From NCBI GenBank assembly GCA_001919865.1, contig MNIR01000058.1:47287-111286 (forward strand): 64,000 nucleotides of DNA, read 5' to 3'. This stretch comes from Gemmatimonadetes bacterium 13_1_20CM_4_69_16 (GTDB lineage Bacteria; Gemmatimonadota; Gemmatimonadetes; Gemmatimonadales; GWC2-71-9). The notes under the pieces were generated by a model, which ran no database searches, was not told the origin of the DNA, and saw nothing but the letters and a program-made list of their open reading frames with translations. The position numbers were made by a program, and so were the translations under genes. This document shows positions 1 through 64,000 of this stretch, in pieces (the first letter of the stretch is position 1; each line of letters opens with the position of its first letter).

Positions 1-537
1 CGGCTCTGTTACCGCGCCCGACCCAAACCGGCATGCTCCACATTCATCCTCACGGATTTCGGCGGCTACCTGGTGACGGGCGACTTTCCACTCGGGGGAG
101 TCGTGGATTGGGGCTTGATGGTCAACGTCAGCACGCGGGACGCAATTGGCACGTCGGTGTTCGCGAGTCTGGACCCGCTTGGGTTCGGGCTCGGGCCCGC
201 CGTCCGCTACCGCCGCTGGCTCCCGCCTTCAGGATCGTTCGAGGTCGCCGTGGGTACGCCGCTAACACGCACCAACGACATCCGGGGCGCAGTGTTTGGC
301 CTTGTCAGGTGGAGTCCCAACCATTGGCTTGCGGTTGCGGCTCGTCCGGAGCTCGTGCACCGGCCGGTGTTTCTCTGCGGTGGGCCGACCAATACTTGCA
401 CCTCCGAAGTCCAGTGGCGGCGGCGCGTACCGCTCGGGGTGGAGTTCGGTTGGGTGCCCGGGCTCGCGCTCACCGCCGCGAGCGGCTTCACGATCGTGGG
501 GCTCTTCCTGGGGCTCTTCGCCGGACGGATTCACTAG
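1..537 (+). CDS. hypothetical protein, 5' end cut by window start
   Basis: Frame of ORF 73..537 is open to position 1 with no stop; no family recognised. Confidence 0.5.
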   Translation, partial: RLCYRARPKPACSTFILTDFGGYLVTGDFPLGGVVDWGLMVNVSTRDAIGTSVFASLDPLGFGLGPAVRYRRWLPPSGSFEVAVGTPLTRTNDIRGAVFGLVRWSPNHWLAVAARPELVHRPVFLCGGPTNTCTSEVQWRRRVPLGVEFGWVPGLALTAASGFTIVGLFLGLFAGRIH

Positions 538-757
538 AACAGTCGAGCCCGACGCCCGGGGCGGGCCTCTAAGTGGAAACCAGGGCGGTGGGTGCTTCTA
601 CTACAGTGCGGGGCGCGATCCGGGGACCGGGGCCCTACGGACGCGCGCCTACGCCTCTTCCGCTTCTACCACAAAGACGATCGCTGAACCGGCAAGACGC
701 AGCCACGAACTCTCGCCACGATCTCAGGGTTACTGACCTAGTTATCTTATCTCGTCG

Positions 758-1720
758 ATGCACGTCGTCCTCGCCTGCAACCAACAGCTGCCCGCGAAGG
801 GATACGGCGGACCCCAGCGCGTGGTCGTGGCACTCGTGCGCGGGCTGGCGGCGCTCGGGCACCGCGTCACTTTGCTGGCGCTGCCAGGCTCGCGAGTGGC
901 GGAGGCGACGCTGGTGGAAGTCCCCGCCCGTAAATTCGGCGCTGCGGCGGACCTCGCAGCCTACGTCCCGCGCGACGCGGACATCCTGCACACGCACCTG
1001 CCGCTCAAGCCCGGCCCTGCTCGCCCCGGCGCGCCGCCCTTGGTCCAGACGATTCACCGCAACCTGAAGCCCGGCGCGCCGCCTGCTCCTAACAGCGTGT
1101 TCCTCTCGCGCGACCACGCCCGGCGCCATGGGAGCGACGTCTTCGTCTACAACGGACTCGATCCCGCGGATTACCTGTTCCGCCGCTTCCCCAAGCGCGC
1201 CGCGCAGTTCGATCTGTTCCTCGGCAAGCTGCACAGCGCCAAGGGCTACCATTGGGCGGTGGAAGCCGCGAAGCACACCGGGCACCGGTTGGTGCTCGCC
1301 GGCGGCTGGAGGCCCAGCTTCACGGGGGCGATCAAGTACGTCGGCGAAGTGGATGGCGGCGCGAAGGCGGCGCTGCTCGCCCGGGCGCGTTGCCTGTGGA
1401 ACCCCGCGCAGTGGGACGAGCCGTTCGGCCTCGTCACGGTCGAGGCGTTGCTCTCGGGGACGCCGGTGCTCGGCACCCGGCGCGGGGCGCTCCCTGAGCT
1501 GATCACGCCGGAGGTGGGCGCGCTGTGCGACACGTTGGAAGAGATGATGGCCGCGGCACAGGTGATCCACACCCGCAGCCCCGAGGCCTGCCGTGCGCTC
1601 GCCGAACGCCGCTTCACTCACCTGGTGATGGCAGAGGAGTACGTCCGGATGTACCACTCCCTGCGCGACACCGGCAAACTGCCGCCGGGCGGAGGACGCG
1701 CCGCGCTCGACGCCGCCTAG
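758..1720 (+). CDS. glycosyltransferase (GT4-like)
   Basis: MHVVLACNQQLPAKGYGGPQRVVVALVRGLAALGHRV N-terminus and GLVTVEALLSGTPVLGTRRGALPEL C-terminal GT motif. Confidence 0.85.
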   Translation: MHVVLACNQQLPAKGYGGPQRVVVALVRGLAALGHRVTLLALPGSRVAEATLVEVPARKFGAAADLAAYVPRDADILHTHLPLKPGPARPGAPPLVQTIHRNLKPGAPPAPNSVFLSRDHARRHGSDVFVYNGLDPADYLFRRFPKRAAQFDLFLGKLHSAKGYHWAVEAAKHTGHRLVLAGGWRPSFTGAIKYVGEVDGGAKAALLARARCLWNPAQWDEPFGLVTVEALLSGTPVLGTRRGALPELITPEVGALCDTLEEMMAAAQVIHTRSPEACRALAERRFTHLVMAEEYVRMYHSLRDTGKLPPGGGRAALDAA

Positions 1721-2673
1721 CGCAGCGCGACGGTGAGTAGCTCTTCCATGCGGTGCCGCCAGGTGTGCTCCCGCAGCGCGCGCTCCCGCGCCGCGGCGGC
1801 GAGCGAGCGACGCGCCGGCTCGTCCCCCAGCAGCCACCGAGCCCGCTCCCGCAGGTCGCCCAAGTCGCGGTACAGCACGACCTCGCGATCGGGCTCGAAA
1901 TGGCGCGCGATGTCGCCTTTCGCATCCGAGAGCTGAGGCGTCCCGATAGCGGCGAGCTCGAACACGCGCATGTTGGCGCCGGTGCCGTAGCGCGCCGGGT
2001 TCCCCCCCTCCCCGAAGTGCTGATGGACGTTGAGGCCGACGGCGGCGCCCGAGAGGGCGCGCACGAAATCGTCCCCATACGCCGGGCCGTTGGGCCACCC
2101 GGGACCCCAGGCGACGAGGCCCAAGTCGGCCAGCTCGCGGACCACGCGCTCGCGCGCCGGGTCGCGCGACCCCGCGAACACGAGCGGCGCCCGCCAGCGG
2201 GCCCCGCCGTCGAGCGGCCGGTGGTACTCGGGGTCGCACCCGAACGCGAGGTAGTGGGCCCGCGCGCCGGCGCGGCGATGGCGCTCGAGGCTCGAGCCGT
2301 CATGTGTGAACAGGACGTCGTAGGCGGGCCCCAACGCGAGTGACACCGCTAGTTCATGGGGATCGTCGGGGAACCAGTTCACCCAGCGGCCGCCGAACCG
2401 GCGCTTCAGCTCCGCGACCTCGCCGGGCTCGAGCTTGGTTCCCTTGAACACGAGCACGACGTCCGCCGGTGCGCGCTCGAGCAGCCCGCCCAGTCGGGCG
2501 CCGAGCGGCCGGCGCAACACGGCGTTCAGGCCGCGCAGCCGCTCCTCGCACCGCCGTACCTCGCACCCCACCTCGGCGAGGGCGCGGGCGAGCGCGAGGC
2601 CGCTGCGGTGGTAGCGCGGATTGAACGCCGCCACCAGCGTCACGCGCAATCCCGTGAAGGGACGCGCCGTCAT
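1717..2673 (-). CDS. glycosyltransferase, CgeB/DUF3880-like
   Basis: MTARPFTGLRVTLVAAFNPRYHRSGLALARAL...VFELAAIGTPQLSD...HTWRHRMEELL; ATGA overlap with upstream gene. Confidence 0.75.
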   Translation of the reverse strand: MTARPFTGLRVTLVAAFNPRYHRSGLALARALAEVGCEVRRCEERLRGLNAVLRRPLGARLGGLLERAPADVVLVFKGTKLEPGEVAELKRRFGGRWVNWFPDDPHELAVSLALGPAYDVLFTHDGSSLERHRRAGARAHYLAFGCDPEYHRPLDGGARWRAPLVFAGSRDPARERVVRELADLGLVAWGPGWPNGPAYGDDFVRALSGAAVGLNVHQHFGEGGNPARYGTGANMRVFELAAIGTPQLSDAKGDIARHFEPDREVVLYRDLGDLRERARWLLGDEPARRSLAAAARERALREHTWRHRMEELLTVALR

Positions 2674-3539
2674 AGCTCGACGTAGTTGCGGTATTCGAAG
2701 ACGCGGGCCCCGGTGAGGCGCTCGATCCAGTCCGACGCGTACAGCCGCAGATGCCCGAGTCGGAGTCGCTGCGGGGCCACGGCGTGACCCGGGGGCGAAT
2801 GGCGCCGCGCGGCGATCCACTCCTGGGCCACCCGCGGGTGTGTGCCGTCGAATCGTCGCAGCAAGGGGGTCCACTCGAGGCCGCGCCGGGCCGCGCTGCG
2901 CCGCTCCAGCTGCGCCACCGCTTCGGTGAAGATCTCCTTGGACACCACCAGCTTGTGGTTGAGCGACTGCGGGGCGCCGGCCCAGCCGTAGTGGAACATC
3001 GGCGCGCCCGTCACGCGTGCGCGGACGCGCCGCATTTCGGGCCCGACGCGGAAGCCCTGCGCGTCCTGGTAGGAGTGGATGTCCCGACCGAGCCGCACGC
3101 AGCGCACCTCGCGGCGGTACCAGTGCCGGTTCGTCGCCACGGTGTCGAAGTCGCCGTAGAAGTGCCGGTAGTCCACCAGCAGCCCCTCCACCCGCGGGTC
3201 CGCGTGGCACGCCGCGACGCTGTCACGCAGGATCGCCGCGCCCGTCTCGTGCAGCACCTCGTCCGCCTGGATGTAGAGCCCCCAGGCGCCGCGGCACGCC
3301 CGCATGGCGCGCTCCGTCTCCTGGGCGAGCACGCTCGAGCCGCGCGAGAAGTCCCAGACGGTGTCGAGGATGCGCACGCGCGGGTCGCCGAGCCCGGCGA
3401 CCAGATCACGCGTCGCGTCGTCCGACTTCCCCACGTTCACGACGACCTCGTCGCAAATCTCGAGGATCGAGCGGATCGCCGGGACGATGGGGTAATCGAG
3501 CCGCACCGCGTTGCGGACGAGCGTGAAGCCCGAGACCAT
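2670..3539 (-). CDS. glycosyltransferase family 2-like protein
   Basis: SGFTLVRNAVRLDYPIVPAIRSILEICDEVVVNVGKSDD...QADEVLHE. Confidence 0.75.
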   Translation of the reverse strand: MVSGFTLVRNAVRLDYPIVPAIRSILEICDEVVVNVGKSDDATRDLVAGLGDPRVRILDTVWDFSRGSSVLAQETERAMRACRGAWGLYIQADEVLHETGAAILRDSVAACHADPRVEGLLVDYRHFYGDFDTVATNRHWYRREVRCVRLGRDIHSYQDAQGFRVGPEMRRVRARVTGAPMFHYGWAGAPQSLNHKLVVSKEIFTEAVAQLERRSAARRGLEWTPLLRRFDGTHPRVAQEWIAARRHSPPGHAVAPQRLRLGHLRLYASDWIERLTGARVFEYRNYVEL

Positions 3540-3540
3540 G

Positions 3541-5343
3541 TCAGGCGCGGAATTGCATGTCGTACAGGCGGCGGTACAGTCCTCCGGCGGCGAACAGCGC
3601 GTCGTGCGTGCCGCGCTCGACCAGCCGGCCGTCGGCGAGCACCACGATCAGGTTCGCGTGCCGCACCGTAGCGAGGCGGTGCGCGATCACGAGCACCGTG
3701 CGGTGCGCCATCAGGCGGTCGATCGCCTCCTGCACCAGCCGCTCCGACTCGGTGTCGAGGGCGCTGGTCGCCTCGTCGAGGATCAGGAGCGGCGGGTCGC
3801 GCAGCAGCGCCCGCGCGATCGCGATCCGCTGGCGCTGCCCGCCCGAGAGCCGGGTGCCACGCTCGCCCAGCAGCGTGTCGTAGCCCTGCGGCAGCTGGGC
3901 GATGAACTCGTCCGCGTTCGCGGCTCGAGCGGCGGCGCGCACCTGCTCGAGCGTGAAGTCGCCGCGCCCGTACGCGATGTTCGCGTGCACCGTGTCGTTG
4001 AGCAGCACGGTCTCCTGCGACACGATGCCCATCAGCGCCCGCAGACTGCGGCGCGTGAACCGCGTGATCGGTACGCCGTCCATCAGGATCTGGCCGCCGG
4101 TCGGCTCGTAGAAGCGCGGCAGCAGGTCCACGAGCGTAGTCTTCCCCGCCCCCGATGGCCCCACGATGGCAACGATGTGGCCGCGCCGCACCTCGAGCTC
4201 GACGTCCCGCAGCACGGGAGCTTCGCCGTCGTAGGAGAACGTCACGCCGCGGAACTCGATCCGATCCCCGAAGCGGGCGGTGGTCTCTCCCGCCCGGTCG
4301 CCCTCGTCCGCCGGGACTTCGAGCACCTCGAAACAGCGGTCCGCCGCCGCAACCGCGCCGGCCATGATCGTGGGATACTGCGTCACCGCCTTGATCGGCG
4401 ACATGAGCCGCAGGGCCACGGCGATGAACACGATGAACACCTCCGGCCGCAGCGACGCCGACGCCCCGAGCGCGAGGCGCGTCCCCACCAGGAAGATCGC
4501 CACGATGACCAGGCCGGCGAAGATCTCGCTCACCGGGCTCGTCAGGGTCGACGCGGCCTGGGCGCGTAGCACTCGCTTGCGGTACCGGTTGGCGAGGCGC
4601 TGGAACCGGTCGACCTCGAACGCCTCGGCGACATAGGCTCGCACCAGCTTCACCGACGCCACCATCTCGCTCACGAGACTGGTCAGCTCGCCGCGGTCGT
4701 CGGCTTGCTCCCGCGAGCGGCGTCGCACGCGCGCGACGAGCGGGCGGATGGTAAGGACGAGGGCCGGGGCGAGGGCCAGCGTGATGATCGCGAGCCGCCA
4801 GGAGAGGCCGATGAGGATCGCGAGGTACACGACGATCAAGCACACGTTGCGGAGGAACGAGGCGAGGGCCGCGGTGACGGCGGTCTTGACCTGATCCGTG
4901 TCACTGATGATGCGGGCGAGCAGCTGGCCGCCCTTGGTGCGCTGGAAGAAGCCGAGCGGCAAGGTCTGGAGGTGGCGGAACAGGCGGACCCGCAGGTCGC
5001 GCACCACGCCTTCTTCGATCGCCACGCTGCACATCGCGGCCGCGTAGGCAGCCGCGTTCTTGATGACGAGCGCCACGACGAGCACCAGGACCACGTTGCG
5101 CAGCGCCACCTCGGGCGCCCCCACCGTGAGCAGCGGCCCGGTGATCTGGCCGAGCACCTTCTCCACCGTGGAGGAGCCTGTCGCCGGCAACGCCTGCAGC
5201 TTGAACAAGGCGCGGAGGAACGGAAGCACCAAGACGAACGTCGCCCCGTCCAGGATGGACGACACGATCGTGGCGACGATGTTGGCGCCGAAGAGAAGCC
5301 TGTAGGGGCGGAGCAGGCCGAGCACGCGGCCGCTGCGCCCCAT
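3541..5343 (-). CDS. ABC transporter, fused permease/ATP-binding (MsbA-like)
   Basis: TM domain followed by Walker A GPSGAGKTT, signature LSGGQRQR, Walker B LLILDEATSALD; start placed at MGRSGRV. Confidence 0.92.
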   Translation of the reverse strand: MGRSGRVLGLLRPYRLLFGANIVATIVSSILDGATFVLVLPFLRALFKLQALPATGSSTVEKVLGQITGPLLTVGAPEVALRNVVLVLVVALVIKNAAAYAAAMCSVAIEEGVVRDLRVRLFRHLQTLPLGFFQRTKGGQLLARIISDTDQVKTAVTAALASFLRNVCLIVVYLAILIGLSWRLAIITLALAPALVLTIRPLVARVRRRSREQADDRGELTSLVSEMVASVKLVRAYVAEAFEVDRFQRLANRYRKRVLRAQAASTLTSPVSEIFAGLVIVAIFLVGTRLALGASASLRPEVFIVFIAVALRLMSPIKAVTQYPTIMAGAVAAADRCFEVLEVPADEGDRAGETTARFGDRIEFRGVTFSYDGEAPVLRDVELEVRRGHIVAIVGPSGAGKTTLVDLLPRFYEPTGGQILMDGVPITRFTRRSLRALMGIVSQETVLLNDTVHANIAYGRGDFTLEQVRAAARAANADEFIAQLPQGYDTLLGERGTRLSGGQRQRIAIARALLRDPPLLILDEATSALDTESERLVQEAIDRLMAHRTVLVIAHRLATVRHANLIVVLADGRLVERGTHDALFAAGGLYRRLYDMQFRA

Positions 5344-5344
5344 T

Positions 5345-6943
5345 CTAGCGCGTCCCCCCGCTCCCGGATCCCTTGGCACGGCCGCGCGGCGTGAGCAGCG
5401 CCACCGGGAGGATCATCTCTTCGGGCGTTACGCCGCCGTGCAGGAAGGAGCCGCGGTAGCGGGCCTGGTACTCGCGCAGCTTGGTCGGGTACACGAAGAA
5501 CCGATCGCCGGCAGCGAGCAGCAACCGCACGCCGAGACCCATTCCCGGAAGACCGTAGGACTTCAAGTCCTCGACGGAGAGCGCGGCCTCCGGGTCCTCG
5601 CTCCGCAGGTCCTCGCCGAACTTGTAGCGCAGGTTCGCGGTGGCGTCCCGCTTCGCATACACCGTCGCCGGCGTCTCGCAGTGGATGGAGCCGTGATCCG
5701 TGGTGAGCAGCACCGTGACACCGCGCCGCTCCGCCTCCTCGAGCGCGGCGCGGACCGGCGAGCGCTCGAACCAGGTGCGCGTGAGGCTCCGCAGCGCTGG
5801 GACGTCCCGGGCCACCTCGTACAGGATCGCGCTCTCCGAGCGCCCGTGCGTGAGCTGGTCGATGAAGTTGAACACGAGCGCCGTCACGCCGTCCTGTGCG
5901 AGATGCGCCGGGAGCCGGCGCAGCAGGTCGCTGCCGTCGGCCGAGCTGAAGAGCTTCTCGTAGCGCACCGGCACCGGTGCCCCCACGAGCTCCGCCAGCT
6001 GCTCGGTGAGGAGCTCCCCCTCGTGGGCGTTGAGGCTCTCGTCGTCCGAGGCCTGGCCCCACCAGTCGGGATGCCGGGCGGCGATCTCCATCGGGAAGAG
6101 GCCGGAGAAGATGGCGTTGCGCGCGAACGGCGTCGCGGTCGGCAGGATGCTGTAGTAATACGACTCCTCGACCTCGAACAGCGGCGTCACGAGATCGCGC
6201 AGCTGCTCCCACTGGTCCAGCCGCAAGCAGTCGATGACGATGAACAGCACCCGACCCTGCGCCTTGAGGACTGGCACCAGGAACTCGGCGCCCACGTCCA
6301 CCGAGAGGGGCGGCCGGTCGCCCTCGGGATTGGCGAGCCAGCGCGGATACTGGCGTGCGATGTAGCCCGCGAAGTCCTTGCGCAAGCTCGCTTGCAGGGC
6401 GCGGAGCGCCTCCGACAGGCCGGGCTCGTTGGAGGCGGTGAGCCGGACCTCCCAGCGCGACAGCTCGACCACGAACTCGATCCACTCGCGCCATGCCAGC
6501 GTCGCGCCGCGGCGACCCTCGAGCTCGCGGAAGCGCGCCACGAAGTCGCGGGCGATGCGCTGCTGCCGGATACGATCGCCCTCGAGCAGGCGCGTCACCA
6601 CGGACAGGATCTGACGCGGCTGCACCGGCTTGACGAGGTAATCGTCCACCTCGACCCCGATCGCGTCACGCAGCGTCCCTTCGTCCTCGCTCTGCGTCAC
6701 CATCACGACCGCCACACCCGCATCGATGGCGCGGATCTCGGGGAGCAGCTCCAGGCCCCGGCGCCCCGGCATCTGCTCATCCAGCAGGACCACGCTGTAC
6801 GGCTCCCGTCGCAACATCGCGAGCGCGTCGTCGCCGTGGGCCGCCGATGCGACCGTAAATCCCTGCGCCTCGAGGAAGCGGCGGTGCGGGGCGAGCCCGT
6901 CGACCTCGTCGTCCACCCAGAGAATGCGCTTTGGCCGCGCCAT
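5345..6943 (-). CDS. response regulator with C-terminal PglZ domain (PorX-like)
   Basis: N-terminal REC domain (ILWVDDEVDGL, VVLLDEQMPG, DDYLVKP) plus alkaline-phosphatase-superfamily PglZ core (VLFIVIDCLRLDQW, TATPFARNAIFSGLFP, LLTTDHGSIH). Confidence 0.88.
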   Translation of the reverse strand: MARPKRILWVDDEVDGLAPHRRFLEAQGFTVASAAHGDDALAMLRREPYSVVLLDEQMPGRRGLELLPEIRAIDAGVAVVMVTQSEDEGTLRDAIGVEVDDYLVKPVQPRQILSVVTRLLEGDRIRQQRIARDFVARFRELEGRRGATLAWREWIEFVVELSRWEVRLTASNEPGLSEALRALQASLRKDFAGYIARQYPRWLANPEGDRPPLSVDVGAEFLVPVLKAQGRVLFIVIDCLRLDQWEQLRDLVTPLFEVEESYYYSILPTATPFARNAIFSGLFPMEIAARHPDWWGQASDDESLNAHEGELLTEQLAELVGAPVPVRYEKLFSSADGSDLLRRLPAHLAQDGVTALVFNFIDQLTHGRSESAILYEVARDVPALRSLTRTWFERSPVRAALEEAERRGVTVLLTTDHGSIHCETPATVYAKRDATANLRYKFGEDLRSEDPEAALSVEDLKSYGLPGMGLGVRLLLAAGDRFFVYPTKLREYQARYRGSFLHGGVTPEEMILPVALLTPRGRAKGSGSGGTR

Positions 6944-7001
6944 AGGCGAAAGCTAATGACGACTGGCGAACGGCGGCAACGCGACCGTAGTTTCCGGCTC
7001 C

Positions 7002-8003
7002 GTGTTGTGCGTCCTGCTGGTGCGCTTCAGCTCCATCGGCGACATCCTGTTGACGACGCCGCTCGTGCGCGCGCTGTCCCGGCGCCACCCGGAGGCGCGG
7101 CTCGTCTATGTCACGAAGCGGGCCATGGCTCCGCTGGTCGCCGACAACCCGCACCTCGCGGAGGTGGTGGCGCTAGAGCCCGACGAGCCGATCCGTCACC
7201 TCGCCCGGCGCCTGTCGGCGCTCGCCCCCACGCACGGGCTCGACCTCCACGGCAGCGTGCGCAGCGCCCTGCTGCGCCTGTTGGTCCGCTGCCGCTGGTC
7301 GGGGTACCGCAAGCGCAAGCTCCCCCGCACCCTGCTCATCGCCACCAAGCTCGATGCCTACCGCGCCCGCGTCCCGGTCGCGGAGCGTTACTTCGAGGCG
7401 GCGGCTCAGCTCGACACGCGCCCCGATGGCGGTCCCCCGGAGTTCCACCTCGGTCGCGGCGCGACGGAGCGTGTGGCGCAGTGGCTGATGGAGCGTGGGC
7501 TCGCGGACGCCCGGCTCGCGGCCCTGGCTCCCGGCGCGGCTCACGCGACCAAGCGCTGGCCGGTCGCTCACTGGAGCGCGCTCATCGAGCAGCTGCGCGA
7601 CGGCGGCTACCGGCCCGTTGTCGTGGGCGGGCCGGAGGACCGCGGCCTCGCCCAGCAGCTCGTCGCGAGTGGGGGGGGGGCCGCGGCCAGCGCGGCGGGA
7701 GAGTTCTCCCTCCAGGAGACCGGCGCGATGCTGGCACGCGCGACCGTGCTCGTTTCGGGCGACACGGGGGTGATGCACATGGCGACCGGCGTAGGCACGC
7801 CCGTCGTGGCGCTGTTCGGGCCGACCGTCGAGCAGTTCGGGTTCTTCCCGTACCGCGGCCCCGCCGCCGTGCTGCAGCGCGATCTCGACTGTCGCCCCTG
7901 CTCCGCCTCCGGCACCGCGACCTGCCCGCTCGGCCACCACCGTTGTCTCCGCGACATCGCACCCGCCGACGTGGCGGCGGCGGTGGCGCGCCTCGTCGCG
8001 TGA
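7002..8003 (+). CDS. glycosyltransferase family 9 / LPS heptosyltransferase-like
   Basis: LLVRFSSIGDILLTTPLVRALSRRHP...VSGDTGVMHMATGVGTPVVALFGPT...CRPCSASGTATCPLGHHRCL. Confidence 0.9.
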   Translation: MLCVLLVRFSSIGDILLTTPLVRALSRRHPEARLVYVTKRAMAPLVADNPHLAEVVALEPDEPIRHLARRLSALAPTHGLDLHGSVRSALLRLLVRCRWSGYRKRKLPRTLLIATKLDAYRARVPVAERYFEAAAQLDTRPDGGPPEFHLGRGATERVAQWLMERGLADARLAALAPGAAHATKRWPVAHWSALIEQLRDGGYRPVVVGGPEDRGLAQQLVASGGGAAASAAGEFSLQETGAMLARATVLVSGDTGVMHMATGVGTPVVALFGPTVEQFGFFPYRGPAAVLQRDLDCRPCSASGTATCPLGHHRCLRDIAPADVAAAVARLVA

Positions 8004-8377
8004 TCCAGGCCACGACCCCCGCCGAAGGCCGTTTGATCGTGCTGGTCGGTGCGGCGGCGCGCGGCCCGAAGCGCGACGGCTTGTTCGCGCTCTGGCTGAT
8101 CCTCCGCGCGGCGGAGGGGCTGCTCCCGCCGGGCGCCGTCTCGCCCAGGAACCACCGGCGCCGCCTGCAGGCCCTCGAGTCCAGGCTCGCGAGTCTCGCG
8201 CTCCCCGCGCCGCTCAAGCGCGCGCTCACCGCCGCGCTGCAGCACCTCGAGCCGGCGAGCCCCGCCGCCGCGGCGCTGGTCCTGTCGCAGCTCGTCGCCC
8301 CAGCCCGCGAAGTGCTGGGGCCGGAGGCCGGAGACGCCATCGCGGTTGCCGCCCGCTCCGCCCGCATACATCTATAA
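8000..8377 (+). CDS. hypothetical protein
   Basis: GTG start overlapping the previous stop; coding-like 125 aa. Confidence 0.55.
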   Translation: MIQATTPAEGRLIVLVGAAARGPKRDGLFALWLILRAAEGLLPPGAVSPRNHRRRLQALESRLASLALPAPLKRALTAALQHLEPASPAAAALVLSQLVAPAREVLGPEAGDAIAVAARSARIHL

Positions 8378-8381
8378 GGCG

Positions 8382-8409
8382 AGACGGATAGACGGGTAGA
8401 CGGACAGGA
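8382..8409. repeat. 8-bp tandem micro-repeat (agacggNt)
   Basis: agacggat-agacgggt-agacggac-agga. Confidence 0.75.
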
Positions 8410-8414
8410 GGGTC

Positions 8415-9287
8415 ATGCCGCCACGTCGCGTGGAACGCGCTCCTTCGCCTGAGTCCCTCGTCGAGCGCGTGGACCAACAGCGCCCGGGGGAGCTCCCCGG
8501 GGACACCGTCCCTACGGGCTTCCCCTCCGTGGACCGGATCCTGGGCGGGGGGCTGCGCCGCCGGGACCTGGTCGTGCTGGGCGGAGACGTCGGTTCCGGC
8601 AAGTCAGCGCTCGCCCTGGGGCTGGCGCTGCGGGTGGCGCGGCAGGGGGTCGGCGTGGCGTTCTTCTCGGGAGAGATGGACCAGGAGCGGCTGATGGAAC
8701 GGGCGCTCGCGATCGAGGGTCGGGTCGCAGTGGACGAGCTACGCGCCGCCCAGCTCAGCGACCAGACGCGCGCCGAGGTCGGTGCGGCAGCAGTCCGGCT
8801 GCGTGGCTTGCCGCTCACGATTCTGCCGCTCGCCGCTCCAGACTTCGAGACGCTGGCGGCGCGGCTCGACCCCCTGCGCCAGCTCGGCTTGGTCGTCGTC
8901 GACTACCTGCAGCTCGTGCCGACGCCCGCCGGGACGACCCGCTCCACTCAGGACGAGGACCTCGCCCTCGTGCTGCAACGGCTCAAGGCGCTGGCGCTGG
9001 AACGCCAGGTCGCGCTATTCGTCGTGTCGCAGCTCTCACGCTTCGCGGCCAAGCGGGAGCAGGTGCGTCCCGACCTCGACGACTTCGGCCACCTGGGCGC
9101 GATCAAACAGCACGCCGATGTGGCGCTGGGGCTGTTCCGCGAGGAGATGTACCATCCGGGCTACGGCGTGGAAGGCGCGACCGAGCTGATGATCCTGAAG
9201 AACCGCAACGGCCCGACGGGGTTCGTGGACCTCTACTTCTACCGTCGCTGGATGCGGTTCGAGGACATGCTCGACCCCGACCGCTGA
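8415..9287 (+). CDS. DnaB-like helicase C-terminal / RecA-fold ATPase
   Basis: PTGFPSVDRILGGGLRRRDLVVLGGDVGSGKSALAL; VVDYLQLVP; LVVSQLSR; KNRNGPTGFVDLYF typical of DnaB C-terminal domain. Confidence 0.85.
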   Translation: MPPRRVERAPSPESLVERVDQQRPGELPGDTVPTGFPSVDRILGGGLRRRDLVVLGGDVGSGKSALALGLALRVARQGVGVAFFSGEMDQERLMERALAIEGRVAVDELRAAQLSDQTRAEVGAAAVRLRGLPLTILPLAAPDFETLAARLDPLRQLGLVVVDYLQLVPTPAGTTRSTQDEDLALVLQRLKALALERQVALFVVSQLSRFAAKREQVRPDLDDFGHLGAIKQHADVALGLFREEMYHPGYGVEGATELMILKNRNGPTGFVDLYFYRRWMRFEDMLDPDR

Positions 9288-9688
9288 GCCCGCGCCGAGT
9301 CGGCGGAAGGAAGCGTGCCCACCAGCGTGTAGGTCGTGCCCGGACCACCGTTATTGCGCCGCAGGGTGATCCACAGCGGCTTGCCCCGCCGCACGGCGTA
9401 CAGCGCGATCGAGCCGTCCGCCATCAGCTGATCGCCCTTCATATCCCAATCGTTCAACTTGAGGTTGACGCGGTACCACGCCGCCACGTTCTGGAGGGCG
9501 GCGGGCGTCGTGAACGCCGCCTGAGCGGCGTCCTGCCCGGCCGACACGCTCACGACGGCGGATCCCGGGAAGGCCAGGACGTCCTGTAACGCGGCGGCGG
9601 CGAGCTCACGGTCGGCCGCGCCCTCGCCGGCACGCTCGCACGCCGCGAACAGGACCAGCGCGATCAGGGCGCACCGCGGACGATTCAT
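9239..9688 (-). CDS. putative lipoprotein, unknown function
   Basis: MNRPRCALIALVLFAACERAG lipobox-like signal. Confidence 0.6.
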   Translation of the reverse strand: MNRPRCALIALVLFAACERAGEGAADRELAAAALQDVLAFPGSAVVSVSAGQDAAQAAFTTPAALQNVAAWYRVNLKLNDWDMKGDQLMADGSIALYAVRRGKPLWITLRRNNGGPGTTYTLVGTLPSADSARAQRSGSSMSSNRIQRR

Positions 9689-9743
9689 GGGCCGGTATCC
9701 TACCTGTGGCGTGGCGGTGTGGTCAAGTTGTAGGTTAGAGCGA

Positions 9744-9815
9744 CGTCGCACGGTCCACGTCGCACGTTGCACGAGGGCGCCCGGCCGTGGAACGTGCAAC
9801 GTGGAACCTGCAACG
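9744..9815. repeat. palindromic element, 7-bp micro-repeat arms
   Basis: cgtcgca-cggtcca-cgtcgca-cgttgca ... gtggaac-gtgcaac-gtggaac-ctgcaac; 24 of 29 arm positions complementary. Confidence 0.85.
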
Positions 9816-9824
9816 GGTGCTCCC

Positions 9825-10574
9825 ATGGCCGGCCACAGCAAGTGGAAGCAAATCAAGCGCAAGAAGGCCGTCACCGACGCGCGGCGCGGGGCGCTTTTCA
9901 CCAAGCTGATCCGGGAAATCACCATCGCGGCGAAGCAGGGCGGCGGGGACCCGGACGGCAACGCGCGGCTCCGGACCGCGATCGATGCGGCCAAGGCTGA
10001 GAACATGCCGCTCGACAACATCGAGCGCGCCATCAAGAAGGGCACCGGCGAGCTGGAAGGCGTCCAGTACGAGGAGGTGTCCTACGAGGGCTACGGGCCG
10101 GGCGGCGCCGCGCTGTTCATCGAGGCGACGACCGACAACGCCAACCGGACGGTCGCAGAGATCCGCCATGTGTTCCAGCGGTACGGCGGCAACCTCGGCG
10201 CCGCGCACTCCGTGGCGTGGATGTTCGACCGCAAGGCACAGATCGCGCTGGACGCGACCAAGCTCGATGAGGACGCCGTGCTGGAGGCCGCGCTCGAAGC
10301 GGGCGCCGAAGACGTGGTCCGCGACGCGGACACGTTCGTCATCACCGGCCCGGTGCAGCAACTGCACGCCATCACCGAACAGCTGAAGACCAAGCGGATC
10401 CCGGTGCAATCCGCCGAGATCACCATGATGCCGAAGAGCACGGTAAAGGTCGACGGCAAGGACGCGAAGAGGCTGCTCGAGCTGATCGATGCGCTGGAGG
10501 CGATGGACGACGTCGCGAAGGTGTCCTCGAACTTCGACATCGACGCCGAGGCGCTGGCGGCGGCGACGGCGTGA
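9825..10574 (+). CDS. yebC: YebC/PmpR family transcriptional/translation regulator
   Basis: MAGHSKWKQIKRKKAVTDARRGALFTKLIREITIAAKQGG diagnostic N-terminus. Confidence 0.97.
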   Translation: MAGHSKWKQIKRKKAVTDARRGALFTKLIREITIAAKQGGGDPDGNARLRTAIDAAKAENMPLDNIERAIKKGTGELEGVQYEEVSYEGYGPGGAALFIEATTDNANRTVAEIRHVFQRYGGNLGAAHSVAWMFDRKAQIALDATKLDEDAVLEAALEAGAEDVVRDADTFVITGPVQQLHAITEQLKTKRIPVQSAEITMMPKSTVKVDGKDAKRLLELIDALEAMDDVAKVSSNFDIDAEALAAATA

Positions 10575-10575
10575 C

Positions 10576-10898
10576 GTGAGAGTCCTGGGCGTCGACCCGG
10601 GAACCTCGGTCACCGGCTACGGCGTGATCGAGACGGGGAACGGGGCGCCCGCCATGGGCCGGCTGATCGAATGTGGTGTCATCAGCTTCGGATCCTGCTG
10701 GCCGCCGCGCAGGCGGGCCTCGCCATCGCGCAATATCCGCCCGCCACCGTGAAGAAGACCGTCGCCGGCGCGGGGGGCGCCCCCAAGGCGCAGGTCGGCG
10801 CGGTGGTGGCTCGGCTCCTCAAGCTGACGCGCGCCCCGACGCCGCCGGACGCGGCCGACGGCGTGGCGGTCGCACTCACGCACATTCTCCGCTCATGA
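10576..10898 (+). pseudogene. ruvC: RuvC Holliday junction resolvase, disrupted by internal out-of-frame deletion
   Basis: Frame 1 gives RVLGVDPGTSVTGYGVIETGNGA...ECGVISFG then loses homology; frame 3 resumes ILLAAAQAGLAIAQYPPATVKKTVAGAGGAPKAQVG...PPDAADGVAVALTH; central region missing. Confidence 0.85.
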
Positions 10899-10905
10899 GC
10901 GCGCG

Positions 10906-11499
10906 ATGATCGCCCAGGTCAGCGGGCGCCTCGCCGCCAAGCAAGCCGACCGCGTCGTGGTCCAGACGGCGGGTGGGGTCGGTTACGAGATCGCCGTCCC
11001 GCTCGGCGTCATGGAAGACCTGCCGGCGGTGGGCGAGAGCGTGAGCCTCGCGACCGAGCTCGTGGTGCGGGAGGACGGCTGGGCGCTGTACGGGTTCCGA
11101 GACGCGGCGGGGCGGCGATTTTTCCAGCGGCTCATCGGCGTCACCGGCATCGGTCCGAAGATCGCGATCGCGCTGATGTCGGCACTCGGCGTGGAGCGCG
11201 GCGCGCGGGCGGTCCGGGAGCGGAACATCGGCCTCCTGGCATCGGTCAGTGGCATCGGCAAGAAGACCGCCGAGCGCCTGGCGCTTGAACTCGCCGACAA
11301 GCTCGGCGAGTTTGAGGAGCCGGAGGGCGGCGCGGCCCCGAGCGACGGCACCGCCGAAGCCGCCCTCAAGGCGCTCGAGCGGCTGGGATACGGCACGGCC
11401 GAGGCGGACCGGGCGCTGCGAGACGTGCTGGCCGCCGACGGCGGTGCCGACACCGAGGCGCTCGTCCGGCGGGCGCTGCAACTGCTCACCCAGAGGTGA
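10906..11499 (+). CDS. ruvA: Holliday junction branch migration protein RuvA
   Basis: MIAQVSGRLAAKQADRVVVQTAGGVGYEIAVP...GVTGIGPKIAIALMS...GIGKKTAERLALEL. Confidence 0.95.
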   Translation: MIAQVSGRLAAKQADRVVVQTAGGVGYEIAVPLGVMEDLPAVGESVSLATELVVREDGWALYGFRDAAGRRFFQRLIGVTGIGPKIAIALMSALGVERGARAVRERNIGLLASVSGIGKKTAERLALELADKLGEFEEPEGGAAPSDGTAEAALKALERLGYGTAEADRALRDVLAADGGADTEALVRRALQLLTQR

Positions 11500-11501
11500 C
11501 G

Positions 11502-11681
11502 ATGGCAGCCACCGCTGAATGGATCTGCACGCGCTGCGGCTCGACCAACCGGCGGCTCGTCCCGGACGGCGCGAGGCGCGCGGTGGACGAGTGTCTCACG
11601 TGCCACACGCGCCACGAGCTCGAAGCCGACGCCCGGCCGGTGCGCTGGCGCGCGCGGCCGCTGGGAAAGAAGGCCGCGTGA
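11502..11681 (+). CDS. small CxxC/CxxC zinc-ribbon-like protein
   Basis: [10 protein letters not shown]...[10 protein letters not shown]. Confidence 0.6.
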
Positions 11682-11715
11682 CTGCCTTCAGGGTGGGAAC
11701 GCGCGGGCAGTTGCC

Positions 11716-12756
11716 ATGAAGCCGGCAGGTCGCACCCAGATCACCACCCCCGAGGCGCTCCCCGACGAGCGCGTGACGGACGCGGCGCTGCGCCCCTCGC
11801 GCCTGGACGAATTCGTCGGCCAGAGCAAGGTGAAGGAATCGCTCCAGATCGCCATCGACGCGGCGAAGCAGCGCAAAGAACCGCTCGACCACACCCTGTT
11901 TTTCGGCCCCCCCGGCCTCGGCAAGACGACGCTCGCGTTGTTGATGGCTCGCGAGCTCGGCGTGAACGTGCGCACCACCTCGGGACCGGTGCTCGAGCGC
12001 CCGGGCGATCTGGTCGGCCTGCTCACGTCGCTCAAGGCGGGCGACATCCTGTTCATCGACGAGATCCACCGGCTCCGCCCCGCGCTGGAGGAATTCCTGT
12101 ACCCCGCGATGGAGGAATTCCACGTCGATGTCCGCATCGCCGACGGGCCGCACGCGCAGACCATCCCGATGGCGCTGGAGCGCTTCACGCTGATCGGCGC
12201 GACGACGCGGTTCGGCTTGCTCACACCACCGATGCGCGCGCGCTTCGGCCTGGTCGAGCGACTGTCGTACTATCCCCCCGACGACCTGGCCCAGATCCTC
12301 GTCCGCTCGGCCGGAATCCTCGCCGTGCCCGCCGACGCGGCGGGCATCGCCGAAATCGCCCGTCGCAGCCGTGGCACGCCGCGCGTCGCGAATCGGTTGC
12401 TCAAGCGGGTGCGCGACTTCGCCCAGGTTCGTGCCAACGGGAAGATCACCGCCCAGGTCGCCGGCGAGGCGCTCAAGCGGCTCGACGTGGACGAGTTCGG
12501 GCTCGACGACATGGATGGTCGCATCCTGAAGACGATCATCGAGCAGTTCGACGGCGGGCCGGTCGGGCTGACGACCATCGCCGCGGCCGTGGGTGAAGAC
12601 CCCGGGACGGTGGAGGAGGTGTACGAGCCGTTCCTGATGCAACGCGGCTTTCTGGCCCGCACGGCGCGCGGCCGCTGCGCCACGGGCGCCGCGTATCGAC
12701 ACTTCGGGTTCACCCCCCCTAAGAGCGCCGAGCAGCCGACGATGTTCGACGGCTGA
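11716..12756 (+). CDS. ruvB: Holliday junction branch migration helicase RuvB
   Basis: [48 protein letters not shown]. Confidence 0.98.
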
Positions 12757-12833
12757 GCGCGGAACGCGCAAGTCGGAACGCGGAACTGAAGTGCGCCTGC
12801 CTGTTCCGCGTTCCGCCTTCCGACTTCCGCGCT
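12756..12833. repeat. palindromic element, ruvB-queA intergenic
   Basis: agcgcggaa...cggaacgcggaac / gttccgcgttccg...ttccgcgct, 22 of 31 arm positions in exact end blocks. Confidence 0.88.
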
Positions 12834-12839
12834 TCACTC

Positions 12840-13886
12840 ATGCACTCCTCCGACTTCGAATACGATCTCCCCCCTGCGCTCATCGCGCAGCACCCCCTCC
12901 CCGACCGCGCGGCGAGTCGCCTGCTCGTTCTGGAGCGCTCGAACGGCGTCATCCGCCATGCCCGGTTCCGCGACATCGTCGAGCTGGTCGCGCCCGAAGA
13001 CGTCTTGGTCCTCAACGTTTCCCGCGTGATCCCTGCGAGACTGCACGGGACCCGGGGCCCGGGATCCGGGACCCGGGGCCCGAGTGGTGCGGCCGAGCTC
13101 CTGCTGGTGCGCGAGCTGCCCGACGGGACCTGGCTCGCGCTGGGGCACCCCGGCGGGAAGCTCAAGCCCGGGCGCACGGTACGATTCGGCAACGACAGCG
13201 CGGTCGAGGTCATCGAGGTGCTGGGCGGGGGCCTGCGGCGCATAAAATTCGTCGGTGCGCTCGATGCCCCCGCCACGCTCGCCCGGTACGGCGAGGTGCC
13301 GCTGCCGCCCTACATTCGCCGACGCCCGCGTCCCGAAGATCGCGACCGCTACCAGACGGTGTATGCGGCACACGACGGCAGCGTGGCGGCGCCCACTGCC
13401 GGATTGCATTTCACGTCGGAGCTGCTCGAGCGCGTGCGCGCAAGAGGCACGGCCGTCGCGGCGCTCGATCTGCACGTCGGCCCCGGCACCTTCAAGCCGG
13501 TCGAGGTGGACGACCTCGCGGACCATGTGATGCACGCCGAAGCGTACGCGGTGAGCGAGGACGCGGCGGCGACCGTCAACGAGAGGCGGCAGGCGGGAGG
13601 CCGGCTATGGGCGGTGGGGACGACCGTGGTGCGCACGCTCGAGAGCTGCGCCGCCGCCGACGGCTCGATCCGCCCAGGGGCCGGCGAGACGCAGGCCTTC
13701 ATCTATCCCCCCTACACGTTCCGCGCAGTGGACCGGCTCCTCACGAATTTCCACCTGCCGCGCTCGACCCTGCTAATGTTGGTGTGCGCGTTCGGGGGCT
13801 ACGAGCACGTGATGGGGGCGTATCGGGAAGCGATCGCCGAGGGGTACCGGTTTTATTCATATGGGGATGCGATGGCGGTCACGTGA
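12840..13886 (+). CDS. queA: tRNA preQ1(34) S-adenosylmethionine ribosyltransferase-isomerase
   Basis: FEYDLPPALIAQHPLPDRAASRLLVLER; YQTVYAAHDGSVAAPTAGLHF; NFHLPRSTLLMLVCAFGG. Confidence 0.97.
   Translation: MHSSDFEYDLPPALIAQHPLPDRAASRLLVLERSNGVIRHARFRDIVELVAPEDVLVLNVSRVIPARLHGTRGPGSGTRGPSGAAELLLVRELPDGTWLALGHPGGKLKPGRTVRFGNDSAVEVIEVLGGGLRRIKFVGALDAPATLARYGEVPLPPYIRRRPRPEDRDRYQTVYAAHDGSVAAPTAGLHFTSELLERVRARGTAVAALDLHVGPGTFKPVEVDDLADHVMHAEAYAVSEDAAATVNERRQAGGRLWAVGTTVVRTLESCAAADGSIRPGAGETQAFIYPPYTFRAVDRLLTNFHLPRSTLLMLVCAFGGYEHVMGAYREAIAEGYRFYSYGDAMAVT
13047..13083. repeat. 7-bp micro-repeat/palindromic insert within queA
   Basis: gggaccc-ggggccc-gggatcc-gggaccc-ggggccc. Confidence 0.8.
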
Positions 13887-13963
13887 ACGCGGAAGTGCGA
13901 ACGCGGAACGCGGAACGGAAGGGCGAGCACCTGTTCCGCGTTCCGACTTCCGGGTTCCGCGTT
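13886..13963. repeat. palindromic element, queA-tgt intergenic
   Basis: aacgcggaa...cggaacgcggaa / ttccgcgttccg...ttccgcgtt; same family as 12756-12833. Confidence 0.88.
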
Positions 13964-13978
13964 GACGTCGGCTGACCC

Positions 13979-15151
13979 ATGTTCGAATTCACGCTCGACG
14001 CCACCTGCGGCCCCGCTCGCGCCGGTACGCTCGTCCTCCCCCACGGCACGGTCGAGACTCCGGCCTTCATGCCCGTTGGGACACAGGGGACGGTCCGCAC
14101 GCTGTCGCCCGCCGACCTGCATGCCGTCGGTGCGGAGCTGGTGCTCGCGAACACGTACCACTTGCACGTGCGCCCCGGCGAGGGCGTGGTAGCGCGATTG
14201 GGCGGCCTGCACCGCTTCATGAGCTGGGACCGACCGCTGCTCACCGACTCTGGGGGCTTCCAGGTGTTCTCACTCGAGGGGTTCCGGCGCGTGGACGACG
14301 ACGGCGTCGAGTTCCAAAGCCACGTGGACGGTGGGCGGCGACACCTCACTCCGGAGCGCGCCACGGAGATCCAGTGGACGCTGGGGGCAGACATCGCGAT
14401 GGCGTTCGATCACGTGGTGCCGGGGGGGGCGGATGAGGCCACCGCGAGGGACGCCATGGAGCGGACGCTGCGCTGGTTAGGACGGTGCGCCAAGAGGCAC
14501 GCGGAGCTGAAGGAACGATGGACGGATGGAAAGATGGAACGATCGTTCCCACGTTCCAACGTTCCATCGGTCCCCCAGACCCTCTGGCCCATTCTCCAGG
14601 GCGGCACCCACCTGGCGCTGCGGGAGGAGGGCCTGCGCCGGATCTGCGACCTCGACTCCTGGACCGGCCTCGCGATCGGCGGCCTGTCCGTCGGCGAGCC
14701 GAAGCCCCTGATGTACGAGATGCTCGCGAGCCTGGAGCCCCGGCTGCCTCCCGCCGGGCCGCGTTATCTTATGGGCGTGGGGTTCCCCGAGGACCTCGTC
14801 GCGGCGACGGAGCGCGGCATCGACCTGTTCGACTGCGTGGCGCCCACGCGGAACGGGCGCAACGGCTCCGCCTTCACGCCGGACGGTCCCGTGAACATCC
14901 GCAACGCCGAGCACCGCGAGGACGCGCGGCCGCTCGACGCGACGTGCGACTGCGAGACCTGCACCACGTTCTCGCGCGGCTACCTGCGCCACTTGTTCGT
15001 GGCCGAGGAGCTGTTGGGGCTGCGGCTCTTGTCGCTGCACAACGTCCGGTTCCTGATCCGGCTCGCCGCGGCGATGCGCGCCGCGATCCGCGCCGGGACT
15101 TTCCCGCGGTGGGCCGCCGAATGGCGGCACCGCTACACTCGATCGGACTGA
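13979..15151 (+). CDS. tgt: tRNA-guanine transglycosylase
   Basis: TPAFMPVGTQGTVRTLSP; RPLLTDSGGFQVFSL; NIRNAEHREDARPLDATCDCETC. Confidence 0.97.
   Translation: MFEFTLDATCGPARAGTLVLPHGTVETPAFMPVGTQGTVRTLSPADLHAVGAELVLANTYHLHVRPGEGVVARLGGLHRFMSWDRPLLTDSGGFQVFSLEGFRRVDDDGVEFQSHVDGGRRHLTPERATEIQWTLGADIAMAFDHVVPGGADEATARDAMERTLRWLGRCAKRHAELKERWTDGKMERSFPRSNVPSVPQTLWPILQGGTHLALREEGLRRICDLDSWTGLAIGGLSVGEPKPLMYEMLASLEPRLPPAGPRYLMGVGFPEDLVAATERGIDLFDCVAPTRNGRNGSAFTPDGPVNIRNAEHREDARPLDATCDCETCTTFSRGYLRHLFVAEELLGLRLLSLHNVRFLIRLAAAMRAAIRAGTFPRWAAEWRHRYTRSD
14512..14573. repeat. 62-bp loopless palindrome of 8-bp micro-repeats within tgt
   Basis: 31-bp arms, 24/31 complementary, centred on gaacga|tcgttc. 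Confidence 0.88.
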
Positions 15152-15153
15152 CC

Positions 15154-15477
15154 ATGCCCATGTACGCAGTGCTCTTCACGCCCTCCGGCCAGGGGGGGCC
15201 AGCCGCCGGGTGGTTCGTGTTCCAGCTGGCGGCGGTGTTCGCCATCATCTATTTCCTGATCCTCCGTCCGCAAAAGAAGCAACAGGAGCGCCATCGCCAG
15301 CTGCTGGCCTCGCTGCAGCGCGGGGACAAGGTGCTGACGTCCGGTGGCATCCTCGGCGAAGTGGTGCACCTGAAGGACGACGAGGTGACGGTGAAGAGTG
15401 GCGAGGCGCGTCTCATCGTCGCGCGGTCGAACATCGCCAACATCCTCAACCGGTCCGCCGAAGCCAAGCCGCAGTGA
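15154..15477 (+). CDS. yajC: preprotein translocase subunit YajC
   Basis: IIYFLILRPQKKQQERHRQLLASLQRGDKVLTSGGILGEV. Confidence 0.95.
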   Translation: MPMYAVLFTPSGQGGPAAGWFVFQLAAVFAIIYFLILRPQKKQQERHRQLLASLQRGDKVLTSGGILGEVVHLKDDEVTVKSGEARLIVARSNIANILNRSAEAKPQ

Positions 15478-16022
15478 CCGTCCGGAAGCTCCACCTCCTG
15501 GGCTCGCCCGTGCTGCGACGGCCCGCGACACCGGTCGCCGCCGTGGACGACGCGGTTCGCGAGCTCGTGGACGACCTGTTCGAAACCATGCGCGCGGCCA
15601 AAGGGGTGGGGCTAGCCGCGAACCAGGTGGGCGTGGCCCAGCGCATCGCCGTCGTGGACGTGGGAGAGGAATTCCCGCCGCCGCTCGTGCTGGTCAATCC
15701 CCGCATCGTCCAGGCGAGCGACGTCACCGAGACCGCCGAGGAGGGCTGTCTCTCGATTCCCGACATCTATGGTGACGTGGAGCGTTCGCTCGCCGTCACC
15801 CTCGAAGCGCTCGACCGGGACGGCCGGCCGTACCGCACCGAGCTCTCCGGCTTCAAGGCCCGCGCCGTACAACACGAGATCGATCATCTCGACGGCATCC
15901 TGTTCCTCGATCACTTGAGCGCCGTGAAGCGGCACCTGCTGATCGCGAAGTGGAAGCGCTCCCGCAAGGGGCAGTCCGGTTACATCAAGGACGTGACGCC
16001 GGAGCCGGCGGGCGAGCTCTAG
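15474..16022 (+). CDS. def: peptide deformylase
   Basis: GVGLAANQVGV, EGCLSIP, QHEIDHLDGILF motifs. Confidence 0.97.
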   Translation: MTVRKLHLLGSPVLRRPATPVAAVDDAVRELVDDLFETMRAAKGVGLAANQVGVAQRIAVVDVGEEFPPPLVLVNPRIVQASDVTETAEEGCLSIPDIYGDVERSLAVTLEALDRDGRPYRTELSGFKARAVQHEIDHLDGILFLDHLSAVKRHLLIAKWKRSRKGQSGYIKDVTPEPAGEL

Positions 16023-16949
16023 GTGCGCGTCGTCTTCTTCGGCACGCCGGAATTCGCCGTCCCGTCGCTGCGCGCCCTGGTGGGCGAGGGGTTCGACGTC
16101 GTCGCCGCGGTGACGCCGCCCGATCGGCCGCAGGGCCGCTCGCGCTCGCAGCTCGTCCCCCCGCCGGTGAAGCTGGCCGCCGAGGCGGAAGGCGTCCCCG
16201 TATTGCAGCCCGCGCGCCCGACCGATGCCGGCTTCCTCGACCGGATCCGGGAGCTGGCGGCGGATGTCGGGGTCGTGGTGGCGTACGGGCACATCCTCAA
16301 GCCTGAGCTGCTGCAGCTCCCCCGGCGCGGGATGGTCAACGTGCACCCCTCCCTCCTTCCCGAGCTGCGTGGAGCGGCGCCCGTGGAGTGGGCGATCCTG
16401 ACCGGCCTCGAGAAGACGGGCGTCAGCATCATGCAGCTCGACGAGGGCCTCGATTCGGGACCCATCCTGCTGCAGATCCCGCACCGCATCGATCCGGACC
16501 AAACCGGGGGCGAGCTCTCGGCGCATCTCGCCGAAGTCGGCGCGCAAGCCCTGGTCGAGGCGCTGGCGCTGTGGGAGCGTGACGCGCTCCGCCCGGTCCC
16601 GCAGGATGCCGCCCGCGCCACCTACGCGCCCAAGCTCACGCGCGAAACGGCCCACATCCGCTGGAGCGAGCCCGCCGATCGGGTCGCGTGCCTGATCCGT
16701 GGCCTCGACCCGAAGCCCGGCGCCTGGACGCAGCTGGACGGCCAGGAGATCAAGCTGTTCGGCCCCCCCCGGCGCGTGGAGCAGCGGGGCTCTCCCGGGG
16801 AAGTGCTGAAGGCCGACAGCCGGCTGCTGATCGCGGCGGCGAGCGGCGCGGTGGAGGTGGAGGAAGTCCAGCCCGCCGGCAAGGCCCGGCTGCGCGTCGC
16901 GGATTGGGTGCGTGGCCGCGGCGTGAAGGTGGGCCAGCGCTTCGCGTGA
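16023..16949 (+). CDS. fmt: methionyl-tRNA formyltransferase
   Basis: MRVVFFGTPEFAVPSLRAL; NVHPSLLPELRGAAPVEWAIL. Confidence 0.96.
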   Translation: MRVVFFGTPEFAVPSLRALVGEGFDVVAAVTPPDRPQGRSRSQLVPPPVKLAAEAEGVPVLQPARPTDAGFLDRIRELAADVGVVVAYGHILKPELLQLPRRGMVNVHPSLLPELRGAAPVEWAILTGLEKTGVSIMQLDEGLDSGPILLQIPHRIDPDQTGGELSAHLAEVGAQALVEALALWERDALRPVPQDAARATYAPKLTRETAHIRWSEPADRVACLIRGLDPKPGAWTQLDGQEIKLFGPPRRVEQRGSPGEVLKADSRLLIAAASGAVEVEEVQPAGKARLRVADWVRGRGVKVGQRFA

Positions 16950-17566
16950 CGCACCCCGCGCCGTTGCCGCGGCTGCACGCGATCACCGACGAGCGCATCG
17001 CCCGAAGTGCGGACCTGGATGGACTCGCGCAACAGCTCGCCGCCGGCGCGGGTGCCGAGCTGGCATTCCACGCACGCGGCCGTGCGCTCACCGGACTCGA
17101 GCACTACGATCTCGCTGTCCGTCTATCCGTCTACCCGTCTACCCGTCTATTCGTCAACGACCGCCTCGACGTCGCGCTCGCCGCCAGCGCCAGTGGGGTC
17201 CAGCTCGGCACCGGGAGTCTCGATCCGGCGCACGCGCGCCACCTCGACTCGGGCTGGTGGATCGGCAAGTCCGTGCACGATTTGCGCGAGGCGCTGGCCG
17301 CACAAGCGGCCGGCGCCGACTATCTTTTGGTGGGGCCGGTGTACCGAACCGCCACCCACCCGGGGCGCGAGCCGCTGGGATCAGGGCCACTGGCCGAGAT
17401 CAGCGCACTGGGGCTCCCGGTGCTCGCGATCGGCGGCGTGACGCCCGAGCGGATCCGCGAGCTGCGCGCCGCCGGCGCGTACGGGGTGGCGGCGATCCGG
17501 GCGTTGTGGGACGCGCCCGATCCGGAGGCCGCGGCCCGAAGCATGGTGCGGGAGCTGACACGGTGA
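16946..17566 (+). CDS. thiE: thiamine phosphate synthase
   Basis: LFVNDRLDVALAASASGVQLG...GADYLLVGPVYRTATHPG...LPVLAIGGVTPERI. Confidence 0.9.
   Translation: MTHPAPLPRLHAITDERIARSADLDGLAQQLAAGAGAELAFHARGRALTGLEHYDLAVRLSVYPSTRLFVNDRLDVALAASASGVQLGTGSLDPAHARHLDSGWWIGKSVHDLREALAAQAAGADYLLVGPVYRTATHPGREPLGSGPLAEISALGLPVLAIGGVTPERIRELRAAGAYGVAAIRALWDAPDPEAAARSMVRELTR
17118..17154. repeat. 8-bp tandem micro-repeat (cgtctaYc) within thiE
   Basis: cgtctatc-cgtctacc-cgtctacc-cgtctatt-cgtc. Confidence 0.85.
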
Positions 17567-17775
17567 ACGATACGATCGACATCACGCTGAACGGGGAGCG
17601 CCGCGCGGTGGCGCGGGGGGCGACCCTGCTCGAGCTGCTCGCCGCGCTCGACCTCGACCCGCGCGCGGTGGTCGTCGAGCATAACCGCGCGATCGTGCGG
17701 CGGCTCGCGCTGGGCGACGTACGGGTCGCCCCAGGGGACGCGGTCGAGCTGGTGCATTTCGTGGGAGGAGGGTGA
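17563..17775 (+). CDS. thiS: sulfur carrier protein ThiS
   Basis: [10 protein letters not shown]...[12 protein letters not shown]...[10 protein letters not shown]-terminal GG. Confidence 0.93.
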
Positions 17776-17779
17776 GCCG

Positions 17780-18577
17780 ATGGCCACAGCCGTCGAGACC
17801 CTGCGTGACACGCCGTTCGCCATCGGTGGGCGCACGTTCCACTCGCGCCTGCTGGTGGGGACGGGCAAGTACTCGGACAACGAGACGATGGTCCGCGCCA
17901 TCGAAGCGTCGGGGGCGGAGATCGTCACCGTCGCGGTGCGGCGCGTGGATCTGGACCGCACGAAGCAGGCGGGCGTGCTGTACCACCTCGACCCCAAGCG
18001 CTATTTCCTGCTCGCGAACACCGCTGGCTGCGCCACGGCGGAGGACGCGGTGCGGTACGCCCGGCTGGCCCGTGAGGCCGGCTTCAATGAGTTCATCAAG
18101 CTCGAAGTGATCGGCGACCAGGAGACGCTCCTCCCCGACGTGCAGGGCCTGCTCGAGGCCGCGCAGCTTCTGGTGCGGGACGGTTTCAAGGTGCTCGCCT
18201 ACACGAACGAGGATCTGGTGACGGCGCTGCGACTCGAGGACGCGGGCTGCGCCGCGGTGATGCCGCTCGCGTCGCCGATCGGCAGCGGGCTCGGGCTCTT
18301 GAACCCGTACAGCGTCCGCATCATCAAGCGGCGACTCAAGGTGCCCGTGGTGGTGGACGCGGGCGTCGGGACAGCGTCGGACGCCTGCATCACGATGGAG
18401 CAGGGCGTGGACGGAATCCTCATGAACACCGCGCTGGCGGCGGCTCAGGATCCGGTCGCGATGGCGCACGCGATGCATCTCGCGGTGGAGGCGGGACGGA
18501 CCGCGTACCTCGCCGGTCGCATGCCGCGGCGCGAGGTGGCGGTGCCCTCCTCCCCGCTCGAGGGGATGCTGGATTAG
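17780..18577 (+). CDS. thiG: thiazole synthase
   Basis: [35 protein letters not shown]-terminus. Confidence 0.97.
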
Positions 18578-18605
18578 GGACGCCACCGCCGCCCGGCGCG
18601 CGGCG

Positions 18606-19850
18606 TTGCGGATCCTCGAGGCGGTGCGCTCGGGCGCCACCTTCGCGACGGCGCGCGATCAGTATCTGGCAGGACTCCACGACCGCGACCGCCGCCTCGC
18701 CTACGAGCTCGCCGCGGGCGTGCTGCGCAGCCGGGCCGACCTCGACCGGGCACTCGAGCTCGCGACGGCTGATCCCCGCCTCCACGACATCCTGCGACTC
18801 GGGGCCTACCAGCTGCGCGCACTCGCCCGCGTGCCCGCGTATGCCGCCGTGTCCACCAGCGTGGACCTGGCGCGCGAGGTCGCCGGGGAAGGCGGCGCCG
18901 CGTACCTCAATCAGGCGCTGCGACGACTCGCGGAGTCTGGGAGCCGGGAGCCGGGAGCAGTACCCTCCCATCCCGAATGGCTCTTGGCCCGCTGGCGGAA
19001 GCAGTTCGGCGACGACGAGACGGCGCGGCTCGTCGCGTGGAACGACGCCAAGCCGCCCCTGACGCTCCAACCGGCTCGCTGGAATGCAGAGACGCTACGC
19101 GCGCGGCTCCAAGCGGCCGGCTTCGGGGTACGAGAAGCGCCGTGGGGCGCGGGGCTGCTGCTGGCACCGACAGCGACCGCTCCCCGCTCCCTGCTCCCCA
19201 GCCGTTTGCCCGGGTTCGGGGAGGGCGCGTTCATCGTGCAAGACTCCGCCCACGCGCTCGTCTGCCGCTTCGCGGCGATCCCGCCCGGGGCGCTCACGTA
19301 CGACGCCTGCGCCGCTCCCGGCGGCAAAGCCGTCTTGCTCGAGCGGCTGGGCGCGCGGGTAGTGGCCGGCGACGCGCGCCGCGACCGGATGGAGCGCCTC
19401 GCGCAGACGGCGCGGCGCGCCGGAGTGGCAATTCGGCTCGCCGTCGCCGATCTTCTGTCGGCGCCGTTCGCAGCGGGGATACCGGTCGCCGTGTTCGTGG
19501 ACGCTCCGTGCACGGCGACGGGAACGATGGCGCGTCACCCCGATGCGCGCTGGAGGATATCCCTGCGCGCGATCGCCCGCGCGGCGGCGCGGCAGCGCGC
19601 CCTGCTCGACGCAGCGGCGCGCCTGGTGCCGCCGGGCGGCCTGCTGGTGTACGCGACCTGCTCGCTCGAGGCGGAGGAGAACAGCGACATCGTGAACGAT
19701 TTCCTGGGACGACACCGCGAGTTTCGGCGCGACCGAGCGCCGGGCACGGTGCCTGCCGAGCTGCTGACGGGGGAGGGCGACTTCCAGTCGCTCCCACAGC
19801 GGCACGGCATGGACGGCGCCTACGCGGCGCGCTGCGTGCGGGTGCGGTGA
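18606..19850 (+). CDS. rsmB: 16S rRNA (cytosine-967) methyltransferase (NusB domain + Fmu)
   Basis: NusB-like N-terminus; VQDSAHALVCRFAAIPPGALTYDACAAPGGKAVLLERL; DAPCTATGTMARHPDARWR; ATCSLEAEEN. Start codon uncertain. Confidence 0.9.
   Translation: MRILEAVRSGATFATARDQYLAGLHDRDRRLAYELAAGVLRSRADLDRALELATADPRLHDILRLGAYQLRALARVPAYAAVSTSVDLAREVAGEGGAAYLNQALRRLAESGSREPGAVPSHPEWLLARWRKQFGDDETARLVAWNDAKPPLTLQPARWNAETLRARLQAAGFGVREAPWGAGLLLAPTATAPRSLLPSRLPGFGEGAFIVQDSAHALVCRFAAIPPGALTYDACAAPGGKAVLLERLGARVVAGDARRDRMERLAQTARRAGVAIRLAVADLLSAPFAAGIPVAVFVDAPCTATGTMARHPDARWRISLRAIARAAARQRALLDAAARLVPPGGLLVYATCSLEAEENSDIVNDFLGRHREFRRDRAPGTVPAELLTGEGDFQSLPQRHGMDGAYAARCVRVR
18939..18960. repeat. 7-bp micro-repeat within rsmB, left member of inverted pair
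   Basis: gggagcc-gggagcc-gggagca. Confidence 0.7.
19179..19199. repeat. 7-bp micro-repeat within rsmB, right (inverted) member
   Basis: gctcccc-gctccct-gctcccc. Confidence 0.7.
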
Positions 19851-20620
19851 TGCAATTCCGGCGCCATCTGCCGCCGATCCACGAGTGGCGACTGCCGGGG
19901 CTCGATGCGCGCGGCGCCAAGCGCTGGGGCGCGGCAGTCGCCGCGGCACTCGCCGCCGGATATCTGACGGCTTACCTGGTGATCTTTCCGGCGCCGATCC
20001 TGCACGGGCACCAGGTCGTGCCCCGGGTGCTCGGGCTGTCGCTGGCCGAAGCCTCGGCCGCGCTCCGCAAGGCCGGGCTGCAGGTCCAGGACGGCGGCTC
20101 CGAGCCGCATCCCACGGCGCCGCAGGGGACGGTGATCTGGCAGGATCCGCCGCCCGGTCTCTCCGCGCCGGCGGGGCTGCGGGTGACCCTGGTGGCGAGC
20201 GACGGCCCCCCCAAGATTCCGGTACCGGACGTGGCGGGGCTGGACGGCGCCCTGGCTCAGCGTCTGGTGGCGGCCGCGGGCCTCACGGTGAGTCAGGTCG
20301 AGTCGGTGCAGGCCGCGGCACCGCGGGGCATCGCGATGCTCACTCGCCCGCCGGCGACCACCGTGCTGGCGCCGGGCGCGCCCGTGAGCGTCGTGGTGAG
20401 CCGGGGGGCGCCAACCATTCCGGTGCCGGACCTCTTGGGGATGTCGCAGGCGGACGCGCGCACCCGGCTCGAACTGGAGGGACTGACGCTCGGCACGGTG
20501 ACGCGACGGCGCACGGCCGACGCGAACCCGGGCACGGTCGTGGCCCAGCGGCCCGCGGCGGGGACGCTCGCCGCCGCCGCCACCGTGGTGGACATCGTCG
20601 TGGCCCGGAGCCCGCAATGA
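19850..20620 (+). CDS. membrane-anchored protein with three PASTA domains, no kinase domain
   Basis: One N-terminal TM then repeats VPRVLGLSLAEASAALRKAGL / VPDVAGLDGALAQRLVAAAGL / VPDLLGMSQADARTRLELEGL. Confidence 0.85.
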   Translation: MQFRRHLPPIHEWRLPGLDARGAKRWGAAVAAALAAGYLTAYLVIFPAPILHGHQVVPRVLGLSLAEASAALRKAGLQVQDGGSEPHPTAPQGTVIWQDPPPGLSAPAGLRVTLVASDGPPKIPVPDVAGLDGALAQRLVAAAGLTVSQVESVQAAAPRGIAMLTRPPATTVLAPGAPVSVVVSRGAPTIPVPDLLGMSQADARTRLELEGLTLGTVTRRRTADANPGTVVAQRPAAGTLAAAATVVDIVVARSPQ

Positions 20621-21288
20621 ATAACGGCATCCGCATCGCGCCCAGCGTGCTCTCCGCCGACCTGACCCGGCTCGCCGAGCAAGTGGGCCAGGTCCTGGCG
20701 GGTGGTGCCGATTGGCTGCACGTGGACGTGATGGACGGCCGCTTCGTGCCGAACCTCACCTTCGGCGCCAACATGATCGAGGCGTTGCGCAAGCTCACCG
20801 ATCGGCCGATCGATGTGCACCTCATGGTGGTCGAGCCGGAGCGGTACATCGATGCCTTTGCCGCCGCGGGCGCCTCGGTGTTCACACTGCACCCCGAAGC
20901 GACGCTGCACGTGCAACGCCAACTCGCCGCCGCACGCGACCGCGGGATGCTCGCCGGCCTGGCGCTCAATCCGGGCACGCCGCTCGCGCTGGCGGAGGAA
21001 GTCGTCGCTGACTTGGATCTGCTGCTCGTCATGACGGTGAACCCGGGGTTCGGCGGGCAGGGGTACCTCCCCGCCTCGAACGAGAAGATCCGGCGTGCTC
21101 GTGAGCTGCTCTCGGCGCACGGCTCGCGGGCGCTGCTGGAGGTGGACGGCGGCATCACACCGCAGACGATCGCCGCGGCGCACGCCGCGGGTGCCGACAC
21201 GTTCGTGGCCGGAAACGCGGTCTTCACCAGCCCCGATCCCGCCCGCGAGGTACGGGAGCTGCGGCGTCAATGCCTGGTGACCGCGTGA
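20617..21288 (+). CDS. rpe: ribulose-phosphate 3-epimerase
   Basis: IRIAPSVLSADLTRL; DWLHVDVMDGRFVPNLTFG; MTVNPGFGGQ. Confidence 0.97.
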   Translation: MNNGIRIAPSVLSADLTRLAEQVGQVLAGGADWLHVDVMDGRFVPNLTFGANMIEALRKLTDRPIDVHLMVVEPERYIDAFAAAGASVFTLHPEATLHVQRQLAAARDRGMLAGLALNPGTPLALAEEVVADLDLLLVMTVNPGFGGQGYLPASNEKIRRARELLSAHGSRALLEVDGGITPQTIAAAHAAGADTFVAGNAVFTSPDPAREVRELRRQCLVTA

Positions 21289-21821
21289 CGCCGCTGCGGC
21301 AGTGGTCCATCGCGATCAGCGCCGTCACGGCGCTGGGGTTCGGCACGGCGCTGGCGGTCAAAGTGTGGCCGCAGCTCGATCTGGTGGGCGCCGGGTCGCG
21401 CGCCCCCGGGTTCCACGCCGTGAACCTGCGTACGGCGCAGCCCGCGTCCCTCGCGAGCTACCGCGACAGGGTGATCCTGCTCAACGTGTGGGCCACCTGG
21501 TGCCCGCCGTGCCGCGTCGAGATGCCGTCCCTGGAGCGGCTGCAGCGAAAGCTCGGCGGCCCGGGCTTCGCGGTGGTCGCGGTGAGCATCGATGAGGGCG
21601 ACTCGAGCGAAGTGATGAAGTTCGTGCAACAGCTGGGGTTGAGCTTCGACATCCTCCACGACAAGGGCGGGGCCATCCAGCGCATCTACCAGACCACGGG
21701 CGTGCCCGAAAGCTTCGTCATCGACCGAGACGGCGTCATCATCAAGAAGGTGATCGGCGCGGCGGAATGGGACGGGCCGGTGAACGAGCTCCTGATCCGG
21801 AAACTCATCGATGCCCGTTAA
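21270..21821 (+). CDS. TlpA-like thioredoxin-fold protein
   Basis: LLNVWATWCPPCRVEMPSLERL; GVPESFVIDRDG. Confidence 0.92.
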   Translation: MPGDRVTPLRQWSIAISAVTALGFGTALAVKVWPQLDLVGAGSRAPGFHAVNLRTAQPASLASYRDRVILLNVWATWCPPCRVEMPSLERLQRKLGGPGFAVVAVSIDEGDSSEVMKFVQQLGLSFDILHDKGGAIQRIYQTTGVPESFVIDRDGVIIKKVIGAAEWDGPVNELLIRKLIDAR

Positions 21822-22740
21822 CATCGGGCAGCTGTTCGTCCGCAACTGGCCGATCAAGCTCGCGGCGATGTTCTTCGCCGTCATGCTGTACGTCGCGGTC
21901 GCGGCGCAGCAGCCGCTGTCGCAGCGCTTCGCCCTGCGGCTCGCGGTCACCGTACCGCCGGGGCGCGCCGTGCGGCAGCAGCCCGCGGGGGTGACGGTCA
22001 CCGTGACCGGCAAAGGCAGCGAGATCATGAAGCTGCGCTCGTTCCCACGCACCATTCGCAAGACGATCTCCGACACCTTCTCCGGATCGGTGTGGAGCAT
22101 CCATCTGCAGGCGTCCGACGTGGACATCCCCAAGGGCACCGACGTGCAGGTCGTGGAGATCACCCCGCGCGACGTCGACGTGGTGCTCGACCCCGTCGGG
22201 AAGAAGGACGTCAGGATCGTACCCCTGGTGCGCGTCGAGGCCGAGTCGGGCTACGTGCTGCGGGGCCTGTCGATCGTGCCGAGCGTGGCGCGCGTCGTGG
22301 GGCCGGAGAAGAGCCTCGCCGCCGTCGACTCCATCACGACGCTGCCCACCGTCATCTCGAGCGTGAACGGCCCGTTCTTCCGGACCGTCCCGCTCGACAC
22401 CACGCCGCTCGGCGTGGTACGGGTCGCGCCCAAGGAGGTTCGGGTCGCGGGTGAGGTGGCGGCGATCGTCGAGCGCTCGATCGGCGCCGTGCCGATCACG
22501 ACGGCGGCGTCCGGCTTCGCCGGGTTCCTGCTCACGCCCGAACGGGTGAGCGTGTGGGTCCGCGGCCCCGAGTCGAAGGTCAGCACGCTCACGAAGGACA
22601 GCGTGCGCGTGATCGCGCATCTGGTCGGCAAAGCGGGACCGGGCGGCTACGCCCGTCTCAGCGTCACCGCGCCGCCCGGGATCCGGGCGCGCGCCGTGCC
22701 CGACTCCGTCGGGCTGCGGCGCAAGACGGGCCGTGGCTGA
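21811..22740 (+). CDS. YbbR-like domain protein
   Basis: N-terminal TM (NWPIKLAAMFFAVMLYVAV) and repeated YbbR-type domains. Confidence 0.7.
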   Translation: MPVNIGQLFVRNWPIKLAAMFFAVMLYVAVAAQQPLSQRFALRLAVTVPPGRAVRQQPAGVTVTVTGKGSEIMKLRSFPRTIRKTISDTFSGSVWSIHLQASDVDIPKGTDVQVVEITPRDVDVVLDPVGKKDVRIVPLVRVEAESGYVLRGLSIVPSVARVVGPEKSLAAVDSITTLPTVISSVNGPFFRTVPLDTTPLGVVRVAPKEVRVAGEVAAIVERSIGAVPITTAASGFAGFLLTPERVSVWVRGPESKVSTLTKDSVRVIAHLVGKAGPGGYARLSVTAPPGIRARAVPDSVGLRRKTGRG

Positions 22741-23785
22741 CGTCGTCCTGGGGATCGAGACGTCGTGCGACGAGACCTCGGCCGCCGTGCTGGTAGCCGA
22801 GCGGGCGGGGCGCCCGCCCGAGCTCGCGAGCCTGGTGATTCTGTCGCAGGACATCCACAAGGTGTTCGGCGGCGTGGTCCCCGAGTTGGCGAGCCGGGCA
22901 CACCTCGCGGCGCTCCCCGCGGTGGTGGAGCGCGCCCTCGTGGAGGCGGGCATCGGGTGGAGCGCGCTGGACGCGGTCGCCGTGACCCAGGGACCGGGGC
23001 TCGTGGGTGCGCTGCTGGTCGGCGTGGTGTACGCCAAGGCGCTCGCCTACGCCGGCGATCGCGCCGTGATCGGGGTGCACCACATGGAGGGACACCTGTT
23101 CGCGCCGGCCCTCGAGGATCCCGAGCTCGCGCCCCCGTTCGTCGCCTTGCTCGTCTCGGGCGGTCATACCCTGCTGCTCGACGTTCTCGCGTGGGGCCGC
23201 TACCGCCTGCTCGGCGCAACCCGCGACGACGCCGCCGGCGAAGCCTTCGACAAGGTCGCGACGCTGCTCGGGCTCGGCTATCCCGGCGGGCCAGCGATCG
23301 AGCGGCTGGCCCCAGAAGGTGACCCGGCGCGCTTCAGCTTGCCCCGCCCGATGCTGGACGACGGATTCGAGTTCTCCTTCTCGGGTCTGAAGACCGCGGT
23401 GCTGCACGTGGTGCGCGCGAGCGACGACCTGAGCCGCGACCGGCCGCACATCGCCCGTGCGTTCCAGGACGCCGTGCTCGACGTGCTGGTGACGAAGCTC
23501 GAGCGCGCGGTGCGCGCCACCGGTCGCTCCACGGTCGTGCTGGGCGGCGGTGTCGCCTGCAGCCGCGCCCTCACGGCCCGCGCCGCCGAGCGACTCACCG
23601 GCCTGGCGCGCGTCGCCGTCGCGAGCCCCCGGCTGAACGCGGATAACGCCGCCATGATTGCGCGCGCCGGCTGGCATCGTCTCGGCAGGGGCGAGCGCAG
23701 CGACTGGACCCTCGACGCCCGCGCCGACCTGCCGTTCCCCGGTCTCGAGCCGGCGGCCATGCCGCGCGGCGTCCCACACCCATGA
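22733..23785 (+). CDS. tsaD: tRNA N6-threonylcarbamoyladenosine synthase subunit TsaD
   Basis: VLGIETSCDETSAAVL; VHHMEGHLFAP; LLVSGGHTLLL; GGVACSRALTARA. Confidence 0.97.
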   Translation: MADVVLGIETSCDETSAAVLVAERAGRPPELASLVILSQDIHKVFGGVVPELASRAHLAALPAVVERALVEAGIGWSALDAVAVTQGPGLVGALLVGVVYAKALAYAGDRAVIGVHHMEGHLFAPALEDPELAPPFVALLVSGGHTLLLDVLAWGRYRLLGATRDDAAGEAFDKVATLLGLGYPGGPAIERLAPEGDPARFSLPRPMLDDGFEFSFSGLKTAVLHVVRASDDLSRDRPHIARAFQDAVLDVLVTKLERAVRATGRSTVVLGGGVACSRALTARAAERLTGLARVAVASPRLNADNAAMIARAGWHRLGRGERSDWTLDARADLPFPGLEPAAMPRGVPHP

Positions 23786-24654
23786 ACGTTTACCCGCTCG
23801 TCGTCCACCTGCCCTTCTGCCTCGGGATTCCCGGGAAGTTCTGCATTGAGGAGCTCACCGGCTACGGCCTGATGATGATGGTCGCGTTCCTGATGGCGGG
23901 CTGGGTGATCCAAGTCGACCTGCGGCGGCGGCACATGAATGAGGACTACGCCGCGGACATCGTGTTCGGAGCCGTGATCGGCGGCATCGTCGGAGCCAAG
24001 ATCTGGTACGTGCTACTCACGGGCGCTTGGGACGCCCTGTTCGGCCGCGGCGGCTTCGTCTGGTACGGCGGGTTCCTGGGCGGCGTCGCCGGGGTGCTCC
24101 TGAACGGCTGGCGGAGACGCATCCCCGCGCGCTGGACCATGGAGCTCACCGCCGCTCCGCTGGCGCTAGGATACGCCCTCGGGCGGGTGGGATGCTTCCT
24201 CATCAACGACGACTACGGCATTCCGTCGAAGCTGCCGTGGGCGATGTCGTTTCCGGACGGCCGGCCGCCCACGCGGGTCGCCTATCTCCAGCAGATGCAC
24301 GTAACGTTCCCGCCCGGAACGGACCCCGGCCAATTGGTGGCCGTGCAGCCCACGCAGCTGTACGAGACCGCGCTGATGATGTTCGCATTCTGGCTGCTGT
24401 GGCGCCTGCGGGAGCACGGGCACGGCACCGGCTGGCGATTCGGGGTCTACCTGGTGCTCGCCGGCGCCGAGCGATTTCTCGTGGAGTTCGTGCGCGCGAA
24501 GGACGACCGGCTGCTCGGCCCCTTCACCATCGCCCAAGCGACGAGCCTGGCGTTGGTGCTGGTGGGCGTCTACGCGATGCAGCGGCTGTGGCACCCCGAG
24601 GCCACCGCCTTGCCGACCCCAGCGGCTCTCCAGCTGCCACACACCCCCGCCTGA
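23782..24654 (+). CDS. lgt: prolipoprotein diacylglyceryl transferase
   Basis: GYALGRVGCFLINDDYG; QPTQLYETALMM; AERFLVEFVRAKDDR. Confidence 0.93.
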   Translation: MNVYPLVVHLPFCLGIPGKFCIEELTGYGLMMMVAFLMAGWVIQVDLRRRHMNEDYAADIVFGAVIGGIVGAKIWYVLLTGAWDALFGRGGFVWYGGFLGGVAGVLLNGWRRRIPARWTMELTAAPLALGYALGRVGCFLINDDYGIPSKLPWAMSFPDGRPPTRVAYLQQMHVTFPPGTDPGQLVAVQPTQLYETALMMFAFWLLWRLREHGHGTGWRFGVYLVLAGAERFLVEFVRAKDDRLLGPFTIAQATSLALVLVGVYAMQRLWHPEATALPTPAALQLPHTPA

Positions 24655-26291
24655 TGCGGCGGCTGCCGGCGATCGCGCTCGCGGCGCTGGCGCTCGGGGC
24701 CTGCGAGCGGGGGAGATCCGGACCGCCGGACCTGATCCTCACCGGGGGCCGGATCTTTACGGCGGACTCGGAGCGCCCCTGGGCCGAAGCGCTCGCCCTG
24801 CGCGGTGACCGCATCGTGGCCGTCGGCAGCACGGACTCGGTGCGCCGTCTGGCCGGCCCGCGCACCCGAGCGCTGGAGCTGGGCGGCCGCACCGTCATCC
24901 CCGGCTTAAACGACGCGCACGCGCATCCCGGGCCCGAGCTACGGGGCACCAGAATCGCGGCAGCCACGGGGGACCCCGCTCTCCTCGAGGTGGTGCGCGC
25001 GCTCGCCGCGGCGAGTCGAGTTCGCCCGCGCGGGACGTGGCTACTCGCGACGGTGGGCGAGCGCGTGCTCGACGACCCCCGCACCAACCGCTTCTTTCTG
25101 GACAGCGTCGTTCCCGACCATCCCGTGGTGCTCGAGAGCTGGTCGGGCCACATGGCGATCCTCAATAGCGCGACGCTGGGGACGCTCGGGATCGGCCACG
25201 ACACGCCGGATCCGCCGGGCGGCCGCTACGGACGGGCGCCGGGATCGGGGGTGCTGGACGGACGCCTGACAGAGTACGCGTGGTGGAACGCGCGCCGGCG
25301 ACTCTCTAGCAGCGTCCCCGACAGCGCGAGCCGCGCCGACCTGCGACGCTATGCCGATGCGGCCGCGCGCTTCGGCATCACCACGGTGCAGGACATGAAT
25401 AGCGCACTCACGACGGCGCGCGCCGTGGCACTGCTGCGCACCGCTGACGTGGCGATCCGGTGGCGCGTGATCCGCTTCCCCATGACCCGGCCCGGGGGCC
25501 GGGACGTCGCCGACGCGCGCGCCGCCGGCCCGAGCCCGGGCGGGATGCTCAGGGTCTCGGGGGTCAAGTACATCCTCGACGGCACGCCCGTCGAGCGGGG
25601 TGCCGCGATGCGCCGCCCCTACGCCGACCGGCCCGGGTGGTCCGGCGAGGTCGACTTCCCTCCCGAGACGCTGCAGGCGATCATCCGCGAGACGCTCGCC
25701 TCGCGGGAGCAGTTGCTGGTGCACGCCGTGGGAGACAGCGCGATCGCCGTGCTGCTGCGCCTGCTGTCCGGCGCCGCGCCGGAATCGACGTGGCACGCGC
25801 TGCGGCCGCGGATCGAGCACGGTGACTTCCTCACCGCCGACCTGCTCCCATCGGCCCGCCGCCTCGGAGTCGTGGTGGTCCAGAACCCCGCACACTTCAC
25901 GATCCCCGACTTGATCCGGCGCCGCTACGGGCCAGGCCTGGCGGGCGCAGCGCAGCCGCTGCGCTCGCTCCTCACCGCCGGAGTCCCGATCGCCCTCGGC
26001 TCCGATGGTCCGATGAACCCGTACCTCAACCTCATGTTCGCGGTGACGCACCCCGTCAACCCTGCGGAGGCGCTCACCCGCGAGCAGGCAGTTCTCGCCT
26101 ACACGCGCGGCTCGGCATACGCCGAGTTCGCCGAGCGGGAGAAGGGTATGCTCACGCCCGGCATGCTGGCCGACCTCGCCGTCTTGTCGCAGGACATTTT
26201 TGCGGTTCCGCTGGGGGAGCTCTCGAAGACCGAGAGCGTGCTGACGTTGGTGGGGGGGAAGGTGGCGTACGACGCGGGCGTGGTGAAATAA
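24654..26291 (+). CDS. amidohydrolase family protein (YtcJ-like), lipoprotein signal
   Basis: LTGGRIFTADSERPWAEALALRGDRIVAVG; VIPGLNDAHAHPG; ALGSDGPMNPYLNL. Confidence 0.9.
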   Translation: MRRLPAIALAALALGACERGRSGPPDLILTGGRIFTADSERPWAEALALRGDRIVAVGSTDSVRRLAGPRTRALELGGRTVIPGLNDAHAHPGPELRGTRIAAATGDPALLEVVRALAAASRVRPRGTWLLATVGERVLDDPRTNRFFLDSVVPDHPVVLESWSGHMAILNSATLGTLGIGHDTPDPPGGRYGRAPGSGVLDGRLTEYAWWNARRRLSSSVPDSASRADLRRYADAAARFGITTVQDMNSALTTARAVALLRTADVAIRWRVIRFPMTRPGGRDVADARAAGPSPGGMLRVSGVKYILDGTPVERGAAMRRPYADRPGWSGEVDFPPETLQAIIRETLASREQLLVHAVGDSAIAVLLRLLSGAAPESTWHALRPRIEHGDFLTADLLPSARRLGVVVVQNPAHFTIPDLIRRRYGPGLAGAAQPLRSLLTAGVPIALGSDGPMNPYLNLMFAVTHPVNPAEALTREQAVLAYTRGSAYAEFAEREKGMLTPGMLADLAVLSQDIFAVPLGELSKTESVLTLVGGKVAYDAGVVK

Positions 26292-26295
26292 GGCG

Positions 26296-28371
26296 TCAGG
26301 GAAACGACGGTCGCCTGCGCTCGTCGCCGGCCGCAAACCGGTTCCGCTGCAGCCACACGACCGCGACGAGCAGCAGCACAACGAGCAGGGCCTGGAGCGA
26401 CAGCGACTGCAGCGTGGGATAGATCCCGAGCACCGGTATGCGCGGGGCCCACTCGACGACGGTCGTCTTCACCAGCCCCGCTTCCTGCAAGTCGGCGATG
26501 CCCTTTCCGGCGAACACGAAGGCCATGTAGTAGAGCATCGCGCTGGTGATCGCGAAGAACGGCTTGAGGGGAAGCTTCAAACCGAAGCGATTGATGCCGA
26601 GGTAGACCAGCACGAGCGCCGCCGCTCCCACAAGCAGCCCGCCCACCACCGCCGTCGCGCCCCCCCCCCCGCCGCCGGCTCCACCCACTCCCGGACCGGC
26701 TGACGTGAGCAGCGCCTTGTAGAAGAGGATCGTCTCGAATCCTTCGCGGTAGACCGCGAGGAACGCCACGGACGCGAGCGCGAGACCCGACCCCGCGGAC
26801 AGCGCGTCTTCCATGCGGCTCTTCACGTAGGCGTTCCACTTGGCGGCCTCGATCTTCGAGACGAGCCAGTAGCTCACGTAGAACAACACCGCCGTCGCGA
26901 GCAGCATGGTCACGCCCTCGAGCGTCTCACGCTGACCCGGCGTGATCTGGAACAGCACCTCGATCACCACCGCGGTCACCACGCTGGCCGCGACGGCGGC
27001 CCACGCGCCGCGCGCGACGTGCCGGCGTCGCTCGACCGCTCCCGCCTTCGCGAGGAAGGTCATCAGCGCCGCCACGATCAGGATCGCCTCGAACCCTTCC
27101 CGCAGCAGCAAGACGAACGACTCCATGAACAGGTTGGCCGCCGAGCCCTGATCCGCGACCAGCCGCTCGGCGCGCTCGAGCCCCGACAGGAGCCGCGCGT
27201 GGATCGCGTCCAGTTCTTCGCGCCCCGCCCCACCGGTCGCACGCGCGCGCAACGCGGCGAACGCATCCTCGAGCTCGCTCGCCAGGCCCGCGTTGCGCGC
27301 ACGCACCGCCGTCTCCACTTGCTCGAAGGTGAGGTAGGCGTCGAAGGCGAGCGGCCCGGACCGAAGCGCCACGGCCGAATCGACCTGACGCCGCACCGCC
27401 TCGAACGTCGCCGCGGCCGGTGACGTCGCCTCGTGCCGCTGCCGCTCCGCCGTCGGCAGCACCCGCAGGAAGGCGACCAGCTTCGCCGCACTCGCCCGAT
27501 CGAGTGCCTGCGCGAACCCCGGCATCGGCGTGCCGGGACGCCCGTGCAGGATCAGCTCGATGAGCTCGTCGTCCGAGAACCGGCCCTGTATCGCGAGGTC
27601 GCGCAACGCCGGCGGCTGTACGGAGAGCGACGCGGCGAGCGGCCCGTCGCCGCCGCCGGTGGCGCCGTGGCAGGAAGCGCAGTGCGCCGCGTACAGCCCC
27701 TCCCCCTCTCGCTCCTCACCACTCCCCGCGCGCAGCGTGGCGACGTAGGTCGCCACCGCCCAGCGGTCTTCCGGCGCCAGCGTTTCCTCGAACTGGGGCA
27801 TGGCGGTGCCGGCGACCCCGATCGTGACCTTGCGGTAGACGTCCACGGGTGACACGGGGCTCATCAAGCGCGGGTCGGCGAGACTCGCGGGCCGCGGCCC
27901 CTGGAGCTGCGGCGCCTTCGGGCCGTCGCCTCCGCCCGCCGGGCCGTGACACGCGAGGCACTGCTCACGATAGACGGCCGCTCCGCGCGCCAGGGACGGC
28001 GGCTGGACCGGGAATGGGTCGATCGCGCCGCCCGTGGCGGCGGCGATGCGTCCCACGAGGGCGTTCGCTCGGGCGGTGACGGAATCGGGTGGGGCGGCGC
28101 GGTCGACCATCGCCCGCAGGGCGCCGAGCTCCGTGTCGGCGACTGCGCGCACTCGGACGGGCAACGCCGGAGCGTCGAGCCGCGCCTGATCGAGAAACTG
28201 GCGCGCCTCGTCCACTTCGGCGGGGGCCGTGACCCGCCCGCCCCGCGGCACCACGCCGGTGGCGTACTCCTTGGCGGCAAGCGATGCGGCGGCGACGATG
28301 CGTCGCGCCACCGCCAGGGAGTCCGTCCCCTGCCCGTGGGCTTCGGCCACGGCACATGCGCTCAACAGCAA
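26296..28371 (-). CDS. di-heme cytochrome c / FTR1-family iron permease fusion
   Basis: Two CxxCH motifs (CLACHG, CASCHG) followed by C-terminal FTR1 module (LLREGFEAILIVAALM; YREGFETILFYKALL). Confidence 0.88.
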   Translation of the reverse strand: MLLSACAVAEAHGQGTDSLAVARRIVAAASLAAKEYATGVVPRGGRVTAPAEVDEARQFLDQARLDAPALPVRVRAVADTELGALRAMVDRAAPPDSVTARANALVGRIAAATGGAIDPFPVQPPSLARGAAVYREQCLACHGPAGGGDGPKAPQLQGPRPASLADPRLMSPVSPVDVYRKVTIGVAGTAMPQFEETLAPEDRWAVATYVATLRAGSGEEREGEGLYAAHCASCHGATGGGDGPLAASLSVQPPALRDLAIQGRFSDDELIELILHGRPGTPMPGFAQALDRASAAKLVAFLRVLPTAERQRHEATSPAAATFEAVRRQVDSAVALRSGPLAFDAYLTFEQVETAVRARNAGLASELEDAFAALRARATGGAGREELDAIHARLLSGLERAERLVADQGSAANLFMESFVLLLREGFEAILIVAALMTFLAKAGAVERRRHVARGAWAAVAASVVTAVVIEVLFQITPGQRETLEGVTMLLATAVLFYVSYWLVSKIEAAKWNAYVKSRMEDALSAGSGLALASVAFLAVYREGFETILFYKALLTSAGPGVGGAGGGGGGATAVVGGLLVGAAALVLVYLGINRFGLKLPLKPFFAITSAMLYYMAFVFAGKGIADLQEAGLVKTTVVEWAPRIPVLGIYPTLQSLSLQALLVVLLLVAVVWLQRNRFAAGDERRRPSFP

Positions 28372-28749
28372 GCTGACAAACAGCTTACGACAGATGGGGA
28401 TGATTCTCAGTCAGGAGGTGCCAAATACTAGAGTAAAACTGTCGGGAATTCAAGCACGCTCGCCCAGGTCTGGTAATTCTCCAGGTTCACTTCTAACAGC
28501 CGGGCCGGAGCCATCAAGGCGACCAAGTCTTCAACCCTCCACCTAGAAACGTCCTTCGGGCGCTTGTTAAACGTTTAACATCCCGAGGCGCGTGGAGAAG
28601 GGCACCGCCTTTCGGTGCCGAGCCCTTGCTGTCCGTTACATTGCTTCGCGCGGCGCTTGAGTTCACGTGACATGGCCCCCAAGTGTAATCTGACTCACAC
28701 CATTACTGGCGATAACCGCGATGATCAGACACAACCTTGGATCTTTTAC

Positions 28750-28778
28750 TTGACACCGCGTCGGTATGACTATAAATA
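28750..28778 (+). promoter_or_regulatory. sigma-70-like promoter upstream of leader RNA/NYN gene
   Basis: TTGACA at 28750-28755 followed by TATAAATA at 28771-28778 (15-17 bp spacer depending on register). Confidence 0.6.
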
Positions 28779-28782
28779 TTGC

Positions 28783-28849
28783 CCTTACTCATCCCCGAAA
28801 CGGGCGCAAGCCTGCTAGGGTCCCCCCGGGTCACGATCCGGGGGTTTTT
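28783..28849 (+). ncRNA. candidate short structured leader/small RNA
   Basis: Between promoter-like sequence and intrinsic terminator; contains CCCGAAACGGG hairpin and GGC-GCAA-GCC GNRA-type mini hairpin, with CCCU/AGGG closing potential; boundaries inferred. Confidence 0.45.
28823..28849 (+). terminator. Rho-independent terminator in the NYN gene leader
   Basis: CCCCCGG-GTCACGAT-CCGGGGG-TTTTT perfect stem and U-tract. Confidence 0.85.
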
Positions 28850-28866
28850 ATTCCAGGGGCCCACTA

Positions 28867-29496
28867 GTGCCCAACCGCGTCTGCTTCCTCGTCGACGGCT
28901 TCAATGTCTACCACTCAATCATCGAGGCCCTAAAGATCAATCCGACCGCCTCGATGAAGTGGTTGGATTTCCAGGCTTTCTGCAGTTCTTTCCTCCCGTT
29001 GATCAGCCGAGACGCGACCCTGGAGAAGGTATTCTACTTCTCGGCATCGGCGGATTTTCGACCCGACAAGGCTGCCCGACACGCAATCCTTGTTGCCGCC
29101 CTTCGCTCAACCGGGGTTGCGGTCCAGCTCGGACGATTCAAGGAAAAGGACATCCGGTGCCCTAAGTGCAAGACCAACTTCACGCGTCATGAGGAGAAGG
29201 AAACCGATGTGGCCGTAGCCGTTAAGCTCCTCGAGCTACTTGCCGTGAATGCGTGCGAAACCGTCGTGCTTCTAACAGGCGACACAGACTTAGCACCTGC
29301 GATTCGCACGGCCAAGACGCTGTACCCCGATAAGCGGATCTGGGTGATCTTTCCATACAGCCGCCACAACGCAGAACTGAAGGCACTCGCTCATGGGACG
29401 ATCCAGGTCAAAGCCAAGAGGTATGTCGCCAATCAGCTTCCCAATCCCGTCAAGGTGTCCGACACCGAGTTGATCTGGAAGCCTACTGGCTGGTAA
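28867..29496 (+). CDS. NYN-domain (LabA/DUF88-like) putative ribonuclease with CxxC zinc-ribbon insert
   Basis: CFLVDGFNVYHSI; KEKDIRCPKCKTNFTRHEEKETDVAVAVKLLELLA; VVLLTGDTDLAPAI; GTG start with AGGGG RBS at 28855. Confidence 0.85.
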   Translation: MPNRVCFLVDGFNVYHSIIEALKINPTASMKWLDFQAFCSSFLPLISRDATLEKVFYFSASADFRPDKAARHAILVAALRSTGVAVQLGRFKEKDIRCPKCKTNFTRHEEKETDVAVAVKLLELLAVNACETVVLLTGDTDLAPAIRTAKTLYPDKRIWVIFPYSRHNAELKALAHGTIQVKAKRYVANQLPNPVKVSDTELIWKPTGW

Positions 29497-29550
29497 CTCG
29501 TTACCTCGCTACCGGCCGGATAGTAACCGCTGAAACGGGCCACCACTCGC

Positions 29551-29937
29551 CTAGTCACGCTCCAGCACGGCGACTGCGATGGCGGCCAAGTGGGTGTGGG
29601 ACAGCGAAAGCAGCACGCGCCGTACGCCCAGCTCGCGCGCCCGCCGCGTGGCCACGCCCGAGAGACTCACGTCCGGCCGCCCGTCCGGGGCCCGGATGAC
29701 CTCGATCTCTCGCCACCCGATCCCGCGCGCGGCGGCACTCCCCTGGAGCGCCTTGTAGACGGCTTCCTTCGCGGCGAGCCGCACCGCCACGTGGGTCGCG
29801 ACGTCGGGGCGGCTCTCGCAATACGCCCGCTCGGCCGGTGTCAGCAGTCGCTCGAGCACGCGCGCGCCTTTGTCTTTGAGGATCGCGCTCACGCGCGGGA
29901 CCTCCACGAGATCAACACCCACGCCGATCGCGCTCAC
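29551..29937 (-). CDS. acpS: holo-[acyl-carrier-protein] synthase
   Basis: IGVGVDLVEVPRVSAIL; RLAAKEAVYKAL; VLLSLSHTHLAAIA. Confidence 0.92.
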   Translation of the reverse strand: MSAIGVGVDLVEVPRVSAILKDKGARVLERLLTPAERAYCESRPDVATHVAVRLAAKEAVYKALQGSAAARGIGWREIEVIRAPDGRPDVSLSGVATRRARELGVRRVLLSLSHTHLAAIAVAVLERD

Positions 29938-30671
29938 TAGAAGCCCAGCCGGGCGGCGAGCCAGGCGGGGGCGGCGACGTACCCACCCAGCACCAGCCCC
30001 AGCCACACCAGCAGCGCGCCGAGCGGCGCCCACAGGACCAGCACGGGCCAGAGTGGGGGACGCCAGCGCTCGACCGCCTCGATCTCTGGAGCCCAGCGCC
30101 GCTCTTCCTCCGCCGCCACCGCTTCGAGGGCGAGCCAGGCCGCTTCGAGCCGGCGCGCGGCGCTGCGCAACGCCTCCTGCCACTCGCCGTGCGCTGTTTT
30201 GTCGAGGACCGTGGCGTCCCGCACCCGTGCGGCGACGGCGTCGAGCGCATCGAGCGCCGCGATGAACGGCTCTCCCCCCGACGCGAGCCGTGCCGCGATG
30301 GCGCGCTTCTCGGGCGTGGAGAGCAGCCGGCGGCGCCAGCCGCGGCGCGGCATCCGCCCGCGACGGGCGGTCCGCTCGATCCGGCCGTCCAGCGCCTCGG
30401 TCACCCGATCGGCGACGCGCCGCACTGCCTGCTCCCACGCGGCGAACCACGCCCGCCGGCTGACCGCCTCGAGCACCCGCTCGCGGTCCTCGCGCAGCGC
30501 CGCCGCTCGCGCCTCGCCCCCGAGCTCGAGCGCCCGCGTCGCGAGCGCCTCACGGATGTCGTCCAGCGGCACCCACGGCTCGGCGACGCGCCGGGGGACG
30601 AGCACGCGGCCCAGCGAGGGGGCGAGCTCGGGCACGCGCAACGGCATCGGGATCTTGACCGCGGCACTCAC
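29937..30671 (-). CDS. hypothetical protein with C-terminal TM segment
   Basis: GTG start overlapping next gene stop; C-terminal hydrophobic WPVLVLWAPLGALLVWLGLVLGG. Confidence 0.6.
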   Translation of the reverse strand: MSAAVKIPMPLRVPELAPSLGRVLVPRRVAEPWVPLDDIREALATRALELGGEARAAALREDRERVLEAVSRRAWFAAWEQAVRRVADRVTEALDGRIERTARRGRMPRRGWRRRLLSTPEKRAIAARLASGGEPFIAALDALDAVAARVRDATVLDKTAHGEWQEALRSAARRLEAAWLALEAVAAEEERRWAPEIEAVERWRPPLWPVLVLWAPLGALLVWLGLVLGGYVAAPAWLAARLGF

Positions 30672-31249
30672 GAGCGGCGCTCCGCGAGGCGGGCGCTTCG
30701 GCCCGTGCGCGTCTCGTACATTTGCACGAAGTGCGGCAGCGACTGGGGGAGGAAGCGGTCCCGCGGCAATCCGGTGGCGCGGATGGCCTGCTCGATGGCA
30801 GCCGGCGCGCCCTCCACCTCCAGCAACACGTCCATCGCGGGATACCACTCGAGCCGCAACATCGCCTCTCCCAACCGATAGACCTCGACCGTGCGATCGA
30901 TTCGCAGCGTGACAGCGAACCCCGCCCGTTGGAGGATCGCGAGTGCGGCGTCCGGATCGGTCAGGCGGGTTTCCACCTCGCTGCGATGACGGTAGTCGCC
31001 GCGCTGCGACTGCGGTCCCTTCCAGCCGAGCATGCCGAACGCGGCCGCCCCGTCGGCCGGCCGAAAGATGCGCAACCGCAGGACCTCGTCCCGCGCGCCG
31101 AACTCACCATCCCGATCGAACCGCCGATCCAGCATGACTCCGCGGAACTCGAGCCGCGCGCCGGCGCGCTCCAGCTGCTGACGCACGCCGTCGGGGTGGT
31201 CCACCTTCGCCTTGACTTCGAGTTCGTCCGACGGCGCAGAGTGGCTCAA
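30668..31249 (-). CDS. CYTH domain / class IV adenylate cyclase-like protein
   Basis: LEVKAKVDHPDGVRQQLERAGARLEFRG...LRLRIF...RHRSEVETRLTD. Confidence 0.8.
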   Translation of the reverse strand: MSHSAPSDELEVKAKVDHPDGVRQQLERAGARLEFRGVMLDRRFDRDGEFGARDEVLRLRIFRPADGAAAFGMLGWKGPQSQRGDYRHRSEVETRLTDPDAALAILQRAGFAVTLRIDRTVEVYRLGEAMLRLEWYPAMDVLLEVEGAPAAIEQAIRATGLPRDRFLPQSLPHFVQMYETRTGRSARLAERRS

Positions 31250-31971
31250 GCGAGCAGCGCGTCGAGCACCGCTGCCGTGTCGGCGAGCGTCTCGAACACT
31301 CGGTCGGCGCCGGCGGCGCGCAGCGTAGCGACGTCGTAGAAGCCGGTCGCCACGGCCACCGCACGCGCGCCGATCGGGCGGCCACAGGCCACGTCTTCCG
31401 GCGTGTCACCCACGATCACGACGTCCTTCCCGACGAAGCCGCCCCCTCCCCCGCCCCCTCCCCCATCCCCGGTGAGCGCCGCGGCGCGCCGCGCCGCCAC
31501 CGCCGGAAGATCGGCGCGGCGGTGCGAGTCCGATCCATAGGCCCCGACGCGGAAGCGGGCGGGGTCGAGCCCCGCCGAACGGAGCTTGAGCGCGGCCCCC
31601 GCCTCGAGGTTCCCGGTCAACAGGCCCACGAGCGCTCGCCCCGCTTGCTCGTGCGGCTCGAGCGCCGCGAGCAGCTGCGCGACGCCGCCCATCAGGCGCG
31701 TGGCCTGGGCGGGCTTGGCGAGCTCGGCCGCGAGCAGGCCGAGATAGCGGCGGCAGACCGCCTGAATGCGCACTTCGTCCTCCGCGTCGCGGTGACCCGC
31801 GAGCGTCAGCAGCTCGCGCACGATTTGCGGGTCGGTCTTGCCGTCGAAGCGGTAGGTCCCGATCGGCCCCGCCGTGCCCGCCTCAGCCAGCAGCGCGCCA
31901 TGGATCGCCCGCCGGCCCGCGCCGTCGGTCCACAGCAGAGTGCCGTCAATGTCGAAGAGGACGAGCTTCAT
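31246..31971 (-). CDS. HAD-family hydrolase
   Basis: MKLVLFDIDGTLLWTDGAGRRAIHGAL; VGLLTGNLEAGA; VVIVGDTPEDVACGR. Confidence 0.9.
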   Translation of the reverse strand: MKLVLFDIDGTLLWTDGAGRRAIHGALLAEAGTAGPIGTYRFDGKTDPQIVRELLTLAGHRDAEDEVRIQAVCRRYLGLLAAELAKPAQATRLMGGVAQLLAALEPHEQAGRALVGLLTGNLEAGAALKLRSAGLDPARFRVGAYGSDSHRRADLPAVAARRAAALTGDGGGGGGGGGFVGKDVVIVGDTPEDVACGRPIGARAVAVATGFYDVATLRAAGADRVFETLADTAAVLDALLA

Positions 31972-32000
31972 GCCGGAAAGATAGCTACCCCTCTCTGCCT

Positions 32001-33020
32001 CTACCCATCCAACCGCTCTACTCGTCGCACCGTCACCAGCATTTCCCGCAGCCGCCGCGCCCCCGGCTCGTCGTCCCACAAGGCGTCCGACGCGACGCCG
32101 CCCCGGGACAGGGCCGAGTGCACGATGGCCCCCGCTCCCCCCCCGGCCCACAGCGCCACGTGCGAGATACGCCGGCCGTCGGCGAAGCACAGCAGGTCGC
32201 CCGCCTCGTAGCCTTCGCCGGTCGAGTGCAGCGGGACGGGGCGGCCCGCCAGGGCCTGCATGTCCGAGTCACGTGGCAACGCCACGCCGCGTGCCGCATA
32301 GGTCGCCTGCACCAAGCCCGAGCAATCGACGCCCCACTCGGTGCGCCCGCCCCACAGATACGGCGCACCCGAGAACCGGCGCAGCGCCCACTCGGGCGCC
32401 GCGACGAGCCGCGCCTCGGCGCGCACTTCCGACGCGGGCCGCAGGGCGCCGGCCCCCAGGTCCCACAAGCGGCCATCCGCGGTCTCCACCCGGCCGTCCC
32501 GCCGCGGCGCCGCCCGCGCCCCTATCGCGAGTCGGAAACGGGTGCCCTCGCAACGCAGCTCCGCACCGAGCGAGTGCGCCGTAGCGCGCGCGATCCAGTC
32601 GTCGGCCCACGCCGCGGTGCCGAGGACGACGTAGCCCGCGTTGATCCAGGCGTGGTAGCCGTCTCCCGCCCGCACGCGCAGCCACGCCTGGTCGCGCCGC
32701 TCGAGCACAACGACGGTCTCGCCGTGCAGCGCCTCACTGACCCGGTCCGCGTTCACGCGCGACTCGCGCACCAGCGGCGCCACCGCCGCGGTGACCACGG
32801 CGGCCTCATCATCCCCCACCGAGGAGTCGGGCAGTAGCCGGACGTCGGCGGCGAGCCGCGCGTCGGCGGCGATGCGACGCAGCGCAGCGAGCGCGTCGCG
32901 ACTCGTGGTGCAGCCGGCGAGCGCGTCCCCCTGCACCGCGACTTCGAACACCCCGAGCCGCGTGTCGGGCACCCACTTGCGAGCGACGTCGGAGATGTCG
33001 CGCGCGAGCCGGTCGGTCAC
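32001..33020 (-). CDS. NlpC/P60 (C40) peptidase with SH3-like domains
   Basis: PYLWGGRTEWGVDCSGLVQATYAARGVALPRDSDMQ; DLLCFADGRRISHVALW. Confidence 0.9.
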   Translation of the reverse strand: MTDRLARDISDVARKWVPDTRLGVFEVAVQGDALAGCTTSRDALAALRRIAADARLAADVRLLPDSSVGDDEAAVVTAAVAPLVRESRVNADRVSEALHGETVVVLERRDQAWLRVRAGDGYHAWINAGYVVLGTAAWADDWIARATAHSLGAELRCEGTRFRLAIGARAAPRRDGRVETADGRLWDLGAGALRPASEVRAEARLVAAPEWALRRFSGAPYLWGGRTEWGVDCSGLVQATYAARGVALPRDSDMQALAGRPVPLHSTGEGYEAGDLLCFADGRRISHVALWAGGGAGAIVHSALSRGGVASDALWDDEPGARRLREMLVTVRRVERLDG

Positions 33021-34033
33021 CGCCCGCCGTCCGCTAGACCCGGAATGTCCCGCGCCCCGCGCGCCAGGCGCACCGCCCGCTCCACCGCCTCCGGCAGCGC
33101 CAGCGCCGCGAGCGCCTCCACCTGGAGGGGCGTCGCCGCCGCCACCGCGGCCGTGCTCACCGCGAAGACCACGTCGCCGTCGAACGGCGTGCCATAGGGC
33201 ACGATCCGCCGGGCCAGCGCGTCGCCCGCCGCGTGCGCGAGGCTGTGGAGCGCCACCCGGTCGAGCCGCGCGTTCGTGGCCACCACCGCAAGCGTCGTGT
33301 TGCGTCCCGCCCCCCCGGCCCCCGCCCCCGCCCCCGCGCCGAACGGCGCGCCCCCTCGGGACAAGTAGTCGAGGGCGTCCACGAGCTTGCCGTCAACGCC
33401 GCCGCCCCCCTGCCGGGCGCCGGCGAGGATGCGACCGTTCGCATCCACCACGTTCCCGACGGCGTTCAGCACCACCAGCGCGCTCACGACCACGTCGCCG
33501 GCGCGAACCGCCCACGTGCCGACGCCGCCTTTCATGGCGCCCCCAGGGCCGAGCGCCTTACCGACGGTCGCGCCCGTGCCGGCGCCGACCGATCCTTCGG
33601 GGATCTCGGTGGAGGCGGCGCTGCACGCGCGGTACGCGTCGTCGCCGGTCGGCCAGCGGTCCGCCTTCGAGCCGGGCGCGAGATCGAAGTCGAAGATGAC
33701 GGCGGTGGGGACGATCGGAACCACGCCCGCAGGGCCGACGGGGAACCCGCGGCCCCGCTCCTTGAGCCAGCGCATCACGCCGTCCGCGGCGCCCAGGCCG
33801 TAGGCGGAGCCGCCGGTGAGCAGGACGGCGTCGATGTGTCCCACCAGGTGGCGCGGGTCCAACGCGTCGATCTCGCGCGTGCCGGTGGCGCGGCCGCGCA
33901 GGGCGCAGGCGGCACGCATGCCGCCCACCGGTGCCAGCACGACGGTGCACCCGGTCCAGGTCCGGAGATCGGTCCAGTGGCCCACGGTGATGCCCTGCAC
34001 GGCGGCGAGGTTCGCGGCGACGGATTCGGCCAT
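33017..34033 (-). CDS. P1 family (DmpA/NylC-like) peptidase
   Basis: ITVGHWTDLRTWTGCTVVLAP; VLLTGGSAYGLGAADGVMRWL; GRNTTLAVVATNARLD. Confidence 0.9.
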   Translation of the reverse strand: MAESVAANLAAVQGITVGHWTDLRTWTGCTVVLAPVGGMRAACALRGRATGTREIDALDPRHLVGHIDAVLLTGGSAYGLGAADGVMRWLKERGRGFPVGPAGVVPIVPTAVIFDFDLAPGSKADRWPTGDDAYRACSAASTEIPEGSVGAGTGATVGKALGPGGAMKGGVGTWAVRAGDVVVSALVVLNAVGNVVDANGRILAGARQGGGGVDGKLVDALDYLSRGGAPFGAGAGAGAGGAGRNTTLAVVATNARLDRVALHSLAHAAGDALARRIVPYGTPFDGDVVFAVSTAAVAAATPLQVEALAALALPEAVERAVRLARGARDIPGLADGGR

Positions 34034-34199
34034 CGGTGCGCGAAGATAGCCTGGCGTCCCCGGGTTGTGGAGGGTACAACCCGATGCAAAGTGGATGAAG
34101 CTGGCTCGGATCTGATCTCCTCGCACGTCGCTTCCCCGAGGTCGGCCCGAGTGATGGATCGAGGCCGTCCCAGGCGAGCCACACGGGGGGGGCGGCGCG

Positions 34200-35985
34200 T
34201 CAAGACCCGTCCAACACGGCGCGCACCTTCCGCGCCATCGTGTCGGGCGTGAACGGCTTCTGGAGATACGCGATGCCTTCTTTGAGGACACCATGACGCA
34301 CGATCGCGTCATCCGTGTACCCGGACATGAACAGCACCTTCATGTCCGGCCGCAGCTCGAGCAACTGGTCGGCCAGCTGCCGTCCGCTCACGTCCGGCAT
34401 CACGACGTCGGTCAGCAGCAGCCGAATGACGCCCTGATGCTTCCCGGCAAGGCGCAGGGCCGTCTCCCCGTCCGGGGCTTCCAGGACCGTGTAGCCGTGG
34501 CGCTCCAGCATCTCTCGGGCGACCGCGCGCACCGCCGCCACATCTTCGACGACGAGCACGGTCTCCGAGCCGCCCACCACTTCCGGCGCCGCCACGGCCC
34601 GCGCGACCGGCTCGTCTACGCGCGGCAGGTAGATCTTGAAGCTGGTCCCGTGACCGCGCGTCCATGCCGATCCCGGTGTCCGACACGGCCAGCATGACGT
34701 AGGGACCCGGGTGTGCGACCGGATGGCCCCTCACGTAACTCTCGTCCATGTCGACGTTGGCTGTCTCGATGCTCAGCCGACCTCCGTGCGGCATCGCGTC
34801 ACGCGCGTTGACGGCGAGATTCATGATGATCTGCTCGAGCTGACCCGGGTCCACTTTCACGGCTCCGAGGGCGGGGGCGAGGGACGCGGTCAAGGAGATG
34901 TCTTCTCCCAGCAGCCGTGTGAGCATCTTCTCGGTGCTGGCCACGACCGTATTGACGTCGAGGACGCGCGGCTCGAGGACCTGTTGGCGACTGAACGCGA
35001 GCAGCTGCCGGGTCAGCGCACTCGCCCCCACGGCGGCCTTGCGGATCTGCTCGATGTCCTCCCGGTCCGGCGCGTCCGGGGGCCGGTCTTCGAGCAGCAG
35101 ATCGCTGTAGCTGAGAATCACGGTGAGCAGGTTGTTGAAGTCGTGCGCGACCCCGCCGGCTAATCGGCCCACCGCCTCCATCTTCTGCGACTGCACCAGC
35201 TGCTGTTGCAGCCGTCGCTGCTCGGTGACATCCCGGACGAATGTCTCGTAATACTCGACCCGAGCGCCCTGCCGCACCGCCCGGACGCTGAGCTGCACCG
35301 TCAGGCGGGCGCCGTCCTTGCGCTTCCAGGTCGCCTCCACCTCGTCGTACTGGCGATCGGTGTAGGTGTCCCGCTCCAGGAGCCGGCGGCGCTCGGCGGG
35401 GTCGGCGTACACGTCCCGCGCCATGTCGAGCTGCAGCACTTCGGCAGCCGAGGCGTAGCCGAGGATCCGGACCAGGGCGGCGTTGACCGACAGGAACCGC
35501 CCTTCCGTGTTGGAGCGGTAGATTCCGACTGGCGAGTGTTCCACCAGGGTGCTGTAGCTGACTTCCGACGCGCGCAGAGCCGCCTCGGTGCGGTGGCGCT
35601 CGCGCCGTCCGGCGGCCTCTCGCACTTCACGCTCGATGACGGGCACCAACCGCTTGAGGTTGTCCTTCGACACGTAGTCGCTGGCGCCGGCCTTCATGGC
35701 CGCCACCGCCTTCTCTTCGCCGATCGTGCCGGACACGATGATGAACGGCACGTCGAGCCCGCTGTCCCGGAGCAGCTCGAGCGCCGCGGCTCCGCCGAAG
35801 TGCGGCAAGCTGTAGTCGCCGACTACAACGTCCCACGGCTGCCGATCGAGCGCGGCCCGCATGGTGCTGGCGGTTTCCACGCGTTCGACGACCGGCTCGA
35901 AGCCGCCGCGGGTGAGCTCGCGGACAAGGAGGCGCGCGTCGTCCTCGGAGTCCTCTACCAGCAGGAGGCGGAGCGGTACACCCAT
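34200..35985 (-). pseudogene. hybrid histidine kinase (REC-PAS-HisKA-HATPase-REC) with internal out-of-frame deletion
   Basis: ORF 34309..35985 runs REC, PAS, HisKA up to SDTGIGMDA then shifts; GTSFKIYLPRVDEP and C-terminal REC (ORF 34200..34595) continue in another frame. Confidence 0.8.
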
Positions 35986-35986
35986 C

Positions 35987-36430
35987 TCAGAGCTTCCGGG
36001 GCGTCGGCGGGGCCCGGTTCATGAGCAACCAGTACAGCCCGAGCTGCCTGGCCGCCTCGGTGAATTCCACGAAGTCCACCGGTTTGCGCACGTAGCTGTT
36101 GGCGCCCAGGCTGTAGCCCTCGATCACATCGCGTTCTTCGTCGGAGGAGGTCAGGATCACCACGGGCAAGAGCCGGGTGCGCTCTGCGGCTCGGATCCGC
36201 TGCAGCACCTGCATCCCGTTGACCTTGGGCAACTTGAGGTCGAGGAGGATGACCGCTGGCAGCTCTTCGGCGCCGGGGCCGCCGTCCGGACCGAACAGGT
36301 AGTCGAGGGCCTGCACGCCGTCCTGCGCCACAATCACGTCGTTCGTGATGTTGTGACTCTTGAGTGCTCGGATTGTCAGCGCGACGTCGTCGGGGTTGTC
36401 CTCCACCAACAGAATCTTTCCCGGGTTCAC
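35987..36430 (-). CDS. single-domain response regulator (Rcp1-like)
   Basis: ILLVEDNPDDVALTIRALK; ILLDLKLPKVNGMQVL; VRKPVDFVEF. Confidence 0.92.
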   Translation of the reverse strand: MNPGKILLVEDNPDDVALTIRALKSHNITNDVIVAQDGVQALDYLFGPDGGPGAEELPAVILLDLKLPKVNGMQVLQRIRAAERTRLLPVVILTSSDEERDVIEGYSLGANSYVRKPVDFVEFTEAARQLGLYWLLMNRAPPTPRKL

Positions 36431-36458
36431 ACAGCCTCCAGGCCCGCGGAACGGGCCG

Positions 36459-37967
36459 TCACAGAGTGAAGTAGAACGTCGCTCCCTGACCGACAGCGCC
36501 CTCCGCCCAGGTCCGGCCGCCGTGCCGGGTGATGATGCGGCGTACCGTCGCCAACCCGACCCCGGTACCCTCGAATTCGGACGCGGAGTGCAGTCGCTGG
36601 AACACCCCGAACAGCTTGTCCGCGTACTTCATGTCGAACCCGGCGCCGTTGTCCCGGACCATGAACGCCCGCGTGCCGTTCACTTGGATGGATGCGAATT
36701 CGATGCGCGGCTGCGCCTGCTTCGCGGTGTACTTCCAGCTGTTGCGGAGCAGATTGTCGAGGGCCACGCGGAGCAGGCGCGGGTCTCCCCGCGCCCCGAG
36801 CCCCGGGGCGATCGCGAATTCCACCTGCCGTGCCGGGGTGGTTCGCTGCAACTCGGCCGCGATGTCTTGAGCCATGCCGCTCAAGTCCACGGCCTCGGTG
36901 CGCATCTCCGCCCGAGTCACCCGAGCCAGCTTCAGCAGGTCGTCGATCAAGGTCCCCATCCGCTGCGTGGCGGCGCGCACCCGCTGCAGGGAGTCCCGGC
37001 CCGCCTCATCCAGCCGCGCCGCGTAATCTTCCAGCAGCACCTGGCTAAAGCCGTCGATGCTACGCAGCGGGGCGCGCAGGTCGTGCGACACCGAGTAGGC
37101 GAACGCATCCAGCTCGGTGTTGGAGGCGGCGAGCTCCGCCGCATTTCGCCGGAGCGCCTCGTTGCGCTCCTCGAGCTCGTGGGTCCGCTCCGCGACCCGC
37201 TGCTCGAGCTCCCCGGCGTAGCGCCGCAGCTCTTCCTCGCTCGCTTTGAGAGCGCGGTTTTGGTCCCCGATCCTGTCGAGCATTTGGTTGAAGGCGTCAG
37301 TCAGCGTACCCAATTCGTCCTCGCCGAGCTTGGGTGCCCGCACGGAGTAGTCCTGCCGGGTGGAGATCGCCGTCGCCGTTTCCGCCAGCGTGAGAATTGG
37401 CTGGGAGATCCATCCCTGAAGCACCGCCGCCAGGAGGTAGGCCGCCAGGAGGGAGATCGCCATCACCCCCGCGGCGATGCCCGCCGAGAGCCAGAGCGTG
37501 CGGGACACGGCCTTCATGTCGGACCTCAAGTACAACGTCCCCAGACGCGTGCTCCCCACCTCCGCGACGGCCTCGACTCCGATCACGTGCCCCTGCTCGA
37601 AGCGGTACCCGTCCCTCGCCGGTGCGGCGGAGAGGGAGTCACGGGGCAGGTCCGCCGGATAGCGCGAGAACAGACGACCGTCCTTGTCATAGAGGGCAGC
37701 CGCCACCACATGCGGCTCGGCCTTCAGTGCGGAGAGGATTTCTCTCGCGTCGGCTTGGTTGGCAAAAGCCAACGAAGCGGTGCTGTTCGCCGCGATGACT
37801 CGTCCGAGCGTGGCCAGGTTTTTCAGCGTCGTCTGCCGGAAGGCCACGACCTGGTACGTCACAAACGCGGCGGACGTCAGCAACAGCACCAGGCCGCTGA
37901 TGAGGAGCAGCATCGCCGTCAGCTTCTGTTTGATCGGCCAGTCGCGCAGTGACATCTCAACGCCCAC
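36459..37967 (-). CDS. sensor histidine kinase with periplasmic CHASE8-like domain and HAMP
   Basis: Two TM segments flanking ANSTASLAFANQADAREILSALKAEPHVVAAALYD; HAMP; HisKA AYSVSHDLRAPLRSIDGFSQ; HATPase FDMKYADKLFGVFQRLH. Confidence 0.9.
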   Translation of the reverse strand: MGVEMSLRDWPIKQKLTAMLLLISGLVLLLTSAAFVTYQVVAFRQTTLKNLATLGRVIAANSTASLAFANQADAREILSALKAEPHVVAAALYDKDGRLFSRYPADLPRDSLSAAPARDGYRFEQGHVIGVEAVAEVGSTRLGTLYLRSDMKAVSRTLWLSAGIAAGVMAISLLAAYLLAAVLQGWISQPILTLAETATAISTRQDYSVRAPKLGEDELGTLTDAFNQMLDRIGDQNRALKASEEELRRYAGELEQRVAERTHELEERNEALRRNAAELAASNTELDAFAYSVSHDLRAPLRSIDGFSQVLLEDYAARLDEAGRDSLQRVRAATQRMGTLIDDLLKLARVTRAEMRTEAVDLSGMAQDIAAELQRTTPARQVEFAIAPGLGARGDPRLLRVALDNLLRNSWKYTAKQAQPRIEFASIQVNGTRAFMVRDNGAGFDMKYADKLFGVFQRLHSASEFEGTGVGLATVRRIITRHGGRTWAEGAVGQGATFYFTL

Positions 37968-38562
37968 TCGGGGTGATGACCTCTGCCACCCGCAGCAACT
38001 TGGAGCTGATCGTCAGATGTGCGGCTTCCACCGCCTCAGGGTTGATCTGGAGCCGGATGCGGTTGCGGTCGGTCACGAAGCGAATCATGCCCCCCCGCTC
38101 GGCGAATGCGTCGGCATCACTTACCGTAAGGATCGGCCGGGTCTTGAGACGCGCCAGAATCTCCTCCACCCGACCGGCGTCGGACCGACGGATGAACAAG
38201 ATGTGGCAGGTCTTGATCTCGTCCACGCTTTGGTATCGACGCACCTGGAATGGGCGGCCCCGCAGACGCTCATCGCGCACCGTCTGGTCCAGCACGCTCC
38301 CGAACGGATCCTCCCCGAGGACGCCGATGACCACCGGCGTGGCGGCGTCGGAAAACGTGTCGGCCGGCCAATCGACGAATTGCGCGAAGTTGAAGAGGAA
38401 GACGGCCTTCAATTGGTATTCCGAGGCCCGCGCGGTCTGCGCCGCCAACCCGGGGCCCCCCCCCAGGAGCAGCACGGCGAGCGGCACGGCCCACGCCCCA
38501 GGCATGCCCCAGCGACGCGACGGCTTCGCCGCTCGGGTGAGCAGCGCGCTCAGAAGCGCCAT
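37957..38562 (-). CDS. YfiR/DUF4154 family periplasmic protein
   Basis: EYQLKAVFLFNFAQFVDWPADTF; VIGVLGEDPFGSVLDQTV; HILFIRRSD. Confidence 0.88.
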   Translation of the reverse strand: MALLSALLTRAAKPSRRWGMPGAWAVPLAVLLLGGGPGLAAQTARASEYQLKAVFLFNFAQFVDWPADTFSDAATPVVIGVLGEDPFGSVLDQTVRDERLRGRPFQVRRYQSVDEIKTCHILFIRRSDAGRVEEILARLKTRPILTVSDADAFAERGGMIRFVTDRNRIRLQINPEAVEAAHLTISSKLLRVAEVITPSGR

Positions 38563-40508
38563 GCGATCGTCCCGTACACGCCACGCTCGAAGCTCCGACG
38601 CGTGGCAGGCGTGCCAAACTCCGCGTGACGACTGTGCAAGAGATTCTGGCCGACGAGCGAGAGATCGAGTCTCGACAGCGGCTGCCACGTGAGCGTGGCA
38701 TTCAGCTCGGCGTACGCCGGGACTTGCTGATTGGTGATGTCATCTATCGCGCGGAACGCGGCGGCGAGACCCAGGTGGCCCGGCAGATCGACCGACGAGC
38801 GCAGCAGGAACTGGCGATCGGGAGCGTGAGACTCCGAAGCGCCCCGAGACGTGTCCGTGCTGCCGGGGTTCGGCCAAATATGGACGCGCAGCTCGGTGTA
38901 GCCGGCGTGCACATGCCACCGGCTTGTGAGCCAGTACTGGGCCGTCACCTCCGCTCCGTAGGACTCGCCGTCCTGGCCGTTGCCGATGACGAGGGGGGAC
39001 GTGGGAGTGGCCCTCTCCACGCTGCGGAGCCCGTGGTAGCGGCTGTAGAACGTGGCCACGGAGAGCGCGAGCGCCCCGCGTTGATGGCGGTATCCCAGCT
39101 CGTACGCCAGCTCTTCCTCTGAATGGAAACCCGGACCGCCGGCGAGGAAGTAGGGCGGCTGGGCCGGGGCAAAGAGCTCCCGGTCGATTCGCGACGGCGA
39201 GCGCAGCGCCCGCGAGACGGCCGCCCAAAGCGTTCCGGACGGGCTCGGCCGCCAGTTCACCCGGCCGCTGGGTTGGACCTCGAAGCCGACATAGTCGTTG
39301 TGCTCGATCTTGGTGCCGAGGGCCACGTGCAGCCGGTTGGGAACGAGCGCGATCTCGTCCTGGACAAATCCGCTGAACCACTGTCGCGCGACTCCCGGCG
39401 GCAGGAAGGCCAGCATGGAGCTGTTGGCGACGCGGTCGTTGATCAGGCGGTAGCCGAGGCCCCACACGACGTCCTGCCGGGCGCCCAACCGCGCAGCGTG
39501 CTGCACGTCGACGTCGTAAGTGTCGAGATCTTCCCCAAAAGTGCCCGGGATGTGGCGGTGGGTCCGGTCATAGTACAGTTGGGCTGCGAGACTGGACCCT
39601 TCGGAGATGGGGTGCGACCACTTCGCCACGACGTTGCCGCCGCTGACGCCTACGTCACCGGCCGTGAGCTGGCCGATACGGCCATCGTACAGATCGCCTT
39701 GCAGGGTGACCCGGTTCACGCTCGCCGCGTCCCAATCCATGCGGAACCCACCCTGCCATAGGTGCCAACCGTCGGCGGCATCCTGGCCGCTGGGTAACAG
39801 CGTCGACGCGCGATCAAAACCCCTGCCGTAGATGCGCGCGCGAACCGTGGAGCCCAGTGTTCCCCCGTAGCGGACGGTTCCGAAGCCACGCTGCTCGCTG
39901 CCGCCGCCGCCCGACAGCAGCAGTCCCTGCGTGTCCTTGGCGTCCTTGGTGATGACGTTGATGACGCCGTTGACCGCGTTGGCCCCCCACAGGGTGGCTC
40001 CGGGCCCGCTGATGACCTCGATCCGATCGATGTCCGCGAGGGGCACCTCCTCCACATCCCAGAACACACCGGAGAACAACGGCGTGTACACCGTGCGCCC
40101 ATCGATGAGCACGAGCAGCTTGTTGGCTGTCGTGCCATTGAATCCGCGAGCGCTGATGGCCCATTGACGAGAATCGACCTGCGCGACCTGCAAGTTGGCA
40201 GCGAGGCGAAGCGCCTCGGGGAGACTGGATGCGCCGGAGCGCCGGATGTCCTGCGCCGTGATCAGCTGGATTGCAGAGGCCGTCTGCGCCAATCGCTCGG
40301 GACGCTTCGAGACGGAGGTGACCTCGAAGGTCATCAGTTGCTCGATACTCAGCTTCTTCAATGCCGACAGGCTCGAATCCGGTCGCAGGGCGGCGCTATC
40401 CGGTTGCTGCGCAAACGCGGCCTCACCTAGGCAGACCAGACCCAATGTGAAGAAGATGACTGTCGCGGCCGGAGCCGCTCCGGTCTTAGCCATCGGTCGG
40501 TACTCCAT
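38550..40508 (-). CDS. TonB-dependent outer membrane receptor
   Basis: Plug domain RLAQTASAIQLITAQDIRRSGASSLPEALRLAANLQVAQ; ISGPGATLWGANAVNGVINVITK; C-terminal GTIAWRF. Confidence 0.92.
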   Translation of the reverse strand: MEYRPMAKTGAAPAATVIFFTLGLVCLGEAAFAQQPDSAALRPDSSLSALKKLSIEQLMTFEVTSVSKRPERLAQTASAIQLITAQDIRRSGASSLPEALRLAANLQVAQVDSRQWAISARGFNGTTANKLLVLIDGRTVYTPLFSGVFWDVEEVPLADIDRIEVISGPGATLWGANAVNGVINVITKDAKDTQGLLLSGGGGSEQRGFGTVRYGGTLGSTVRARIYGRGFDRASTLLPSGQDAADGWHLWQGGFRMDWDAASVNRVTLQGDLYDGRIGQLTAGDVGVSGGNVVAKWSHPISEGSSLAAQLYYDRTHRHIPGTFGEDLDTYDVDVQHAARLGARQDVVWGLGYRLINDRVANSSMLAFLPPGVARQWFSGFVQDEIALVPNRLHVALGTKIEHNDYVGFEVQPSGRVNWRPSPSGTLWAAVSRALRSPSRIDRELFAPAQPPYFLAGGPGFHSEEELAYELGYRHQRGALALSVATFYSRYHGLRSVERATPTSPLVIGNGQDGESYGAEVTAQYWLTSRWHVHAGYTELRVHIWPNPGSTDTSRGASESHAPDRQFLLRSSVDLPGHLGLAAAFRAIDDITNQQVPAYAELNATLTWQPLSRLDLSLVGQNLLHSRHAEFGTPATRRSFERGVYGTIAWRF

Positions 40509-40839
40509 GGTGTCTTACGCCTCTCGGCCCGCCGGTGATCTCGTCGCTAATCTGTCCCTTCGCTGCGCGCAGTTGGCGTTCGGGTCGCAGGTAGCAACAA
40601 GTTGCGGTTTCGGCGCAGGGCTGGAGTGAGCTTCATCACCGCTGCCACCGCAGTCCCGATCAGGGAAATCCTGACACTCGATCGCCGGACGGCCGCTGGA
40701 AGGGTAGGCTCAGCCGGGAGGGGTCCTAGGGCGTTTTTGCGGCACGGAGGGGTCAAAATGCGACAGAATGACCACTTACGCCGAGCGCGTCGCGCGACCG
40801 CGAGCTTGACCGGAGGGGGAGGGCACATACGTTAGCGCC

Positions 40840-41454
40840 ATGACCAAGACCGACGCGAAGGCCGCTCCGACCACGGTGTTGGTGGTGGACGACGAGGACG
40901 GGATCCGCCAGGCGCTGGACCGGTTCCTCACGCGCTTGGGGTACCGCGTGCTGCAAGCCGCCAGCGGCGCCGAAGCGCTCGATCGGCAGGCCACGGGACA
41001 GCCCGAGGCGATGCTGTCCGACATCCGCATGCCCAACATGACGGGCGTGGAGCTCGTGCCCAAGGCGCTCGCGCAGGACTCCGACCTCGCCGTCATCATG
41101 CTCACCGCGATCGACGAGCCCCGCACCGCGATCGAATGCCTGAAGCTCGGCGCCTACGACTACTTGATCAAGCCCGTGGACTTGGACGAGCTGGAGATGT
41201 CGCTGCAGGGCGCGCTGCGGCAGCGGCAGCTCGAAGTCGAGCGACGCGAGCTGGAGCAGTGGCTCGCGCGCGAAGTGGCGGTGCGCACGCGCGACCTGGA
41301 GGAGCGGACCACGATCGTCGAAGAGATCGCGCTGAGCGCGCTCGCGGCCGCGAAGGGGTGGGCGGGAGCAAGCGACGCAATCCAGAAGCTCGCCAAGGAG
41401 TTCGGCGCGTCGCCGGAGGACTTGGCGCGGGAGGTCGAGAAGCGGCGGGGCTAG
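40840..41454 (+). CDS. response regulator with REC domain and coiled-coil C-terminus
   Basis: TVLVVDDEDGIRQALDRFL; MLSDIRMPNMTGVEL; YLIKPVD. Confidence 0.9.
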   Translation: MTKTDAKAAPTTVLVVDDEDGIRQALDRFLTRLGYRVLQAASGAEALDRQATGQPEAMLSDIRMPNMTGVELVPKALAQDSDLAVIMLTAIDEPRTAIECLKLGAYDYLIKPVDLDELEMSLQGALRQRQLEVERRELEQWLAREVAVRTRDLEERTTIVEEIALSALAAAKGWAGASDAIQKLAKEFGASPEDLAREVEKRRG

Positions 41455-41639
41455 GCCTGCTTCGCCGCCTTCGCCTTCTCCTCACACGCCTTGCAGCGCG
41501 TGATCCCCCGGAACGAGCAAATCAGACAGAGAAAAGTTCCACAGTCCGCGCAAGGATAGCCCTCGGAGGCCCGCTCCTCGTTGCCGCAGTAGCGGCACAC
41601 CATCGCGTCGTGCTCCATCAGCTTCGGCTTGTCCACCAT
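41451..41639 (-). CDS. small zinc-ribbon-like protein
   Basis: CRYCGNEE...CADCGTFLCLIC...CKAC multiple CxxC. Confidence 0.6.
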   Translation of the reverse strand: MVDKPKLMEHDAMVCRYCGNEERASEGYPCADCGTFLCLICSFRGITRCKACEEKAKAAKQA

Positions 41640-41648
41640 AGGCCCTCC

Positions 41649-43007
41649 TCAGAGGTCGAGCGCGTACGCCTTAATCTTATTGATGAGCGTCGCCCGCGAA
41701 ATCCCGAGCTCCTGGGCGGCGCGCGTGCGGTTGCCGCCGTGGAACTTGAGGGTGCGCTCGATCTGCTGGCGCTCCACATCGGCCAGTGTCAGCGCGGCGT
41801 GTCGTCGGTCCCCCCCCACGCCTCCCGCACTTCCGGCCTTGCGCAGGTCCGGCGGAAGGTGCTCGACCCCGATCTGGCCGGCACCGCGAGCCAGAATCAT
41901 GGCGCGTTCCAGCACGTTCCGCATCTCGCGTACGTTGCCGGGCAACGGGGCCGACAGCAGGCGGTCCAACGCCTCCGCACTGCACGCGCTCGGACACCCG
42001 GGCATCTGAGGCCCGAGGTCGTGGAGGATGCGCGTGAGTAGCGCCAGCCGGTCCTCGCGCGACCGCTCGCGCAGCGGCGGCAGCCGTAGCGGCATCACGC
42101 TGAGGCGGTAGTACAGGTCCTCGCGGAATCGCCCCGACTGCACGTCGCTCACGAGATCGCGGTTCGTCGCGGCGATGAGCCGCACGTCCACCGTCATCTC
42201 GCGCGTCCCCCCTAACCGCCGGAACGTCTTCGTGTCGAGCACCTTGAGCAGCTTGGGCTGCAGCTCGGGCGCCAGCTCGCCGATCTCATCGAGAAAGATC
42301 GTGCCGCCGTCCGCGAGCTCGAACAGGCCCTGTTTCCGCTCCTTGGCGTCGGTGAACGCGCCCTTCTCGTGCCCGAACAGCTCTGAATCGAGGAACGTGG
42401 CCGACAGCCCGCCGCAATTCACCTCCACGAACGGTCCGATCGACCGGAGGCTCAGGTGATGCACCACCCGCGCCGCCCAGCCCTTGCCCGTGCCGCTCTC
42501 GCCCGCGAGCAGCACGGTGGAGCGCTCGCTCGCGGCGAGCAGCTCGATCTGGCGCGCCAGCTCGCGCATGGCCGGCGACACGCCCAGCGAGTCGAGCCCC
42601 TCCCCCTCGTGGTCGCGCGCCCGCAGCAGTGCGTTCTGGCGCGTGAGGCGGACCTTCTCCGCCACCCGCGCGGTGGCGGCGGCCAGGTGTTTCATGTCCA
42701 CCGGTTTGGTGAGGAAATGCTCGGCGCCAAGCTGCATGGCGCGCACCGCGGTGTCGATGTCGCCCTGACCGGTGAGGAGAATGACGGAGGCACCTTGCGG
42801 GCGCAGCCGCTCGAGCACTTCCAGACCACCGACGTCCGGTAGATGGAGATCCAGGATCACGACTTCGGGCCGCAGCCGCTGGAACGTCGCCACGCCCTCC
42901 TCGCCGGTCCCCTCGCGCGCCACCTCGTAGCCCAGGCGCTCGAAGTAGTCCCCGACGGCGCGGAGCACGTCGCTGTCGTCATCGACGAGCAGCAGGGTCT
43001 CAGCCAC
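41649..43007 (-). CDS. sigma-54-dependent response regulator (NtrC family)
   Basis: REC (LLLVDDDSDVLRAVGDYF), AAA+ (GESGTGKGWAARVVH; GAFTDAKERKQGLFELADGGTIFLDEI), Fis-type HTH (RTRAAQELGISRATLINKI). Confidence 0.95.
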   Translation of the reverse strand: MAETLLLVDDDSDVLRAVGDYFERLGYEVAREGTGEEGVATFQRLRPEVVILDLHLPDVGGLEVLERLRPQGASVILLTGQGDIDTAVRAMQLGAEHFLTKPVDMKHLAAATARVAEKVRLTRQNALLRARDHEGEGLDSLGVSPAMRELARQIELLAASERSTVLLAGESGTGKGWAARVVHHLSLRSIGPFVEVNCGGLSATFLDSELFGHEKGAFTDAKERKQGLFELADGGTIFLDEIGELAPELQPKLLKVLDTKTFRRLGGTREMTVDVRLIAATNRDLVSDVQSGRFREDLYYRLSVMPLRLPPLRERSREDRLALLTRILHDLGPQMPGCPSACSAEALDRLLSAPLPGNVREMRNVLERAMILARGAGQIGVEHLPPDLRKAGSAGGVGGDRRHAALTLADVERQQIERTLKFHGGNRTRAAQELGISRATLINKIKAYALDL

Positions 43008-43947
43008 GGCGCGATCCCCCCCTCCCCTCTCCCGGTGGCGCGCTCGCCCGATCCACGAGGATCGGCAAGGCATGGGGGAGCAGCCGGGTCTCGAACGGCG
43101 TGTCGCCCCACGGCTCGCCGTCGAGCTGGATCGGCCGCGGCGGGCCGTCCAGCACCTCCACCCGCACCGTGCGGCCGCGCCCGAACCACAGCCGCCCTGT
43201 CCCCCTCCCGTTGCGCGGCCGGCGCCACAGCTCGAGGAACGCCGCCAGGCTCTCGAGCGTCCCGTCCGCCCGCAGCGCCAGCACGTCGAGCCAGCCGTCG
43301 TCGGGGGCGATGTCGTCCCGCAGCTTGAGGAAGGGCGGGATCAGCTCGCCGCAGTTCGCGACCAAGACCATGGCGGCGGGGAGCTCGCGCGTCACGCCGT
43401 CCACGGTCACGCGGTGCAGCGGGCTCGTCACCCGGGGGAGTGCCGCGAACGCGCGCGCGACATACGCCGCCATCTTCCAGCGCCACTTCTCGTGGGAGCC
43501 GGTCGCCGCCATCAGCGCCGCGTCGAAGCCGGTACCGCAGCACACCGCGAAGTAGTGGGTCTCGTCGGCGCGCTGTACGGCCCCGAGGTCAATCGCCAGG
43601 GGCGTGCCCTTGAGGATGGCGCGCGCCGCGGCCGCCGGGCGGCGCGGCAGCCGCAGATTGCCGGCGAGCAGGTTCCCCGTGCCCCCCGGCACGAGCCCGA
43701 GCGGGATGCCGCTCCCGACCGCCCCGGCCGCGATCTGCATCGCCGTGCCGTCGCCGCCGTAACAGACGAGCACGTCGAACCCCTGCGTGCACCCCTCCCG
43801 CGCGAAGCGGCGGGCGTCGCCCGGCTGGGTGGTGGCGAGCACCTCGACCGACCAGCCGCCGCTGCGCAGCGTATCGCGGATCGCGGTGACCGCACGGGCG
43901 TCGGTGCGCGCCGCTGCCGGATTGGTGATCAGCAGGGACCGCGTCAT
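43000..43947 (-). CDS. diacylglycerol/lipid kinase family protein
   Basis: LLITNPAAARTD; DVLVCYGGDGTAMQIAAG; LGLVPGGTGNLLAGNL. Confidence 0.9.
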   Translation of the reverse strand: MTRSLLITNPAAARTDARAVTAIRDTLRSGGWSVEVLATTQPGDARRFAREGCTQGFDVLVCYGGDGTAMQIAAGAVGSGIPLGLVPGGTGNLLAGNLRLPRRPAAAARAILKGTPLAIDLGAVQRADETHYFAVCCGTGFDAALMAATGSHEKWRWKMAAYVARAFAALPRVTSPLHRVTVDGVTRELPAAMVLVANCGELIPPFLKLRDDIAPDDGWLDVLALRADGTLESLAAFLELWRRPRNGRGTGRLWFGRGRTVRVEVLDGPPRPIQLDGEPWGDTPFETRLLPHALPILVDRASAPPGEGRGGSRRG

Positions 43948-43949
43948 CG

Positions 43950-46900
43950 CTAGTAACGCTTCTCCCAGAAGAGGTCGAGGCCGACTTGCCGCGGCACCGT
44001 CCCCCCCTGCGACTCGGTGCTCGGGTCGGCGCACGTCTGAACCGGCTCGAAGCTCGCTTCGGTGCGCCACTCGGGGCTGATGCGGAACTGCAGCGACAAG
44101 CCGAGCGTGTTGCGCACCCCCACCTGCCGTCCCTCGCAGAAGCCCGCGTTCAGCACCAGGAACGTCTTGGGCCCGAGCTGGCGCCCCACGGCGAACTGCC
44201 AACCCAACAGGGGGGCGCCCTGCCCACCGCCGCTCGGACGGATCTCCACGTAATCGACCGGCACGCCACCCGACACGATCGTCTGCTCGATCTCGCCGGA
44301 GAGTACCGACAGGGCGCTCTGGAGCAGGGCGCGCTGATCGGCGATCCCGCCCTGCTCGCCGCCCAGGTCGAGGCTGCTCTTCCCGAACAGCAGATAGGAG
44401 ATGATCTCGGTCTGGGACAGGTCACGCTTGTCGGCCTGGAGCGTCACGCGCGGCACCAGCAGCGTCCCGGTGATGTGGGCCACGACCGTGATATCGTCCG
44501 GGTTCCTCTGCGCCGGCGTCGGCACGGGATGGACGACGTGACGCGCCTCGATGTCGAGCCCGGCATCCTGGTCGGGCGTGCCGAAGTAGTGCACCGTCCC
44601 CTGCGACACGACGAACTCGCGTGTCACGGGGCCGAGCTTGAGCCGGTAGGTGCCGCGCGCCGCCTGCAGCGTCCCGCTCACCAGGTACAGGTTGCGCTGT
44701 TTGGTCAGGCTCACGGTGCCGGTGAGCTGGATGTTCGCCTCGTTCGAGCGCAGCCACACGTCGCTGCCCATTTCGAGCTGGAGATCCTGGATCCGGAGAC
44801 TGTCGAGGAAGACGCTCTGAAACTCCGGGCCGAGGCGTTGCTGCTCGATGATCGCCGCCAGCGACGTGTCGGCCAGCTCGTCCAGGTTCACGATGCGCTT
44901 CTGCACGAGGTCGGCGAAGTACAGCACGCCGGACGTGACGTTGGCCCGCCCGGTCAGTGACGCCCCGAAGACCGGCCCTCGGAGCGCCAGCTGCCCGCTG
45001 GCCGTGATGGTCACGTTGTTGCGGAGATCGAGGGCTTTGAACTGATCGGCCGCGATCCGCAGGTCGAGCGCGGGGTGCGTGAGCTGCTCGAGCCGCACCA
45101 CGCCCGACACGTCGGCGCGCCCCCGGTCGCTCCTGGCGGAGAGCGACTGCAGCACGATCGAGTCCCCCGAAAGGGCCAGGCGACCGTTCAGGTCCGCGTA
45201 ACGGACGTTCAACGCCGGAATAGTGGCGGCGGCGCCCGCGATCTGGAGCGCGCCCCGCAGCCGGGGAGCGTCCCACGTCCCGGCGATCCCCAGGTCCGCC
45301 GAGAACACGCCCTGCACCTGCCGCAGCGCCGGCGTGAGCGCCTCGAGCACCGACAGATCGACGCTGTCCGCCGTGGCCCGCACCGACAGCGTGTCCGGGA
45401 GCTGGCGACGCTCCACCGGAACGAGCGAGAGGTCGAGCGGCAGATGTGCCTGGACGGTCAGGATCTGCTGTCCCGAGCGCGTCAGGTGGAGAGCCGCGTC
45501 GAGCCGGCGCGCGCGGTATTCGAACGTGCCGTCCACGAACGGCGCGCGGAACTCCCCCAGCGACCCATTGGTGAGTGAGAAGGTGCCGTTGGACACCGGA
45601 TCCGCGCGGGTCCCGGACAGCCCCGCCGTGGCGGTGATCATGCCGCCGACGCCCGCCGTGTCCCGCTCGAGCAGTGCATACACGCCCGCGAGCGGGAACG
45701 ACTCGAGCTGGAGGTGGGCATCCGCGCGGCCGCGCGTGGGGAGGTCGCCCCCGAGCACCAGCCTCCCAGGGCCGTACGCGCTCTTGAGAGCGAGCCCGCG
45801 CGTGCTCGCGGCGGAGTCCGTGACGGTGAGCTCGGTCGGCCGCTCGAGCACCCACACGTCGCCGGGGAGCTGCACCGCGAGCGAGTCGAGCCCCAGAGCG
45901 ACGACGCTGCCGCTGTCCGGCGTTGGCCCCGTTCCTCCCCGGCGGGCGAACCGGCCGCCCGCCAGGAACGCCGCGCCCTCGCCCACCCGCGAGCGGGCGA
46001 ACCAGGTGAGTGAGTCGCGCGTGCCCTGCGCCGACCCGGCGGCGGCCCCGAAGCCCAACGCGCCGGAGTTCAGGGAATCGAGTGTGGCCTCGAGTTCGAA
46101 CCTCGGCACCGGGCCGGGCCGATAGACGAGCCGGGCGCGCCCACTCCTCGGCACCGCCCAGTGGCGCCAGCGCAACCGCTCGCCGCTGGCCCGGGCGTCG
46201 AGCCCCAGCGAGTCGAGTGACCCTTCGAGCGTGACGAGCGCGCGTGCCGCGCCCGCCAGGGGACGGACGCCCGGCTCGCCGTCCGCGGCGATGCTCCCCG
46301 CCGCCCAGCTCAGCAGTGAGTCGAGTGAGTTCAGGCTGTCCGCGTCGAGGGTGAGCGCCAGCGAGCCGCGGTCCTCGCGGGACCAGCCGAGCGCGCCCGC
46401 GCCCGTCGTGATCAACCCGGGCTGGGTGATGCGCAGCGAGTCGACGTGGACGTGGCGGTCGGCGAACCGCACGTCCGCGATCCCGGAATCGATCGGCGTG
46501 CCCGCGAACAGCGACGGTGCGAGCCGAGCGCTGAGCCTGCCTACCGGTGGCGCGGTGTCGTCTCGAGCGACCCCGCCCGCTACACGAAACGTGAGCCGCG
46601 ACGGAGGTGCCCGGTCGAGCCAGCGCGCCAGGTCCACGTCGCTGGCGCGGAGCGTGAAGTCGCGCGCGCCGTAACGCGCTGGCCCGAGCAGCAGCACGCC
46701 GTCGCCTTGCGCGGCCCCGCCGTCCGAATGCAGCTCCGCATGGGTCTCGAGCGCCGCGAGCGGGCCGCTCAGCTTCACCGATCCGGCGACGGCCCCGCGC
46801 AGCGGCAGCGCCGGGAAGCTTCCTTTGAAGCCGTCGAACGAGAGCGAGTCGGCCGTCACGTCCGCGTACACGCCGAGTGTGTCGGTGCGGCCGTCCAGCC

Positions 46901-48359
46901 GCACCGTGCCGGTCAGCTTGCTGGGCGGTCGCGCGCCGTCACGGTACTCGAGCCTCCCGACGAACTGCGCGTTCTTCAACGGCCCGCTGAGCGAGCCGTC
47001 GGCGTACAGCACGCCGTGCAGGGCGACCGCGGGCACGAGCCGCTGCACCGTGCCGAGGTCCAGCGCCGCCGCCTCGACCGTGAACGGCTGGAACCGCAGA
47101 CCGCCGCTCCCCCCGAGGCCCACTTCCCCCCGACCCCGGATCCGCGTCTCCGGCCAACCGCGCACCAGCGAATCGCGGAACGTCCAGTCGACCGACAGGC
47201 TCAGCCCCGTCACCGGCCCCGTGGCCGTCGTGTGGCCGGTCAGACGGCCGGCGAACGGCAGCGTATCAAGGAAGGGCCGGACGAACTCGAGGTCGAAGTC
47301 TTGCGCCTCGAGGTCGGCATCGCGCAGCGCCACCAGTCCGGAGTCGGCGGCCGTCAGGGCCGTGAGACGGCCCGTCACCGTCCCCCCGCCCCGACTCAAC
47401 CGCAGCGGGTCGAGCCCGATCTCCAGCACGCGCGCGCCGTGGGACCTGAGCCGCACACCGCCGACCAGCTCGGCGTCGGGCGCGAACCGCTTGTCGATGA
47501 AATGGAAATCACCCAGTCTCGCGGAATCGGCGCGCAAGGAGAGGTTGAACAGCAGGGGTCCGCGCGGCCAAGTCACTCGTCCCCGCGCTGCGCGCAAGTC
47601 GGAGTGGGGGAGGCGTGCGCGCGCCAGGTCGAGCTCGAGCGAATCCCCGATCACGCGCAGCCGCCCGGAAACATCCACCAGCCGGGCCGCGGGATCGCTG
47701 CTCACGACCGCGAGCCGGGACACGTCGATCCGGATACCCCGCTCGGCGGGCGACGACACCTGCAGCGCCGCCAGCCGGGCGTCGAGGTGCTCGAAGCGTC
47801 GGATCCGCAGCCGGCCGTTCGGGCCGCCCCCCTCGATCTCGAGCGCCGTATCGCCGGGCTCGGCGCGCGCCGCCTGCAGCCGCAGCGTGACGGTCCCGTC
47901 CTCGATACGCACGTTGCGGAACAGGATCAGCGTCGCCGGTCCGTGGGGACCGGTGTCGGGACCACCCAGCCGCAGCAGCTCCTCGATGTTGAGCCGGCCG
48001 CTCCGGTGCTGCACCAAGTTGATCACGGGTTGCCGCAGGGCGAACTCGAAGAACACCACCCGGCCGGCCGCGAAGTCGAGCGGGTTGTAGGCCAGGTCGG
48101 CGCGCGGTAGCCAGGCGACGAGGGTCGTGTCCGCGTCGAACAGCCGCACCTCCGTCAACGTCACTCCAGTGAGGAGCGACCCGCGCACGTCACCGATCTC
48201 GATCGCTCCCGTGAACACGTGGTTCAGCGAGGTTTCGGCCACGCGGGCGAGCAGCGACCGCCCGGCGCCCGTCCCGACGAGCGCCGAGAGCGCGCCGAGG
48301 AAGCAGGCGAGCAGGCCGACGATCGTCCACAGCGCGACGCCGAGCGAGCGCCGGACCAT
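43950..48359 (-). CDS. translocation/assembly module protein TamB-like (DUF490)
   Basis: 1469 aa, N-terminal TM, repetitive beta-helical sequence, C-terminal DUF490 block (VTLQADKRDLSQTEIISYLLFGKSS; FWEKRY). Confidence 0.88.
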   Translation of the reverse strand: MVRRSLGVALWTIVGLLACFLGALSALVGTGAGRSLLARVAETSLNHVFTGAIEIGDVRGSLLTGVTLTEVRLFDADTTLVAWLPRADLAYNPLDFAAGRVVFFEFALRQPVINLVQHRSGRLNIEELLRLGGPDTGPHGPATLILFRNVRIEDGTVTLRLQAARAEPGDTALEIEGGGPNGRLRIRRFEHLDARLAALQVSSPAERGIRIDVSRLAVVSSDPAARLVDVSGRLRVIGDSLELDLARARLPHSDLRAARGRVTWPRGPLLFNLSLRADSARLGDFHFIDKRFAPDAELVGGVRLRSHGARVLEIGLDPLRLSRGGGTVTGRLTALTAADSGLVALRDADLEAQDFDLEFVRPFLDTLPFAGRLTGHTTATGPVTGLSLSVDWTFRDSLVRGWPETRIRGRGEVGLGGSGGLRFQPFTVEAAALDLGTVQRLVPAVALHGVLYADGSLSGPLKNAQFVGRLEYRDGARPPSKLTGTVRLDGRTDTLGVYADVTADSLSFDGFKGSFPALPLRGAVAGSVKLSGPLAALETHAELHSDGGAAQGDGVLLLGPARYGARDFTLRASDVDLARWLDRAPPSRLTFRVAGGVARDDTAPPVGRLSARLAPSLFAGTPIDSGIADVRFADRHVHVDSLRITQPGLITTGAGALGWSREDRGSLALTLDADSLNSLDSLLSWAAGSIAADGEPGVRPLAGAARALVTLEGSLDSLGLDARASGERLRWRHWAVPRSGRARLVYRPGPVPRFELEATLDSLNSGALGFGAAAGSAQGTRDSLTWFARSRVGEGAAFLAGGRFARRGGTGPTPDSGSVVALGLDSLAVQLPGDVWVLERPTELTVTDSAASTRGLALKSAYGPGRLVLGGDLPTRGRADAHLQLESFPLAGVYALLERDTAGVGGMITATAGLSGTRADPVSNGTFSLTNGSLGEFRAPFVDGTFEYRARRLDAALHLTRSGQQILTVQAHLPLDLSLVPVERRQLPDTLSVRATADSVDLSVLEALTPALRQVQGVFSADLGIAGTWDAPRLRGALQIAGAAATIPALNVRYADLNGRLALSGDSIVLQSLSARSDRGRADVSGVVRLEQLTHPALDLRIAADQFKALDLRNNVTITASGQLALRGPVFGASLTGRANVTSGVLYFADLVQKRIVNLDELADTSLAAIIEQQRLGPEFQSVFLDSLRIQDLQLEMGSDVWLRSNEANIQLTGTVSLTKQRNLYLVSGTLQAARGTYRLKLGPVTREFVVSQGTVHYFGTPDQDAGLDIEARHVVHPVPTPAQRNPDDITVVAHITGTLLVPRVTLQADKRDLSQTEIISYLLFGKSSLDLGGEQGGIADQRALLQSALSVLSGEIEQTIVSGGVPVDYVEIRPSGGGQGAPLLGWQFAVGRQLGPKTFLVLNAGFCEGRQVGVRNTLGLSLQFRISPEWRTEASFEPVQTCADPSTESQGGTVPRQVGLDLFWEKRY

Positions 48360-50467
48360 CAGAAGGCCTGCCCCACCGCGAACTGGACCACGACTCGCTT
48401 CCAGAAGCCCGGCGGCAGCCCGGGCTGGTATGTCACGTTGGTGAGGGTGAGGTTCTGGGTCTTATTGTCCTGGAAGTAGAGCGGTCCGGGCTCCGCAGGA
48501 TATCCGTCGAAGGCGGCGTCGAGCCGCACCGGCCCGAGCGGGGTGGCGAATCGCAGCCCCACACCGGGCGTCACGCGCAACCCGGCCACCGTCCCCGGAT
48601 CCCCGCCACGCTGCCACACCTGACCGGCATCCACGAACAGGGCGACCCGCATGCGATCGGGAAACAGTGGCGTGGCGAACCGCAGCTCGGCATTCATGAC
48701 GACGATCGAGTTCCCCCCGATCGGCGCCGCGCGCACGCTCACGTCCGGCCGGTAGATGGTGTCGGTGCCCTGCACCTCCAGGCTGTCGGTCACGTACACC
48801 CGCGGGCCTAGCTCATTGCGCGCGTACCCTCGCACCGAATTCGGGCCGCCGCCGTAGAAGCGCTGGTCGGGCGGGATGAAATGGACGCTCTGGCCCGCCA
48901 GGGCGATGCGCCGCGCCGGCAGGATCGTACCCGCGAGCGCCCGCCAGGCGAAGACCCCACGCCGGCCGAGCGGATAGTAGCGCGACACCTCGAGCTGGCC
49001 GCGGTTGAACTCGTACAGGGTGTCCGACCCGACCACCCGCGACGCGTGCATCAACGACGCCGTGATGAGGCTGCCCGCCGACGGATCGAGCACCGAGTTC
49101 ACCTGGTCGCGGACGCCAGAGATCGTGACCGCTCCGAAGCGGCGCGAGCGTGCGAGCAAATCGCGGTCCGCGGCGTCACACACCCGGAACAGGCTGCAGT
49201 ACACGGCGGCGTCCGCGGTCGTACGCCCCACCGAGAACCCGTAGCTCACGGTCACGGGCACGTTGCGCCGCGTGTTCAGGGTGACACCGGCGTTCAGGCC
49301 GACCGCCTGGCGGGTGTAGGCCTTGAACTCGGAACGCCGTTCGGCGAACAGGCCCAGGCTCGCCGTGTGACGCGGGGAGAAAAACGCCGGTTGCCGCAGC
49401 GTCAGACCGACGTTGTAGTTGATCGTGTCGGAGGTCACGTCGTCGTGCAGGAAATGGCATACGTTGCCGCGCAGCCCGGCGTCGGTGGGCGAGCCCACGC
49501 CCAGTTTCGAGACGCGGGCCGTCAGATCCAGGGCGCGCGCGCCCCCCAGAAAGTCGTAGGACGTCCATCCGGTCTGCACCCGGAAGCAGTCCAGGCTGCC
49601 GTACCCCGCACCGAGCCGCACGCGATGGCGCGGCCCTTCCGCCACCCGCACGAGCACCGTGACCGTCGAGTCCCCGGGGCGTGGCACCGAATCGACGAGC
49701 CCCACGGTCACCGAGCGGAACACACCCATCCCGTAGAGATCGCGCTGGCTCTGGTACAGCCGGTCCTGGCGGAACACGTCGTTCGGCCGCACCGACAGCA
49801 TCTTGCGCACCGTGCCGGTGTCCACTTGCTCGGTGCCGACGATCCGCACTTCCCCGATCCGCGCGTGCGGCCCCGGCACCGCTTCGAGCGTCGCCTCGGC
49901 CTTGAGCGCCGCCGCGTCCACGTCGTAACTCCGCAGGATGTCGGCGTAGGGATACCCGAGATTCCGTAGGCGGTCGGCGATCGTGTCGGCGGATGCCTGG
50001 AACAACATGCGGTTGAACGGCCCTCCCTCCTGCAACGGCAGCGCCCGCTTCAACGCGGCTACGTCGAGGATCGAATCGACGCCGACGATGGCGAGCTTCG
50101 TGAGCCGGACCGGCTCCCCCTCGTAAACCCGGAAGGTCACGTGGACGTTGCCGCCTTCGCGGCGCACCAGCGTGTCTACGACCGCGTTCATGTACCCGCT
50201 CTGCCGGTAGAGCAGCAACAGCCGCACGACGTCCCGGCGGAACTCCAGCTCGTTGAAGTAGCGCCGTTCGCCCAGCCCCATCCAGCGCAACCACCACAAG
50301 CTCGCGAACGCGCTGGAGCTCGAGGTCGCGATCGCCGCTTTCAGCGTGTAGTCGTCGAGGGCGTGATTGCCCTCGAAGGAAAGGCCGCGCACCACCCGCT
50401 CTTGCTGCGCCGCGAGGGGAGCCGTCGCGGACACGGCGACGAGCAGGAAGGGAAGGAGTGCACGCAA
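48359..50467 (-). CDS. Omp85/BamA-TamA family outer membrane protein
   Basis: POTRA-like repeats and C-terminal barrel (FYGGGPNSVRGYARNELGP; TPGVGLRFATPLGPVRLDAAFD). Start is a candidate TTG (LRALLPFLLVAVSATAPLAAQ signal peptide); a longer start would overlap the divergent gene. Confidence 0.85.
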   Translation of the reverse strand: MRALLPFLLVAVSATAPLAAQQERVVRGLSFEGNHALDDYTLKAAIATSSSSAFASLWWLRWMGLGERRYFNELEFRRDVVRLLLLYRQSGYMNAVVDTLVRREGGNVHVTFRVYEGEPVRLTKLAIVGVDSILDVAALKRALPLQEGGPFNRMLFQASADTIADRLRNLGYPYADILRSYDVDAAALKAEATLEAVPGPHARIGEVRIVGTEQVDTGTVRKMLSVRPNDVFRQDRLYQSQRDLYGMGVFRSVTVGLVDSVPRPGDSTVTVLVRVAEGPRHRVRLGAGYGSLDCFRVQTGWTSYDFLGGARALDLTARVSKLGVGSPTDAGLRGNVCHFLHDDVTSDTINYNVGLTLRQPAFFSPRHTASLGLFAERRSEFKAYTRQAVGLNAGVTLNTRRNVPVTVSYGFSVGRTTADAAVYCSLFRVCDAADRDLLARSRRFGAVTISGVRDQVNSVLDPSAGSLITASLMHASRVVGSDTLYEFNRGQLEVSRYYPLGRRGVFAWRALAGTILPARRIALAGQSVHFIPPDQRFYGGGPNSVRGYARNELGPRVYVTDSLEVQGTDTIYRPDVSVRAAPIGGNSIVVMNAELRFATPLFPDRMRVALFVDAGQVWQRGGDPGTVAGLRVTPGVGLRFATPLGPVRLDAAFDGYPAEPGPLYFQDNKTQNLTLTNVTYQPGLPPGFWKRVVVQFAVGQAF

Positions 50468-50540
50468 TTGACGCGGTCGCGCTGCCCCCCTATGTTGGCT
50501 ACCCCCCACCGCACTGTCAACCTTTTCGACACCTGGCTGC

Positions 50541-52103
50541 ATGCGCGCGCTCCCAGTCACCACCCTCGCTTGCCTTGTCGTAACGACCGCCTGCGGGGGC
50601 GGCGGGGACGGGCAATCCCCCGCGCGCGGCTCGCAGCTCACGTATTACGAGACGTACGATCCGCGCTCGCTCGACCCGGCGCTCTCCACCGACGTCCCGA
50701 CCGGGGAAATGGTGACACTCGCTTACGACGGGCTTACCCAGTTCGATCCGGATGGTGGGCTGCTCCCGGCGCTGGCGGATCGCTGGACCGTGGCGCGGGG
50801 GGGACTCCGGTACGTGTTTCACCTGCGAGCGGGCGTCAGGTTCCATGACGGCACGCGCCTGACGCCGGAAGCGGTGCGCCAGAGCTTCCTGCGTGTGCTC
50901 ACCCCCGGCACCCGGGGCGGGCGCGCGTGGCCACTCTACCCGATCGCCGGGGCGGCCGCCTACGCTTCCGGCCGGTCGAGCGAGGTGACGGGCATCGGGC
51001 TGCTGGGCGATTCGGCTGTCGCTCTCGACTTAGCCGAGCCGCTGGCCATCTTTCCCAAGTTCCTCGCCATGCCGGTGGCGGCGGTCGTGCCGGCCCCTCC
51101 CCCCGCCGACCTCGGGCAGCATCCGGTCGGGAGCGGCCCGTGGCGCTTCGTGGCGTGGCAGCACGACGACTACCTGCGGTTCGCGCGCAATCAGGACTAC
51201 TGGGCCGGCGCCCCGGCCGCCGACACGCTGACGGTGCGGATCATCCCTGAGCCCTTGACCCGAGCCGCCGAATTCGAAGCGGGACGGCTCAGCGTGATGG
51301 AGGTCCCGTTTGGCGAGACGGCGCGCTGGCGGCGGGAGCACCCCGAGTTGCTGCTGGAGAAGCCCGCCCTCCGAGTGGTCTACGTGGCGCTCAACAATCG
51401 CCGCGGGCCGCTCCGGAACGTGCGGGTGCGCCAGGCGATCAACTACGCGGTCAACGTGCCGGAGATTCTCGCCACCGTGTACGGCGGGCGCGGCATTCTC
51501 GCCCGGGGAGCGATCCCGCCAGGCCTTCCCGGCAGCGACACCGCGCGCACTGGCTACCACTACGAGCCCGCCGAAGCGAAGCGCCTGCTCCAGGCGGCCG
51601 GTTACGGCAGCGGAATCGAGCTGCAGCTGTGGCGCAATACGAGCAATGTGGAGCTGGCGCGGGTGGCGCAGGCGGTCCAGGCGCAGCTCGAGCCGGTGGG
51701 CATCCGCGTGGAGCTCGTGGAGCGGGACGCCTCGAGCCAGCGCGAGGCCGCCCGCAAGGGTGAGACGGATATGGTGGTGCTCGACTGGTGGGCCGACTAT
51801 CCCGACGCCGACAATTTCCTGTATCCGCTGTTCTACTCCGGGAGCTTCGGCCCCGGAGGCAACTACGCGTTCTACGCCGACGCCGCGGCCGATTCGTTGA
51901 TCCTGCGGGCGCGCCGCACTACGGACGACGCGGCCCGCACGGCCCTCTACCGGGAGATCGACGAGCGCGTCTACCGTGCCGCGCCGTGGCTCTACCTCTG
52001 GTTTCCCACGGACCTCTGGGCCAAGCGCCCGGACGTCGTCGGGTGGGACGTGCCGGTGATCTTCAACGGCCAGCGCTGGACGGGAGCCCGGCGCGCGCCG
52101 TGA
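50541..52103 (+). CDS. ABC transporter substrate-binding protein (family 5, peptide/DppA-like)
   Basis: LTYYETYDPRSLDPALSTDVPTGEMV...VRQAINYAVNVPEILATVYGG...DMVVLDWWADYPDADNFLYPLF. Confidence 0.93.
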   Translation: MRALPVTTLACLVVTTACGGGGDGQSPARGSQLTYYETYDPRSLDPALSTDVPTGEMVTLAYDGLTQFDPDGGLLPALADRWTVARGGLRYVFHLRAGVRFHDGTRLTPEAVRQSFLRVLTPGTRGGRAWPLYPIAGAAAYASGRSSEVTGIGLLGDSAVALDLAEPLAIFPKFLAMPVAAVVPAPPPADLGQHPVGSGPWRFVAWQHDDYLRFARNQDYWAGAPAADTLTVRIIPEPLTRAAEFEAGRLSVMEVPFGETARWRREHPELLLEKPALRVVYVALNNRRGPLRNVRVRQAINYAVNVPEILATVYGGRGILARGAIPPGLPGSDTARTGYHYEPAEAKRLLQAAGYGSGIELQLWRNTSNVELARVAQAVQAQLEPVGIRVELVERDASSQREAARKGETDMVVLDWWADYPDADNFLYPLFYSGSFGPGGNYAFYADAAADSLILRARRTTDDAARTALYREIDERVYRAAPWLYLWFPTDLWAKRPDVVGWDVPVIFNGQRWTGARRAP

Positions 52104-53020
52104 TGCGCCTCCTGGCCCGCCGCCTCCTGCTGACCCTGCCCTCGTTGCTCGGCGTACTGGTCGTCGCCTTCCTGCTCCTCGACGTGGCGCCGGGCGACCC
52201 GGTGACGGCCATGGTGGGCGAGCGCGCCGACTCGGCCACGATCGCCCGGCTGCGCGCGGAGCTCCACCTCGACGATCCGCTGCCCACGCAGTTTGGCCAC
52301 TACGTGTGGGACGTCGTGCGCGGCGACCTCGGCCGCTCCTACATTACCCAGCGGCCGATCGCCCAGGATCTGGGGGAGCGCTTCCCCAAGACCGCCGAGC
52401 TCGCGCTCGCCGCCATGGCGCTCGCCGCCGTCACGGGGATCACGTTGGGGGTACTCTCGGCCGTCCGCCCCGGAGGGATCGTAGACCGGATCGCCATGCT
52501 GCTCTCCTACCTCGGCGTCTCGTTTCCGGTCTACTGGGTCGGGCTGCTGCTGATTCTCGTATTCGCCGTGGCGCTCAAGTGGCTGCCGCCCTCGGGGTCG
52601 GGCGGGCTCGCCTACCTCGTGCTGCCCGCGCTGACGCTCGGCATGCGCTCGATCGCGTTCCTCGCGCGCATGACCCGGGCGGCGATGCTGGACGTGTTGT
52701 CGAGCGATTTCATCCGCACCGCGCGGGCGAAGGGGTTGGCGGAGCGGGTCGTCGTGCTGCGCCACGGCTTCCGCAACGCCCTGGTGCCCGTGATCACCGT
52801 GCTGGGGCTCGACACCGGCAACTATCTCACCGGCAGCATCCTCACCGAGACGATCTTCGGCTGGCCGGGACTGGGGCGTTACGTGCTCACCGCGATCGAC
52901 AAGCGCGACCTTCCCGCCATCCAGGGGAGCATCCTGTTCATGTCGGTCGTCTTCCTCGTCGTGAACCTCATCACCGACCTGCTCTATGCGAAAGCTGATC
53001 CTCGCGTCGCTTACGATTAG
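52103..53020 (+). CDS. ABC transporter permease (DppB-like)
   Basis: MRLLARRLLLTLPSLLGVLVVAFLLLDVAPGDP; DFIRTARAKGLAERVVVLRHGFRNALVPVITVLGL; YAKADPRVAYD. Confidence 0.95.
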   Translation: MRLLARRLLLTLPSLLGVLVVAFLLLDVAPGDPVTAMVGERADSATIARLRAELHLDDPLPTQFGHYVWDVVRGDLGRSYITQRPIAQDLGERFPKTAELALAAMALAAVTGITLGVLSAVRPGGIVDRIAMLLSYLGVSFPVYWVGLLLILVFAVALKWLPPSGSGGLAYLVLPALTLGMRSIAFLARMTRAAMLDVLSSDFIRTARAKGLAERVVVLRHGFRNALVPVITVLGLDTGNYLTGSILTETIFGWPGLGRYVLTAIDKRDLPAIQGSILFMSVVFLVVNLITDLLYAKADPRVAYD

Positions 53021-54503
53021 CTCGACCCTCACGGCGCAGACGCCGGCCGCGAAGCCTCGCACGACCCCGCTCAAGGGCTCGCTCGAGCGCCGGCTCGCCA
53101 CGCTGCTCGACCAGCCGCCGTTCAACCGGGCCAACTGGGGTCTGTATGTCGTGGACGACCGTGGCAAGGTGCTGTTCGAGCGCAACGGCGACCGCTTCTA
53201 CGTCCCCGCCAGCAACACCAAGCTCGTCGTCAGCGCTGCGGCGACGGTGCTGCTGCCGGTCGACTACCGCGTGAAGACCAGCTTGTACACGAACGGCCGC
53301 ATGGACAACGGGGTGTTGCACGGCGACCTCGTGCTGTACGGGCGGGGCGATCCAACCTGGTCGGAGCGCTGCTTCTCCGTGGACAGTCTCGCGCCGGGCG
53401 CGTGCGACTCGGCGTTCACCGCGATCGACGCCGTGGCCGATTCGCTGCGCGCGCGCGGGCTGAAGCGCGTCACGGGGAAGCTGGTGGGCGACGGCTCGTA
53501 CTTCGAGCCCACCTTGGTCCACCCCGGGTGGAACGCCTGGGACCTGAACTGGTGGTACGCGGCCCCGGTCTCGGGGCTCGGCTTTCACGACAACAGCGTG
53601 GACTTCCACATCGCCCCGGGCGGCGCGGTGGACCAGCCGCCCAGCATCACCTGGACCCCCGACCTCGCGCTGTTCACGTTCGAGAACCGGGCCCGCACCG
53701 TGCCGGCGGACTCCAGCTCGACGGTGGGCGACAACTTCTTCCGGAAGCCGGACACGTGGGACATCTGGGCGGAGGGGACCGTGGCGCTCGGTCGCAAGCC
53801 GTGGATCGAGAGCTTCGCGCTCCCCGACCCCAACCGCTATGCGGCCCGGGCGCTCGCGGCTTCCTTACTAAAGAAGGGCATCTCGGTCGAGGGGGGCACG
53901 GCGAGCACCACCGACTCACTCGCCTACCGCGGTGTGCGCGCCTGTTGCGCGCCGGTGGCCGAGTACGGCGGCCGCCCGCTCCCGGACATCGTCTTCCCGA
54001 TCCTGAACTCGAGCCAGAACTGGTTCGCCGAAATGCTGCTCAAGCTGCTGGGCCGCGAGCTCAAAGGCGAGGGGTCGTGGAGCGCGGGGCTCGAGGTGGA
54101 GCGCCGCTTCCTCATCGATTCCGTGCGAATCGACTCGACGGCGTTCGCGCTGGAGGACGGCTCGGGGCTCGCCGCGGGGAATCTGGTGACGCCGCGCGCG
54201 TTCGCCCAGCTGCTCGCCTACATGCATCGCCACCCGAAGCGTGCGCCCTTCCTCGCCGGGCTGCCCCACGCGGGGCAGCCCGGCTCCCTCCTCAAACGCT
54301 TCGGGGGGACGGTGCTCGACGGGCGGGTGATCGCGAAGACGGGCAGCATCGATCGGGTGAACAGCCTCTCAGGCTACATCGAACAACCCAGTGGACGGAC
54401 CGTCACGTTCAGCATCCAGGCGAACACGCACGCCGTTCCCTATCAGCAGATGCTCGCGCAGATCGATTCGATCGTGGTGGAAATCGGCAAAACGTCGCGG
54501 TAG
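52986..54503 (+). CDS. dacB: D-alanyl-D-alanine carboxypeptidase/endopeptidase (PBP4 family)
   Basis: FYVPASNTKLVVSAAATVLL; NSSQNWFAEMLLKLLG; VIAKTGSIDRVNSLSGYI. Confidence 0.92.
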   Translation: MRKLILASLTISSTLTAQTPAAKPRTTPLKGSLERRLATLLDQPPFNRANWGLYVVDDRGKVLFERNGDRFYVPASNTKLVVSAAATVLLPVDYRVKTSLYTNGRMDNGVLHGDLVLYGRGDPTWSERCFSVDSLAPGACDSAFTAIDAVADSLRARGLKRVTGKLVGDGSYFEPTLVHPGWNAWDLNWWYAAPVSGLGFHDNSVDFHIAPGGAVDQPPSITWTPDLALFTFENRARTVPADSSSTVGDNFFRKPDTWDIWAEGTVALGRKPWIESFALPDPNRYAARALAASLLKKGISVEGGTASTTDSLAYRGVRACCAPVAEYGGRPLPDIVFPILNSSQNWFAEMLLKLLGRELKGEGSWSAGLEVERRFLIDSVRIDSTAFALEDGSGLAAGNLVTPRAFAQLLAYMHRHPKRAPFLAGLPHAGQPGSLLKRFGGTVLDGRVIAKTGSIDRVNSLSGYIEQPSGRTVTFSIQANTHAVPYQQMLAQIDSIVVEIGKTSR

Positions 54504-54527
54504 TACAACCGAAGTGGGCCTTGGGTT

Positions 54528-54560
54528 GGCTAACCCCGGGGCGCCGCCCCGGGGTCAGCC
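54528..54560. repeat. near-perfect palindrome between convergent dacB and oxidoreductase
   Basis: ggctaaccccggggcgccgccccggggtcagcc. Confidence 0.85.
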
Positions 54561-54563
54561 CCG

Positions 54564-55586
54564 TCAGTCTTCGGTCTGGCCGAAGATGGCCATGTTGGAG
54601 GAATGCCCCGGCTCGATCTTCGCCGCCGGGTTGATGAAGTGGACCGCGTGGTTCACGGCGATCGCGGCCTCGGCCGCGCCCGTGGCGATGAGCTTGAGCT
54701 TCCCCGGGTACGTCGTGATGTCGCCCGCCGCGAAAATGCCGGGGATGTTCGTTGCCATCGTCTGCGTCACCTTGATCTCGCCTTTCTCGATTTCGAGCCC
54801 CCACTCGGCGATGGCGCCGAGGGAGGAGATGAAGCCGAGCTGCGGCACGACGCAATCGATAGGCACGCGCTGGTCCTGCTTCGTCTTGCTGTTGACGATG
54901 GTCACGGCCTCGATGTGGTCGCCCCCGTGGATCTCCTTCAGCTCCCAGAAGGTGCGCAGCTCCATCTTCCCGGCGGCGCACAGCTCCTGTACCTGCCGCA
55001 CCGTGGCGGCGTGGGCGCGGAAGCCGTCGCGGCGGTGGATCATCAGGATGTGCCGCGCGATCCCCTGCAGGTTCACGGCCCAATCGAACGCCGAGTCGCC
55101 CCCGCCCACGAGCAACACGCGCTTCCCCGCGAACACCTTGGGGTCAAGGATGCGATCGTGCAGGCCCCGGCCGTACCAACGATCCACGTCCTTGAGCGGG
55201 AGCTTGCGGGGCGTGAAGGCGCCGATCCCCCCGGCGATGAGCACGGCGCGCGAGCAGTACGCATCGCCGTCCGTCGCCACGGTGAAGAGCGGGGCGCCGT
55301 TCTCGGCCGCCCGCGTCAGGCCGGTCACCTTCTGACCGAGGTGCACCGGCGCCTTCCACTGGAGCGCCTGCTCGGCCATGCCCTTCACCAGATCCTTGGC
55401 GAGCACCTTGGGAAAGCCGGCGACGTCGAAGATGTATTTCTCCGGGTAGAGCGCCGTGAGCTGGCCGCCCAGTTGGTCGAGGTTGTCGATCAGGCGGCAG
55501 GAGGCGCCGCGCATCCCCGCGTAGAACGCGCCGAACAGCCCCGTCGGGCCGGCGCCGATTATGGTGATATCTTTGACGTCTTGCAT
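54564..55586 (-). CDS. NAD(P)/FAD-dependent oxidoreductase, ferredoxin-NADP reductase (TrxB-like)
   Basis: ITIIGAGPTGLFGAFYAGMRGASCRLID; VLLVGGGDSAFDWAVNL; GIFAAGDITTYPGKLKLIATGAAEAAIAVNHA. Confidence 0.93.
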   Translation of the reverse strand: MQDVKDITIIGAGPTGLFGAFYAGMRGASCRLIDNLDQLGGQLTALYPEKYIFDVAGFPKVLAKDLVKGMAEQALQWKAPVHLGQKVTGLTRAAENGAPLFTVATDGDAYCSRAVLIAGGIGAFTPRKLPLKDVDRWYGRGLHDRILDPKVFAGKRVLLVGGGDSAFDWAVNLQGIARHILMIHRRDGFRAHAATVRQVQELCAAGKMELRTFWELKEIHGGDHIEAVTIVNSKTKQDQRVPIDCVVPQLGFISSLGAIAEWGLEIEKGEIKVTQTMATNIPGIFAAGDITTYPGKLKLIATGAAEAAIAVNHAVHFINPAAKIEPGHSSNMAIFGQTED

Positions 55587-55715
55587 TTGGGCGAAGTAAT
55601 GGTACACCCGAGGAGACGAGAGAGGGGAGATGTTCGCTCGTCGCACCGCAAGACGCCAACGCGCAGCGTCACGAACGTCTCCCTTTTCCCCTCTCCCCGG
55701 GGTTGAGCGGAGGGG

Positions 55716-56273
55716 ATGCGGGTGAAGATCTACACCAAGACCGGTGATGCCGGGGAAACCGGGCTGTTCGGAGGCGGGCGCGTGCCGAAGGACCACCGCC
55801 GGGTGGAGGCGTACGGAGAGGTGGACGAGCTCAATGCCGCCATCGGGCTGGCGCGCGCGCTCGAGCCCTCCGGGTTCGGCGATGGCCTGCTGCAATCCAT
55901 CCAGCGTGATCTCTTCACCGTCGGCGCCGAGCTGGCAACGCCGGATCGTGACAAGCTGCCCAAGGCCCTCGCCCGGAGTGGCGCGCCGCTGGGCGAGTCG
56001 GACGTAGCGGCGCTCGAGGACGCGATCGACACGCACGAGGCGAAGCTCGCGCCCCTCAAGAACTTCATTCTGCCGGGGGGCACACCCAAAGCCGCCGCGC
56101 TGCACCTGGCACGCACCGTGTGTCGCCGCGCCGAACGAGCGGTGGTGGCGCTGTCACACGAAGACACGATCAATCCGGCCGTGGTGCAGTATCTGAACCG
56201 GCTGTCCGACCTGCTGTTCGTGCTGGCGCGCGCCGTGAACGTCGCCGCGGGCGTCCCGGACCAGCAGTGGTGA
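55716..56273 (+). CDS. cob(I)yrinic acid a,c-diamide adenosyltransferase (PduO type)
   Basis: KIYTKTGDAGETGLFGGGRVPKDHRRVEAYGEVDELNAAIGLAR; RTVCRRAERAVVAL. Confidence 0.95.
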   Translation: MRVKIYTKTGDAGETGLFGGGRVPKDHRRVEAYGEVDELNAAIGLARALEPSGFGDGLLQSIQRDLFTVGAELATPDRDKLPKALARSGAPLGESDVAALEDAIDTHEAKLAPLKNFILPGGTPKAAALHLARTVCRRAERAVVALSHEDTINPAVVQYLNRLSDLLFVLARAVNVAAGVPDQQW

Positions 56274-57382
56274 AGATCCACGTTCCCATCTCGGCACACG
56301 ACGACGCGTCCTACGACATCCTGATCGGCCGCGGCCTCCAGGCCGAGCTGCCGCGGCTGGTGCGGGAGGCCTGCCCCGCCGCTCGGTACGCGGTGATCAC
56401 GGATTCTCACGTGAACGGGCTGTTCGGGAAGCAAGTCGTGGCACGTCTGCACGACGGCACGTTGCCCGCTGAGCTGTTCGAGTTCCCGGCCGGCGAATGG
56501 AACAAGACGCGCGAGACGTGGGCGATGCTGTCCGACCGGATGCTCGCGGCGCACTTCGGCCGGGATTGCGGGGTGATCGCGCTGGGCGGCGGTGTGGTGG
56601 GCGACATGGCGGGGTTCGTCGCGGCGACCTACCTCCGCGGCGTCCCCTACGTGCAGGTCCCGACCTCACTACTCGCGATGATCGACTCCGCGATCGGCGG
56701 GAAGACGGGGGTCGATGTGCCGGCCGGAAAGAACCTGCTGGGGGCGTTCCACCAGCCGCGGCGCGTGATCGCCGACCTCGACGCACTGGCGTCGCTCCCT
56801 GCCGTCCAACTGGCGGCGGGATTGGCGGAGGCCGTCAAGCACGGCGTGATCGCGGACGCGGACTACTTCGGCTTCCTCGAGCGCGAGCACCAAGCGGTAA
56901 TGGGCAAGGACGCAGACACGCTGGAGCGGGTGGTCTCCCGCTCGGTCGAAATCAAGGCTGCGGTGGTGGCCGCGGACGAGCGGGAGGCGGGACGGCGCGC
57001 GACCCTGAACTTCGGGCACACGGTGGGACATGCGATCGAGGCCACCGCGAAGTTCGCGGTGCTGCACGGTGAAGCCGTCGCGATCGGGATGGCGTACGAG
57101 GCCCGACTCGCGGAAGCCCTCGAGGTCGCGGAACCGGGCACCGCGGACCGGATTCGTGCCCTGCTCGAACGCTACGGCCTGCCGCTCGACCTCCCCGAGT
57201 CCGCCACGCCTGACGATCTCGTGGCCGCGATGCAGCTCGACAAGAAGGCGCGCGCCGGTGCGGTACGGTTCGCGCTGCCGCGCGCGATCGGCGCGATGCA
57301 CGGCGGGGCGAAGACGGGGTGGACGGTCGCGGCGCCGGAGAGGCTGGTGAAGGAGATCCTCGGGGGGCCGGCAGCCGAGTAG
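56270..57382 (+). CDS. aroB: 3-dehydroquinate synthase
   Basis: ALGGGVVGDMAGFVAATYLRGVPYVQVPTSLLAMIDSAIGGKTGVD; LNFGHTVGHAIEA. Confidence 0.97.
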   Translation: MKIHVPISAHDDASYDILIGRGLQAELPRLVREACPAARYAVITDSHVNGLFGKQVVARLHDGTLPAELFEFPAGEWNKTRETWAMLSDRMLAAHFGRDCGVIALGGGVVGDMAGFVAATYLRGVPYVQVPTSLLAMIDSAIGGKTGVDVPAGKNLLGAFHQPRRVIADLDALASLPAVQLAAGLAEAVKHGVIADADYFGFLEREHQAVMGKDADTLERVVSRSVEIKAAVVAADEREAGRRATLNFGHTVGHAIEATAKFAVLHGEAVAIGMAYEARLAEALEVAEPGTADRIRALLERYGLPLDLPESATPDDLVAAMQLDKKARAGAVRFALPRAIGAMHGGAKTGWTVAAPERLVKEILGGPAAE

Positions 57383-57404
57383 GGGCGCAGCACCCCGCGC
57401 CCCT
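57381..57404. terminator. hairpin after aroB (no U-tract)
   Basis: aggggcgc-agcacccc-gcgcccct perfect 8-bp stem. Confidence 0.45.
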
Positions 57405-57421
57405 CCAGTTGCAGTGCGCGT

Positions 57422-57652
57422 CTAGAGCGCTTGCGCGCGTTGCTTCCGGAGCCGCCAGATGCCGCGACCCACGAGGAGCACGCCCACCACGGCGAGCGCC
57501 ACTCCACTGTTGGTCCCGACGAGTGCCAGTTTGCCCGACACCCCGCCGACGATGAAGACGAGACCGATGAGGATGCTGCTCACGACGCGCTCCGGGTGGA
57601 AGGAGCGGCCATCATAGTGGCTCGGCGGCGAGCAATATAGGGCGTCCGTCAC
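57422..57652 (-). CDS. small membrane protein, unknown function (start uncertain)
   Basis: Two hydrophobic segments: VVSSILIGLVFIVGGVSGKL and VALAVVGVLLVGRGIWRL. Confidence 0.5.
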   Translation of the reverse strand: MTDALYCSPPSHYDGRSFHPERVVSSILIGLVFIVGGVSGKLALVGTNSGVALAVVGVLLVGRGIWRLRKQRAQAL

Positions 57653-57845
57653 GTTCCGTTCTTAATCACATATCCATCAACAACTTCCCACATGATTCCC
57701 ACCTCTCCACATTGCGGCTCAGGTTTGACGGTGCGCATTCAACACCGCATCAACATTCGATTTCTCCACATGGTGTGTTGATAGTGGACAAATCGTGCAC
57801 TCGTGCAGTGGTCTAATAATTTGTGATGTTGAAAACAGCCGAAAT

Positions 57846-57874
57846 TTGCACCATTGTCAGGCGATTCCTATATT
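57846..57874 (+). promoter_or_regulatory. sigma-70 type promoter for the rpoD-like gene
   Basis: TTGCAC-N17-TATATT in an AT-rich intergenic region. Confidence 0.65.
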
Positions 57875-57935
57875 GGCGCGTTACGCTTGTCCACGTGCGG
57901 CATTACCCATCGTCTAGCGTTGGAGAGCCCTAGCT

Positions 57936-58829
57936 ATGGCGCGGTCGAACGGAGGCAAGGCCAAGGCGTTCTTTCGAGCCAATCCTTCCGGAGCCTTCGA
58001 CCAGTATCTGCAAGACATCCAAAAGCTACCCCTCATCAAAGACCCCGCAGAAGAGCGCCGGCTCGCACGCCGGGTGCAGCGGGGCGATGAAAAAGCCGCC
58101 GAACGACTCGTCACCGCCAACCTCCGCTTCGTCATCTCCTACGTCAAGAAGTACCAGGGTCACGGCCTCGACCTGTCGGAGCTGGTGGCGATCGGCAACG
58201 AGGGGCTGCTCAAAGCAGTCAAGAAGTTCGATCCCGACCAGGGCGTGAAGTTCATCTCGTACGCGGTGTGGTGGGTCCGCCAGGCGGTGTTGAAGGCGCT
58301 GGCGGAGCAGACGCGCAGCGTGCGGATCCCGCTGAATCAGAACTCGCAGCTGATCCGCATGAGCCGCACCGAGACATACCTCTCCCAAGAGCTCGGCCGC
58401 GAACCCACCGACGACGAAATCGCGCTCGCTCTCGAAGACACGGTAGAAAATGTCCGCACCGCGCGCCGCATGACGGCGGCGGAGCTGTCGCTCGACGCGC
58501 CCGTGGATCGCACCGACAAGGACGCGGCGACGCTGGGCGAGCGGTTTGCCGGCCAGGAAGGCGGCGAGATCGAGGAGAAGACGGACGGCAAGCTGATGCG
58601 CGAGTTCATCGACCGCATCTTCCAGAAGTACCTGACGCCGCGCGAGCGCAAGATTCTCTACCTCTATTACGGCCTCGAGGAAGGCAGCGAGGCGATGACG
58701 CTCGAGAAGATCGGCGCGCTGATGGGCGTCACGCGGGAACGGATCAGGCAGATACGGGAACGGGCATTCGAAAAGCTGCGGGAGTCGCCGGACGGAAGGG
58801 CTTTGAGGGGCTTCTGGAGAGCCGCCTGA
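57936..58829 (+). CDS. RNA polymerase sigma factor, sigma-70/RpoD family
   Basis: TANLRFVISYVKKYQGHGLDLSELVAIGNEGLLKAVKKFDPDQGVKFISYAVWWVRQAV; regions 3 and 4 (VTRERIRQIRERAFEKLR). Confidence 0.96.
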   Translation: MARSNGGKAKAFFRANPSGAFDQYLQDIQKLPLIKDPAEERRLARRVQRGDEKAAERLVTANLRFVISYVKKYQGHGLDLSELVAIGNEGLLKAVKKFDPDQGVKFISYAVWWVRQAVLKALAEQTRSVRIPLNQNSQLIRMSRTETYLSQELGREPTDDEIALALEDTVENVRTARRMTAAELSLDAPVDRTDKDAATLGERFAGQEGGEIEEKTDGKLMREFIDRIFQKYLTPRERKILYLYYGLEEGSEAMTLEKIGALMGVTRERIRQIRERAFEKLRESPDGRALRGFWRAA

Positions 58830-58841
58830 GGACAGGCAAAG

Positions 58842-58943
58842 ACTAGACGCGCAGACGCACAGCGGTGAAACGGCTTGAGGGGTCAGGAAGAGCACTTCCT
58901 GGCCCCTCATTGCTGTTCTCCCCTGTGCGTCTACGAGTCTAGT
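58842..58943. repeat. long inverted repeat (21-bp outer arms) enclosing a 14-bp hairpin
   Basis: actagacgcgcagacgcacag ... ctgtgcgtctacgagtctagt. Confidence 0.8.
58877..58908. terminator. strong hairpin downstream of sigma factor gene
   Basis: gaggggtcaggaag-agca-cttcctggcccctc, 14-bp stem with one mismatch. Confidence 0.55.
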
Positions 58944-58970
58944 TGTTGCATTTCCGGTATACTATTTACC

Positions 58971-59657
58971 ATGGCTCGTGAGCTCCCGATTTTTCCCCTT
59001 CCGATCGTCCTGTTCCCGGGCGCCCCCCAACCTCTCCATATCTTCGAGCCGCGCTATCGCCAGCTGCTCGCCGACTGCCTCGCCACCGACCGGCGGTTCG
59101 GGGTCGCGTACGTGCCCGCCGAGCGCGACGCCGGAGGGGAGCCGGTGCCCCGCCCCGGGGACGTGGGGTGCGTCGCGTTGATCCGCAACACGCAAGGGTT
59201 GCCCGACGGCCGGTCCAACATTCTGACGGTGGGGGAGCGGCGGTTCGTGCTGATCGACTGGGTCAGCTCGGAGCGTCCCTACCGATTCGCGCAGGTGGAG
59301 GAGTTCGACGACGAGCCGGTGGAGCCGAGCGAGACGGTCACACTCGCGGCCGACGTGCGGGAGGGGTTCGCCCGTCTCGCGGAAGCGCTCGGCGTCCTCG
59401 GGGGGCGTGAGGAGGAGGCGATCGAGCTTCCGACCGACCCGCAGCTGTTGTCGTTCCAGGTGGCGGCGGCGCTCGAGCTCGGCCCCGAAGCGAAGCGCGC
59501 GCTGCAGGCGCTGCGCAGCACGACGGCGCGGTTGCGGCAACTCGCCGTCCTCGTCGGGCAGCTCGCGGCGGACGCCGAGCGCCGGGCCGCCGTGCGGCAG
59601 CGAGCCAGGGGAAACGGGCGCGGTGGCCCCCATCCCCAGATCGAGTCGGCCACGTGA
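58971..59657 (+). CDS. LON peptidase substrate-binding (N-terminal) domain protein
   Basis: ELPIFPLPIVLFPGAPQPLHIFEPRYRQLLADCL. Confidence 0.92.
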   Translation: MARELPIFPLPIVLFPGAPQPLHIFEPRYRQLLADCLATDRRFGVAYVPAERDAGGEPVPRPGDVGCVALIRNTQGLPDGRSNILTVGERRFVLIDWVSSERPYRFAQVEEFDDEPVEPSETVTLAADVREGFARLAEALGVLGGREEEAIELPTDPQLLSFQVAAALELGPEAKRALQALRSTTARLRQLAVLVGQLAADAERRAAVRQRARGNGRGGPHPQIESAT

Positions 59658-61165
59658 TGACCGCCCAGCTTGCCGACGCGCTCGCGGACATCGTGGGCGC
59701 CCGCCATGTGCGCACGACGCCAGCCGAGCGCCGGACGTACGCCCGGGACGGCCTGCCGACGCACCAGCGGGTGCCCGGTGTGGTAGCGCTGCCCGGGAGC
59801 CGGGACGAGCTGGTGGCCGTCGTGCGGCTGCTCGCCGCCCACGGAGTGCCGTTCGTGCCGCGGGGCGCGGGCACCGGCCTGTCGGGCGGTGCGCTCGCGG
59901 ACGGCTCGGCCGTGCTGGTGGTGCTGACCCGGCTGAACCGGATTCTCAGGATCGACCCCACGAACCGCGTCGCGGTGGTCGAGCCGGGCGTGGTGAACGC
60001 GCGTCTCTCGGCCGCTGCGGCGCCGCTGGGGCTGCATTACGCCCCTGATCCGTCGAGCCAGACGGCGTGCACCATTGGCGGCAACGTGGCCGAGAACGCG
60101 GGCGGCCCGCACTGCCTCAAGTACGGCGTCACGGCGAACCACGTGCTGGCGCTCGAGGTCGTGCTCGCGGACGGCCGCCTCGTGGAGCTCGGCAGCCCGG
60201 GCGGCGAGCCGTGGGGACCAGACCTGGTCGGATTGTTCGTGGGCTCCGAAGGCAACTTCGGAATCGCCACGCGGATCGCGGTGCGCCTCCACCCCCTGCC
60301 GCGAGCGGTGCGCACGCTGCTGGCGGACTTCGCCTCGCTGCGCAGCGCGGGGGAGGGAGTGTCGGCCGTCATCGCGAGCGGCATCGTACCCGCCGCGCTT
60401 GAAATGATGGACCAGTCGTGCATCAACGCGGTGGAGGATTCCGTCTATGCGGCGGGCTACCCGCGCGACGCGGCGGCCGTACTGCTCGTCGAGCTGGACG
60501 GCGGCGCCGAAGCCGCGGTGGCGGCCGAGGCGACCACCGTCGCAGAGCTGCTCTTGACCCACGGGGCGCGTTCGATCCGCACTGCCTCCGACGCCGCGGA
60601 GCGCGAGCGCCTGTGGCAGGGGCGGAAGAAAGCGTTCGGCGCCATGGGCCGCCTCTCGCGCGACCTGGTGGTGCAGGATGCGGTGGTGCCCCGTTCGGCG
60701 CTGCCCGACGTGCTCGAGACCATCGGGCGCATCGCGGCAACCTATCAGCTCACCGTGAGCAACGTGTTCCACGCCGGCGACGGGAACCTGCACCCCAACA
60801 TCTCCTTCGACGGCGCGGTGCCGGGCCTCAAGGCCCGCGTGGACGCCGCGAGCACCGAGATCATGGAAGCGTGCATCGCCGTGGGGGGCACGATCACCGG
60901 GGAGCACGGCGTGGGGCTCGACAAGCTGCGCTACATGCCGCTCATCTTCGACGGCGACTCACTCGCCGCCATGCGCGCCGTGCGTCGCGTCTGGGACCCG
61001 GACGAGCGGGTGAACCCGGGGAAGGTGGTGCCGGTGCACGCGTGCCGGGAATGGGCGGGATGGGGACCCCGGGCCACCGGCCCGGGGTCAGCCGGGCAAA
61101 CCCGCCCAGGAACGGCTGACCCCGGGGCGATGCCCCGGGGGTCCGGCGACCGGATGGCCGTATGA
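59654..61165 (+). CDS. glcD: FAD-linked oxidase, glycolate oxidase subunit GlcD-like
   Basis: PFVPRGAGTGLSGGALADGSAVLVVLTRLNRIL; QTACTIGGNVAENAGGPHCLKYGVT; GDGNLHPNI; GEHGVGLDKL. Confidence 0.95.
   Translation: MMTAQLADALADIVGARHVRTTPAERRTYARDGLPTHQRVPGVVALPGSRDELVAVVRLLAAHGVPFVPRGAGTGLSGGALADGSAVLVVLTRLNRILRIDPTNRVAVVEPGVVNARLSAAAAPLGLHYAPDPSSQTACTIGGNVAENAGGPHCLKYGVTANHVLALEVVLADGRLVELGSPGGEPWGPDLVGLFVGSEGNFGIATRIAVRLHPLPRAVRTLLADFASLRSAGEGVSAVIASGIVPAALEMMDQSCINAVEDSVYAAGYPRDAAAVLLVELDGGAEAAVAAEATTVAELLLTHGARSIRTASDAAERERLWQGRKKAFGAMGRLSRDLVVQDAVVPRSALPDVLETIGRIAATYQLTVSNVFHAGDGNLHPNISFDGAVPGLKARVDAASTEIMEACIAVGGTITGEHGVGLDKLRYMPLIFDGDSLAAMRAVRRVWDPDERVNPGKVVPVHACREWAGWGPRATGPGSAGQTRPGTADPGAMPRGSGDRMAV
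61064..61144. repeat. compound inverted repeat in glcD 3' end, same sequence family as 54528-54560
   Basis: gaccccgggcc-acc-ggcccggggtc agcc ... ggct gaccccggggc-gat-gccccgggggtc. Confidence 0.85.
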
Positions 61166-62373
61166 GTTTGCTCGAACGCGTCCGCGCCCTGCTCGGCGAC
61201 GACGCCGTGGAGATCGCCGGCGGCCCCGACGCGGTGCCACGCGTGGCGCCCGCCTCCCCCGATGCCGTCGCATTGCTGCTCGGCACGGCGCGCGAGGAAG
61301 GGTGGCGCGTCCGGCTCGAGGGCGCCGGGACCTGGCTCCCCGCCGACGCGCCCGCCGACCTCGCCCTCACCACGCGACGGCTCGACCGCGTCCCCGCGAT
61401 CGAGCCGCAGGACCTCTCCGCCACCGCCGAGGCGGGCATTGGGTGCGACCTGTTGCGCCAACAGCTCGCCGACCGCGGCACCTGGCTCGCGCTCGACCCC
61501 CCCGGTCTCGCCGGCCGGACGCTCGGCTCCGTCGTAGCGACCGCGACGGCCGGACCGCTGCGCCAGGGATTCGGCGCGGTGCGCGACCACGTCCTCGGCG
61601 TCACGTTCGTCACCGGCGACGGCCGCCTGGTCCACAGTGGCGGGCGCGTGGTGAAGAACGTCGCCGGCTACGACCTCACCAAGCTCGAGGCGGGCGGTTT
61701 CGGCGCCTTCGGCGTGATCGTGCTGGTGCACCTGCGGCTTCGCGCCCTCCCCCGCGCCGACCAGACGTTCGTGCTCGCCGGGACGCGGGAGGACCTGACG
61801 CAGGTGGCGGAGGATATCGTCGCGGCCGGGCTCCAGCCGGCGGCCCTCGAGCTGATGTCGCCGGCGTTGGCGCGGCGCGAGGGCTGGGCGCTGGCGGTGC
61901 GATTGGCGGGCTCGGCCGCCCTCGTGGCCAGCCAAGAGGCGGGGTTACGCGGCGCGAGCGGCGGGCGGTTCACGGCGCTGCGCGCCGACGAGGCACACGG
62001 CTTTTGGATGCGGGCCGCCGAGAGCGTCGCCACTCGCCCCGTTACGTTCCGGATCGGCGGGCTGCCGGACTCGAGCGACGAGCTGCTCGACCTGCTCCAA
62101 CACCAGGTGGGCGACGAGTGGGTGTCGGCCAGCCCCGCGGTCGGCGCGATCCGCTGGGCGGGTGACACGACCGTGGACCGGCTGCGCCGCCTGCGGCGCA
62201 CGCTGGCGGGGCTGGAAGTGCCCCTCACTCTGGAGCGCGCTCCCTGGCCGATGCGGAGCGCGGTGGGCCATTTCGGGGCCTACCGCGAAGGCGTCGGCCC
62301 GCTCGTCGCGAGCCTGCGACGCACCTTCGACCCCGGCGAAGCGTTCGTGGTGGCGGTCGAAGGCTCCGAGTGA
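61162..62373 (+). CDS. glcE: FAD-binding subunit GlcE-like
   Basis: LGSVVATATAGPLRQGFGAVRDHVLGVTFVTGDGRLVHSGGRVVKNVAGYDLTKLEAGGFG. Confidence 0.93.
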   Translation: MSLLERVRALLGDDAVEIAGGPDAVPRVAPASPDAVALLLGTAREEGWRVRLEGAGTWLPADAPADLALTTRRLDRVPAIEPQDLSATAEAGIGCDLLRQQLADRGTWLALDPPGLAGRTLGSVVATATAGPLRQGFGAVRDHVLGVTFVTGDGRLVHSGGRVVKNVAGYDLTKLEAGGFGAFGVIVLVHLRLRALPRADQTFVLAGTREDLTQVAEDIVAAGLQPAALELMSPALARREGWALAVRLAGSAALVASQEAGLRGASGGRFTALRADEAHGFWMRAAESVATRPVTFRIGGLPDSSDELLDLLQHQVGDEWVSASPAVGAIRWAGDTTVDRLRRLRRTLAGLEVPLTLERAPWPMRSAVGHFGAYREGVGPLVASLRRTFDPGEAFVVAVEGSE

Positions 62374-62382
62374 ACCCGCCGC

Positions 62383-63642
62383 ATGGCTGACCGCGGTGGG
62401 TTCGAGGCGCTCGACGCCTGCGTCCACTGCGGCTTCTGCCTCCAGGCGTGCCCCACCTTCCTCGCGACCGGCGACGAAGCGGACGGCCCGCGCGGACGCA
62501 TCGAGCTGATGCGCGCGCTCGAGGCCGGAGAGCTCGCCGTGGACGACCCCGCCGTCCGAATCCACCTGGATCGTTGCCTGGGCTGCCGTGGCTGCGAGCC
62601 CGTTTGCCCCTCGGGGGTCGGCTACGGGCGCGGCATCGAGGCGGCCCGCGCGTTGCTCGCGACGCGGCGCGATCCAGCACCGCTGGCGCGCGCGGCCCTG
62701 TGGGCGCTCACCACGGCGGGCGCGAGCGGCATCGTCTACGCGCTGGCGCGGCTGCTGCGCGCGACGGGCATCCCCGCTCGGTTGGCGGGATGGGGCAGGT
62801 TTCGGTTCGCAATGGGAATGCTCGCCGCTAGCGCGGCGAAGGGCGGTGGAGGTCGGGGGAGGTCGGTGAAGGTTGGTGGAGGTGCACCGCGCAGCAACCT
62901 CCACCATCCTCCACCGTCCTCCACGACCTCCCCCGTCCTGCTGTTCCGCGGCTGTGTCATGGATGGCCTCTTCGCTCACGTGCACGACGCGACGGTGCGG
63001 ACCCTCGAGGTGAACGGCTACGCCGTGCGCGAGGTCCCCGGGCAGGTCTGCTGCGGTGCGCTGCACGCCCACGCCGGGCTGCGCGAAGCGGCGCGCCAGC
63101 TGGCGCGGGTCAACGTCGCGGCCTTCGCGGCGGGAGACGAGCCGATCGTCGTCAACAGTGCGGGGTGCGGAGCAATGCTGAAGGAGTACGCGCATCTCGT
63201 CGATGCGGGGCCGTTCGCGGCGCGGGTGCGCGACGTCACCGAGCTGCTCGCCGCGCGCGGCCCCCGGCCCGGCGCGCCGGTGGACCTCCAGGTCGCCTAC
63301 GATCCACCGTGCCACCTGCTGCATGCCCAGCGGATCGCCGACGAGCCCCACCGCATGCTGGCTGCGATCCCGGTGCTGCGCGTCGCTTCGCTGCCGGACG
63401 CCGCCCAGTGCTGCGGCAGCGCGGGGCTGTTCACGCTGCTCGAGCCGGCGATGTCACGCGCCGTGCTGGCGCCCAAGATCGAGTCGCTGCGCGCCGCGTC
63501 GCCGCATGTCGTCGCAACCGGCAATCCCGGTTGCATCATGCAGCTCGGAGCCGGGCTCGCCGCCGCCGGGCTGCCCACCCGGGCGCGTCACCCCGTGGAA
63601 CTGCTCGACGAATCGTACCGGGCGGCGGGGTATTATGCTTGA
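62383..63642 (+). CDS. glcF: iron-sulfur subunit GlcF-like
   Basis: CVHCGFCLQACPTF; CLGCRGCEPVCPSG; CCG domains (YDPPCHLLHAQR; CCGSAGLF). Confidence 0.95.
   Translation: MADRGGFEALDACVHCGFCLQACPTFLATGDEADGPRGRIELMRALEAGELAVDDPAVRIHLDRCLGCRGCEPVCPSGVGYGRGIEAARALLATRRDPAPLARAALWALTTAGASGIVYALARLLRATGIPARLAGWGRFRFAMGMLAASAAKGGGGRGRSVKVGGGAPRSNLHHPPPSSTTSPVLLFRGCVMDGLFAHVHDATVRTLEVNGYAVREVPGQVCCGALHAHAGLREAARQLARVNVAAFAAGDEPIVVNSAGCGAMLKEYAHLVDAGPFAARVRDVTELLAARGPRPGAPVDLQVAYDPPCHLLHAQRIADEPHRMLAAIPVLRVASLPDAAQCCGSAGLFTLLEPAMSRAVLAPKIESLRAASPHVVATGNPGCIMQLGAGLAAAGLPTRARHPVELLDESYRAAGYYA
62844..62934. repeat. palindromic element with 10-bp micro-repeat arms within glcF
   Basis: cggtggaggt-cgggggaggt-cggtgaaggt-tggtggaggt ... 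cctccaccat-cctccaccgt-cctccacga-cctccccc. Confidence 0.88.
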
Positions 63643-63648
63643 GGGAGC

Positions 63649-64000
63649 ATGATCGAAGCGGTGTTGTTCGACTTCAACGGAGTGATCGCGGACGACGAGG
63701 AGCAGCATCGGGAAGCGTTGGGCGGAGTTCTCGCGGAACAGGGCCTGCCACTCACCCGCGAGCAGTACTACGCCGACTTCCTCGGGTTCGATGACCGCCG
63801 GTGTCTGATCGAGGCGTTCCGGCGCGCGGGCAGGCGGCTGCCGGCGAGCCAGCTCGAGCAGCTGCTCGCCGCGAAGTCGCAGATCTACCAGCGGCTGATC
63901 GACCGCTCGCTTGCCCTGGTGCCGGGCGCGGCCGAGTTCGTGCCGCGCGCGGCCGGGCGCTTCCGGCTGGGCGTGGTGTCGGGAGCCCTGCGGCGGGAAG
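63649..64000 (+). CDS. HAD-family phosphatase (beta-phosphoglucomutase-like), truncated by window end
   Basis: MIEAVLFDFNGVIADDEEQHREAL. Confidence 0.85.
   Translation, partial: MIEAVLFDFNGVIADDEEQHREALGGVLAEQGLPLTREQYYADFLGFDDRRCLIEAFRRAGRRLPASQLEQLLAAKSQIYQRLIDRSLALVPGAAEFVPRAAGRFRLGVVSGALRRE

Follow-up and report, generated by a model that had tools for sequence, protein, structure and literature searches.

Background

Type III toxin-antitoxin systems (ToxIN, CptIN, TenpIN and AbiQ) are built in the order promoter, small RNA, Rho-independent terminator and RNase gene, with one RNA and one RNase gene per system, and are scattered on chromosomes, plasmids and phages (PMC5086642). The criterion used to search for them was a toxin gene preceded by a terminator, itself preceded by an antitoxin RNA, and phages have escaped them through pseudo-ToxI copies (PMC5086642). 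A second point of comparison is HEC-09 (Hma-embedded candidate 09), which PADLOC lists as a single protein model and which one survey correlated with phage susceptibility (PMC12447246). Neither a demonstration of defence by HEC-09 nor an RNA linked to it was found in the published papers searched; searches of these papers on NYN proteins with an RNA antitoxin, sRNA or riboswitch returned nothing relevant. Among NYN proteins, the CRISPR-associated NYN of Bacteroides fragilis was shown to be a Mn-dependent RNase and proposed as an RNA trimming enzyme; its gene is adjacent to cas6 within a type III CRISPR locus, and it is not known to have a leader RNA (PMC11346440).

The locus described here shares the type III order and its pairing of one RNA with one RNase gene, and lies in a window of 64,000 nucleotides from Gemmatimonadetes bacterium 13_1_20CM_4_69_16 (contig MNIR01000058.1). 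The original prediction, made from the letters of the window, had proposed a promoter, a short structured RNA and a terminator before an NYN nuclease-like gene, in a layout resembling either ToxI-terminator-ToxN or a riboswitch-type attenuator. The results below point to a nuclease under the control of an RNA, a kind of system not yet described, in which the RNA most likely serves as antidote to a toxin. The insert, promoter, RNA elements, possible ribosome binding site and NYN gene described for the window are all on the + strand.

Results

Genomic context and NYN protein

The RNA and the NYN gene were carried on one insert of about 1.09 kb (28462-29548, with several bases of uncertainty at the borders) that separates an FTR1-like permease gene from acpS. 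The site was empty in the four congeners searched (4/4), in each of which the bases before 28468 and after 29549 were contiguous, which shows that the RNA and the NYN gene came in jointly on a single insert. The GC profile also set the insert apart (56% GC, vs 72% for the genome and neighbourhood). Nothing recognisable was found in it besides the RNA and the NYN gene, and the gene upstream of the RNA was transcribed away from it. The ten neighbouring genes of the window gave no PADLOC match, so that no defence genes adjoined the NYN gene there. The non-coding part of the insert also contained a perfect palindrome, TGTTAAACGTTTAACA, followed by a GGCACCGCCTTTCGGTGCC hairpin (28564-28625), possibly an operator or a remnant of another element.

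The NYN gene (28867-29496, GTG start, 209 aa) was confirmed by Pfam NYN (PF01936, E=1.4e-9, 39 bits vs a cutoff of 24.2). Its protein was a member of HEC-09 by profile (7.5e-47), as were all of the aligned relatives (71/71). Residues D10, D114, D139, D141 and E109-E110-K111 were invariant in 71 sequences, and the protein is predicted from its profiles, residues and model to be an NYN RNase with intact catalytic aspartates. The AlphaFold2 model (mean pLDDT 97) was nearest to the solved structures of VPA0982 (PDB 2qip, TM 0.70) and of the Marf1 NYN (TM 0.63, both by target length); these and the LabA/DUF88 NYN proteins differed by their low identity (10-18%), and to our knowledge none of them has a known RNA partner. 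Likeness to the B. fragilis NYN rests on fold class and residue spacing, its triad D13/D118/D143 being spaced nearly as D10/D114/D139 here (PMC11346440). The CxxC zinc ribbon of the original prediction was upheld as to its residues only: C98, C101 and H108 were conserved, with H108 invariant and C101 nearly so in a 64-sequence set, which fits a metal-binding insert, but Pfam zinc-ribbon matches stayed below threshold. A possible ribosome binding site (AGGGG, 28855-28859) was read from the sequence; across the family, a 4-base Shine-Dalgarno match preceded only 31 of 74 genes.

Promoter, extent and structure of the RNA

A sigma-70-like promoter (28751-28778), present as first proposed, combined TTGACA at 28751 with an A+T-rich -10 region in TATAAATA. 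Of 72 family loci, 57 had a TTGACA-like box, defined as a match at 5 of 6 positions or better, against an expectation of 11.5 from shuffles; the box lay at a median of 38 nt before the sequence UCAUCC, exactly the distance in the window. Given this spacing from the -35 box, the RNA should start at or just before UCAUCC, for a predicted length of about 60 nt. The covariance model R1 (see below) matched positions 28786-28852 with 53.3 bits, and the structured RNA was placed at 28786-28850.

The family consensus consisted of a single-stranded 5' end, UCAUCC (28789-28794 in the window, near-invariant columns in 95 RNAs), hairpin 1, and hairpin 2 acting as a terminator, with the start codon a median of 21 nt further on. 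In hairpin 1 (28794-28820), an internal loop separated an outer CCC/GGG helix from a GCAA tip (CGGGC-GCAA-GCCTG); the helix of this hairpin covaried in the 95 RNAs. The structured RNA initially proposed thus stood in modified form: CCCGAAACGGG and GGC-GCAA-GCC, taken at first for separate hairpins, formed a single one in both the minimum-energy and the homologous fold. A scan of 6 kb for terminator-like sites ranked hairpin 2 (28823-28844), with its T-run to about 28849, above all others. It showed 99.2% of its helix cells paired in the alignment and ended 17 bp before the GTG at 28867, where the original prediction had placed it. Folding of the leader alone exceeded chance expectation (z=-2.4).

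Covariation overwhelmingly supported this two-hairpin structure. A first alignment of 47 sequences (plain MAFFT) yielded 14 pairs; 96.2% of their cells were paired, and double changes occurred in 135 cells vs 34 in shuffles. The model R1, built from this stage, then collected 95 RNAs, in which 13 of the 14 pairs changed on both sides, 96.7% of cells were paired, and double-change cells numbered 312 vs 78 in shuffles; pairing fell to 31-57% when partners were slid as a control. The 95-RNA alignment was fitted to the model, and the plain-MAFFT alignment of 47 sequences gave the same result. Mutual information over all column pairs of the 95 RNAs recovered only the two hairpins, with no competing pairing. 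All strongly covarying pairs were nested within them and none crossed, leaving no pseudoknot signal, and no covarying antiterminator, as a mutually exclusive terminator/antiterminator of a riboswitch or attenuator would need, was found by this measure. No tandem repeats were found by TRF, in agreement with the earlier reading that no ToxI-like repeats were visible.

No Rfam 15 family matched the leader above its gathering threshold, either in the window or in eleven further loci. The best match, anti-hemB (22.8 bits vs a threshold of 49.5), and a sub-threshold match to NsiR1 were both rejected, as they aligned mainly on the terminator. A guide-RNA role was also discarded, the RNA having no variable spacer, and pairing of UCAUCC as an antisense seed with the NYN start codon (AUGA) was, by eye, inconsistent across loci.

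Linkage of the RNA to NYN genes

The RNA and the NYN gene form one module, a conclusion we regard as established. Eighty protein relatives were taken from one-per-species genomes, a near-duplicate and a truncated match being omitted from these, and 5' DNA was read for 78. A terminator-type hairpin stood just before the start codon in 76 of them; with few exceptions, another hairpin and, at the 5' end, a sequence resembling UCAUCC came ahead of it. This conservation is the decisive point for regarding the leader as a real feature, and it gave strong support to the ToxI-terminator-ToxN layout as anatomy; homologues without a conserved leader, the outcome that the original prediction had named as contrary to it, were limited to L074, a pseudogene, and L033. 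Of 86 family loci, 83 had a strong terminator no more than 70 nt upstream of the start, as did 18 of 27 distant NYN genes, compared with 12 of 225 neighbouring genes.

The same RNA type was common to NYN genes of more than twenty phyla. It tracked the NYN tree (4 changes vs 12.3 in shuffles) and the tree mixed phyla, as expected for a travelling pair; the module moves horizontally as a compact RNA-nuclease unit. A search of 298 genomes from the phylum with R1 produced 15 matches at E<1e-3, of which 12 were directly 5' of an NYN gene, including in genomes outside model building (G265, G298, G264, G073, G200, G112 and G041). Weaker matches in G082, G040 and G098 (E 0.002-0.007) were set aside as likely chance. 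The 49 genomes with NYN relatives contained 65 RNA matches, mostly exactly one per genome and at the NYN gene. Family flanks shared no constant partner gene, the RNA and NYN being the only linked genes, and held only scattered defence genes, with no defence-island context. Embedding in Hma or another defence locus, from which HEC-09 takes its name, was found neither among the ten window genes nor in these flanks.

Distant NYN clades that R1 did not match carried their own two-hairpin-terminator leaders. Loci of other NYN clades (L141-L147, L151 and L154) had a different two-hairpin leader, for example UCAACCCC, a hairpin, GCG, a GAAA-loop hairpin and TGCTTTT in L144-L145; these leaders are probably sister RNA families.

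RNA copies without an intact NYN gene

Nine RNA loci lacked NYN (L110/L207, L114, L121, L190, L194, L196 and L197) or kept only a short N-terminal stub of it (L192 and L202). RNAs without an intact NYN retained 11-14 of the 14 pairs, and 94% of pairs were kept in 15 orphan or extra RNA copies, vs 97% in the rest. Behind the RNA of L110/L207 lay an ORF that, by eye, resembled a transposase of IS4-like type; a swapped-in alternative effector was not recognised behind any orphan RNA, the others having eroded NYN starts or nothing. Single RNA units were present in nearly all loci, while L046 and L198 had tandem RNA copies before one NYN and L188 an RNA-NYN-RNA arrangement. The Thermoleophilia genome G356 (L188, L191 and L193) contained eight RNA copies, RNA-NYN-RNA arrays and NYN fragments, and looks as if modules multiply and decay in it.

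Only for the pseudogene L074 was no RNA found in the vicinity of the NYN. For the sole intact NYN without a 5' RNA, L033 from Truepera, a divergent copy of the RNA lay about 0.9 kb from the gene. Between the two, on the NYN strand, the Truepera locus carried an ORF (L200, 933-1592, -) that, by eye, is possibly of a DNA-binding type.

Viral contigs, screened by a pattern scan and then R1, provided two RNAs with no NYN on the same stretch. One (L241, 1480-1545, -, 60.2 bits) lay beside terminase genes and had TTGACA and TATAGT promoter boxes with 17 bp spacing; the other (L244, 1973-2033, +, 53.5 bits) lay beside portal and protease genes. Matches in two further viral loci, L327 and L300, were discounted as probably due to chance. 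The two phage RNAs are possible decoy antitoxins and look parallel to the pseudo-ToxI escape from type III systems, but they are few, and their contigs could instead be prophage or host debris.

Orphan, tandem, trans and phage copies together favour a diffusible RNA; they are not proof of inhibition. Loss of the gene before the RNA is partly expected by chance, since a 630-nt gene is a mutational target ten times larger than a 60-nt RNA, and most orphan RNAs share their genome with an intact module and so may be recent debris.

Discussion

The reading we favour, in which confidence and doubt are about equal, is a type III-like toxin-antitoxin or abortive-infection module whose terminated RNA would keep the NYN RNase in check, probably in the service of phage defence. 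We infer RNA excess, binding, inhibition, toxicity and phage defence in the following scheme. A strong promoter would make an RNA of about 60 nt composed of 5'-UCAUCC, hairpin 1 and hairpin 2, and hairpin 2 would end most transcripts, leaving the NYN gene to be expressed only by rare read-through. The RNA would accumulate in excess over the NYN RNase, bind it via its conserved single-stranded 5' end and hairpins, and hold it inactive, as ToxI does ToxN. Upon transcription shutdown or RNA degradation, as on phage infection, the RNA would be lost and the freed RNase would cut RNA until growth or infection stops. This toxin-antitoxin reading is strengthened by the RNA outliving NYN, with tandem, trans and phage-only copies, and by the match of every aligned relative to HEC-09, a candidate defence family. 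It is weakened by the absence of tandem repeats and of a pseudoknot, unlike known type III antitoxins.

Compared with type III systems, an RNA gene lies 5' of the putative toxin gene with a Rho-independent terminator between them here too, and the occurrences are likewise spread over chromosomes, plasmids and phages. The nuclease has an NYN/PIN-like rather than a ToxN fold (Pfam NYN; model nearest to VPA0982 and the Marf1 NYN), the RNA is one two-hairpin unit (doubled only in L046 and L198) where type III has pseudoknot repeats in tandem, and its conservation extends across the hairpin of the terminator. Because the ToxN/AbiQ fold, the repeat array and the pseudoknot were not found, the module was not filed as type III. 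A bolder version, which we hold only tentatively, is a pan-bacterial ribonucleoprotein immune system, absent from the literature searched, in which the 60-nt two-hairpin RNA would be the dedicated partner of the NYN RNase, at once sensor and lock, phages would carry the RNA alone as a decoy antidote, and the whole would form a new class beside type III, not a variant of it.

The fixed position of the RNA directly 5' of the gene, with the terminator close before the start codon, would also be expected of a cis-regulatory leader. Such a leader would be a terminator-attenuator or autoregulatory site with no role in trans, and its binding or cleavage by the NYN protein or a ligand would determine how far the gene's own mRNA is read through or translated; in several loci (e.g., L025), Shine-Dalgarno-like bases are confined to the 3' arm of hairpin 2. 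Attenuators and riboswitches likewise have a structured 5' leader ending in a terminator before a gene, but here no alternative fold covaries, no Rfam family matches, RNA copies occur without the gene, in tandem, divergent from it or alone in phage contigs, and the UCAUCC end followed by two stable hairpins resembles a finished RNA. The attenuator alternative raised by the original prediction is thereby weakened, and we consider a cis-regulatory leader fairly unlikely. A little more doubtful still is an RNA-cofactor nuclease, in which an active ribonucleoprotein for defence or RNA processing would need the RNA as a subunit or sensor and the RNA would not be an inhibitor. The conserved single-stranded 5' end and the RNA-trimming proposal for the CRISPR-associated NYN (PMC11346440) agree with it, as does the tracking of the NYN tree by RNA type, which any cognate pair would show; yet the RNA has no variable region able to act as a guide, and RNA-only loci, phage ones included, are easier to explain with an inhibitor.

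Explanations that separate the RNA from the nuclease fare worse. In overall appearance the RNA resembles a Rho-independent sRNA whose gene has a promoter of its own, and UCAUCC could be an mRNA-pairing seed in a small regulatory RNA that merely neighbours the NYN gene, but the linkage across more than twenty phyla and the joint insertion speak strongly against such independence, and Rfam matches were sub-threshold and mainly to terminators; we regard it as very improbable. Terminators being common between genes, the hairpin might simply have ended an upstream gene before an unrelated NYN gene. This is refuted by conservation: terminators are far rarer before neighbouring genes than before NYN genes, the upstream neighbour here is transcribed away, and structure-specific covariation extends to hairpin 1.

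HEC-09/NYN is now filed as a single-gene defence candidate. Should the true unit consist of both the RNA and the nuclease, clones of just the ORF would lack half of it, which could explain failed or toxic tests. The toxin-antitoxin reading, if true, would add an RNA-antitoxin-type system whose RNase fold is unrelated to that of ToxN, present in more than twenty phyla. As the RNA family has no Rfam match and its structure is backed by compensatory changes, the idea is directly testable, and the system is reachable in E. coli via distant relatives on 3.5-kb plasmids. Distant NYN homologues were found on enterobacterial plasmids of 3.5-4.2 kb with few other genes (L102, L103 and L104), hosted by Klebsiella, E. 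coli and Serratia. A hairpin and a terminator stood just before the NYN gene in two of them, L102 and L104, and the L104 form occurred in 12 of 5,426 E. coli genomes, always plasmid-borne.
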